From Myxococcaceae bacterium (GTDB lineage: Bacteria > Myxococcota > Myxococcia > Myxococcales > Myxococcaceae), in NCBI GenBank assembly GCA_019694575.1, contig JAIBBR010000039.1, forward strand, positions 1-38,716: DNA of 38,716 nt. Direction: 5' to 3'. Position numbers and translations under genes: made by a program. The notes below the pieces were generated by a model, which made no database searches, had not been told where the DNA came from, and saw only the letters and a program-made list of their open reading frames with translations. Positions 1-38,716 of the stretch are shown one piece after another. The first letter of the stretch is position 1. The number at the start of each line of letters is the position of its first letter.

Positions 1-45
1 GCCGCCCTCCCTTCTCGTGCCACAGCACAGCTTCAAAGGCACAAG
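1..45 (-). promoter_or_regulatory. Leader hairpin and Shine-Dalgarno for the gene after infC (probably rpmI)
   Basis: Read on the minus strand, the arm at 45-38 (CTTGTGCC) pairs with the arm at 21-14 (GGCACGAG) over 8 bp including one G-U, with a 16-nt loop. It is followed directly by a strong purine run, AAGGGAGG, at about 13-6. No start codon follows inside the window, so the next gene must begin just beyond position 1. In most bacteria infC is followed by rpmI (L35) and rplT (L20), and that operon is often controlled through structured leaders. That the next gene is rpmI is inferred from this order. Confidence 0.35.
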
Positions 46-148
46 GACCAGGTTCGCACCACACTCTCAGTCCACGACGCCTATCGTCAGGTCCCTGGGC
101 GGGATCCCGAAGTCAGGTAAGCACCCACTGCGCGGTTTCCTTAAGGCT

Positions 149-865
149 TTAGGCCGAAGGCGTGTTCGGCGCCACCTGTGGAGCAGAAAGGCTGGCGGCA
201 GGCCCACGCGGAGCACTTGGCGATGCTGCCTTGCGCCCTTCTTTATGGCCTTCTTTGTGCTCGGCGTCGTCGTGATCGCGGTGATGCCGGTCGGCCTTCT
301 CTTTTTCCATCTCTTGCACGTGCACGCGATGCGCGTCGCGCGCCTTCTGCGCGATCTTGGGGTTCGGCCCAATGGTCATCGACATCGCGCGCCCTTCGAG
401 CTTGGGCGGCACTTCAATGACCGCAATGTCTTTCACGTCGGTGGTCACATCGTCGAGCACCTTGGTGCCCAGCTCGCGGTGGGTAATTTCGCGGCCACGA
501 AACATGATGGTGACCTTGGCCTTGTTGCCTTCTTCAATCGCCGCGCGAATCGCTCGAAGCTTGGTGTCGTAGTCGTGATCTTCGGTGCGGGGGCGCATCT
601 TGTATTCTTTGATTTCGACGCGGTGCTGCTTCTTCTTGGCGTCGTTGGCCTTCTTCTTTTCTTCATACTTGTAGCGCCCGTAGTCCATGATCTTGCAGAC
701 CGGGGGCTTGGCCATCGGGTTGATTTCAACCAGGTTGAGCCCAGATTCCTGGGCCTTGGCCAAGGCTTGATCGATGCTCAAAACTCCCAACTGCTCACCC
801 GCGGCTCCGACAACGCGGACCTCACGTGCGCGAATACGGCGGTCCGTTCTTTGATCGCGAATGAT
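149..865 (-). CDS. infC: Translation initiation factor IF-3, ATC start, long charged C-terminal tail
   Basis: IF-3 binds the 30S subunit, keeps the subunits apart and proofreads start codon and initiator tRNA. The N-domain (after the start, IRDQRTDRRIRAREVRVVG; then the LNLVEINP and PPVCKIMDYGRYKYE segments), the lysine-rich linker and the C-domain (MRPRTEDHDYDTK, VTIMFRGREITH) are all present. The start is decided by the sequence: between the in-frame stop at 895-893 and the conserved N-terminus there is no ATG, GTG, TTG or CTG, only ATC (865) and ATT (862) behind AAGGAGG at 880-874. ATC has the better spacing (8 nt) and gives 238 residues; the first TTG (790) would remove 25 conserved residues. 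AUU/AUC/AUA starts are a hallmark of infC and allow IF-3 to limit its own translation. About 55 residues beyond the usual end form a His/Asp/Glu/Lys then Ala/Pro/Ser tail, as reported for M. xanthus Dsg. Confidence 0.96.
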   Translation of the reverse strand: MIRDQRTDRRIRAREVRVVGAAGEQLGVLSIDQALAKAQESGLNLVEINPMAKPPVCKIMDYGRYKYEEKKKANDAKKKQHRVEIKEYKMRPRTEDHDYDTKLRAIRAAIEEGNKAKVTIMFRGREITHRELGTKVLDDVTTDVKDIAVIEVPPKLEGRAMSMTIGPNPKIAQKARDAHRVHVQEMEKEKADRHHRDHDDAEHKEGHKEGRKAASPSAPRGPAASLSAPQVAPNTPSA

Positions 866-873
866 AGGAACTT

Positions 874-880
874 CCTCCTT
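874..880 (-). promoter_or_regulatory. infC ribosome-binding site
   Basis: AAGGAGG is a near-perfect anti-16S match. It lies 8 nt before ATC (865) and 11 nt before ATT (862), which favours ATC as the infC start. A strong site compensates for a poor start codon and is what makes the unusual start believable. Confidence 0.75.
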
Positions 881-904
881 GAAAACAGCGTTTTAAGCGC
901 GCGC

Positions 905-932
905 AACATACAGACGACTACCTAAGAGTCAA
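905..932 (-). promoter_or_regulatory. Candidate sigma-70 promoter of infC
   Basis: On the minus strand TTGACT (932-927) is separated by 16 nt from TATGTT (910-905). Transcription would begin near 898, leaving an mRNA leader of about 33 nt before the ATC start. The -35 matches 5 of 6 consensus bases and the -10 matches 4 of 6. This was assigned by eye. Confidence 0.4.
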
Positions 933-986
933 GCGACGCCTTGAAACACTCTCTTTCGTCAACCAGTCGGGTTATTATCTTCTGCG

Positions 987-1004
987 AAACCGCGGCGGTT
1001 TTTT
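987..1004 (+). terminator. Terminator-like hairpin in the infC/spoVG divergent spacer
   Basis: AAACCG (987-992), loop CGG, CGGTTT (996-1001), with the T run extending to 1004. The 6-bp stem plus six T residues looks like a small intrinsic terminator on the plus strand. No gene lies upstream on that strand, so it would end a short leader transcript ahead of spoVG or an unannotated small RNA. The stem is short and could be fortuitous. Confidence 0.35.
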
Positions 1005-1083
1005 CCGGCAACAGTCCTTGCCTCCGCGCAGCAGACGGGGCAATTGTACGGCGTCATAAGGGTTGGTTTTGGGGGGCGCCAGT

Positions 1084-1395
1084 ATGGATATTACGGACGT
1101 TAAAGTATTTCTGGTGGACGAGGAAAAGCTGCGGGCCTACGTGACGATTACGTTGGATCACTGCTTCGTGGTGCGTGACTTGAAGGTAATCAACGGAACG
1201 TCGGGGCTGTTTGTAGCGATGCCTGCCAAGAAAAGAAAAGACGGCACCTATAAAGACATCGCGCACCCACTCAATGCTGAAATGCGCGACCGCATGGAGC
1301 GTGCGATTTTGAGCCAGTACGAAAAAGCGACCGCGGGCGACCCTGGCAGCACCGCGCGCGCGAGCGATGGTTCAAGCTATTCAGACGCAGATTGA
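1084..1395 (+). CDS. spoVG: SpoVG family RNA-binding regulatory protein
   Basis: SpoVG is a small RNA/DNA-binding protein, named from Bacillus sporulation and widespread in Myxococcota. The product has 103 residues and opens MDITDVKVFLVDEEK, followed by the family segments LRAYVTITLDHCFVVRDLKVI and GLFVAMPAKKRKDGTYKDIAHP, with the helix PLNAEMRDRMERAIL after them. About 20 residues at the end (AGDPGSTARASDGSSYSDAD) are low complexity and look disordered. The frame is open back to 1063, but the family N-terminus begins exactly at the ATG at 1084. prs follows 32 nt downstream on the same strand; spoVG-prs adjacency is common and suggests co-transcription. Confidence 0.93.
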   Translation: MDITDVKVFLVDEEKLRAYVTITLDHCFVVRDLKVINGTSGLFVAMPAKKRKDGTYKDIAHPLNAEMRDRMERAILSQYEKATAGDPGSTARASDGSSYSDAD

Positions 1396-1427
1396 CCACC
1401 CCGGGGCCGGTGTTCTAACCACGCGCC

Positions 1428-2381
1428 ATGCCCGCCAGTCACGATTTCAAAGTTTTCGCCGGTTCCTCGAACTTAGGTCTCACCGAGCGCATCTGCGGCT
1501 ACTTGAAGCGGCCGGTGTCGCAAGCGCACTTGGGCCGATTTTCAGACGGCGAAATCAACGTCGAGATCAAAGAAAACGTGCGCGGCCACGATATCTTCGT
1601 GGTGCAGTCGACCTGCCCGCCGGTCAATGATCACCTGATGGAATTGTTGATCGTCGCCGACGCCCTAAAGCGCGCCAGTGCGGCGTCGATCAACGCGGTG
1701 ATTCCCTATTACGGCTATGCACGCCAAGACCGCAAAGTGGCAGCGCGCACGCCGATCACCGCGAAGCTCGTCGCCGACTTGATGGAAACCGCCGGCTTCA
1801 CCCGGGTCATCTCGATGGACATGCATGCGGGGCAAATTCAGGGTTTCTTCAGCATACCGACTGATCACTTGTACGCGTCGCCCGTTTTTCTCGACGACAT
1901 TCGGGTGAAATTTCCCGAGACCGAAAACGTGGTGATCGTTTCGCCCGATGCCGGCGGTGTCGAGCGAGCGCGCGCTTATTCGAAGCGGCTCAACACGTCG
2001 CTGGCCATCATCGACAAACGGCGGCCGCGCCCCAACGCCTCTGAAGTGATGAACCTGATCGGCGACGTGAAAGGCAAAGACGCGTTGATCATCGATGACA
2101 TCGTCGACACCGCGGGCACGCTGGCGCAAGGCGCAGCGGCCTTAAAAGACAAAGGCGCGCGTCGTGTCTTCGCCTACTGCGTGCACCCCATTTTAAGCGG
2201 CCCGGCCATTTCGCGCATTGAAGCGTCGGTGCTCGAAGAGGCGGTGTTCACCGACACCGTGCCGCTCTCGGCCGAAGCACAGGCCTGCAAAAAAATTCGC
2301 GTGGTCGGCACCGAGCGGTTGTTTGGTGAGGCGATCACCCGCATTCACCGGGCCGAGTCGTTGAGCTCTCTCTTCGTGTGA
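1428..2381 (+). CDS. prs: Ribose-phosphate pyrophosphokinase (PRPP synthetase)
   Basis: The enzyme makes PRPP from ribose 5-phosphate and ATP in the cytosol, supplying purine, pyrimidine, NAD, His and Trp synthesis and the salvage phosphoribosyltransferases encoded at 9903-11283. The 317 residues match the usual class I length. Visible motifs are GRFSDGEINVEI (about 36-47), YYGYARQDRK (94-103), the MDMHAGQIQGFF segment (130-141), SPDAGGVERA (172-181) and the PRPP-binding loop IIDDIVDTAGT (221-231). The ATG at 1428 gives the normal N-terminus (FKVFAGSSN). The stop codon overlaps the GTG of the next gene, so the two are translationally coupled. Confidence 0.97.
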   Translation: MPASHDFKVFAGSSNLGLTERICGYLKRPVSQAHLGRFSDGEINVEIKENVRGHDIFVVQSTCPPVNDHLMELLIVADALKRASAASINAVIPYYGYARQDRKVAARTPITAKLVADLMETAGFTRVISMDMHAGQIQGFFSIPTDHLYASPVFLDDIRVKFPETENVVIVSPDAGGVERARAYSKRLNTSLAIIDKRRPRPNASEVMNLIGDVKGKDALIIDDIVDTAGTLAQGAAALKDKGARRVFAYCVHPILSGPAISRIEASVLEEAVFTDTVPLSAEAQACKKIRVVGTERLFGEAITRIHRAESLSSLFV

Positions 2382-3913
2382 CTTTGACAACTCGCCTTAT
2401 CGTTTGGTCGCTATGCGCCGCGTGGCTGTTGGCGTGCGGAGAAAAGCCCAAGCCCGTAGGCTTTCCCCACGGCTTTTCCTGGGGCGCGGCGATCTCTGGC
2501 TTTCAAGTCGACATGGGGTGCCCCACTCTGCCCGCGGCCACGTGTGAAGATCGCGGCTCCGACTGGTACGATTTCATCACCCACCCAACGCCGACTGATC
2601 TTTCTGAGGTGATGAGCGGCGACCCGCCGAGCCAAGGCCCTGGGCACTGGGAGCTTTTCGACGCCGACTTCGCGCGCGCTTCGGCCGAAGTGGGGTTGAA
2701 CAGCGTGCGCTTCAGCCTCGAGTGGAGCCGCATTTTTCCCACCGCGACCGACGGCATCGAAGGCTTCGACGCGTTGTACGCCGTGGCCAACGCCGACGCC
2801 TTGGCGCACTACCACGCGATGCTGGCGAGCTTGAAAGCACACGGCTTAAAGCCATTGGTGACGCTCAACCACTACACCCTGCCTTCGTGGCTGCACGACG
2901 CGGTGGGTTGCCACCAAAATTTGGCGACGTGTACCCGGCGCGGTTGGCTCGATCGCGAGCGCGCGGTGCGAGAAATCGCCAAATACGCAGGCTTCGTGGC
3001 ACGCGAATTCGGCGGCGAAGTCGACACCTGGGCCACTTTGAACGAGCCCTTCGCCGTGGTGTTGCCAGGCTATTTATTGCCCAGCGCTGATCGCGCGAAC
3101 CCTCCCGCGGTGCGGTTTCAATTCGCCGCGGCGAAGCAGGCCTTCGTGGCGATGGTCGAAGCGCACGCTCGCATGTACGACGCGGTGAAAGAAGCCGACA
3201 TCGCCGACGCCGATAATGACGGCACCGCAGCCGAAGTGGGGCTCGTTTACGCGGTACCGCAGACCCGGCCCAAAAACCCCGACAACATTTTGGACCGCAA
3301 AGCAGCCGAGAATGTCTTCTACCTTTACACTACGGCGTTTCTCGACGCGGTGATTCGCGGGCAACTCGACGCCGACTTGAAGAAGAACCCTCAAACGCGG
3401 CCTGACCTCGAAGGCCGCATGGACTACCTCGGCGTCAACTACTACACGCGCATCACCGTCGAAGGCACCGACAACGCGACTTTCCCCGAGCTGTCGGCCT
3501 ACTCGAACTTCAACCCCTTCACGCTGGTGCCGTGGGAAGAGTACCCCCGTGGTTTGTACGAAGTGCTGGTTGACTTAGAAGAGCGCTATCACCTGCCTTT
3601 GGTGATTACCGAAACCGGCGTCTCAGACCCGAACGATGACGGCACGGGCAGCCGGTGGGTGACGCAACACGCGGCTTGGGCGCAGGCGGCGGTGAAAGAC
3701 GGCGTGCAACTGCGTGGCTTTTATTATTGGTCGCTGATCGACAATTACGAGTGGAACCAGGGCATGAGCCAGCGCTACGGCTTGTACGCCGTCGACAAAA
3801 CAGACGCAGCGAAGCTCCGCACCGCGCGAAAAACGGTCGACGTTTACCGCCGCATCGCCACCGCCAATCGGGTGCCCGAGGACCTGGCGGCAACCTATTC
3901 AACCGACCAATAA
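2378..3913 (+). CDS. Glycoside hydrolase family 1 beta-glycosidase, predicted lipoprotein
   Basis: GH1 enzymes hydrolyse beta-glucosides and beta-galactosides with retention. The acid/base glutamate is in TLNEP (E223) and the nucleophile is in ITETG (E412). Other family segments are FSWGAAISGFQVD (33-45), GLNSVRFSLEWSRIFP (106-121), LGVNYYT (351-357) and YYWSLIDNYEWNQG (449-462), so the barrel looks complete. The N-terminus is unusual for GH1: a hydrophobic segment ends in the lipobox LLAC (Cys20), so the enzyme should be exported and lipid-anchored. A GTG start at 2378 overlaps the prs stop (GTGA); a TTG at 2384 would also keep the signal. An insertion around 45-90 carries two cysteines and may fit a periplasmic or surface location. 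The substrate cannot be told from sequence. Confidence 0.9.
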   Translation: MTLTTRLIVWSLCAAWLLACGEKPKPVGFPHGFSWGAAISGFQVDMGCPTLPAATCEDRGSDWYDFITHPTPTDLSEVMSGDPPSQGPGHWELFDADFARASAEVGLNSVRFSLEWSRIFPTATDGIEGFDALYAVANADALAHYHAMLASLKAHGLKPLVTLNHYTLPSWLHDAVGCHQNLATCTRRGWLDRERAVREIAKYAGFVAREFGGEVDTWATLNEPFAVVLPGYLLPSADRANPPAVRFQFAAAKQAFVAMVEAHARMYDAVKEADIADADNDGTAAEVGLVYAVPQTRPKNPDNILDRKAAENVFYLYTTAFLDAVIRGQLDADLKKNPQTRPDLEGRMDYLGVNYYTRITVEGTDNATFPELSAYSNFNPFTLVPWEEYPRGLYEVLVDLEERYHLPLVITETGVSDPNDDGTGSRWVTQHAAWAQAAVKDGVQLRGFYYWSLIDNYEWNQGMSQRYGLYAVDKTDAAKLRTARKTVDVYRRIATANRVPEDLAATYSTDQ

Positions 3914-3953
3914 GTTTGCGTCGTGTGCATTCTTCGACTTTTCTTGACGCCTC

Positions 3954-4892
3954 ATGATCGCGTCAGCATTGGCGGCCCTTGTTCTGCTGGCAGACCCGGT
4001 GCGGCCGCTGCAGGTTGAAGCAGTGGTTCCGGCTTCGGTGGCAGAGGTATGGAAGGCGTGGACAACCAGTGACGGCGCAAAGACATTTTTTGCTCCCGAC
4101 GCGAAGATCGTGCCCAACATCGATGGCGCGTACGAGCTGTATCTACGGCCCGAAGGCGCTTTGGGTACCCGCGGCTCAGAAGGCTGCGTCATCACCGGGT
4201 TAAAGCCCGGCCGCCAGCTGAGCTTCACGTGGGGCTTTCCTCCCTCGATTCCGTCGCTGCGTCAGGCCAAGGCCACCACGCAAGTGACAGTCGACTTCTT
4301 TCCCGAGCCGGGAGCCACCCGCGTCAAGCTGCGTGCCGACGGGTGGAAGTCAGGCGCTGACTGGGCTGAGGGCTTTCAAGTCTCTGAAAAGCACTGGAAG
4401 TTGGTGCTGGCGCGGCTCGGTCACCGCTTTCGCGCAGGACCGATTGACTGGAAGCAGGAGTGGCGGCCCGCCAACCCCGGTGAGCTGGGTTGGCTGGCGG
4501 GTTCGTGGCGCGGCATCATCGACAACATGAGCATCGAAGAGCATTGGGCTTTCGGCGGCGAAAGCCTGCTCGGGGTTTACCGGCGCGCCAAAGACGGCAA
4601 CGGTGTCTTTCACGAGCTGATGGTGATTGAGCGCGACGGTTCTGAAGTGGCGCTGCGGTTGCGCACGTTCGGGCCGGGCCTGTCTGCCCTGCGCCGCCAA
4701 GAGGGCGAATTGCGCTCGTTCTATTTGCACACGTTCACGGCCAGCTCGGCAGACTTCGTCGATGCGCGCGGCGGAGATACGACTTCGCTCAGCTACACGC
4801 GGCAAGGCGAGACGTTGACGGTGCTGCTCAAGAAAACCGACACACGCGGCCGTTCAACGTCGACCACGTATGCGTTCAAGCGTTTGCCGTAG
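3954..4892 (+). CDS. SRPBCC (AHSA1-like) plus DUF6265 two-domain protein
   Basis: 312 residues. After a short hydrophobic N-terminus (MIASALAALVLLADPV, possibly a signal or anchor), residues about 18-160 look like an Activator-of-Hsp90/START-type SRPBCC domain: VEAVVPASVAEVWKAWTT, a central ...RPEGALGTRGSEGCV strand pair, and a C-terminal helix WAEGFQVSEKHWKLVLARL. Residues about 177-310 match the DUF6265 pattern: LGWLAGSWRG, EEHWAFGGESLLGVYRR, then beta strands ending TTYAFKRLP. SRPBCC domains bind hydrophobic ligands and DUF6265 has no assigned function. The gene ends one base from the convergent trmD stop. The domain calls are by recognition; the role is unknown. Confidence 0.75.
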   Translation: MIASALAALVLLADPVRPLQVEAVVPASVAEVWKAWTTSDGAKTFFAPDAKIVPNIDGAYELYLRPEGALGTRGSEGCVITGLKPGRQLSFTWGFPPSIPSLRQAKATTQVTVDFFPEPGATRVKLRADGWKSGADWAEGFQVSEKHWKLVLARLGHRFRAGPIDWKQEWRPANPGELGWLAGSWRGIIDNMSIEEHWAFGGESLLGVYRRAKDGNGVFHELMVIERDGSEVALRLRTFGPGLSALRRQEGELRSFYLHTFTASSADFVDARGGDTTSLSYTRQGETLTVLLKKTDTRGRSTSTTYAFKRLP

Positions 4893-4893
4893 A

Positions 4894-5628
4894 CTAAAGC
4901 TTTGTTTCATCGAGCGCGATCAGCTGACGATCGTCAGCGCTCAACGTGAGCTTGGCGAACAAGTCAGGCCGGTGCTGTTGCGTAAGCCGAAGTGAGTGCC
5001 AGCGCCGCCAGCGGGCAATGCGCGCGTGATCTCCACCTTGCAACACCGCGGGCACCGGCACACCGCGAAACTCAGGCGGACGGGTGTATTGGGGAAATTC
5101 TAACGTGCCGTGCTCAAAGCTCTCGGTAGTTGACGAGTCGGCATTGCCAAGCACCCCGGGCACCAAACGCGCCACTGCGTCATACACGCAGAGTGCCGCG
5201 AGCTCGCCTCCAGTGAGCACGAAATCGCCTACTGACAGCTGCTCATCGACACTGGCCAGCACCCGCTCATCGACACCTTCGTAGCGGCCACACACCAGAA
5301 CGAGCCCGTCGGCCTGTGCATAACGATGGGCGGTGCTCTGAACGAACGGAGCGCCTCGCGGGCTCATCAACACCACTTTCGCACCCGGCCGCCGCTGTTT
5401 GGCTGCTTCAATTGCCATCACCAGCGGTTCAACTTTCATCACCATGCCCGCGCCACCGCCGTAAGGCGAGTCGTCGGTGGTGTTGTGTTTGTCGAGGGCA
5501 AACTGACGAATGTCAGTCGTTACCAACGTGACGTGCCCGCGATCGCGCGCTTTGCCCAAAATGCTTTGCGAGGCATAGCCTTCGAGCATTCCCGGAAAGA
5601 GCGTCAGAATTTCGCAGTGAAACGCCAT
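4894..5628 (-). CDS. trmD: tRNA (guanine-37-N1)-methyltransferase
   Basis: TrmD methylates G37 next to the anticodon, using SAM, and prevents +1 frameshifting. The 244-residue product has the family landmarks: [16 protein letters not shown] start, the [20 protein letters not shown] segment that carries the catalytic aspartate region, [20 protein letters not shown] and the knot-loop [13 protein letters not shown], then [21 protein letters not shown]. It lies 9 bp after rimM on the same strand, as in most bacteria. rplS, which normally follows trmD, is missing: the plus-strand SRPBCC gene abuts the stop. Confidence 0.97.
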
Positions 5629-5637
5629 GCGGCCTTC

Positions 5638-6147
5638 TCACGTCATTTCAGGAGGCCGCACCAAAAGCCTTCGCCCTTTGATGTCAGTCACCAGCACGAA
5701 TTCTTCAGCGAACGGCACCCACAACTCACTTTTGTCGGGGCCGCGAATAACCAGGTTCGGCACCGGGCCGCTGTTCCACACTTCGGCCACTTCGCCGAGC
5801 GCGTGGCCTTGCTCATCGAAGGCAGCAAGCCCTACCAAGTCGCCTTGAAAAAACTCGCCCTCTTTGAGCTCGGGCAGGTCTTCACGAAATGCCGACAACG
5901 TGGCACCAACGAGCCGCTGCGCCGACACACGGCCATCGACGCCGTCGAACCCGACAATCAACGTGCCTTTGGTGCCTTCGCGAACCGAATCGACGCCCAA
6001 CTCGAGCTCGGCGCCGTCACGCAGGCGCAACGACACCCGCTCGATTTCGTTGAACACCTCTGACGTGGGGTCGAACGTCTTGACGACGACTTCGCCGTCA
6101 AGCGCGTGAACCTTCGCCACATAGCCGAATTGAAGTAACGCGCTCAC
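5638..6147 (-). CDS. rimM: 16S rRNA processing protein RimM
   Basis: RimM binds ribosomal protein S19 and helps mature the 30S head. The N-terminal RimM barrel (LLQFGYVAKVHALDGEVVVKTFD, 4-26) and the C-terminal PRC-barrel (FFQGDLVGLAAFDEQGHALGEVAEV, then LWVPFAEEFVLVTDIKGRRLLVRPP) are both present, giving 169 residues. The frame opens at a TTG at 6162, but a GTG at 6147 is better: it has GGGAGGG at 6160-6154 with a 6-nt spacer, and the conserved domain begins within five residues. It lies between the KH protein and trmD in the rpsP operon. Confidence 0.94.
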   Translation of the reverse strand: MSALLQFGYVAKVHALDGEVVVKTFDPTSEVFNEIERVSLRLRDGAELELGVDSVREGTKGTLIVGFDGVDGRVSAQRLVGATLSAFREDLPELKEGEFFQGDLVGLAAFDEQGHALGEVAEVWNSGPVPNLVIRGPDKSELWVPFAEEFVLVTDIKGRRLLVRPPEMT

Positions 6148-6171
6148 GCCCCGCCCTCCCAATCAACGCTC

Positions 6172-6468
6172 TTATGGAGGAGAAGGCTCGACTGACGCAG
6201 GCGACGGCGGTGGTACCGCAGTCGAACCGTTGCGGCGATCATCGAGAATTTCGACGCGCGCCTTTTCGCCCTTTTTCAGAGCGGCCGCGGCCACCACCGT
6301 ACGCAGCGCATTGACGGTGCGGCCATCGCGACCGATCACCTTGCCCACATCTTCGGGCGCGACTTTCAGCTCATAGAGCATGCCGCCATCAACCGAAGTG
6401 GTTCTGACTTCAACCGCGTCTGCCTTATCGACCAGGGCGCGGGCGATGTAGACGATCAGACTGTCCAC
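6172..6468 (-). CDS. khpA: KH-domain RNA-binding protein (KhpA/YlqC family)
   Basis: A small RNA-binding protein of 98 residues. The single KH domain has the diagnostic VGKVIGRDGRTVNALRTVV segment with the GRDG loop (about 46-49) between two helices, preceded by LIVYIARALVDKADAVEV. A Pro/Ser tail (TAVPPPSPASVEPSPP) follows the fold and is probably disordered. The GTG at 6468 is the start, 9 nt after the rpsP stop; no clear Shine-Dalgarno is seen, so translation may rely on coupling to rpsP. The rpsP-khpA-rimM-trmD order is the standard one. Confidence 0.92.
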   Translation of the reverse strand: MDSLIVYIARALVDKADAVEVRTTSVDGGMLYELKVAPEDVGKVIGRDGRTVNALRTVVAAAALKKGEKARVEILDDRRNGSTAVPPPSPASVEPSPP

Positions 6469-6477
6469 GGGGAGGCG

Positions 6478-6732
6478 TTACGCCTTGGCGACAATCTTCT
6501 TCAGGCGCTTCTTGAGGCCGGCCACCGTCTCACTCGGCTGCGCGCCGACCTTCATCCAGTGCTCCCAGCGCTCTTCGTTCACTTCGAATTTGGCGGGCTC
6601 CTGGTTGGGATCGTACGAGCCAATGGCTTCGATGAACTTGCCGTCACGGGGGCTGCGGGAGTCAGCGGCGACCACGTGGTAGTACGGCATCTTCCGGGCG
6701 CCCGCGCGGGCAAGACGAAGAACGACTGACAT
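6478..6732 (-). CDS. rpsP: 30S ribosomal protein S16
   Basis: S16 is an early-binding protein of the 30S body. The 84 residues start MSVVLRLARAGARKMPYYHVV and continue ADSRSPRDGKFIEAIGSYDPN, the characteristic S16 pattern, ending in the basic segment GLKKRLKKIVAKA. It is the first gene of the rpsP-khpA-rimM-trmD operon, with a candidate promoter at 6767-6794. In many bacteria ffh precedes it; here an unrelated coiled-coil gene does. Confidence 0.97.
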   Translation of the reverse strand: MSVVLRLARAGARKMPYYHVVAADSRSPRDGKFIEAIGSYDPNQEPAKFEVNEERWEHWMKVGAQPSETVAGLKKRLKKIVAKA

Positions 6733-6766
6733 ATTTGCTTAGCTCCGTTGAAATTGAGTGCCGGGC

Positions 6767-6794
6767 TGTATCGCGCAACCACGCGAAATGTCAA
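6767..6794 (-). promoter_or_regulatory. Candidate sigma-70 promoter of the rpsP operon
   Basis: On the minus strand a perfect TTGACA (6794-6789) is followed after 16 nt by GATACA (6772-6767), about 35 bp before the S16 start. The -35 is ideal and the -10 is weak (3 of 6). Its position just ahead of a ribosomal protein operon supports it. Confidence 0.45.
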
Positions 6795-6808
6795 GCAAGC
6801 CAGGCTGG

Positions 6809-6824
6809 GTGCGTTTTGACGCAC
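6809..6824. terminator. Perfect hairpin between the coiled-coil gene and rpsP
   Basis: GTGCGT (6809-6814), loop TTTG, ACGCAC (6819-6824): a 6-bp perfect inverted repeat. It lies after the stop of the coiled-coil gene and just upstream of the rpsP promoter. No T tract follows, so it may be a weak terminator, a transcript-stabilising hairpin or an operator. Confidence 0.3.
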
Positions 6825-6856
6825 TTGAGAAACCCGAAGCGATGCCAACCCTTGGC

Positions 6857-7630
6857 TCACTTGAGGCGATCAAGCTTGGGGTACAGCACCGACAGCTCGG
6901 GGTCGGGCAGACGCTTTTGGTAGCACTCTTCGCCCAACAAGAAGACGGCTTGATCTAAATAGTCTTCGGCTGCCTGCAGCTCTTCTTCTTTGGCAACGAT
7001 GGCTGCTTCAAGTTCGGCCATGCGTTCTTTGTTTTCGGCCTTGCGATCTTCGGCTTCATCTTCCATCTCGAGCAGCCGGCGGTGCGCCAAAATGCCCTGC
7101 GCGCCAGCCTGCCCGGGCTTGGGCGTAAGCAGCGTTTGAAATTCGTGCTCTAACTCTTCGATGTCGCGCTGTCGGCGCATCATCTGCAAGCGGGTCTTTT
7201 TCAGCATGCCCGCCGAGACAGCAATGCGCTCTTCTTCATGTGCATTGGTGAGCTCGAAGTCGCGGTGCTTTTCTTCAGCGGCCTTGAGCGCCAATTTTTC
7301 GTAGCGCAGCGTAGCTTTTTGGGTGCTGATCTTCTTGCGCAACTCGCGGCTGCGCCCGTCGACGCCTTCGACCGCGCGTTTCCACTTCTTCACGATCTCT
7401 TGCTGCTCACCCTCTTCGGCTTCTTGCTGTGCGACGAAGTCTTGGTATGCGGCGTCTTCTTCATTCATTTCGGCTTCGAGCCCAGCCACGTCTTCGCGAC
7501 GAGCCAGCACCACGTCTTCGGCTTTGAAGACCCGGTCCATGGTGCGAGGAGCCCCGGCCCTGTTGGCGAGCCGGTCTCGCGCCAGGTCTCCGAGTTGCAA
7601 AATCAATTCGTCGTACTTCGCTGAACCCAT
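6857..7630 (-). CDS. Coiled-coil protein of unknown function
   Basis: 257 residues, not recognised as a named family. After a short N-terminal segment (MGSAKYDELILQLGDLARDRLANRAG), nearly everything from about 45 to 240 is rich in Glu, Lys, Arg, Gln and Leu with heptad-like spacing and few helix breakers, consistent with a long antiparallel coiled coil. One break at about 168-180 (LLTPKPGQAGAQG) could be the hairpin turn. There is no signal peptide, membrane segment or paired cysteines, so a zinc-ribbon ending as in CdsZ-type proteins is not supported. It precedes the rpsP operon on the same strand, where ffh is often found, with a hairpin and separate promoter between. Confidence 0.8.
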   Translation of the reverse strand: MGSAKYDELILQLGDLARDRLANRAGAPRTMDRVFKAEDVVLARREDVAGLEAEMNEEDAAYQDFVAQQEAEEGEQQEIVKKWKRAVEGVDGRSRELRKKISTQKATLRYEKLALKAAEEKHRDFELTNAHEEERIAVSAGMLKKTRLQMMRRQRDIEELEHEFQTLLTPKPGQAGAQGILAHRRLLEMEDEAEDRKAENKERMAELEAAIVAKEEELQAAEDYLDQAVFLLGEECYQKRLPDPELSVLYPKLDRLK

Positions 7631-7670
7631 GAGTGGGTTCTTTTCGCACGGAAGACCCTGCCCGTCACCT

Positions 7671-8699
7671 TCAAGCGCCGCTGATCAACCCGGTGAGCCC
7701 ATAGCCGGCCACGGCCAGACAGAGCCCCGCCACCACTGTTCGCAGCCAGAGGCGGTTTTCGGTACGCCGGGCCAACGCAAAAAGTGCGACGAACACCGCG
7801 GCTGAAATGAAAATGAACCCCACGCCAAAACCGCTCAGCGCGGCGAAGCTGCCTCCCCGCGCACCCGGCAAGGTGAGCCCATGCTCGAAACCGGCGATGA
7901 CCAACAGAACCGTGCGTACACCGGGGCGTTCTCCCAACCAAAGCTCGGCAGCGAGCGCGCACAGGAGCAAATGCGGCCCTGCCTCGAGGCCTCGCCACAA
8001 GGGCAAAGACATGACGAGTTCTGCGTGCAGCGCAGCGAGTTGCCCTAACCATTGGGCAATGACGAAGGCGGCAATGCCCAGCAGCCCGCTTTGAATTTTT
8101 CGGCACAGCCAGGCCAGCGCCAAAAGCCAGCAGACGTGCTCCAGGGCCCACCCGTGCTTCAACCCGCCCTTCAGCCCCGCGAGCCAACCCGGTGCCGTGC
8201 GAGGCTCCCCAGGCCGTGGAATGAACATCGTATGCATGGCTGACCGCGCCATCAGCGGTATCGAGAGCAGGCCCGAAGCATTCTTCAACACGACGGAGTA
8301 ATTGGGAGGCAAGACCGACAGCCACTTGAATTCTTGTCGCAGCGCCCCCCCCGAACAGGTGAACTGGGCGCGCAACTCGATGTAGCCCTCGCGCACCCAC
8401 GCTTCTTCGTGCGCTCTTTTGCAGGCAACGTCTTGAGCCCAAACCGGCATGTCGTGCCACACGCCTTGCCGCAACGCCTCGCCACGCGCGTTCAAATCGC
8501 CTTGGGTGAGCAACCCGTCGTTGTCGGCGTCGACAGGCGCAAGCAACCCGAGCGTGCCGGCGGTAAGCGTCACCACTTCGGTGAACGTGCCCGGGCTTGG
8601 AGCAACCTGCAGCTGCACGAAGACGACGTCGGCGTCGTGCGCCTGGGCACGGCTGGCGGTCAGCATCGCGAGCGCGGCAAAAAAGAGAAAAAGACGCAC
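7671..8699 (-). CDS. HupE/UreJ-like integral membrane protein
   Basis: A signal peptide (VRLFLFFAALAMLTASRAQA, cut before HDAD) leads an extracytoplasmic beta-rich domain of about 140 residues, then about six membrane helices in the C-terminal half. The pattern resembles the HupE/UreJ_2 family: HGWALEHVCWLLALAWL in place of the usual H-x-x-x-G-x-DHLLF, and AGFEHGLTLPGARGG near the end. HupE proteins are linked to nickel or hydrogenase metabolism, but no such genes are nearby, so metal transport is only a possibility. DADNDGLLTQGDL in the soluble part resembles an EF-hand loop. The frame opens at a GTG at 8771; the GTG at 8699 is preferred because it gives a normal-length signal peptide. Neither start has a clear ribosome-binding site. 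Confidence 0.72.
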   Translation of the reverse strand: MRLFLFFAALAMLTASRAQAHDADVVFVQLQVAPSPGTFTEVVTLTAGTLGLLAPVDADNDGLLTQGDLNARGEALRQGVWHDMPVWAQDVACKRAHEEAWVREGYIELRAQFTCSGGALRQEFKWLSVLPPNYSVVLKNASGLLSIPLMARSAMHTMFIPRPGEPRTAPGWLAGLKGGLKHGWALEHVCWLLALAWLCRKIQSGLLGIAAFVIAQWLGQLAALHAELVMSLPLWRGLEAGPHLLLCALAAELWLGERPGVRTVLLVIAGFEHGLTLPGARGGSFAALSGFGVGFIFISAAVFVALFALARRTENRLWLRTVVAGLCLAVAGYGLTGLISGA

Positions 8700-8798
8700 G
8701 GGCCCGCGCTGTAGACGTGAAGCGGCGCCGCTTTCAACCCCTGAACGTTTGGAGTAAGCGCATGCGCTCACCGAAGAGCCGCAAAAGGGAGGCGCTTC

Positions 8799-9893
8799 AT
8801 GTCGCGATCAGTTCTCGGAAATGATCCATTTCAGAAGGGAGCGGCAAGCCCGGCCGCCGCTGCTCCCACCAAACCTGCTCCTTCGAAGAAGCAGCCCCGC
8901 GCGCCCCGCATCAGCGCTCCGGTGGCGATAGCGAGTGCACCCCGGCCACGGGCGCATGAGCAGTCTCCCGAGTTGGTGAATCACACCGAGACTGACTTGC
9001 CGACGCCCCACGGTGAAATTCCCCAGCTGGTTTCGGTGAAGCCGGCGGGCCCAAACGCGCCCGCGCTTTCACCGCCGTCACCAGCGCGCGTGGCTGAGCT
9101 TCCTCCCCTGCCTGCGCTGCATACCCAGGGCGCCTTGAGTGCACCAGGGCTCAAAGCCGCGCGCGCGTTGGCGCGGTCAGTCAAGAGTGCGATTGCGGGG
9201 GCCATCGCCCCGACGGGTGAATTTTTGTACGAGCGTTATTGGCGCGTCGACGTGCAAGGCGCAGCGCACATTCCCTCGGGCGGCTGTGTGTTGGTGGCGA
9301 ACCATGCCGGTGCGCTTCCGTTGGATGGCCCGGTGCTGCAGCGCGCGGTTCGTGTGCAGCGCCCCGACTTGCTGCGTGCGTATTGGCTGGCCGAAGACGC
9401 GGTGTTGACGGCTCCGGTGATGGGCCGGCTGATGAAGCGGCTGGGCGCGGTTCGCGCAGAACCGGCGGCGGCGATGGCGCTGCTCGCAGCGCAGCACCCG
9501 GTGATTGTGTTCCCCGAAGGGTTGCAGGGGCTCTCCAAGCCGATTTCCGAACGTTACCAGCTGAAGCGTTTCGGGCGCGGCGGTTACATCAAGCTCGCGT
9601 TGCGCGCGGGAGTGCCGATTGTGCCAGTGGCCGTGGTGGGGGCTGAAGAGTCGATGCCACTGCTGGCGCGCTTGCCGGTGCAGCCGTTTGGCGTGCCGTA
9701 CGTGCCGCTCACGCCGGTGCCCTTGCCTGCTCGCTGGCACATTCGCTTCGGCGAGCCGGTGAATCTGTCGTCGGCACCGAAAGGTGCGAGCGAAGACGTG
9801 CTCTTTGTCGAGAAAACGAACGACGAGATTCGCAGCGGCATTGAAGTGACGCTGCGGCAACTGCTCGATTCACGGGGGTCGATTTTTAGCTGA
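8799..9893 (+). CDS. PlsC-type lysophospholipid acyltransferase with a long disordered N-terminus
   Basis: Residues about 140-335 form a glycerophospholipid acyltransferase domain that would transfer acyl chains to lysophospholipids at the inner membrane. Motif I appears as NHAGALPLDG (H169, D176; wider than the classical HX4D), motif III as FPEG (238-241) and motif IV as VPIVPVAVVGAEES (272-285). The first 120 residues are Ala/Pro-rich with no predicted fold, so the protein is longer than typical PlsC. The ATG at 8799 has a good AGGGAGG at 8786-8792. The gene is alone on its strand, divergent from the HupE-like gene, and ends 9 bp from the convergent hpt stop. Substrate specificity is unknown. 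Confidence 0.88.
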   Translation: MSRSVLGNDPFQKGAASPAAAAPTKPAPSKKQPRAPRISAPVAIASAPRPRAHEQSPELVNHTETDLPTPHGEIPQLVSVKPAGPNAPALSPPSPARVAELPPLPALHTQGALSAPGLKAARALARSVKSAIAGAIAPTGEFLYERYWRVDVQGAAHIPSGGCVLVANHAGALPLDGPVLQRAVRVQRPDLLRAYWLAEDAVLTAPVMGRLMKRLGAVRAEPAAAMALLAAQHPVIVFPEGLQGLSKPISERYQLKRFGRGGYIKLALRAGVPIVPVAVVGAEESMPLLARLPVQPFGVPYVPLTPVPLPARWHIRFGEPVNLSSAPKGASEDVLFVEKTNDEIRSGIEVTLRQLLDSRGSIFS

Positions 9894-9906
9894 ACGGCTT
9901 GTTCAG
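9890..9906. terminator. Hairpin spanning both convergent stop codons
   Basis: CTGAAC (9890-9895), loop GGCTT, GTTCAG (9901-9906). The perfect 6-bp stem includes the stop codons of both the plus-strand acyltransferase and the minus-strand hpt. No T tract is present, so it is only a weak candidate for a shared terminator or an anti-readthrough structure. Confidence 0.3.
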
Positions 9907-10436
9907 TCAGTGCCCTTGATCACGCCGATGTACGGCAAGTTGCGGTATTTCTCGTCGAAGTCGAGGCCGTAACCGACGACGAATTTGTCTTCGATCACTA
10001 AGCCTTTGTAGTCGATCTGCACCTTCGTCTTGGCGCGCGACGGCTTCTCGAGCAGCGTGCACACCTTGATCGACGCCGGGTGCCGCGCTTGCAAATTCTC
10101 GAGCAAGAACTTCATCGTCAAACCGGTGTCGATGATGTCTTCAACCACCAGCAAGTGTCGGCCTGCGAGCGGTTTGGTGACGTCGTAGGTGATGCGCACT
10201 TCGCCAGTCGTCTCGGTGCCCTGGTACGAAGAACAGCCCAGCACCTCGAGCGATACGGGCCCGTTGATGTTGCGCAAAAGATCCATCGCGAAGGGCAACG
10301 CACCCTTCATGATCGCGATCACCGTGATCTCTTTGCCTTGGTAGTCTCTCGTGATCTGAGCGCCCAACCGCGCCACGGCCTCATTCAACTTGGGCACATC
10401 GATAAAAACATCGACCTCACTTTGGGCGTAGCTCAT
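9903..10436 (-). CDS. hpt: Hypoxanthine phosphoribosyltransferase
   Basis: It salvages hypoxanthine (and usually guanine) to IMP/GMP using PRPP. The 177-residue product has the flexible-loop region GCSSYQGTETTGEV (67-80) and the PRPP-binding signature VVEDIIDTGLT (97-107). The base-binding C-terminal segment (KPSRAKTKVQIDYKGLVIEDKFVVGYGLD) is typical of bacterial Hpt. The start ATG at 10436 has AAAGGA some 10 nt upstream. It is the last gene of a salvage run (nadD, mutT-like, tdk, upp-like, hpt), 31 nt after the upp-like gene. Confidence 0.96.
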   Translation of the reverse strand: MSYAQSEVDVFIDVPKLNEAVARLGAQITRDYQGKEITVIAIMKGALPFAMDLLRNINGPVSLEVLGCSSYQGTETTGEVRITYDVTKPLAGRHLLVVEDIIDTGLTMKFLLENLQARHPASIKVCTLLEKPSRAKTKVQIDYKGLVIEDKFVVGYGLDFDEKYRNLPYIGVIKGTD

Positions 10437-10467
10437 CGGTGTTGCAGTCCTTTGGGGTTCAAAAAAA

Positions 10468-11283
10468 TCAGACGTAGGCGTTGTTCATCACTTCGCCCAA
10501 ACCACCTCCGCCGGGCACGATGTATTGGCGATCATTCAGGCCGCGCTCTTTGTCCCACATCGTGCCGGGCACCGTGCCAAACACAGAAGGATCAGAAAGA
10601 CCGCGATCGAGCCGCAACGAATAGATCACCACGTCGGGGTGATCGGTCGTCAGCCGCTTCAAATACTCAGGCGTGACGATCAAATGCAGGCAGATGATCT
10701 TTCGCATCTTGCCGGGCACTTTCTTTTTGTACATCTCGATCGCGGTGCTCAGCGAGCCACCGGTGGCGCCCATGGGGTCGGGAAAAATAACAACCGCATC
10801 GTCGACGTCGCCGCCAATTTTCGCGCCTCCAATATTCGAGCCCACCACCTGCTCAGCCTTGTCGAGCATGCGGCTCATGATGATGTGATCTTGCCGCACC
10901 AACCGGGGCGTGAGCACGGTGTTGAGCAAGTCGAACGTCACTTGCGAGGGCAGCGTACCGGCGCGCGCAATGTTCACCGACACCGCGCGCACCTCGGGGT
11001 CCAACACTTGGCCCTGGTAAATGCCCTCGGGGGTGTAGTCGATCATTCGCGTGGGAATCGTCGCTGCCTGCCGTGGAAACTCCTGGTTGATCGCCATTAC
11101 CACCAGGTCGGTGTACAGCTTCACCACCAAACGGTTCACTTCGGGCTGCACCGTTTCTTTCGAGCACAAGTGCGCGAGCAGCGAGAGCAGGTACGGGTTG
11201 CCAACCAAATGCACTTGCTTGCCATAAAGGTGCTTGGTCTCGCTGAGAGCGAAGGGAATGTTTTCGTAAAGAACGTCGCGCAT
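10468..11283 (-). CDS. upp: Long-form uracil phosphoribosyltransferase family protein
   Basis: Uracil phosphoribosyltransferase converts uracil and PRPP to UMP. The PRPP loop is FPDPMGATGGSL (167-178) and the uracil-binding end is GLNDRQYIVPGGGGLGE (248-264); SVNIARAGTLPS (102-113) matches the usual IxRAGxxM stretch. At 271 residues it is about 60 longer than the common 208-residue enzyme, with added sequence at the N-terminus and around 210-245, and the loop has PMGATGG where LMLATGG-like is usual. It may be a divergent Upp or a related phosphoribosyltransferase; the neighbouring tdk and hpt favour pyrimidine salvage. No clear ribosome-binding site is seen before the ATG at 11283, so coupling to tdk (8 nt away) is likely. 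Confidence 0.82.
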   Translation of the reverse strand: MRDVLYENIPFALSETKHLYGKQVHLVGNPYLLSLLAHLCSKETVQPEVNRLVVKLYTDLVVMAINQEFPRQAATIPTRMIDYTPEGIYQGQVLDPEVRAVSVNIARAGTLPSQVTFDLLNTVLTPRLVRQDHIIMSRMLDKAEQVVGSNIGGAKIGGDVDDAVVIFPDPMGATGGSLSTAIEMYKKKVPGKMRKIICLHLIVTPEYLKRLTTDHPDVVIYSLRLDRGLSDPSVFGTVPGTMWDKERGLNDRQYIVPGGGGLGEVMNNAYV

Positions 11284-11291
11284 CGTTTTTT

Positions 11292-11900
11292 TTAGTCTTT
11301 GCCGGTGAAGAGATCGAGGTTTTGCGGAGGAGTGGCTTCAGCCGCGGCGGGCACGTGGCACCTGCGGCAACGGGCCTCGTAAGCACCTGCTGCGCCCACC
11401 ACCACACGTTCTTCGCGTGCCAACAAGCGCTGCGAACGGTTGGCCGGGTTGCCACACACCACGCAAATCGCCAACTCTTTGCTGATGTACTCGGCGATCG
11501 CCAGCAATTGCGGCATCGGCTCGAAGGGCTTGCCCAAATAGTCTTGATCAAGCCCCGCGCAGATCACCCGAATGCCGCGGGCGGCCAACGTTTCAACCAC
11601 CGTCACCACGTCGGGGCCCATGAACTGAACTTCGTCGATACCCACCACCTCGGTATCGGCATTGAGTAACCGCAAAATTTCTTCAGCGCGATCAATCGGC
11701 GTCGAAACCAACCGCACCTGCGAGTGGCTTACCACCGCCGTATCGTCGTAGCGGTTGTCGATCTTCGGTTTGAAGACTTGCACCTTCTGCTTGCCGTAGA
11801 GCGCGCGCTTGACGCGGCGAATCAGCTCTTCGGTCTTGCCCGAAAACATCGAGCCGCAGATCACCTCTATCCAACCGATGCCTTTGGGAAACTGGTGCAC
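11292..11900 (-). CDS. tdk: Thymidine kinase
   Basis: It phosphorylates thymidine and deoxyuridine to the monophosphates with ATP. This is the type II (zinc-binding) family: P-loop GSMFSGKT (16-23), Walker B-like IDEVQFM with the likely catalytic Glu90, and a lasso zinc site formed by Cys146, Cys149, Cys178 and Cys181 (CVVC ... CRRC). The 202 residues match the family, with a short extra C-terminal tail (ATPPQNLDLFTGKD). It starts 2 nt after the mutT-like stop and is followed by the upp-like gene, in the salvage cluster. Confidence 0.96.
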   Translation of the reverse strand: MHQFPKGIGWIEVICGSMFSGKTEELIRRVKRALYGKQKVQVFKPKIDNRYDDTAVVSHSQVRLVSTPIDRAEEILRLLNADTEVVGIDEVQFMGPDVVTVVETLAARGIRVICAGLDQDYLGKPFEPMPQLLAIAEYISKELAICVVCGNPANRSQRLLAREERVVVGAAGAYEARCRRCHVPAAAEATPPQNLDLFTGKD

Positions 11901-11902
11901 GT

Positions 11903-12331
11903 TCAGCGGTCCAAATCGAGCAACTTCTCGAGCGTCTTGGCGTCAGCGTCGGGAAAAGGGTACTTCGACATTTCAGCCAACGTCACCCACTTGTGATCAT
12001 TGACGCGGTGGTGGCTGACTTCGACGTCGCCGCCCCGTAACCGGCAATAGAAGACCGAAAAATCGAGATCGTAATGTGGGTAAGCATGGTGCAGCGTGCT
12101 CGCCTGCTCCAGCACGTCAACGTCAATGCGCAGGCGCTCTTTCAGCTCGCGTACCAACGCCGCCACGTCGGTCTCGTTGGGCTGCACGCGGCCACCGGGA
12201 AATTCCCACAGCAGCGGCAGTGAGGCGTCTTTGGCACGCTGGGTGATGAGATAGTGCCCCGTCTCACCCTCGACCATCGCGCCCACCACGCGAATGTGTT
12301 TCCGGCTCGTCACGAGGCCTTCGACTAGCAC
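11903..12331 (-). CDS. MutT-like Nudix hydrolase with an altered Nudix box
   Basis: MutT enzymes clear oxidised nucleotides such as 8-oxo-dGTP. The 142-residue length, the N-terminal VVGAMVEGETGHYLITQR, LLWEFPGGRVQPNE and the C-terminal half with HHRVNDHKWVTLAEMSKYPFPDAD all resemble the 8-oxo-dGTP diphosphatase group. The Nudix helix reads RELKERLRI where REUxEExGU is expected: the last metal-binding glutamate is Arg and the glycine is Arg. The enzyme may therefore be altered in activity or inactive. The GTG at 12331 opens the frame; a second GTG at 12313 has GAAGG at a better distance. It lies 15 nt after nadD and 2 nt before tdk. Confidence 0.85.
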   Translation of the reverse strand: MLVEGLVTSRKHIRVVGAMVEGETGHYLITQRAKDASLPLLWEFPGGRVQPNETDVAALVRELKERLRIDVDVLEQASTLHHAYPHYDLDFSVFYCRLRGGDVEVSHHRVNDHKWVTLAEMSKYPFPDADAKTLEKLLDLDR

Positions 12332-12346
12332 ACCTTTCGTGCCACC

Positions 12347-12898
12347 CTACAACCCAAAGAGGCGGTGTTTTCGCGCGTAGGCCAACGCCCCCTTGGGCAC
12401 CAGGTCGCTCACGTCATCACCTGCTTCGAAGCGGCGGCGAATCTCGGTAGAAGACACCACCGCCAGCCCAGGGCCCACCACACCCTTGCCGGGGTAGCCC
12501 GCCCGGTGCACCACCGTGACTGTCACCCGCTTTTGAATCTCGGGCCACTCCTTCCACTGCGGCAAGTCGTTCAAAATGTCGGAGCCAATAATCAGCCGAA
12601 ACTGGGTTTCGGGCTGCTGCGGCATCAGGAAACGAAGGGTGTCGATGGTGCGACCGTCTCCCGGCACGTGGGCTTCGACTTCGGTCACCTTGAGCCAAGG
12701 CCCAATGTCAGCAGCCATCGCCTGGCACATTTTCACCCGGTGCTCGAAGGGCGTGAGCGACTTGCCGAAGGGGTGGTGAAAGCTCGGCATCAGCCACACT
12801 TCGTCGACCGGCAGCGTGCTTCTCACGTACACCGCGGCCATGACGTGGCCCACATGCGGAGGGTTGAATGAGCCACCCAAGAGCGCCACTTCTCGCAT
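12347..12898 (-). CDS. nadD: Nicotinate-nucleotide adenylyltransferase
   Basis: NadD transfers AMP to nicotinic acid mononucleotide in NAD synthesis. The 183-residue product has the nucleotidyltransferase signature GGSFNPPHVGHV (8-19), the LMPSFHHPFGKSLTPFEHRVKMC segment, LIIGSDIL and the C-terminal SSTEIRRRF that corresponds to the ISSTxIR motif. The ATG at 12898 overlaps the upstream stop by one base (TAATG), so the gene is coupled to the phosphoesterase-like gene. The length is slightly short but complete. Confidence 0.95.
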   Translation of the reverse strand: MREVALLGGSFNPPHVGHVMAAVYVRSTLPVDEVWLMPSFHHPFGKSLTPFEHRVKMCQAMAADIGPWLKVTEVEAHVPGDGRTIDTLRFLMPQQPETQFRLIIGSDILNDLPQWKEWPEIQKRVTVTVVHRAGYPGKGVVGPGLAVVSSTEIRRRFEAGDDVSDLVPKGALAYARKHRLFGL

Positions 12899-13572
12899 TA
12901 TTTCACCAAGACCTTGTGGCGGCCGCCGACGGCGATGGGCTGCGCCGGCCCGAGCGCTTCACCTTCAATAGAATAGGGAGTGAACGCAATGCCCTGCTCG
13001 CCCGTTTCGAGGGTGGCGACAGTGGCTTTCGCCGCGCCCACCAACTTGCCCGGCGTCACAAAATAACGCGGGCCGATTTGCACCAACTTCGGCTCAGCAG
13101 AGCTCCCGTGCACCAAAATGACTGAATTGATCATGTCTTCTTTGTCGAGATCATTCTTGTCGTGCACCACGCAGCACAACACGTCGCCCACCATGTCGAC
13201 GCCTTTGCGCGGCACTTGTGGATCGAAGTACTGCAGCGAGCCCTTTTCAGGCGCGCGCACCACTTTGTCTTTCACCCGCGAAAGCTCCTCAGCGGCGCGG
13301 GCCAACTCGTAGGCAGTGCCAAACGCGGGAGGCCGCTCAATCTGTTCTTGCTCGGCGAGAAAGTTCACCACGTCTTCAAGAAAATGAGCGTTGGTGTAGT
13401 CAGTGGCGCTTTTGACCTGCTCGCGCTTCCACTGTACCCAGTCGTCAAGATCGGAGTATTTGCCGCCGCAGAAAAAAAAACGGCGGGCACCTTTGGCTGA
13501 GAGCAGGCGAATCGCTTGATCAAAAACCACCAGATCGCCCTGCGTGTCTGACATCAGACCGAACGTGGCCAT
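12898..13572 (-). CDS. Divergent YfcE-like metallophosphoesterase fold, catalytic residues apparently lost
   Basis: 224 residues. The start MATFGLMSDTQGD, the following helix FDQAIRLLSAKGARRFFFCGG, and the end ILVHGSS ... QIGPRYFVTPGKLVG mirror the YfcE/MJ0936 phosphodiesterase layout (SDTHG, alternating helix and strand to CGD, then GHTH and NPGS). The key residues are changed: DxH is DTQ, the GDxxD step reads GGKYSDLDD, no GNHD is seen, and GHTH is HGSS. About 90 inserted residues lie between the two halves. It is probably a pseudo-enzyme that may bind rather than cleave. The stop overlaps the nadD start. The assignment rests on pattern only. Confidence 0.6.
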   Translation of the reverse strand: MATFGLMSDTQGDLVVFDQAIRLLSAKGARRFFFCGGKYSDLDDWVQWKREQVKSATDYTNAHFLEDVVNFLAEQEQIERPPAFGTAYELARAAEELSRVKDKVVRAPEKGSLQYFDPQVPRKGVDMVGDVLCCVVHDKNDLDKEDMINSVILVHGSSAEPKLVQIGPRYFVTPGKLVGAAKATVATLETGEQGIAFTPYSIEGEALGPAQPIAVGGRHKVLVK

Positions 13573-13576
13573 TGGC

Positions 13577-14764
13577 TCAACCGTAGAGCAGCGCGCTTGC
13601 GCGCACCGGCTGAAATTCTTTCAACTGCCCATCGAAGCCTTGCACCAATTTCTCGAGCGTCGCTCCCTGCTCGATGCCCAACCGCACTTCATCAGTGCCG
13701 GCGAGCAAGTCGAACGCGGGAATGTCTTTTACGAATTCGTACGCGTCACGCCGCCACTCGAACGACTTACCGCCCAAGTCATGACACGCTTTGATGACCG
13801 CGATGCCGGTGAGCACGGGTTTGAAAGCCCGTGCATCGGTCACGTGTAAAAAGGCACCTTCACATGACTGACCTTTGAATTTGTCGAACGTCGGCGTGAA
13901 GGCCACTGGGCGAAAGCGCACACCGGGGAGCGCGTCACTGTTCAACCGCTCAGCGACCGCAGTGGCATCGAGCCAGGGCGCGCCGAATTGCTCGAAGGGC
14001 CGACAGGTGCCACGACCCTCAGACACATTGGTGCCCTCACCCATGCACATGCCGGGGTACACAAGCGCTGTTTCAGTCGTAGGCATATTGGGAGACGTGG
14101 GCACAAAGTGCAGGCCGGTGTCTCGCCAATTCATCGCGCGGGTCAGCCCCTCACACGGCACCACGGTCAAGTCGCACTTCCACCCGTCTTGGGTGTTGAA
14201 GAGCTTGGCCAATTCACCCACGGTCATGCCGTGACGATTGGGAATGGAAAAAAGGCCCACAAACGAGCGGTATTTTTCTCTGACGATATTGCCTTCGACG
14301 CACTCGCCTCCCAGCGGGTTGGGGCGATCAAGCACCACGAACTTGAGGCCCTTCTTGCCCGCGGCTTTCATCGCCAGCGCCATGGTGTACACGTACGTGT
14401 AGTAGCGGCTGCCCACGTCTTGAATGTCGAACACCAGCGCGTCGAGACCATTCAACCATTCTTGCTTCGGGCTCAACGATTCGTAGGTTGAACCGTACAA
14501 GCTATAAACGGGCACTCCGGTATGGCGGTCGCGGGCCACATCGCCCACTGCTTCCATGTACTGCGCTTCACCCCGCACGCCGTGCTCGGGGCCGAAGAGC
14601 GCGCCCAGGGTGAGCGCTTGGCTGCCTTTGAGCAAATCAGCGAGATGGCGAAACGACGCGTCAACACTCGTCGGGTTGACGATGGCGCCCACCTTCAGGC
14701 CCTTGAGCGTCGAAAAGCCCTGCGCCACGCAAACATCGAGGCCGGTCTTCACCGCCATGCTCAT
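13577..14764 (-). CDS. NamZ-like exo-beta-N-acetylmuramidase (DUF1343, GH171)
   Basis: The DUF1343 family includes NamZ, which removes terminal N-acetylmuramic acid from peptidoglycan fragments. Family landmarks in the 395 residues are KVGAIVNPTSVD, ALFGPEHGVRGE (54-65), LVFDIQDVGSRYYTYVYTM (111-129), VVLDRPNPLGG, a VPTSPNMPTTETALVYPG region and GTNVSEGRGTCRPFEQFGAPW. Many relatives carry a signal peptide, but none is seen here, so the enzyme is predicted to be cytosolic and to act on imported muropeptides. The ATG at 14764 overlaps the upstream TPR gene's stop (ATGA); a second ATG lies at 14758. Confidence 0.88.
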   Translation of the reverse strand: MSMAVKTGLDVCVAQGFSTLKGLKVGAIVNPTSVDASFRHLADLLKGSQALTLGALFGPEHGVRGEAQYMEAVGDVARDRHTGVPVYSLYGSTYESLSPKQEWLNGLDALVFDIQDVGSRYYTYVYTMALAMKAAGKKGLKFVVLDRPNPLGGECVEGNIVREKYRSFVGLFSIPNRHGMTVGELAKLFNTQDGWKCDLTVVPCEGLTRAMNWRDTGLHFVPTSPNMPTTETALVYPGMCMGEGTNVSEGRGTCRPFEQFGAPWLDATAVAERLNSDALPGVRFRPVAFTPTFDKFKGQSCEGAFLHVTDARAFKPVLTGIAVIKACHDLGGKSFEWRRDAYEFVKDIPAFDLLAGTDEVRLGIEQGATLEKLVQGFDGQLKEFQPVRASALLYG

Positions 14765-16221
14765 TTGCCTTTCTTACCGAGCTCGAACTCAAACACCGGC
14801 TCGCGTTTTTGCTTGGGGTACGTCGCGTCGTAGAGCGCGAAGAACACATGACCTGCGAGCAGCGGGTCTCCCACTGTGTCTGAAACCATGTCGACACCCT
14901 TCACCACGCCGCTTTTATCGATGCGCACGCGCACTTTGAGCTCGCCCGCGAGACTCGGCTTCTTGCGTTTACGCTCCAGGTAAAACTCGTTCAGCCCTTT
15001 GGCGACCGTGGTGTAAACCACTTCGACAGAGCCCTTGGCCTGCTTGGCTGGCAGCTTGAACTTCTTGCTCAGCTCTTCGCCTTCTTTCTTTGCGGCGTCG
15101 GCGACTGCAGCATCGGTTGCGGTCATCGCTTGGCGGTACGACTCAAGGGCTTCATAAAGCGCCTCACGCCGCACGCGTTCACGGGCCAACTCGAGCTTCA
15201 ATTCTCCGCGATCAGGCGCGCGATCGATCGCCTCGAGCAATTGCCCTTCGGCGACTTCACCCGCGTCACGGCTCGACGCCAACTGCGACAAACGGCGCGG
15301 CGCTTCTGAGTCTGTTTTGTCGAGCGCGGCAAGCTGTTGCAGCGTGCGTTCTTCAGCTTCGGTGTTGCCGAGCTCGCGGTAAAGGCCCGAAAGCCGCCGC
15401 AGCATGTCGGGCTCGGGGTTGCCCAGCCGTTGCAACCGTTCGTAGTCTGCCGCGGCTTCAGCCTTCTGCCCGTTGTCGAAGCGCAAGTCGGCGACGGTGC
15501 GCCGGGCCTTGCGATCTTTAGGGTTCAAATCAGCGACGACCGCAGCCACTTTGATCGCCGAGGGCATGTCATTCGCCTGACGGTAAATGCCGGCCAACAC
15601 TTCGAGCGGTTCGGGTTGGTCTTGCCAGAGCTCGATGCCCTTCTTGAGCGACTCTGCCGCTTTTTCTTTCTGCCCCTGCTCGAACCAAATCAGACCCAAG
15701 CCGGCACGCGCTTCGGCATCGTCAGCCACTTTGAGCGCCGCTTCGAACTGCGCTTGGGCTGCCACCGTGTCGCCCTTCGACCTGGCGAGCAGGCCTAAAC
15801 CGGTGATGGCCGGGTAGAAGGAGGGGTTTTTCTTCAGCACTTCGTCGAATTCAACTTTGGCTTGATCTTTCATCTTCCACCGCAGGTACATGCGGCCCAT
15901 GCCCCACCGCACCCAGGGGTTGTCGGGGTGCAACGGAGCGATGGCTTTGAGCTGGTTCCACGCTTCTTCACGAGGCAACTCACACCACGCCAGGTAAACC
16001 CGCATCATCGGGTCATTCGGCCGCGCCCGAGCTGCTTCGGTGTATTTGAAGCGCAGCGGGTCGACGGCGTTGCGCAGGGCGGCGCCTTCGATTTGCCGCA
16101 ACTCGGCAAGCACCTCGGGAATGGGAGCGTTAGAAGACGGCGGCGGCGCGGCTGCCAACAACAGCGCGCTCAGTCCACCGACGACCGCCAGAGACAACAG
16201 GGCTTTCCGCATGCTGAGCAC
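14761..16221 (-). CDS. Exported TPR protein with AgmX/PglI-like (TonB-like) C-terminal domain
   Basis: 486 residues. An N-terminal signal or anchor (MRKALLSLAVVGGLSALLLAAAPPP) is followed by about ten tetratricopeptide-type helical pairs (roughly 70-395; for example NPWVRWGMGRMYLRWKMKDQAKVEFDEVL). Residues about 425-483 (LKVRVRIDKSGVVKGVDMVSDTVGDPLL ... YPKQKREPVFEFELG) resemble the AgmX/PglI C-terminal domain, a TonB-like fold frequent in Myxococcota envelope and gliding proteins. A protein-interaction scaffold in the periplasm is the likely role; an actual motility function is not shown. It overlaps the NamZ-like gene by 4 nt. The alternative start MRKALL is 9 nt downstream of the ATG at 16221. 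Confidence 0.78.
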   Translation of the reverse strand: MLSMRKALLSLAVVGGLSALLLAAAPPPSSNAPIPEVLAELRQIEGAALRNAVDPLRFKYTEAARARPNDPMMRVYLAWCELPREEAWNQLKAIAPLHPDNPWVRWGMGRMYLRWKMKDQAKVEFDEVLKKNPSFYPAITGLGLLARSKGDTVAAQAQFEAALKVADDAEARAGLGLIWFEQGQKEKAAESLKKGIELWQDQPEPLEVLAGIYRQANDMPSAIKVAAVVADLNPKDRKARRTVADLRFDNGQKAEAAADYERLQRLGNPEPDMLRRLSGLYRELGNTEAEERTLQQLAALDKTDSEAPRRLSQLASSRDAGEVAEGQLLEAIDRAPDRGELKLELARERVRREALYEALESYRQAMTATDAAVADAAKKEGEELSKKFKLPAKQAKGSVEVVYTTVAKGLNEFYLERKRKKPSLAGELKVRVRIDKSGVVKGVDMVSDTVGDPLLAGHVFFALYDATYPKQKREPVFEFELGKKGK

Positions 16222-16260
16222 TCTACAGCGCCTCTCGAGTGGTGCTCACCTCAAAAAGAC

Positions 16261-16947
16261 TCAGCGCCCAGAGCGCAGCGGGCGCATCACTTTGGGCTTT
16301 CCCCCGTGGAGCGAGGCCTTGACCGCCTCGGCCTTCTTCTTTTGGCCGGTTCGCTCGTACAACGCCACCAAGCGGGCGCCGGCAACCTGCTTCACCGCGC
16401 TTTCTTTGAGCAACCCCTTGAGCACGGTTTCGGCCTTCTCGTCTTCGCCCGCCCGCTCGAGCGCCTGGGCCCAAACGAGCTGCGCGCCCCCTTCAGAAGG
16501 GTGCGCCTTCGCGTATTGCTCGAACGCAGTGGCCGCTTCGGCCGCGGCACCGTCGGCGAGCAGGCGCGCTCCCAGGCGGTAGCGGGCTTCGCCGTAATCA
16601 GGGCGCAACGTCAAGGCAAGGCGAAAGGCTTCGGTGGCTTCTTTCGGCTTGCCCTGCTCTTCCATCAGCAGGCCCCATAGGTAGTGACCGCGTGGGTTTT
16701 CAGGAGCGATGGCACGCGCCAATTCTAAGTGGGCTTGCACCCGCCATGGCTCGTCGCCACGTTTGAGCCGCAACCGCGCCGCTTCAATGTGCGGCAACTC
16801 CCACGCAGGTTGGGCTTGGGTCAGCGACTCGAGCACCTTCACCGCCGCCGCGTCGTCGCCGCCGGTTTCGAGCGCCAACGCGTCGCGCAGCATCACCGAG
16901 CGGTCGGCTGCGGTGAGCAATACCCAGAGCGTCGTTTCAAGCAGCAT
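16261..16947 (-). CDS. TPR protein
   Basis: 228 residues made almost entirely of tetratricopeptide-like repeats: PAWELPHIEAARLRLKRGD, NPRGHYLWGLLMEEQGKPKEATEAFRLAL, DYGEARYRLGARLLADGAAAEAATAFEQY, EGGAQLVWAQALERAGEDEKAETVL and a last pair before the basic tail KPKVMRPLRSGR. The N-terminus (MLLETTLWVLLTAADRS) is mildly hydrophobic but not a clear signal peptide. It is the first gene of the minus-strand run and lies 39 nt before the longer TPR gene, so the two probably work together as scaffolds. It is divergent from mutS2 (55 bp between starts). Function unknown. Confidence 0.75.
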   Translation of the reverse strand: MLLETTLWVLLTAADRSVMLRDALALETGGDDAAAVKVLESLTQAQPAWELPHIEAARLRLKRGDEPWRVQAHLELARAIAPENPRGHYLWGLLMEEQGKPKEATEAFRLALTLRPDYGEARYRLGARLLADGAAAEAATAFEQYAKAHPSEGGAQLVWAQALERAGEDEKAETVLKGLLKESAVKQVAGARLVALYERTGQKKKAEAVKASLHGGKPKVMRPLRSGR

Positions 16948-17002
16948 GGCGCGAAAACCCGTCTTGGCTTAAGCCTTTGAGAAGAAAGAGGCGCATCGTA
17001 CC

Positions 17003-19390
17003 GTGGACATCGACGTTCGCACACTCAACAGTCTGGGGTTTGGAGCCATTCGCGAAGCCTTGGCCGCGCGCTGCCGAACGCCGATGGGAGTAGAGCGAGC
17101 GTCATCGCGCTCGTTTCTCGACGGCGCCGAGGCGATTGCGGCGTCAATGTCGTTAATTGAAGAAGCGCGCGCGCTGCATGCCGAACCTTTGAAGTTGCCA
17201 TTGGGCGCCGTGGCCGACATTCGCCCGCTGCTTGACCGCGCGCTCAAAGGAGGCTTGCTCGACCCACGTGAATTGTTGTCGGTAAACAACGTGCTCTTTG
17301 CCTTCGAGCGCGCCCGCGCCACCCTCGAGGAGCGCCGCGCGCGGTTGCCAGCGATGGCTGAGCTCGGTAACCGGCTGCCTGACTTAGAGAAACTGGCGAC
17401 TCGGCTCGAGCGGGCCATTGAGCCGAGCGGAGAATTGTCAGACCGCGCAAGCCCTGCTCTAAAAGAAGCGCGCGATCGAGCGAAGGGTCTGCACCGCTCG
17501 ATTCAGACACGGCTTGATCGCATGCTAGAAGACGAATCGTTCAGTCAACACTTGCGCGAGAGCTACGTCAGTTTGCGCAATGATCGTTACGTCATTCCCG
17601 TGCTGACGCAGTCACGTAACCAGGTGCCGGGCATCGTGCACAACGCCAGCCAGTCGGGACAGACGCTCTTCGTCGAGCCGCAAGAGTTAATTGGCTTGGG
17701 TAACGATCTGGCGATCGCACAGTCTGAAGTGTTGGAGGAAGAGCGCAAAGTATTGCTCGAGTTCACGCACCAATTGGCCCGTGAGGCGAGTGGCTTGAAG
17801 CGTGGCGTCGAGGCGCTGGCGATTCTCGACGAAGCCGAAGGCGCGGCGTTTCTCTCTGACGACATGGGCGCGGTGGTGCCTGAGCTGCAACCTCCGACGG
17901 GAGAATTGCGATTGAAGGGCCTGTGCCACCCGCTGCTCAAGTTGCGTGGCGTGACGGTGGTAGGCAACGACGTCGAGGTGCGTGCTCCCTCGCGAGTGAT
18001 GGTGATTTCGGGCCCCAACGCGGGCGGCAAGACGGTGACGCTGACCGGCACGGGCCTGTGCGCGTTGATGGTGCGCGCGGGGTTGCCAATACCGGTGCAG
18101 GCCGGCTCGACGTTGCCGTTGTTCACCAGCGTGCAGTGCGCGATGGGAGACGCACAAGACATGGCCGCGGGGTTGTCGACGTTTAGTGCCCACGTGAGCA
18201 CGTTACGTGACATTTGCGCGAAGACGGGCGCCGGCGCGTTGGTGCTGATTGACGAGATCGCGGCTGACACCGACCCCAAAGAAGGCGCGGCGATAGCGAT
18301 TGCCGTTTTAGAAGCGCTGATCAACACAGGCGCGCAGGTGCTGGTGACCACGCACTTAGAAGAGCTGAAGGCGCTTGCGCAGCTCGACAGCCGCTTCGTC
18401 AATGCGCGGGTGGGTTTTGACAGCAAGAAAATGGCTCCAAACTACCGTTTGCAGCTGGGTGCGGCGGGCGCTTCTTCGGCGATTGAAATTGCGCGGCGGG
18501 TGGGTTTGCCCGAGGGCATTTGTCAGCGCGCGGGTGAATTGGTAGCGAACAGCGGCTCTGGTTTGGCGAAGGCGCTGGCGGCGGCAGAACAAGAGCGGCA
18601 GCAGCTGTACGACGCGAAGTTAGCAGCGCAGAAAGAGCTCGATGGGGTGCGGGCAGAACGCGCGGCGTTGGCGGCGGAGCTCGAGCAACACCGAGGGCAA
18701 CGCCTGGAGCAGGAGCGGAAGTTCAGGCAGGCGTTGAAGGGTGAGCTCGAGTTCGCGCGATCGCAGATTGGCAGCCTGCTCGCTTCGTTGGCGAAGGAGC
18801 CGTCGCGGCAGGTGCTCACGCAGGCCGCCAGTGAAGTCGCGGCGCGCATTGATGATCAGCTGCATGCGGAGCGGAAGTTGGAAGTTGGAGAAGCGATTCA
18901 GGCAGAAGCGTTTCAGCTGCGGGCAGGAGCGCGAGCGTGGGCGAATTCGCTCAACACCGATGTCGAGCTGTTGGAGCTCGACGGTGAAGAGGCGCTGGTA
19001 GCAGCGGGTGCATTGAAGATGCGGCTGAAGGTAGCCGAGTTGTCGCGCCCGCGTGTGACGAAGGCGGCTCCGGGGCCTACTGCTTCAGAGCGTATGCAAC
19101 GCGCAATGTCGCAAGCCGAGGAGCAAGGCGCGAATGTTCTGACGAGCGGCTCACCGAGCGTGAACGTACGTGGCATGCGAGTCGACGAAGCGATTGGTGA
19201 GGTTGAGAAGAAGCTCGATCGCGCGCTGCAGTCGGGGGAGCGCGAGGTGTTGATTGTGCACGGCCATGGCACCGGTGCATTGAAGCAGGCGATTCGTGAG
19301 TATTTGGAGCGCTGTGCGTATGTGCAAGGTTTTCGCGCGGGAGATCGACACGAAGGCGGCCCCGGCGTGACGGTGGCGACGCTGAGGTAG
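17003..19390 (+). CDS. mutS2: Endonuclease MutS2
   Basis: MutS2 binds branched DNA to limit recombination and, in some bacteria, acts on collided ribosomes. The 795-residue product has the MutS core and clamp (about 1-300), the ATPase with Walker A SGPNAGGKT (336-344), the Q-rich turn GDAQDMAAGLSTFSAH, Walker B ALVLIDEIAADTDPKEG (D417, E418) and the switch TTHLEELK. A long coiled coil (about 510-620) follows, then a C-terminal Smr domain (VNVRGMRVDEAIGEVEKKL ... VLIVHGHGTGAL). Walker B differs from the usual LDELGxGTDPxEG but keeps the acidic pair. The start is GTG at 17003 with a GAGG 11 nt upstream; no other start fits the conserved N-terminus. Confidence 0.95.
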   Translation: MDIDVRTLNSLGFGAIREALAARCRTPMGVERASSRSFLDGAEAIAASMSLIEEARALHAEPLKLPLGAVADIRPLLDRALKGGLLDPRELLSVNNVLFAFERARATLEERRARLPAMAELGNRLPDLEKLATRLERAIEPSGELSDRASPALKEARDRAKGLHRSIQTRLDRMLEDESFSQHLRESYVSLRNDRYVIPVLTQSRNQVPGIVHNASQSGQTLFVEPQELIGLGNDLAIAQSEVLEEERKVLLEFTHQLAREASGLKRGVEALAILDEAEGAAFLSDDMGAVVPELQPPTGELRLKGLCHPLLKLRGVTVVGNDVEVRAPSRVMVISGPNAGGKTVTLTGTGLCALMVRAGLPIPVQAGSTLPLFTSVQCAMGDAQDMAAGLSTFSAHVSTLRDICAKTGAGALVLIDEIAADTDPKEGAAIAIAVLEALINTGAQVLVTTHLEELKALAQLDSRFVNARVGFDSKKMAPNYRLQLGAAGASSAIEIARRVGLPEGICQRAGELVANSGSGLAKALAAAEQERQQLYDAKLAAQKELDGVRAERAALAAELEQHRGQRLEQERKFRQALKGELEFARSQIGSLLASLAKEPSRQVLTQAASEVAARIDDQLHAERKLEVGEAIQAEAFQLRAGARAWANSLNTDVELLELDGEEALVAAGALKMRLKVAELSRPRVTKAAPGPTASERMQRAMSQAEEQGANVLTSGSPSVNVRGMRVDEAIGEVEKKLDRALQSGEREVLIVHGHGTGALKQAIREYLERCAYVQGFRAGDRHEGGPGVTVATLR

Positions 19391-19484
19391 CTCGATTGCG
19401 TGGCCCTCGCCCGGTGCCGGACTTTCCCTGTTTCCGTTCGCCAGCACTTCGCCGAGGGAAGCGCAGCCCGTAAAGATGCCGATC

Positions 19485-19564
19485 TGAGCGTCTGAGCGTC
19501 TGAGCGTCTGAGCGTCTGAGCGTCTGAGCGTCTGAGCGTCTGAGCGTCTGAGCGTCTGAGCGTC
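19485..19564 (+). repeat. Octamer tandem repeat, 10 perfect copies
   Basis: TGAGCGTC is repeated ten times without a mismatch over 80 bp. The unit is 8 bp, not a multiple of three, so a stable protein is not encoded; on the minus strand the array only yields a low-complexity open frame. The perfection suggests recent slippage and probably variable copy number between strains. The same GAGCGTCT string appears once more near 19815, outside the array. Confidence 0.95.
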
Positions 19565-19710
19565 TCAAACGAAGGAAACTTGGGCGCTTAAAAGAGCAAG
19601 TGTTCGAAAATCGGAATTTTGGGCCAAACCAACCGCGCCGCGCCCGTTCCGCAACATCCTTTGGGGAACCCAGACGGAGCTGGGCTCGGCAAGCTTTCCC
19701 AGGTTGCGGG

Positions 19711-19755
19711 GTGGATCAGTTTCAAACCGGCGAGTGGATCACTTTCAGACCGGCG
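19711..19755 (+). repeat. Paired 22-bp direct repeats resembling an IS21-family end
   Basis: Two copies, 19711-19732 and 19734-19755, share GTGGATCA ... TTTCA ... ACCGGCG and differ at 2 of 22 positions, with a 23-bp period. Closely spaced repeats of the GTGGATCA-TTT type are typical of the multiple terminal repeats of IS21-like elements. No istA or istB reading frame is present nearby, so this looks like a solo end left after deletion. The assignment rests on remembered family features. Confidence 0.5.
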
Positions 19756-19791
19756 CCATCATTTCCGTTCGCCAGTCAGCACGCCCGTCAA

Positions 19792-19805
19792 CCGGAGGCC
19801 TCCGG
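19792..19805. repeat. Perfect 14-bp palindrome
   Basis: CCGGAGGCCTCCGG is fully self-complementary without a loop. It lies 36 bp after the IS21-end-like repeats. It could be a protein-binding site or part of the decayed element. Confidence 0.5.
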
Positions 19806-20223
19806 AGAGAGCGTCTCGACGGAAACAGAGGTCAGTCATTGACGGAGAACGAGAATCCGTGGATCGGAAGCGTGTGTGCGTTGCGCGAAGTGACGAATGA
19901 CTCGCGCTATTCGGCGATCATATGGGCGCAGCGTTGAATTGACGGAAATTGCCTCAAGGGGACGAATGGGTTTGCTGCGCCTCCGAGGCTCCGGTTGCCA
20001 CTGTGCTCTCATGGACGCATGCGGCGCAGTGCTCGTTTCTGTCTGCTGAAAATCGCAAAGAGTGAACGAGCGCGCGGAGGGCGCTGGAAGAGAACCGGAA
20101 TCAATCAACCCGAGCCAAGAGCGGCGAAGGCAAGTCGAGGCACGCTTGGTTGTACGTCTCTGCCTTCGTGCCTGTGTCGAGCGTGCCGTGGGTCCCTATC
20201 ATCGGCCCCCCGCAGGTCCGGAC

Positions 20224-20439
20224 GTGCAGATTTCCCTCCCCCAGCTCAGGGTGCCAGACTTTCCGCTGCTTCTCGAAATGCTCGTCGCGTCGGGGCTCTT
20301 TTTTGTCGCCGGCTTTCTCGGAGCCAGCTCCAATATTCTTGGGGCAGTGGTCTTTGGGCTGCTGGCGATTCCGGTGGCGCGCCAATTCGGAATCGTGGTG
20401 ATTGACTCGCTCGACCTTTGGATGCGCCGAAAATTTTAA
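20224..20439 (+). CDS. Small hydrophobic membrane protein, unknown
   Basis: From the GTG at 20224 this would be a 71-residue protein: a short amphipathic N-terminus (QISLPQLRVPDFPLLLEM), two membrane segments (LVASGLFFVAGFLGA and ILGAVVFGLLAIPVA) and a C-terminal helix ending in the basic WMRRKF. The frame is open to 20062, but the upstream part is Arg/Pro-rich and looks non-coding. A TATCAT -10-like box at 20197-20202 precedes it; the ribosome-binding site is weak. The regular hydrophobic pattern argues for a real gene, but there is no family match, and it borders the repeat-rich interval. It converges on rnr. Confidence 0.4.
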   Translation: MQISLPQLRVPDFPLLLEMLVASGLFFVAGFLGASSNILGAVVFGLLAIPVARQFGIVVIDSLDLWMRRKF

Positions 20440-20523
20440 GCGCCCTCGGCCCGGTACCAATCAGGAGTATCAGCGGTGCTCTGGGAGTCGAGTTTGGAAT
20501 TTTGGAAAGCCTGGCACCCTTTC

Positions 20524-22884
20524 CTACCGCCGTCTGCCGCGCTTGCCATCGCTCTTTTGTTTGCCACCGACGCGACGGTTTTTCTGCTGACCACCCTGCT
20601 TCGCCTTCAACCGCGCCCACTGCGGAGGCGGACCTGAACGGCGTTGATTACCCTGCTCCCGGCCACCCTCACTGGGCAGACGAGCCCCCGCGGGCGCACC
20701 GCCACGCTTGAGCGCTTCAGTCAACTCCAGATCAATTCGCTTTCTCTGCAAATTGACCGCTGAAACTTTCACCTTTACGTCTTGCCCAACGCGCACCGAC
20801 TCGCCACCACCGAAGAGCAAGGTACCGGTGCTGGTATCCAACTCCGCCGAATGCGACACCGTCTCGGCGCGCACCATGCCCTCGATGAACAAACCCTTCA
20901 GCTCGACGAAAAAGCCTGACTCAGACAAGCCCGACACCACGCCGTCGAACGTTTCACCCACGCGGTCTTGCATCAACACGCACTGGTAGAACGACACCAC
21001 TTCACGTTCCACCTGCATCGCCGCGCGCTCACGCTCTGACGACTGCACCGACAACGCTTCGAGCTTCTCGGTCTCTTCTTCGCGCTCACCCTGCGACAGC
21101 TTGCGATCGCCCCGCTTCCACAGCGCTTTGAGCAACCGGTGCACAAGCAAGTCTGGGTAACGGCGAATTGGCGACGTGAAATGCAAATAATCAGTCGCCC
21201 CCAAGCCAAAGTGACCGGTCTGCTCCGACGAATAAACAGCCTGCATCATCGAACGCAGCAGCAACTGGTTCAACCCGCGCTGCTCCTTGTGCCCTTCCAA
21301 CTGCGCGAGCAACGCGTTCAAGTCTTTGCCCGTCGGCTCCGAAGGCAGCGAAAACCCGTACGCCCCTGCCAGTGTGGAAAACAGCGCCAGCTTCTCTTCA
21401 TCGGGCTCGCCGTGAAAGCGGTTCACCGTGGGCAGTTTGCGTTGCTTGAAGTAGCGCGCCACGGCTTCATTCGCCGCCAGCATGCATTCTTCAATCAGCC
21501 GGTGACTTTCTAACCGCTCGCGCCGCACCATTCGCAATGGCTGGCCTTCGCTGTCGAGCTCGACCCGCGTCTCAGGCAGATCAAACTCAATCGCCCCGCG
21601 CTCCTTGCGCATTTGCCGCAAGCATTCAGATAATTTCAACGCCCGCTCGAAGGCGCCCTTGAAGCGATTGCGGTGCGGCACGTCTTGCCCGCTCAACACC
21701 GCGTGTACTTCTTCATATGTGCACCGCGCCTGGCTGCACATCACCGCCGCGTACACGTCACACGCCGTGGTGACGCCGCGCCTGTCGATCAGCATGTCAG
21801 CCACCATGCACAAGCGATCTTCATCGGGCTTGAGCGAGCACAACCCGTTCGACAAGCGCTCGGGCAACATCGGCAACACGCGCCCCGGCAGATAAACAGA
21901 GGTGGCCCGACGCAACGCTTCATCATCGAGCGGCTGACCTTCGCGCACGTAATGCGCCACATCGGCAATCGCCACCACCAACCGCCAACCGTCAGCCTTG
22001 TCTTCAACGTAAATGGCGTCGTCAAAGTCGCGCGCGTCTTCACCGTCGATGGTCAACAGCCCCATCGAACGCAAATCGCGCCGGCCTTTGAGCTCGTCAT
22101 CACTCAAGGCGCTCTCGAAGCCGTCGGCCTCGTCCATCACCTCGGCGGGAAACTCGTCGTGAAACCCCTGGGCGTACGCAATCGACAACACTTCGATGGA
22201 GCGATCGTCAGCGTTGCCGAGCGAGCCCGACACTTCTCCCGTCAGCCCCGCCTGCTGTGTCAGCAACTTGCGCCCAATGCCAAGCCGCACCTTCACCACA
22301 TCGCCCGGCCGCGCCAGCTGCGTCTTGGGCACCGAAATCGGCCCCAATGTGGCATCGCGTGGAGCCACCCACGCCGATGAACCCCGCTCGAAATATGTAC
22401 CTACCACCCACTCCCGCGGGCGATCGACGACGCGCACAAGCCGGCCCATGGGGCGACCTCCACGGCCTGGCTCGAGGCTCACCTCGACGCGATCATTGTC
22501 TAACGCGCGCGCCACTTCATCAGGAGGAATGAACACGCCCTTGCTGTTCGGCCCCGGCGTCTGCACGAAGCCGAAACCTTCAGCGTTCACCTTCAACGTA
22601 CCCGTCACAGTAGACTTCTTGCGCCCGTGCTCCTGCTCTGCCGTGCTGGGCCTGCCGGCGAAGTGCCGTGCCTGCCCCCCTGGTGACTGCGCGCGCAAAT
22701 GCCGCGGAATCACAAATCGATTGCCGTCTTGCTCTATTTCACCGCGCCGCGCCAAATCACGCAGCGACCGTTTGAGCTCTGATTGCTGCCCGGGGTGTAA
22801 ACCAAGCGCTCGGAGCAACTCTTTGACGCCCATGGGGCGCTTGCTCGAGTCGAGCGCAGCCTTAATTCTGTCTGATTGAATCAG
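20524..22884 (-). CDS. rnr: Ribonuclease R (RNase II/R 3'-5' exoribonuclease)
   Basis: RNase R degrades structured RNA from the 3' end. Order in 786 residues: winged-helix N-terminus (RIKAALDSSKRPMGVKELLRALGL), cold-shock domains (TGTLKVNAEGFGFVQT, VFIPPDEVARALDNDRVEV), the RNB catalytic domain with DGEDARDFDDA (about 280-290, metal-binding aspartates) and HFTSPIRRYPDLLVHR (about 575), then an S1 domain (GETFDGVVSGLSESGFFVELKGLFIEGMV) and a basic Gly/Lys tail. The frame is open to 23079, but those codons lie inside the upstream barrel gene. The best start is CTG at 22884, with GGAAAG 6 nt upstream and a CTGA overlap with the preceding stop; the first ATG (22833) would cut into the winged helix. 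Confidence 0.94.
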   Translation of the reverse strand: MIQSDRIKAALDSSKRPMGVKELLRALGLHPGQQSELKRSLRDLARRGEIEQDGNRFVIPRHLRAQSPGGQARHFAGRPSTAEQEHGRKKSTVTGTLKVNAEGFGFVQTPGPNSKGVFIPPDEVARALDNDRVEVSLEPGRGGRPMGRLVRVVDRPREWVVGTYFERGSSAWVAPRDATLGPISVPKTQLARPGDVVKVRLGIGRKLLTQQAGLTGEVSGSLGNADDRSIEVLSIAYAQGFHDEFPAEVMDEADGFESALSDDELKGRRDLRSMGLLTIDGEDARDFDDAIYVEDKADGWRLVVAIADVAHYVREGQPLDDEALRRATSVYLPGRVLPMLPERLSNGLCSLKPDEDRLCMVADMLIDRRGVTTACDVYAAVMCSQARCTYEEVHAVLSGQDVPHRNRFKGAFERALKLSECLRQMRKERGAIEFDLPETRVELDSEGQPLRMVRRERLESHRLIEECMLAANEAVARYFKQRKLPTVNRFHGEPDEEKLALFSTLAGAYGFSLPSEPTGKDLNALLAQLEGHKEQRGLNQLLLRSMMQAVYSSEQTGHFGLGATDYLHFTSPIRRYPDLLVHRLLKALWKRGDRKLSQGEREEETEKLEALSVQSSERERAAMQVEREVVSFYQCVLMQDRVGETFDGVVSGLSESGFFVELKGLFIEGMVRAETVSHSAELDTSTGTLLFGGGESVRVGQDVKVKVSAVNLQRKRIDLELTEALKRGGAPAGARLPSEGGREQGNQRRSGPPPQWARLKAKQGGQQKNRRVGGKQKSDGKRGRRR

Positions 22885-23573
22885 TTCGTGCTTTCCGTGC
22901 CCGCTGGGGCATCGAAGTAAAAAGTCATCATCAGCGACGGAGAAAGCGTGGTGATCAGCACCACCGCCCGCCCGTTGGCCAACAGCACCGGCAACCCGAT
23001 GGTGGCTCGCGCCGCGATCGACAACTGGGGGCTCAAGAAATATTCGGCACCGCCGCCTACTGCGCCATGCACCATCCACACGTCGCCAGAGCCTGAGAGT
23101 GGCTTGCCCAACCCGGCATTCAAATGCAGCAGCGGCCGCAATGCGCTCTGCTGAGAGCGAAAGAGCACGTCGACGCCGAGTTGCCCTTCAAAACCAACCG
23201 CCACGTTGCCGTTGTCGAGCGCAATGCTCGTACCTAACTCGACAAGCAAGGCAATGGCGTCGTGCAAAAAAAACTTCATGCCCACCGTGGGCGCGTAGGG
23301 GCCGCTGACTTGCTGGGTAACCAAACCACCACTCGACGGTACCGACGGCACCACGGTGCTCTGAAACCCGGCCATCAAGCCGTAAGACATGCTCGCCGCT
23401 GATTTCCGCGAACTGGCGCTGGGTGATTCTGGCACCGGCTCGGGCTTCGGCACTTCGTGGCGCATCGCTGAAGGTGCGGTGACAGGTTCTCGATCAGGAA
23501 TTTCACTGCCCAACTCTTGCGCCGCAGCCAAACCGCAAGAAAGCACCCACCCCCACGCCACGACTTGCTTCAT
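22881..23573 (-). CDS. Predicted outer-membrane beta-barrel protein
   Basis: 230 residues. A signal peptide (MKQVVAWGWVLSCGLAAAQ) is followed by a Pro/Ser/Glu-rich linker (EPVTAPSAMRHEVPKPEPVPESPSASS), then from about 60 alternating beta strands rich in Gly, aromatic and hydrophobic residues (MSYGLMAGFQSTVV, APTVGMKFFLHDAIALLVELGTSIAL, VAVGFEGQLGVDVLF, VGGGAEYFLSPQLSIAARATIGL). The last strand before the tail is SLMMTFYFD. It looks like an 8-strand OmpA/OmpW-size barrel of unknown function. The ATG overlaps the preceding gene (ATGA) and the stop overlaps the rnr CTG (CTGA), so it is the middle gene of a tight trio. Confidence 0.72.
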   Translation of the reverse strand: MKQVVAWGWVLSCGLAAAQELGSEIPDREPVTAPSAMRHEVPKPEPVPESPSASSRKSAASMSYGLMAGFQSTVVPSVPSSGGLVTQQVSGPYAPTVGMKFFLHDAIALLVELGTSIALDNGNVAVGFEGQLGVDVLFRSQQSALRPLLHLNAGLGKPLSGSGDVWMVHGAVGGGAEYFLSPQLSIAARATIGLPVLLANGRAVVLITTLSPSLMMTFYFDAPAGTESTN

Positions 23574-24778
23574 GCCAATTCTCCTGGCTTCACGTGCACC
23601 GCGAGCTTGAACGTCTTAGTGACTTGGGTCGGCGTAAACGCTTTTGCGAGAAAGAAATCGACCTCGTGCAGGCCCGGGTTACGCGGGGTGAAGAAAAACT
23701 CGCGCACCGCTGGCCCACCACCATGCAGGTGAAAGTTCGACTCGCGCAGCGACACCCGCTTGGCCATCGTGGGCTCAATCGCCCAAATGAACCCCGCGCG
23801 TTCTTGCAGCTTCACTGACAAGCCATCATTCACCTTCAGCTCGACTTGGCCGCCGTCGCCTTTGCCGTCGACACCGACCACGCTCATTGATTCACGGGTC
23901 ACACCCTTGAACTCAATGCCGCGTGGCTCGCAGCTTTCAACCTGCACCGTGCCGCCCCAGCCCGACGTTTTTTCAATGATGCCGGTGACGCGCACCATCT
24001 GCCCAACGTTTCGCTTCAAGCCCTTCGAACCCTTGCCTTCGAGTGCGAATGAAACTTGTGCCCGGGTGCCCGCGTTAGACACGACCAAGAAGAAGTCTTC
24101 ACCGGTCATTTCGAGCGTGCCACGCATGGTGGCGTAACCCTTCATGCCCGCGCCCATGCCGGCAGCGCTGACCTGCTCTACTTCGCCAGGCGACAAAAAC
24201 CGCAGCTTGTCTTCAGGCGTTTTGACTTCGGCGACCTCTTGCTCTGGCTTCTTGGCCGAATACTTACGCACATCGACCGTGCCACCATAGTTGTGGGTAC
24301 GCCGAATCAACCCGCTCACCGACACTTTGTTGTCGACATACGCGGGGAGCACTTCTTGATCAGGCCCCTGCAACAAGAAGTACAGCTCGCGTTTGTCGCG
24401 GCCGATCACCTCGAGATAGGGAAACCCGTTGTGCACCACCAACCGCCCCTTGAGCGAGCCTTCGCCGACGACACCACGGCCTACACCGACGGTCAGCACC
24501 TGCTCCATCGCACGCTTGTTGAGCGCTTCGTCAGGCGTGGGCAACTTGGTTGCACGCGGCAACGGTTTATCGGGCAACGGCCCCAAGAAAATGCCATCAC
24601 CGCGCGGCGGCGCTGACGGACGTGGCTCGGGAACATCACCACCTTTGCCTTTTTTGCCTTTGCCAGCAGCGGCCTTTTTGGGGGCAGCTTTCACAGGCTT
24701 CGCGGCAATTGCCTTTTTCGGCGAGGCTACTTTTTTGGCAGGCGTCTTGGCAGCGGACTTAGCCTTCTTTTGGGCCAA
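23570..24778 (-). CDS. Lysine-rich-tail, double OB-like, chagasin-like domain protein
   Basis: 402 residues, not recognised as a named family. Residues 1-47 are histone-H1-like (many KK, AK, KPVKAAPKK repeats). Two similar beta-rich units follow, about 108-174 (KGRLVVHNGFPYLEVI ... NKVSVSGLIRRTHNYGGTVDV) and 217-284 (MRGTLEMTGEDFFLVV ... GQMVRVTGIIEKTSGWGGTVQV), which look like OB-fold repeats. Residues about 310-396 resemble the chagasin (I42) inhibitor fold: AGFIWAIEP, a GGGP turn, FFFTPRNPGLHEVDFFLAKAF and a last strand TFKLAVHV. TTG at 24778 is the start, with AAGGAG at 24790-24785. No signal peptide is seen. It overlaps the barrel gene (ATGA). A nucleic-acid role is possible from the tail and OB-like units; the inhibitor role is inference. 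Confidence 0.7.
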   Translation of the reverse strand: MAQKKAKSAAKTPAKKVASPKKAIAAKPVKAAPKKAAAGKGKKGKGGDVPEPRPSAPPRGDGIFLGPLPDKPLPRATKLPTPDEALNKRAMEQVLTVGVGRGVVGEGSLKGRLVVHNGFPYLEVIGRDKRELYFLLQGPDQEVLPAYVDNKVSVSGLIRRTHNYGGTVDVRKYSAKKPEQEVAEVKTPEDKLRFLSPGEVEQVSAAGMGAGMKGYATMRGTLEMTGEDFFLVVSNAGTRAQVSFALEGKGSKGLKRNVGQMVRVTGIIEKTSGWGGTVQVESCEPRGIEFKGVTRESMSVVGVDGKGDGGQVELKVNDGLSVKLQERAGFIWAIEPTMAKRVSLRESNFHLHGGGPAVREFFFTPRNPGLHEVDFFLAKAFTPTQVTKTFKLAVHVKPGELA

Positions 24779-24878
24779 CGCTGTCTCCTTTTCGTGAGGC
24801 GGCCTCGCTTACTGGCTCTCACCGGCGCTGTCAACACAAGCCTTCGACTTCCTTAAAGGTTTCCCATATACGGCATGC

Positions 24879-26084
24879 ATGGCCCTGCTCACGCCCGAAC
24901 AAGCCCTCGAGCGCATTCTCGACGTGGTGAAGCCTCTGGCCGCCGAAAAAGTGCCTATTGACGAGGCCTTGGGTCGCGCGCTGAGCGACGACGTGGTGGC
25001 TAACCGCACGCTCCCACCGCACGACAATTCAGCGATGGACGGTTTCGCCGTGCGCAGCGCCGATGTGCACCAAGGCGCTGTGACACTGTCGGTGATCGGC
25101 ACCCTCTTCGCTGGAGACAAGCCGACGCTGAAGGTGGCTGCCGGCCAAGCGGTACGCATCATGACGGGCGCGCCGATGCCCGAGGGCGCCGACGCGGTGG
25201 TGATGCAAGAAAAGGTGACGGTTACGAACAACGGCGTGACGTTGACTGGCCCGGTGACACCGCGGCTCAACGTGCGCAACCACGGCGAAGATGCGAGCGC
25301 AGGCCAAATATTGCTCAAAGCCAGCACCGCGCTCGGCGTACCTGAAGCAGCGCAGCTGTGGGCCCAAGGGTTGACGCACGTCAGTGTTTCACGCCGGCCA
25401 CAAGTGGCCCTTGTCTCGAGCGGAGACGAGCTGTGCGGCATCACCGACGCTCCGCACGGGCGCATTGTCGACACCAACAGCCCCGCCTTGGCCGCGGCGG
25501 TGCGTCGCGCGGGAGGCGTGCCCACGCTACTCGGCATCGCGGCCGACACTTTACCGTCAGTCACCGCGTTGGTAGCCAAAGGGTTAGACCACGACGTGCT
25601 GCTCACCAGCGCCGGCGTTTCGGTGGGCGAAAAAGATTTCGCGCGCGACGCGTTCGCTGCATTGGGCGTCGAAGCGTCGTTCTGGAAAGTGGGCATCAAA
25701 CCAGGCAAGCCACTCGCGTTCGGCACGCGCGGCAACACGCTGGTTTTCGGCCTGCCGGGAAACCCCGCTTCGTCGCTCGTTTCATTCGAGCTCTTCGTGC
25801 GGCCGGCGTTGCGCCGGTTAATGGGGCGAACTGATCTCGAGCCGCAGCGCATGCCTGCACGTTCAGCCAGCCCGTACGTGAAGCCCGCCGGCATTCGTCA
25901 CTTCGTGCGGGTGCGCGGTGTGTGGCGCGATGGCGAACTGTGGGCCGAACCGCTCACGTCACAAACGTCAGGCGCATGGGCTTCGACGCAAGGAGCCACA
26001 CACTTAATGGTGGTGCGTGAAAACGTGACGCAGGTGATCGTCGGCGACAAGGTCGAGCTGATCGCCGCCAGCTGGGTGGCGTAG
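24879..26084 (+). CDS. moeA: Molybdopterin molybdenumtransferase MoeA
   Basis: MoeA inserts molybdate into adenylylated molybdopterin, the last step of molybdenum cofactor synthesis. The 401 residues have the standard layout: LLTPEQALERIL start, DNSAMDGFAVRSADV (49-63), VRIMTGAPMPEGADAVVMQE, LVSSGDELCG, the MPT-binding LLTSAGVSVGEKDF, KPGKPLAFGTRGNT and FGLPGNPASSLVSFELFVRPAL, then the C-terminal beta domain. The ATG at 24879 is 100 bp from the divergent TTG of the lysine-rich-tail gene. No other molybdenum cofactor gene is in the window; ribA follows about 130 bp downstream. Confidence 0.96.
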   Translation: MALLTPEQALERILDVVKPLAAEKVPIDEALGRALSDDVVANRTLPPHDNSAMDGFAVRSADVHQGAVTLSVIGTLFAGDKPTLKVAAGQAVRIMTGAPMPEGADAVVMQEKVTVTNNGVTLTGPVTPRLNVRNHGEDASAGQILLKASTALGVPEAAQLWAQGLTHVSVSRRPQVALVSSGDELCGITDAPHGRIVDTNSPALAAAVRRAGGVPTLLGIAADTLPSVTALVAKGLDHDVLLTSAGVSVGEKDFARDAFAALGVEASFWKVGIKPGKPLAFGTRGNTLVFGLPGNPASSLVSFELFVRPALRRLMGRTDLEPQRMPARSASPYVKPAGIRHFVRVRGVWRDGELWAEPLTSQTSGAWASTQGATHLMVVRENVTQVIVGDKVELIAASWVA

Positions 26085-26146
26085 GTCTGACAAAAAAACA
26101 TTTCTGAAACCAAATCAGGGGCTCGGCATCTCATTGGCTAAGTGCT

Positions 26147-26169
26147 TGAGAAGAGCGGTTTGCTTCTCA
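26147..26169 (+). terminator. Hairpin between moeA and ribA
   Basis: TGAGAAG (26147-26153) pairs with CTTCTCA (26163-26169) across a 9-nt loop. It lies about 60 bp after the moeA stop and 50 bp before the ribA start. There is no clean T tract, so it is either a weak terminator or a leader structure. The spacer does not show the conserved FMN riboswitch blocks. Confidence 0.3.
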
Positions 26170-26218
26170 CTTTGGCTATCGATGTATCTTGCAGCTGGTT
26201 AATGAAGGGAACGAACTT

Positions 26219-26887
<669 letters not shown>

Positions 26888-26975
26888 CGCGCGATTTGCC
26901 TCGCACCGCTGCGGGCCCTGCGCTTAACGTGCACCTTTCGACTGGCACTGGCAGTTCGCGAGGGGCACGAGAGCA

Positions 26976-27848
26976 TTGAAGAAGCGTCGTCTTCCAACGA
27001 AGAAGGCCCATTCGAACCGGCGCGTCGGTTTATCAGTGCGCTTCTGGGGCGTGCGCGGTTCTATTCCATCTCCAGGGCCTCGTACCGCGCGCTACGGCGG
27101 CAATACGTCATGCATCGAAGTGCGTTGCGGCGACGAGCTGCTGATTTTCGATCTCGGCACCGGCGTACGGGCGTTGGGAGAGCAACTGCCCCGCCCCGTC
27201 GAAGGCCACGTCTTCGTCTCGCACTACCATTATGATCACCTGCAGGGTTTGCCCTTCTTCACACCCATTTTCGACTCCACTTCGCGTCTGGTCTTTCACG
27301 GGCCAACACGTGAGGGGCAAAACATTGCGCAGATCATCTCAGGCCAAATGCAGCGGCCCTATTTTCCGGTGACGACTGAAATGGTCTTCAAGGCGAAGGT
27401 CAGTTACGAGCCCATGGCCGAGAAAGACCGACTTACCATTGGTGGCGCGGTGGTTACGGCGATGGAACTGAACCACCCGGGCAAGAGCCTGGCATACCGG
27501 GTCGACTACCGTGGGCGCTCCGTCGTGTACGCGACCGACAACGAGCACGAAGCACGCGCTGATGAACGGCTGATCGCCTTCGCGAAGAACTGCGACATGT
27601 TGATCTACGACGCGATGTACACCGACGCAGAGTACCGGGGAGAAACCGGCACCGCCAAGGTCGGCTGGGGCCACTCAACCTGGCAGCATGGGGTGCGTAT
27701 CGCCAACGCCGCGCAGGTAAAAATGTTGGCGCTCTTTCACCACGAACCTACCCGCGACGACGCCTCGATGGACCGTTTGCTTCGCACCGTTCGCAAGCAC
27801 CGCAAGGCGACTTTCGCCGCCCAAGAGCGTCAGCGCGTCGAACTGTAG
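26976..27848 (+). CDS. Metallo-beta-lactamase-fold hydrolase
   Basis: 290 residues. The metal site motif is HYHYDHLQG (83-91, HxHxDH). VRFWGVRGSIPSPGP (21-35) and YGGNTSCIEV (40-49) precede it, as in the group of MBL-fold phosphodiesterase or nuclease-like proteins starting with WGVRGSxPxPGxxTxxYGGNT. Later metal ligands are likely in LNHPGKSLAYRV, YATDNEHEA and FHHEPTRDD. It should bind two zinc or iron ions in the cytosol; the substrate (cyclic nucleotide, RNA or other) is not known. The start is TTG at 26976. Its last 19 bases overlap the convergent lipB end. Confidence 0.88.
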   Translation: MKKRRLPTKKAHSNRRVGLSVRFWGVRGSIPSPGPRTARYGGNTSCIEVRCGDELLIFDLGTGVRALGEQLPRPVEGHVFVSHYHYDHLQGLPFFTPIFDSTSRLVFHGPTREGQNIAQIISGQMQRPYFPVTTEMVFKAKVSYEPMAEKDRLTIGGAVVTAMELNHPGKSLAYRVDYRGRSVVYATDNEHEARADERLIAFAKNCDMLIYDAMYTDAEYRGETGTAKVGWGHSTWQHGVRIANAAQVKMLALFHHEPTRDDASMDRLLRTVRKHRKATFAAQERQRVEL

Positions 27849-28915
27849 GCGCGGCGCAGCGTTTCTTTCAGCCCCGCGAACGGCAACTGCTCCAGCGCTT
27901 CTGCATAGGGAGCCCACCGGGCCTGCGAATGCTCAGCCGCTGCCACGCGTGCTTCGGCAGCGGCGGCGACTCGCGCCACGAAAGCGTGTGACTTCATTAA
28001 CCGCGGCGGCGCGTGATCTCCGAAGGCAAAGGCCTGCACATAGTTCAACGGTTGCGGAGCAAGCTCAAACCCCGTCTCTTCGAACAACTCGCGCGCGGCG
28101 GCCGCCTGCGCTGTTTCGCCCGGCTGCAGCGCTCCCGTCACCAACTGCCAGAACCCACCTTTCTCGGGCACGCGCTGCAGCAAGAGCGTCTGGGGCGGGT
28201 GGGTCTGCCGCAGCACCGCGACCGCCACGGTGACTTCTGGGGGCTCGCGAAGCTCAACAGCGGTCTCAAAAACTTCGGCGAAGGCTTCAATGACGACTTT
28301 CGCCACGTCTTGAAGTGCATGGCGAAAGCCCGTCTCTTTTTCAATCGAAGTGACGCCGGCTTCAGAAATACCGCAGGGAACAATCAGCCCGAAATGCTCC
28401 AACTGGGGCGTGACGTTGAGCGCAAAGCCGTGCCGCGTGTACCAACGCGAAAGATGTACGCCGAGCGCCGCCACCTTGCGCGTGCCGCCGAGCTTCGAAT
28501 TTTCGACCCAGACACCGGGGTACTTATCGACGCGGGTGCCCACCACGCCGAAGTGCCCCAGCGTACGAATCACCACCTCTTCGAGCTTGCGCACGTACTT
28601 GCGCACGTCTTGCTTGCCGGGCTCCAGGTGCAAAAGCGGGTAACCCACCAGCTGACCGGGGCCGTGGTACGTGACGTCGCCTCCACGATCGGTATCGAAG
28701 CGTTGCACGCCCATGCGCTTTAACGTTTCAGGGCTCGCCAGCACATTGAAGGCCTTGGCGGCGCGCCCCATGGTCAACACCGGCGGGTGCTCCAAGAGCA
28801 ACACGGTGTCGCTCACTTCGCCCGCCATGCGCGAGCGCTGAAATTGCCGCTGCAATTCCAACCCGTCGGCGTATTCGACCCGATCTAACCAGTACGCGGT
28901 GGTGCGGGCACTCAC
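27830..28915 (-). CDS. lipB: LipB octanoyltransferase fused to a C-terminal Nudix hydrolase domain
   Basis: LipB moves octanoate from acyl carrier protein to the lysine of lipoyl domains. Residues 1-215 are a complete LipB: LLEHPPVLTMGR, RGGDVTYHGPGQLVGYP (77-93), KVAALGVH with the lysine at 147, FALNVTP and the IVPCGIS cysteine at 181. Residues about 226-361 form a Nudix domain with an intact box: G261, E267, RELFEETGF (275-283). LipB alone is normally about 210-230 residues, so the fusion is the oddity. The Nudix substrate is unknown. The start GTG at 28915 overlaps the upstream stop (GTGA). It is the last gene of the lipA/2-oxoacid dehydrogenase operon. Confidence 0.94.
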   Translation of the reverse strand: MSARTTAYWLDRVEYADGLELQRQFQRSRMAGEVSDTVLLLEHPPVLTMGRAAKAFNVLASPETLKRMGVQRFDTDRGGDVTYHGPGQLVGYPLLHLEPGKQDVRKYVRKLEEVVIRTLGHFGVVGTRVDKYPGVWVENSKLGGTRKVAALGVHLSRWYTRHGFALNVTPQLEHFGLIVPCGISEAGVTSIEKETGFRHALQDVAKVVIEAFAEVFETAVELREPPEVTVAVAVLRQTHPPQTLLLQRVPEKGGFWQLVTGALQPGETAQAAAARELFEETGFELAPQPLNYVQAFAFGDHAPPRLMKSHAFVARVAAAAEARVAAAEHSQARWAPYAEALEQLPFAGLKETLRRAYSSTR

Positions 28916-29964
28916 GACTGCCAGATTCCCTGTGGCACGCGGCTGATCAACGCTCGCAATTCATGGGCACCCCGGCCCGAAGCATTGGCCAGCTCAACCA
29001 TTTTTAAGAGGGCCTGCGCGTCGACGCTGACGTCGGCCCGTTCTTGTAGCCAGCGCGTGCCGAGCGCGCTCAACGACGCCTGCCCCAACGGGGCAATGGC
29101 GAAAAACGCTTCAACCTTGGCCACGAAGCCCGCTGAGAGTTTTCGCCCGATCGCCAGCCACACCGAGTCGCTGCCGTAAATGCGCTGCTCGCCGCCGCTG
29201 TTTTTCAACGTCAACACCGGGTCAGGAAGAGCACCGCGGGTGGCGATGATCAACCGGCGCGCAGGTGACGCTTCTAACCAGCGAAGCACCGCGGCTTCTT
29301 CTTCAGCCGTCGCGGCACGCGCCAAGTCGATGCCCGCATGATCGCCGAGTGGAGCGACTGACCCCAATGGCCATACCGGCCCCCAAGCGTGCAGCAATGC
29401 CGATTTTCCGCAACCTTCGGGCCCCAAAAGCATCGCGGCCTTCGCTGCCCGCGTCTCAATGCGGGCGCGCACGTCGTTCTGCTCTGCCAGCGTCACCAAC
29501 GAAACCTGTGCCGCACGCAGCGCAGGAGCCAAAGACAACGGTGCAGAGCGCTCGGCTTGCGGTATCAACCGGTGCGCGGTGTCGACGCACTCTTTGCAAA
29601 TGAACGAACCCGTGGGGCCACCGACCAGCGGGCCGCTCTCTTTGTGCGGCCGGCAACAGAACGAGCACCACGCATCGAGCGATTGATCAGGCGGCGTGGG
29701 GCCCCGCTCGTGAATGAAGCGACCTTCAGCGCGCCAATCGGGCTCCAACGCAGCAACGCTGTCGCTCTTGACTGACGGCAACGCCGTCTGCGCTTCGGTT
29801 TCAAGCCGGGCCACGTGCCGGCGCATTTTTTCGGCGCGCGCCAGGTTGTCACCCTGCTCATAAATGTCGGCGGCTTTGTTCAAGAGACTCACTGCCTTCG
29901 CCCGGTCGCCCCGAACTTCGGCGGCCTGAGCTTGTGCCAGCAACTCTCGAACGTTATCGCCCAT
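28912..29964 (-). CDS. Helical-repeat, ClpX-type zinc finger, P-loop protein
   Basis: 350 residues. Residues 1-58 form TPR/MIT-like helices (ELLAQAQAAEVRGDRAKAVSLLNKAADIYEQ). Residues 98-135 are a ClpX C4 zinc finger: WCSFC (C100, C103), then FICKECVD (C123, C126). A P-loop GPEGCGKS is at 181-188. The end (PLGQASLSALGTRWLQERA ... VDAQALLKMVELANASGRGAHELRALISR) resembles the small C-terminal subdomain of ClpX. Between them the AAA+ core is only about 100 residues and lacks a visible Walker B, pore loop or arginine finger. It may be a degenerate ClpX used as an adaptor or ligand-sensing scaffold. It overlaps E1alpha by 11 nt and lipB by 4 nt. Confidence 0.75.
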   Translation of the reverse strand: MGDNVRELLAQAQAAEVRGDRAKAVSLLNKAADIYEQGDNLARAEKMRRHVARLETEAQTALPSVKSDSVAALEPDWRAEGRFIHERGPTPPDQSLDAWCSFCCRPHKESGPLVGGPTGSFICKECVDTAHRLIPQAERSAPLSLAPALRAAQVSLVTLAEQNDVRARIETRAAKAAMLLGPEGCGKSALLHAWGPVWPLGSVAPLGDHAGIDLARAATAEEEAAVLRWLEASPARRLIIATRGALPDPVLTLKNSGGEQRIYGSDSVWLAIGRKLSAGFVAKVEAFFAIAPLGQASLSALGTRWLQERADVSVDAQALLKMVELANASGRGAHELRALISRVPQGIWQS

Positions 29965-31084
29965 GCCGTTTTATCGATTCTAAAAGCTCGGCGCGCTGTT
30001 CTTTCAAGTGCCAAGGCTCACCTTGGTAAACATCTTCGAAGAGCGTAGCGATCGACGGTGGCGGCAAGCTCTCAGCTTCTTTGATCGCCGTGTTCACCTC
30101 TTCAAGCAACTCGGCCTGCAACGCCTTGTCTTGCGCTGAGTTCCACGCATTGAGCGCAAACAAACGCGAGCGCAAACGTTCGACCGGGTCTTTCTTTTTC
30201 CACGCTTCGACTTCGGCGGGGTCGCGGTAGCGGCTGGGGTCGTCAGACGAGCTGTGCGCACCCATGCGGTACGTTTCAAGTTCAACCAAGGTCGCCCCTT
30301 GCCCGCGCCGCGCGCGTTCAACCGCCGCCGCCACTGCCGCATACACCGCGCTCACGTCATTGCCGTCGACTTTGACGCCCGGTAAGCCATACGCCACCGC
30401 CTTAATCGCGATCGACTCGCTGGCGGTTTGGTGATCAGTCGGCACCGAAATCGACCAGTGGTTGTTCTGGCACACGAAGACCACTGGAGCCTTGAAGACG
30501 CCCGCGAAATTCATCGCCACGTGAAAGTCGTTTGACGAAGTGGCTCCGTCGCCCAAGTACGCCATGACCACGGTATCGTCTTTTTTCAGCTTCGCCGCCC
30601 ATGCCGCACCCACCGCTTGCGACAACTGCGTGCCAATGACGCTCGACCAACTGACCTGGTGCACTGACGCCGCCGCCTGGTGCGATGGCATTTGCCGGCC
30701 CTTGGTGATGTCACCTGAATTGCCAAACACCTGCGCGATGTACGGCACGAGCGCAAAACCGCGCAGCAACATCGCGCCGCCTTCACGCAGGGCCGGAAAA
30801 ACCCAGTCGTTTGCTCGCAACGCGTACGCACTGCCAATGCACGCTGCCTCTTGCCCGGTGCACGCGCCGTAAAAGCCAATGCGACCTTGCCGTTGCAGCG
30901 TCATCATGCGCTCGTCGAGGGTGCGAATACGCAACATCGCGCGGTAGCACTCGAGCAGCCCCTGCGTATGCAGCAACGGGTGCGCGCTCATTGCCCCGCT
31001 TTGACGGGCGACGGTGGTTTTCTTGTTGCTCGACTTCTTTCGACTTGAGCTCGCGAGTTGCAATGCACGGTTGGCGGGAGCCAT
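29954..31084 (-). CDS. 2-oxoacid dehydrogenase E1 alpha subunit (thiamine-diphosphate dependent)
   Basis: E1 decarboxylates a 2-oxoacid and passes the acyl group to lipoylated E2. The ThDP signature is GDGATSSNDFHVAMNFAGVFKAPVVFVCQNN; other family segments are YGACTGQEAACIGSAYAL, DWVFPALREGGAMLLRG and MPSHQAAASVHQVSW. The overall style (376 residues, GSAYAL, SSVIGTQLSQAVGAA) is closer to branched-chain 2-oxoacid dehydrogenase than to typical pyruvate dehydrogenase, but the substrate is not certain. About 30 Ser/Lys-rich residues precede the fold. It follows the E2 stop directly (TAAATG), so it is coupled to E2; having E1alpha after E1beta and E2 is an unusual order. Confidence 0.92.
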   Translation of the reverse strand: MAPANRALQLASSSRKKSSNKKTTVARQSGAMSAHPLLHTQGLLECYRAMLRIRTLDERMMTLQRQGRIGFYGACTGQEAACIGSAYALRANDWVFPALREGGAMLLRGFALVPYIAQVFGNSGDITKGRQMPSHQAAASVHQVSWSSVIGTQLSQAVGAAWAAKLKKDDTVVMAYLGDGATSSNDFHVAMNFAGVFKAPVVFVCQNNHWSISVPTDHQTASESIAIKAVAYGLPGVKVDGNDVSAVYAAVAAAVERARRGQGATLVELETYRMGAHSSSDDPSRYRDPAEVEAWKKKDPVERLRSRLFALNAWNSAQDKALQAELLEEVNTAIKEAESLPPPSIATLFEDVYQGEPWHLKEQRAELLESIKRHGR

Positions 31085-32320
31085 TTATGCCATCTCCAAC
31101 ATCAAGAGGTCTGGGTTGCTCACGGTTTTGATCACCGCGTAGGCAAAGTCAGCCCCCACGGCGCCGTCGATTACCCGGTGATCGAACGAGAACGAGAGGT
31201 ACATCATCTGCCGCACCACGATTTCGTCTTTTTCGTTCACCACCGGGCGCTTACGCATGCGGTGCACGCCCATGATCGCCACTTCAGGGTGGTTGATAAT
31301 AGGCGTCGCGAACAACCCACCGGTCTGCCCAAGCGATGTAATCGTAAACGTACCGTTGGTGAGCTCTTCCATCTTCAACTTGCGCTCGCGCGCGGCGTTG
31401 CCCAAGCGCAAAATCTCTTCTGACAACTGCTTCAGGGTCAACCGGTCAGCATGCCGCACCACCGGCACTGTCAGCCCTTCATCGGTCGATGCGGCGATAC
31501 CAATGTGAATGTCACCGCGCACAATCAATTCTTGCGTCGCCTCGTCCATGTTGGCGTTCACCTGGGGGAACTGTTTGAACGCCCCCACCAACGCTTTGCA
31601 CAAGAACGGCAAGAACGAGATCTTCGGCAAACCCGCTTCACCGAGAGCCACGTTCATGCGGTTGCGCATGTCAACCAAGGGCGTCACGTCGACTTCTTCG
31701 ACGAAAGTGTAGTGCGGCGCGGTGAACTTCGCCTTCACCATCTTCTCGGCGATCTTCTTGCGCAGCCCCTTCAAGGCAATGCGCTGATCACCCTGACTTG
31801 ACTGCAACGGAGCAGACGGGGCCATTGGCGCCCGCGCCATCACGCCCGGAGCCAACACTCCGCCCTCGCGCAACGTCGCTTCGACGTCAGCCTTGGTCAC
31901 CCGGCCCTGCGGGCCGCTGCCCATGATGCTCGCCAAGTTGAGCCCGTGCTCACTGGCCATGCGGCGCGTGACGGGAGTCGCCAACACCTTGGCTCCGGCC
32001 GGCGCTTCACGCATCACCGGCGCGGCATGCCCGTTGCTGTTGCTCACCACCACAGCCGAAGCCGCGGCCGGCGCTCCACCCTCGAGCTCGAGCGTTACCA
32101 GGGGGTGATGCACCAGCGCGATCTCGCCTTCTTTGCCGTGCGTCTTCAACACCTTGCCCTTTTTAGGGCTGGGAATGGTGACGGTGGCCTTGTCGGTCAT
32201 CACTTCGACCATCGGCTGATCTTCTTTCAGCAGATCGCCTTCTTTGACGAGCCACTTGACGATTTCACCTTCGACCACGCCCTCACCGATGTCGGGCAGT
32301 TTGAACTCGTAAATAGACAT
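31085..32320 (-). CDS. Dihydrolipoamide acyltransferase E2 of a 2-oxoacid dehydrogenase complex
   Basis: E2 forms the core of the complex and carries the lipoyl arm. Order in 411 residues: one lipoyl domain with the modified lysine in EVMTDKATVTIPSP (K44); an Ala/Pro/Ser/Asn linker; the peripheral-subunit-binding domain, about 112-150 (VLATPVTRRMASEHGLNLASI ... GRVTKADV); a second flexible linker; and the catalytic domain from about 180 to the end, with SFDHRVIDGA (H381, D385). A single lipoyl domain fits branched-chain-type or small pyruvate complexes. The ATG at 32320 has GAAGG just upstream. It lies 18 nt after E1beta. Confidence 0.95.
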   Translation of the reverse strand: MSIYEFKLPDIGEGVVEGEIVKWLVKEGDLLKEDQPMVEVMTDKATVTIPSPKKGKVLKTHGKEGEIALVHHPLVTLELEGGAPAAASAVVVSNSNGHAAPVMREAPAGAKVLATPVTRRMASEHGLNLASIMGSGPQGRVTKADVEATLREGGVLAPGVMARAPMAPSAPLQSSQGDQRIALKGLRKKIAEKMVKAKFTAPHYTFVEEVDVTPLVDMRNRMNVALGEAGLPKISFLPFLCKALVGAFKQFPQVNANMDEATQELIVRGDIHIGIAASTDEGLTVPVVRHADRLTLKQLSEEILRLGNAARERKLKMEELTNGTFTITSLGQTGGLFATPIINHPEVAIMGVHRMRKRPVVNEKDEIVVRQMMYLSFSFDHRVIDGAVGADFAYAVIKTVSNPDLLMLEMA

Positions 32321-32338
32321 GAAACCTTCTTTCGAAAG

Positions 32339-33319
32339 TTAAGCAACGTAACGCGCGGTGTCTTCAATGCCCTGCAAGATGCGCGGAGCGAGCGGCAGGT
32401 ACTCTTCGTCGAGGGTGTACGGGAACGGCGTGTCCCAACCGGTGACGCGGCGAATCGGAGCCTCGAGATTCACGAAGCAGCGCTCTTGCAACAACGCGGC
32501 GATCTCTCCGCCCAAACCACAGGTGCGCGGCGCTTCGTGCACAATCACCGCACGGCCGGTCTTCTGCACGCTGGCCACCAAGGTGTCGATGTCCAACGGC
32601 CACAACGTGCGCAGATCAATGAGCTCGCACCCAATGCCTTGCGACGCGGCTTCTTCGACGGCCTGACTCGCTTCGTGCACCATCGCCCCGTAGGCGATCA
32701 CCGTCAGCTGATCACCTTCGCGCATCACCGAAGCTTCACCCAACGGCACTTCGTAGTCGCCTTCGGGCACTTCGCCCTTCGCCGCGCGGTACACGCGCTT
32801 GGGCTCGAAGAAGATCACCGGGTCATTCTGACGCAGCGCCGCGAGCAACAACCCCTTGGCGTCGTACGGGTTCGACGGTGCCACCACGCGCAAACCAGCC
32901 TGATGAATGAACAACGCCTCGGGGCTCTGCGAATGGTACAGGCCGCCTTTGATGCCTCCGCCAAAGGGAGTGCGAATGACCACTGGCGCGGTGTACTGCC
33001 CCGCCGAGCGGTAGCGCATTTTTGCCAGCTCACTGACGATCTGATCGAACGCGGGGTAAATGAAGTCTGAAAACTGAATTTCAGGCACCGGCTTCAGGCC
33101 GTACAACGCCATGCCGATCGCCGTGCCGATAATGCCTCCTTCGGCCAAAGGCGTGTCGATCACCCGTTCCGGCCCAAATTCCTCGTACAGGCCGGCCGTG
33201 GCGCGAAAGACTCCTCCAAATTTGCCGACGTCTTCGCCCATCACCACGACGCGGTTGTCGCGCCGCATTTCGAGTCGCAAAGCGTCGTTGACGGCTTGGA
33301 GCAAGTTGAGGGTTGGCAT
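32339..33319 (-). CDS. 2-oxoacid dehydrogenase E1 beta subunit
   Basis: Partner of E1alpha in ThDP-dependent decarboxylation. The 326 residues begin TLNLLQAVNDALRLEMRRD and contain VVMGEDVGKFGGVFRATAGL, DTPLAEGGIIGTAIGMA, EIQFSDFIYPAFDQI, GGLYHSQSPEALFIHQAGL (with the conserved HSQ) and the C-terminal transketolase segment VIAYGAMVHEASQAVEE ... IDLRTLWPLD. Two-subunit E1 enzymes of this type are common in branched-chain and many pyruvate complexes. It starts 3 nt after the lipA stop, so lipoate synthase and the complex are made from one message. Confidence 0.95.
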   Translation of the reverse strand: MPTLNLLQAVNDALRLEMRRDNRVVVMGEDVGKFGGVFRATAGLYEEFGPERVIDTPLAEGGIIGTAIGMALYGLKPVPEIQFSDFIYPAFDQIVSELAKMRYRSAGQYTAPVVIRTPFGGGIKGGLYHSQSPEALFIHQAGLRVVAPSNPYDAKGLLLAALRQNDPVIFFEPKRVYRAAKGEVPEGDYEVPLGEASVMREGDQLTVIAYGAMVHEASQAVEEAASQGIGCELIDLRTLWPLDIDTLVASVQKTGRAVIVHEAPRTCGLGGEIAALLQERCFVNLEAPIRRVTGWDTPFPYTLDEEYLPLAPRILQGIEDTARYVA

Positions 33320-33322
33320 GTT

Positions 33323-34261
33323 TTAAGTGGTGACCTCGGCAAGCGCGGTGCGTTTCTTTTCCATCAGGCCGCGCATGAAGAATTCGGCCGCGCGGTAGCT
33401 GGAGCGCACCAACGGCCCTGAGGCGACGTAAAGAAAGCCGAAGCGCTCGGCCATCGCCTGGTACGTGTCGAACTGTGCAGGCGTGACGAAACGCTCTACC
33501 CGCAAGTGGTACTGAGAAGGCTGCAAATATTGCCCGAGCGTGAGCACGTCGACGCCCACCTCGCGCAGCTCACGAAAAGTCTGCTCGAGCTCGGCGTCGG
33601 TCTCACCCAACCCGAGCATTACCGAGGTCTTGGTGTACATGTTTTGCGGGCGGGCCTTGAGGTGCTCGAGCACGCGCAACGATTGGCGGTACCCCGCGCG
33701 GCGATCGCGCACTTTCGGCGTCAACCGTTCGACCGTTTCGACGTTGTGCGCCACCACATGAGGGGCCGCCTCAGCCACCACGTTGAGCGAAGCCTCGACA
33801 CCTTGAAAATCGGGAATCAGCACTTCGACCGTGGTCGTCGGCGACTCGCGCTTGAGCGCCGTAATCGCCGCTGCGAAGTGGCTGGCGCCGCCGTCAGGGC
33901 GATCGTCGCGATTCACCGACGTCACCACGATGTATTTGAGCTGCAATTCTTTCACCGCACGGGCCAAATTTTCTGGCTCATGGGGGTCGAGCGGAGGCGG
34001 CGCTCCGACTTTTACGTGGCAGAACCGGCAGGCCCGGGTGCAAACCTCGCCCATCAGCATCACCGTGGCGGTGCCACCCGACCAACACTCGGCGATATTG
34101 GGACAACGGGCTTCTTCGCAGACGGTGGCCAACTGAGTGCTGCGCACGATGTCGCGCACCCGCTCATAACCGTCGCCATGCGGCAGCCGAACCTTCAGCC
34201 AGTCAGGCTTGCGGCTGGTGGTGCCAAGCTGCGGCAATGAAAAGCGATCGGGAGTGGCCAC
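33323..34261 (-). CDS. lipA: Lipoyl synthase
   Basis: LipA is a radical-SAM enzyme that inserts two sulfurs into octanoyl groups on E2 and GcvH. Both iron-sulfur clusters are visible in the 312 residues: the auxiliary site CEEARCPNIAEC (C48, C53, C59), and the radical-SAM site CTRACRFC (C74, C78, C81). The RSSY ending that supplies the serine ligand is at about 289. The GTG at 34261 has AGAGG 5 nt upstream. It is the first gene of the operon with E1beta, E2, E1alpha, the ClpX-like protein and LipB-Nudix. A strong hairpin precedes it. Confidence 0.97.
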   Translation of the reverse strand: MATPDRFSLPQLGTTSRKPDWLKVRLPHGDGYERVRDIVRSTQLATVCEEARCPNIAECWSGGTATVMLMGEVCTRACRFCHVKVGAPPPLDPHEPENLARAVKELQLKYIVVTSVNRDDRPDGGASHFAAAITALKRESPTTTVEVLIPDFQGVEASLNVVAEAAPHVVAHNVETVERLTPKVRDRRAGYRQSLRVLEHLKARPQNMYTKTSVMLGLGETDAELEQTFRELREVGVDVLTLGQYLQPSQYHLRVERFVTPAQFDTYQAMAERFGFLYVASGPLVRSSYRAAEFFMRGLMEKKRTALAEVTT

Positions 34262-34280
34262 GTGCGCCTCTTATCTCGGG

Positions 34281-34309
34281 CCAAACACCGCGTAAACGCT
34301 TGTGTTTGG
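34281..34309. promoter_or_regulatory. Long inverted repeat upstream of lipA
   Basis: CCAAACAC (34281-34288) is complementary to GTGTTTGG (34302-34309), and inside it GCG (34290-34292) and CGC (34297-34299) add a second stem over a TAAA loop. It lies about 20 bp before the lipA GTG and some 50 bp after the VWA gene stop. There is no following T run on the minus strand, so an operator or leader structure is at least as likely as a terminator. Confidence 0.4.
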
Positions 34310-34358
34310 GCTCTCAAGCCGCGGTGCTCTGCCCTCGAGAAGAACCCTTGGCTTCCGA

Positions 34359-37300
34359 CTAATTAATTCCCACCCCACAGGAGCATGTCGACGGGTTGCA
34401 AATTTCGCCCGCCAAACAGCCTCCGCAGTCGGGTTTGCAAACGCAGGCACACGCGTTGGTGTCAGGCTGATACGTCACGCCGCAATTCAAGCTTGCGGTG
34501 TCGCAGACGCAGCCACAGACCCCTGCTCCGTTTTGAAAGCGGTAACCCAAACCGCAGGTCGCCGTCTGCAGGCACTCGCAGGAGCAATCGGTGGTGTTGC
34601 ATTGCTCGAAGCTGCCGCAGGTACCGCCACAGTCGGCGGTGCAAACGAAGTCGCACACCAAACGGTTCGGGTTGCACACCTTGCCAGCGGGCCCGTTGCC
34701 GCCGCAGTCGGGTGGGCACTCGCAGACATTGAGTTGCAAGTTGCAGGTCAACTTGCCACGGCAAAAGTCGGCCTCGGTCGTGGAATAGAAAGGGTCCATC
34801 GAGCAGGGAGGTGGGTTGCCACCTGGGTTGGGCGTGGTATCGACCCAGTACTTGTACGACACCGCCGCTTCTTGCGTGCCTGCCGCGGGCCGGCAGTCGC
34901 CGAAGAGCGAAAGCGTCTGGTTGATGCCGTCGAAGTCGAAGCCATGCGTGGTGCTGCGGGGAATATTGTCTTTGTTGCAGTTGGCGCCATTTAGCACTTG
35001 CGACATCGCCACCTTCACTGAAGCGCCAATGGGCGGCTTCTTCATTTTGTAACCACTTGCCGCGATCGCCGCGTTGATGATGCGATTGACCGACGTGCCA
35101 ATCGACGTGGCGTCGTTGATTGAACCCCGCACCCCTTGGCTGGCGCTAATGATCTGCGCGTGGCGCTGCGGGCTGGCTTGATCTTCGCCGTTGCAGGTTT
35201 GAACGCCGGTACGGTTGCTGTTGGTGTCGGGGCCTTCTGGGCACACAATGCCGTGCACCACGATTTTCGAAGCGAGCTTGTTGGTGGGCGCCGAATTGGC
35301 CGTGCCCGAAAAGAAATCGGTGAAATTCGAAATCGCTTCGCACGCCGGGCTGCCCGTGCGCACGCAGTTCGAGTTGGTGCTCGAGTAACCGGTGGTTTGA
35401 TCATCGGCGTCACCCAACAAAATGACGACCAGCTGCGCATCAGCGCGCACTCGGGCGGCCATGGTGGTCGCCGTGGCGGGAGTCATGTCGTCGATCGCAT
35501 GGCGCGCCGCACCGAGCAGGCCTTCACTGCCACTGCCGCAAATACCGACCCACCCCGTATTGACGGCGCGGCAGGCTTCTCCGTTACCGCATTGCTGGTT
35601 GCTGTCGGTGCAGTTGACGTTGGCTGTGAGCCACCCTTGAAAAGTCGAAACCGCATTGGCGTCACCTTTGGCCACGAAGCCGCGCAGTCGGTTTGAGTTC
35701 TGCTCGCCCGACACGTGGTAGCTGGTGGTGACCAGGGCAATGCGCCAATCGAGCGAAGAGTTATTGAGCGCACTGGCAACGGCGGTGGCCGTGCTGGCCA
35801 ACGCGTTTTGCGACGACGCCATCGACCCCGAGTCGTCGACCACGAAGAGAAAGTCGACCTTGCCCGTACTGGGGCTGAACTTCTCACACTGCACCGCGGT
35901 GGCGTCACCAAACTGCGCCACAGCCGAGCCACCCGCGGTGTCAGACATCGAGAACAGCGGGCCCCCGCTGTAGTTACTCACCGGGGTGAGCGCGATCACC
36001 ACCACCAATGCGCCGTTGGTGCGGTGAATGTACTCCGCTTGGAGCATGAAGTTACCATTGACGCCGCCCATGCCGCTCAACACACCCGCTCCCGCCCCCA
36101 CCAAACGGTTCGCCAAGGCATTGGCATGTGCCTTCACGTCGGTACTCTGGGTCTGCGTGTAGAAAGCCTGCAGCGCTTGAATGTGGTCCCACGTTTGGAA
36201 CGACTGGGTGAGCGGCGGGCTGACCGGGCCCTCCATGGTGATGGCCGGCAACAGGGCCGCTTCGTCGAGTGTCGCCGAAGTTGAACCGGTGGGAGGCGTT
36301 TGCCGCCACGCCAAGAACGCCACCTTGTGGGTGGGATCGTAGCCCATCAGGCCGCGCTTGGTGCCGCCCACGGTCATGGTCTGAATTTCAGTGAAAGTGC
36401 TGGGCAGACCGAGCTGAATGTCGGGGTCGCTTTCAGCAGCAAACACCAAAGGTCGCAGCTTGGCGGCGGTACAAACCTGAATGGCCGGGCCGCTCATGTC
36501 GTTGACCTTGGGGTCCAACTCGCCTGGGTCAGTTTTGCCGTTTTGATTTACGTCTTCAGCACCGTCGTCGATACCGTCGCCATCGCTGTCGGGCGCACGC
36601 GGGTCGGTCGTCGACATGCCGTCAGCATCGACTGTTACGCCCACGCAATTCACCGCGTCGGCGATATTGGCCGTCTGCAGCCCAACCTCCACACCGTCGC
36701 TGATGCCGTCACCATCGGTGTCGCGCTTTTTCGGGTCGGTCTCGCCCATGTCGAGCACGCCGTTGCCGTTGAGATCTTCACCCCGCACTGTGCCGATGGT
36801 CGGCCCATCGAGCAGACCATCGCAGTCGGTGTCTTTGCGTTTGGGGTTGGTCTCGCCGACGTCGAGCTGGCCGTTGTGATTCGCATCTTCTGCACCGTCT
36901 TTGAGCAGGTCACCGTCGGTGTCTGGGTTGTTCGGGTCGGTCTCGTTGGCGTCGACCATGCCGTCACCGTCAGCGTCTTCGACCCGGTCTAAAATGCCGT
37001 CGTTGTCGCTGTCGGGGTTCACCAACGGGCCGCAATCGCTCGCGTCGGTAGGGTTGGTCTCGCCCATGTCTTGGGTGCCGTCTTGATCTGTGTCTTCGGC
37101 ACTGTCGATGCACATGTCACCGTCGGTATCGGCCTTGGTGGGGTCGGTGTGGGTGACATTTTTTTCTACCCCATCGTTGATGAAGTCGCCGTCGGTGTCG
37201 CGTTTTCTGGGGTCGGTCTCGCCGGTGTCGACCACGCCGTTGGCGTTCAAATCCTCCTCACCGTCTTTCAGACCGTCACCGTCTGAGTCAGGCCGCGAGG

Positions 37301-37826
37301 GGTCGGTCTCGCCATTGTTGGCCGCACCGTCTTTATTGGTGTCTTCGACGCCATCGCCGACACCATCGGTGTCGCTGTCATTCTCAGTGGGCACCGTGCG
37401 TGAATTCGAATCGGCATCGCCCACGAAACCGCACCCGGTGTCGACGGAGCGGGTGCGACCCACTTCGACACCGTCTTTGATGCCGTCACCATCGGTATCG
37501 GCATTGGCGGGGTCAGTGCGCTTGCCGCCCGGGTAGGTGTTGCCAAACTCTTCAGCGTCGCTAAGCCCGTCGCAGTCGCTGTCTTTGGCGGCGTTACCCA
37601 GATCGTTGGGGTCGACGGTGATCTTCGGGCCGCCGTCGGAATTGACATTGCCACCGGTGCCGTCACCGCCGCCCATGCCGTCACCGCCACCAACGCCAGT
37701 GCTACCACCCGCGCCGCCGTTGCCGCCGCCGGTACCTGGAGTGATTGGCGGCGTACCGCACTGGCAACCGCCAAGGGCCACCCCGAGCACGGCGACCGCG
37801 CACCCTACTGATTTAAGGTTCAACAT
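34359..37826 (-). CDS. TSP3-repeat, VWA-domain, cysteine-rich surface lipoprotein
   Basis: 1155 residues. A lipoprotein signal ends in LGGC (Cys21). A Gly-rich linker (about 30-62) follows, then thrombospondin type-3-like calcium repeats of the DTDGDG-x-x-DGxE kind with NETDP/GETDP spacers (about 80-445). A middle region of about 200 residues has no recognised fold. A von Willebrand A domain (about 655-930) has an intact MIDAS, DDSGSM (D664, S666, S668). The last 150 residues hold about 28 cysteines in repeated C-x-C patterns (CECPPDCGG, CVCKPDCGG). It should be an anchored, calcium-stabilised adhesin-like surface protein. The start ATG at 37826 has a GAGGAAGGG upstream. The ligand is unknown. 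Confidence 0.85.
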   Translation of the reverse strand: MLNLKSVGCAVAVLGVALGGCQCGTPPITPGTGGGNGGAGGSTGVGGGDGMGGGDGTGGNVNSDGGPKITVDPNDLGNAAKDSDCDGLSDAEEFGNTYPGGKRTDPANADTDGDGIKDGVEVGRTRSVDTGCGFVGDADSNSRTVPTENDSDTDGVGDGVEDTNKDGAANNGETDPSRPDSDGDGLKDGEEDLNANGVVDTGETDPRKRDTDGDFINDGVEKNVTHTDPTKADTDGDMCIDSAEDTDQDGTQDMGETNPTDASDCGPLVNPDSDNDGILDRVEDADGDGMVDANETDPNNPDTDGDLLKDGAEDANHNGQLDVGETNPKRKDTDCDGLLDGPTIGTVRGEDLNGNGVLDMGETDPKKRDTDGDGISDGVEVGLQTANIADAVNCVGVTVDADGMSTTDPRAPDSDGDGIDDGAEDVNQNGKTDPGELDPKVNDMSGPAIQVCTAAKLRPLVFAAESDPDIQLGLPSTFTEIQTMTVGGTKRGLMGYDPTHKVAFLAWRQTPPTGSTSATLDEAALLPAITMEGPVSPPLTQSFQTWDHIQALQAFYTQTQSTDVKAHANALANRLVGAGAGVLSGMGGVNGNFMLQAEYIHRTNGALVVVIALTPVSNYSGGPLFSMSDTAGGSAVAQFGDATAVQCEKFSPSTGKVDFLFVVDDSGSMASSQNALASTATAVASALNNSSLDWRIALVTTSYHVSGEQNSNRLRGFVAKGDANAVSTFQGWLTANVNCTDSNQQCGNGEACRAVNTGWVGICGSGSEGLLGAARHAIDDMTPATATTMAARVRADAQLVVILLGDADDQTTGYSSTNSNCVRTGSPACEAISNFTDFFSGTANSAPTNKLASKIVVHGIVCPEGPDTNSNRTGVQTCNGEDQASPQRHAQIISASQGVRGSINDATSIGTSVNRIINAAIAASGYKMKKPPIGASVKVAMSQVLNGANCNKDNIPRSTTHGFDFDGINQTLSLFGDCRPAAGTQEAAVSYKYWVDTTPNPGGNPPPCSMDPFYSTTEADFCRGKLTCNLQLNVCECPPDCGGNGPAGKVCNPNRLVCDFVCTADCGGTCGSFEQCNTTDCSCECLQTATCGLGYRFQNGAGVCGCVCDTASLNCGVTYQPDTNACACVCKPDCGGCLAGEICNPSTCSCGVGIN

Positions 37827-37869
37827 TTGACGGCCCTTCCTCGTGTTTTCTCGACGCGGTTTCGGCCTA

Positions 37870-38577
37870 TCAGCGTGGTGAGATTATAGGCCTCTGCAAG
37901 TAATTTCGAACGAGCGAGGCGGCTTTCCACGCAGCCCCGCGGAGCGGTTCACCTCTTGCCAGATGTACAGCCAAGGCGGTGGCAAAACGACAGCCCGTAC
38001 CGCGGTGCGCTGCTGTACGGCCATGTACCCGTGTGCCCTGCAGCCGCTCTGCTCCCCGCGCGGTGAAAATGTCGTCGATGGCCGAAGCCCCACCCTTCAC
38101 CACCACGGCTCCGAAACCACGCGACACCAATTCGCTACCGCCTTCGCCAAGCCATGCCAGCTCGTCATGGTTCGGTGTCAGCACGCAGTGGCTCGCCGCA
38201 AAGCGCAGCACGTCAGTGGCATTCAACGTCGATAACCGCTCGCCGCGTGAAGTGTAGATCACCGGATCAATCACCAGGGGAACCTGGCTTTCTTTGGCGA
38301 CTCGCAAGACCCAGCGGGCGAGCGTACGGTTGGGTACGGCGCCGATTTTGATCGCGTCGACGGGCCCCACTGAAAGCACAGCGCGCAGTTGCGCTTCGCA
38401 TTGAGTGCTCTTCACCGCCGAGACCTCGAACTTTTTGCCCCCCTGAACGGTGAGACAGGTGGCGATACCAGCGAGCTGTGCTCCCAGTTGGTGCGCAGCC
38501 CAGGCGTCGGCCAGCAAGCCCGCGCGACCGGTGGCGTCCCACCCTCCCAAGGCCAAAATGCGAATGCTCTTTTTCAT
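37870..38577 (-). CDS. thiD: ThiD-like hydroxymethylpyrimidine kinase
   Basis: ThiD phosphorylates hydroxymethylpyrimidine (phosphate) in thiamine synthesis and salvage, a cofactor needed by the E1 enzyme of the neighbouring operon. The ribokinase-fold segments are LALGGWDATGRAGLLADAWAAHQLG, IKIGAVPN, PLVIDPVI, LTPNHDELAWL, VVVKGG and the catalytic-cysteine motif HRGTGCRFATALAVHLA near the end. The opening GGWDATGRAG departs from the usual GSDSGGGAG, so substrate may be altered. At 235 residues it is slightly shorter than typical ThiD (about 260). The frame opens at 38601; ATG at 38577 is preferred because the fold begins there and the stretch before it is a GC hairpin. No thiamine-pyrophosphate riboswitch blocks were seen. 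Confidence 0.85.
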   Translation of the reverse strand: MKKSIRILALGGWDATGRAGLLADAWAAHQLGAQLAGIATCLTVQGGKKFEVSAVKSTQCEAQLRAVLSVGPVDAIKIGAVPNRTLARWVLRVAKESQVPLVIDPVIYTSRGERLSTLNATDVLRFAASHCVLTPNHDELAWLGEGGSELVSRGFGAVVVKGGASAIDDIFTARGAERLQGTRVHGRTAAHRGTGCRFATALAVHLARGEPLRGAAWKAASLVRNYLQRPIISPR

Positions 38578-38583
38578 CGCCGC

Positions 38584-38599
38584 GCGGGCGCTAGCCCGC
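38584..38599. repeat. Hairpin at the 5' end of the ThiD-like gene
   Basis: GCGGGC (38584-38589), loop GCTA, GCCCGC (38594-38599): a perfect 6-bp stem. It falls in the first codons of the longest open frame and just before the preferred ATG at 38577. It could influence translation of the gene. Confidence 0.35.
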
Positions 38600-38601
38600 A
38601 T

Positions 38602-38716
38602 ATGTCACCGGTCTCTCGTAGCGAGACTGACAGGCTGTCGGCAGATTCGTGGTGGCGCACAGCGAAGGCGCACTTGTCGGTGCGCCGAGCGAGCACGCCG
38701 CGAAGGTGCCACAGAC
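38602..38716. other. Structured intergenic stretch at the right edge
   Basis: No coding frame is supported in these last 115 bases. GGCGCAC (38667-38673) and GTGCGCC (38680-38686) form a 7-bp stem over a 6-nt loop. GTCTC and GAGAC around 38613-38629 form another short stem. The string of palindromes resembles extragenic repetitive or insertion-sequence border DNA, but the window ends before this can be judged. Confidence 0.35.

Follow-up and report, generated by a model that had tools for sequence, protein, structure and literature searches.

A conserved AUC start codon in the initiation factor IF3 gene of a member of the Myxococcaceae, and the two types of infC found among its relatives

The infC gene and its surroundings

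The window, by which we mean the whole stretch of DNA analysed here (38,716 nucleotides, contig JAIBBR010000039.1), carries close to one end of its contig a minus-strand infC gene, the parts of which are collected in Table 1. Its product is translation initiation factor IF3, as the match to TIGR00168 (218.9 bits against a cut-off of 60) extends over model positions 4-169 of 170, and it is the one infC gene found in this organism's own assembly (5.28 Mb, 99% complete). Upstream the gene has a short region to itself, with spoVG in divergent orientation, and the contig stops 148 bases past its end, which is most likely why rplT was not found in the assembly. The IF3 C-terminal tail in the relatives is likewise long and highly variable, at about 25 to 120 residues, being charged and then Pro/Ala-rich.

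Table 1. Parts of the infC locus, in coordinates of the window
Feature	Position	Strand	Remarks
infC coding sequence	149..865	minus	238 codons from ATC, plus stop at 151-149; TIGR00168 218.9 bits
IF3_N domain (PF05198)	641..844	minus	residues 8-75
IF3_C domain (PF00707)	362..619	minus	residues 83-168
C-terminal tail, 70 residues	152..361	minus	charged and His-rich, then Pro/Ala/Ser-rich; present but variable among relatives
ATC, proposed start codon	863..865	minus	homologous codon conserved in relatives
ATT, codon 2	860..862	minus	unlikely as alternative start; homologous column mostly GCN or GTN
Shine-Dalgarno (SD) AAGGAGG	874..880	minus	8 nt between GG and ATC; complementary to own 16S 3' end
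In-frame stop TAA	893..895	minus	9 codons separate TAA from ATC
TTG, first canonical-type codon in frame	788..790	minus	residue 26; a start there deletes 25 residues, including 18 of IF3_N
Promoter-like TTGACT-16-TATGTT	905..932	minus	consensus match only

After the in-frame TAA the frame reads N A V F K E E V P and then I I R D Q R T D R R I R, so that the whole runs from NAVFKEEVP through IIRDQRTDRRIRAREVRVVG to the stop at 151-149. ATG, GTG, TTG and CTG are all absent in frame between this TAA and the conserved IF3 core, the first of them being the TTG at 790-788, and the SD pairs with the organism's own 16S 3' end, GGATCACCTCCTTTCT (L121). A first-pass annotation of this DNA had read these features in the same way, and its minus-strand coordinates for the in-frame stop, ATC, ATT and TTG, its 8 nt spacing after AAGGAGG and its statement that none of the four codons precedes the core were all exact. 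It had also proposed that infC begins at ATC, and that an automated caller would take the TTG instead and lose 25 residues; the TTG is indeed the first codon that standard callers accept, and the gene is likely to be mis-called in its own genome and in many relatives. The AUC start of this infC is real and is conserved across the order. Since self-limitation of IF3 through a rare start codon has long been known, this is no new type of system; what this analysis usefully adds is the order-wide conservation of the start and the pattern seen in the two paralogues.

The start codon among relatives

The 5' ends of infC were collected from relatives in the family, order and phylum, together with named contigs. 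Whichever ATC, ATT, ATA or CTG with an SD came first, no more than 26 codons from the core, was scored as the start, and one gene whose SD failed this rule (L020) was placed by alignment. With the sequences lined up on the proposed start, 21 of the 22 family genera have ATC as the homologous codon and the remaining one has CTG, while over the 97 infC copies of the order the start column contains ATC in 85, ATT in nine and CTG in three, and AUG in 0/97 genes, whichever paralogue is considered. Copies with no ATG, GTG, TTG or CTG between the stop and the core make up 27/66 in the family, 14/31 in the rest of the order and 8/27 in the rest of the phylum. When the in-frame codons with the best SD spacing were tallied without bias in the family, ATC came up in 39 and ATT in five (44/66), more than chance given a background of about 5% for these two codons. 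Two adjacent spacing windows gave 41/66 and 10/66, as expected because a three-base window must match the real spacing.

Control genes from the same loci have ATG or GTG at the homologous start in every case (rplT 29/29, prs 9/9, spoVG 7/7), and in the same-locus comparison infC has no ATG, GTG or TTG there in 27/30. As a positive control, the annotated infC of Escherichia coli, read in the same way, gives GGAGG followed by ATT. Sequence conservation in the infC alignment sets in at the ATC, and nothing upstream of it is shared by the family except a C at -1 and -3 and an SD block of purines spanning -13 to -8; conserved coding sequence upstream of the stop, named in the first-pass annotation as evidence that would count against an ATC start, did not appear in this alignment. 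Comparative sequence thus shows the position of the start, its non-canonical identity and its conservation.

Certain relatives depart from this picture. Many named Polyangia-type relatives have an infC with an ATG or TTG start, and therefore the non-canonical start is dispensable within the phylum. Some infC genes of family f5, taken here to be Anaeromyxobacter-like, have an ATG two codons 5' of the ATC, only 3 nt from GGAGG, and their starts are ambiguous.

Several smaller observations were made on these genes. CTG, another non-canonical codon, is the homologous start in L006 (G016) and in the Anaeromyxobacter-like L177 and L181. AGA codons in the family infC genes are concentrated near the 5' end, 80/88 falling within the first 20 codons, with Arg otherwise mostly encoded by CGN. 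Outside the order, infC genes with no canonical start near the core and an ATT after a good SD occur in Bdellovibrio-like sequences (L067, L073, L075, L076, L078), in Marinimicrobia (L098, L100) and in a sequence labelled Planctomycetaceae (L103), and the same arrangement, with ATC, occurs in Coxiellaceae (L034, L037).

Proposed autoregulation by IF3 and competing readings

Non-canonical starts in infC have been published before. The E. coli gene starts at ATT and its autoregulation by IF3 is well documented, while that of Streptomyces starts at ATC, with automated calls being usually wrong (PMC5472188); AUA was identified in Staphylococcus aureus from ribosome profiling (PMC13009471), and ATT in Xanthomonas has mass spectrometry support and is the sole possible start (PMC5559785). 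The E. coli system resembles the one described here in its IF3 gene, its GGAGG SD and an AUN start that IF3 discriminates against there and probably here; rpmI-rplT lies downstream in E. coli, as rplT does in relatives of the window gene. The E. coli codon is AUU and the gene lies directly after thrS, whereas the window gene has AUC and a short upstream region divergent from spoVG. Going by its published description (PMC5472188), Streptomyces has the same start codon in the same gene, although in a distant phylum. The S. aureus and Xanthomonas genes are non-canonical like that of the window, with both codons and phyla differing.

By analogy with the E. coli and Streptomyces work, IF3 autoregulation would be the natural mechanism for the window gene. 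IF3 destabilises and rejects start complexes formed off AUG, GUG or UUG, so that when plentiful it would suppress initiation at the AUC of its own gene, and when short relative to 30S subunits it would allow AUC initiation to rise, forming a homeostatic loop. It is very probable that infC here is translated from the AUC at 865-863, set by the near-perfect SD, and IF3 would then probably discriminate against its own AUC in such a loop.

The competitor that survives best, though unlikely, accepts the ATC start as real and denies it a regulatory role, the codon being tolerated owing to the strong SD and retained by history. Polyangia-type relatives live with ATG, as this reading would have it, and the ratio of ATC to ATT tracks codon usage: at 85:9 in the start column it is the same as among the ordinary Ile codons within infC (601:57). 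Base composition is therefore enough to account for the choice between the two, and the information lies solely in ATG being absent. Against it, AUG is one mutation away and yet is found in none of the 97 order genes, although three have CTG; a start that drifts among AUC, AUU and CUG and never arrives at AUG is what would be expected if discrimination by IF3 matters. Moreover, a passage of PMC5559785 citing Butler 1987 states that in E. coli a change from AUU to AUG abolishes infC autocontrol. The Polyangia-type relatives on AUG, set against genomes in which each of two IF3 genes begins with AUC, provide a natural contrast.

Initiation at the next codon, ATT 862, would be a start of the E. 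coli type, and this codon adjoins the ATC and lies 11 nt after the GG of the SD, but we regard it as very unlikely. Its column contains GCN or GTN in the other operon-type genera (mostly Ala or Val), whereas the ATC column is fixed, and in those genes of the second type discussed below (dsg-type) that have only ATT CTT (L202-L205), the ATT occupies the ATC column. Initiation at TTG 790, giving an IF3 without its first 25 residues, has in its favour that a standard caller would find it acceptable; it would strip 18 IF3_N residues (8-25) that are conserved in the protein of all relatives, with only a weak GAG nearby as SD, and its probability is negligible. With the ATT 862 column not conserved and a start at TTG 790 cutting into the IF3 domain, ATC 865 is the start. 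A sequencing or assembly error that erased an upstream or local ATG might be suspected in a draft assembly with infC near a contig end, but can be virtually dismissed, as the same ATC occurs independently in dozens of genomes, including the single-contig genomes of L109 and L197.

A start upstream of the ATC was considered and rejected, given the unconserved upstream sequence and the stops directly 5' in relatives. These precede ATC in L011 and L030 (TAG, one codon between) and in L023 (TAG, two codons between), and ATT in L117 (TGA, one codon) and L110 (TAG, four codons), which makes an upstream start impossible in those relatives. The ATC start proposed in the first-pass annotation accordingly fits all the comparative evidence, and upstream, ATT 862 and TTG 790 starts do not.

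As for the leader, the promoter-like match (one found, with 0.3 expected in shuffled sequence) would correspond to a 5' leader some 30-35 nt long. A search of the whole window against Rfam gave no match, so that neither the L20 leader nor any other known leader was recognised, and when folded the infC leader of the window was no more stable than shuffled sequences (z +1.0 and +1.5). A mini-hairpin in which the SD of the window pairs with the spacer (AGGAG-GAAG-UUCCU, -4.4 kcal/mol) had the look of occlusion but was rejected as a conserved feature, since across operon-type genes it does no better than shuffled spacers, 138/300 of which were at least as stable. A start-codon hairpin, AUCG-NNCG-CGAU, is possible in 34/43 genes, mostly because the codons involved are common; enrichment is confined to GAT at codon 4 (21/43 vs 97/478), which ordinary A/T selection near starts explains equally well. 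With no unusual folding, Rfam family or conserved SD occlusion found, the start codon and the strong SD make the simplest regulatory element.

Operon-type and dsg-type infC

The infC genes of these bacteria fall into two types. At each of the 29 loci from relatives that make up the first set (L003-L031), rplT follows the operon-type gene, and in relatives sharing the spoVG-prs context rplT is present after infC in the same orientation. The dsg-type gene forms a separate clade with 100/100 support, has a longer N-terminus and is unlinked to rplT. The window gene lies outside the dsg clade, on a long branch of its own whose exact place is unsure; its N-terminus is short, and the dsg-type N-terminal sequence (IIREQRSSRGGS before RDQRTN), which one genus of the family carries, is absent from it. 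The window infC is the operon-type gene, probably the copy in the infC-rpmI-rplT position, and therefore a close paralogue and not an orthologue of dsg.

The M. xanthus dsg/infC gene (MXAN_0581) belongs to the same family as the window gene and shares a C-terminal extension, of 66 aa against 70 aa in the window, but differs in its longer N-terminus, its own clade and its lack of linkage to rplT. The 66-residue extension of M. xanthus InfC has been reported as essential for development (PMC2129111). In two Myxococcus-like genomes (L214 in G103, L215 in G022) rpmI-rplT occurs without infC upstream, and the sole infC is a translocated dsg-type gene that lies megabases away. An AUC start for M. 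xanthus Dsg was reportedly published in work from 1994. The first-pass annotation had invoked this comparison, which holds for the codon, the dsg-type infC of a Myxococcus-like genome (L109) beginning ATC ATT CGC GAA CAG, and has to be qualified for the gene, that of the window being operon-type and outside the dsg clade.

In seven genomes that carry two copies of infC, ATC is found on both. It is possible, though doubtful, that the operon and translocated dsg-type IF3 genes of the Myxococcaceae are both held to AUC/AUU and that each is repressed by the summed IF3 pool, with the window lineage representing the single-copy state. If this were true, repression by the summed pool would cross-couple the housekeeping IF3 and the developmental Dsg.

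Finally, a separate observation concerns the 60 nt before the start. A 7-bp hairpin, GGCCUGU/C ... RCAGGCC, for which no common counterpart was found in operon-type leaders and which is absent from the window, is shared by most dsg-type leaders (L105-L109, L192, L195, L198, L200-L209). It ends about 13-17 nt 5' of the SD and shows paired changes (UA, UG, CG) at one pair.
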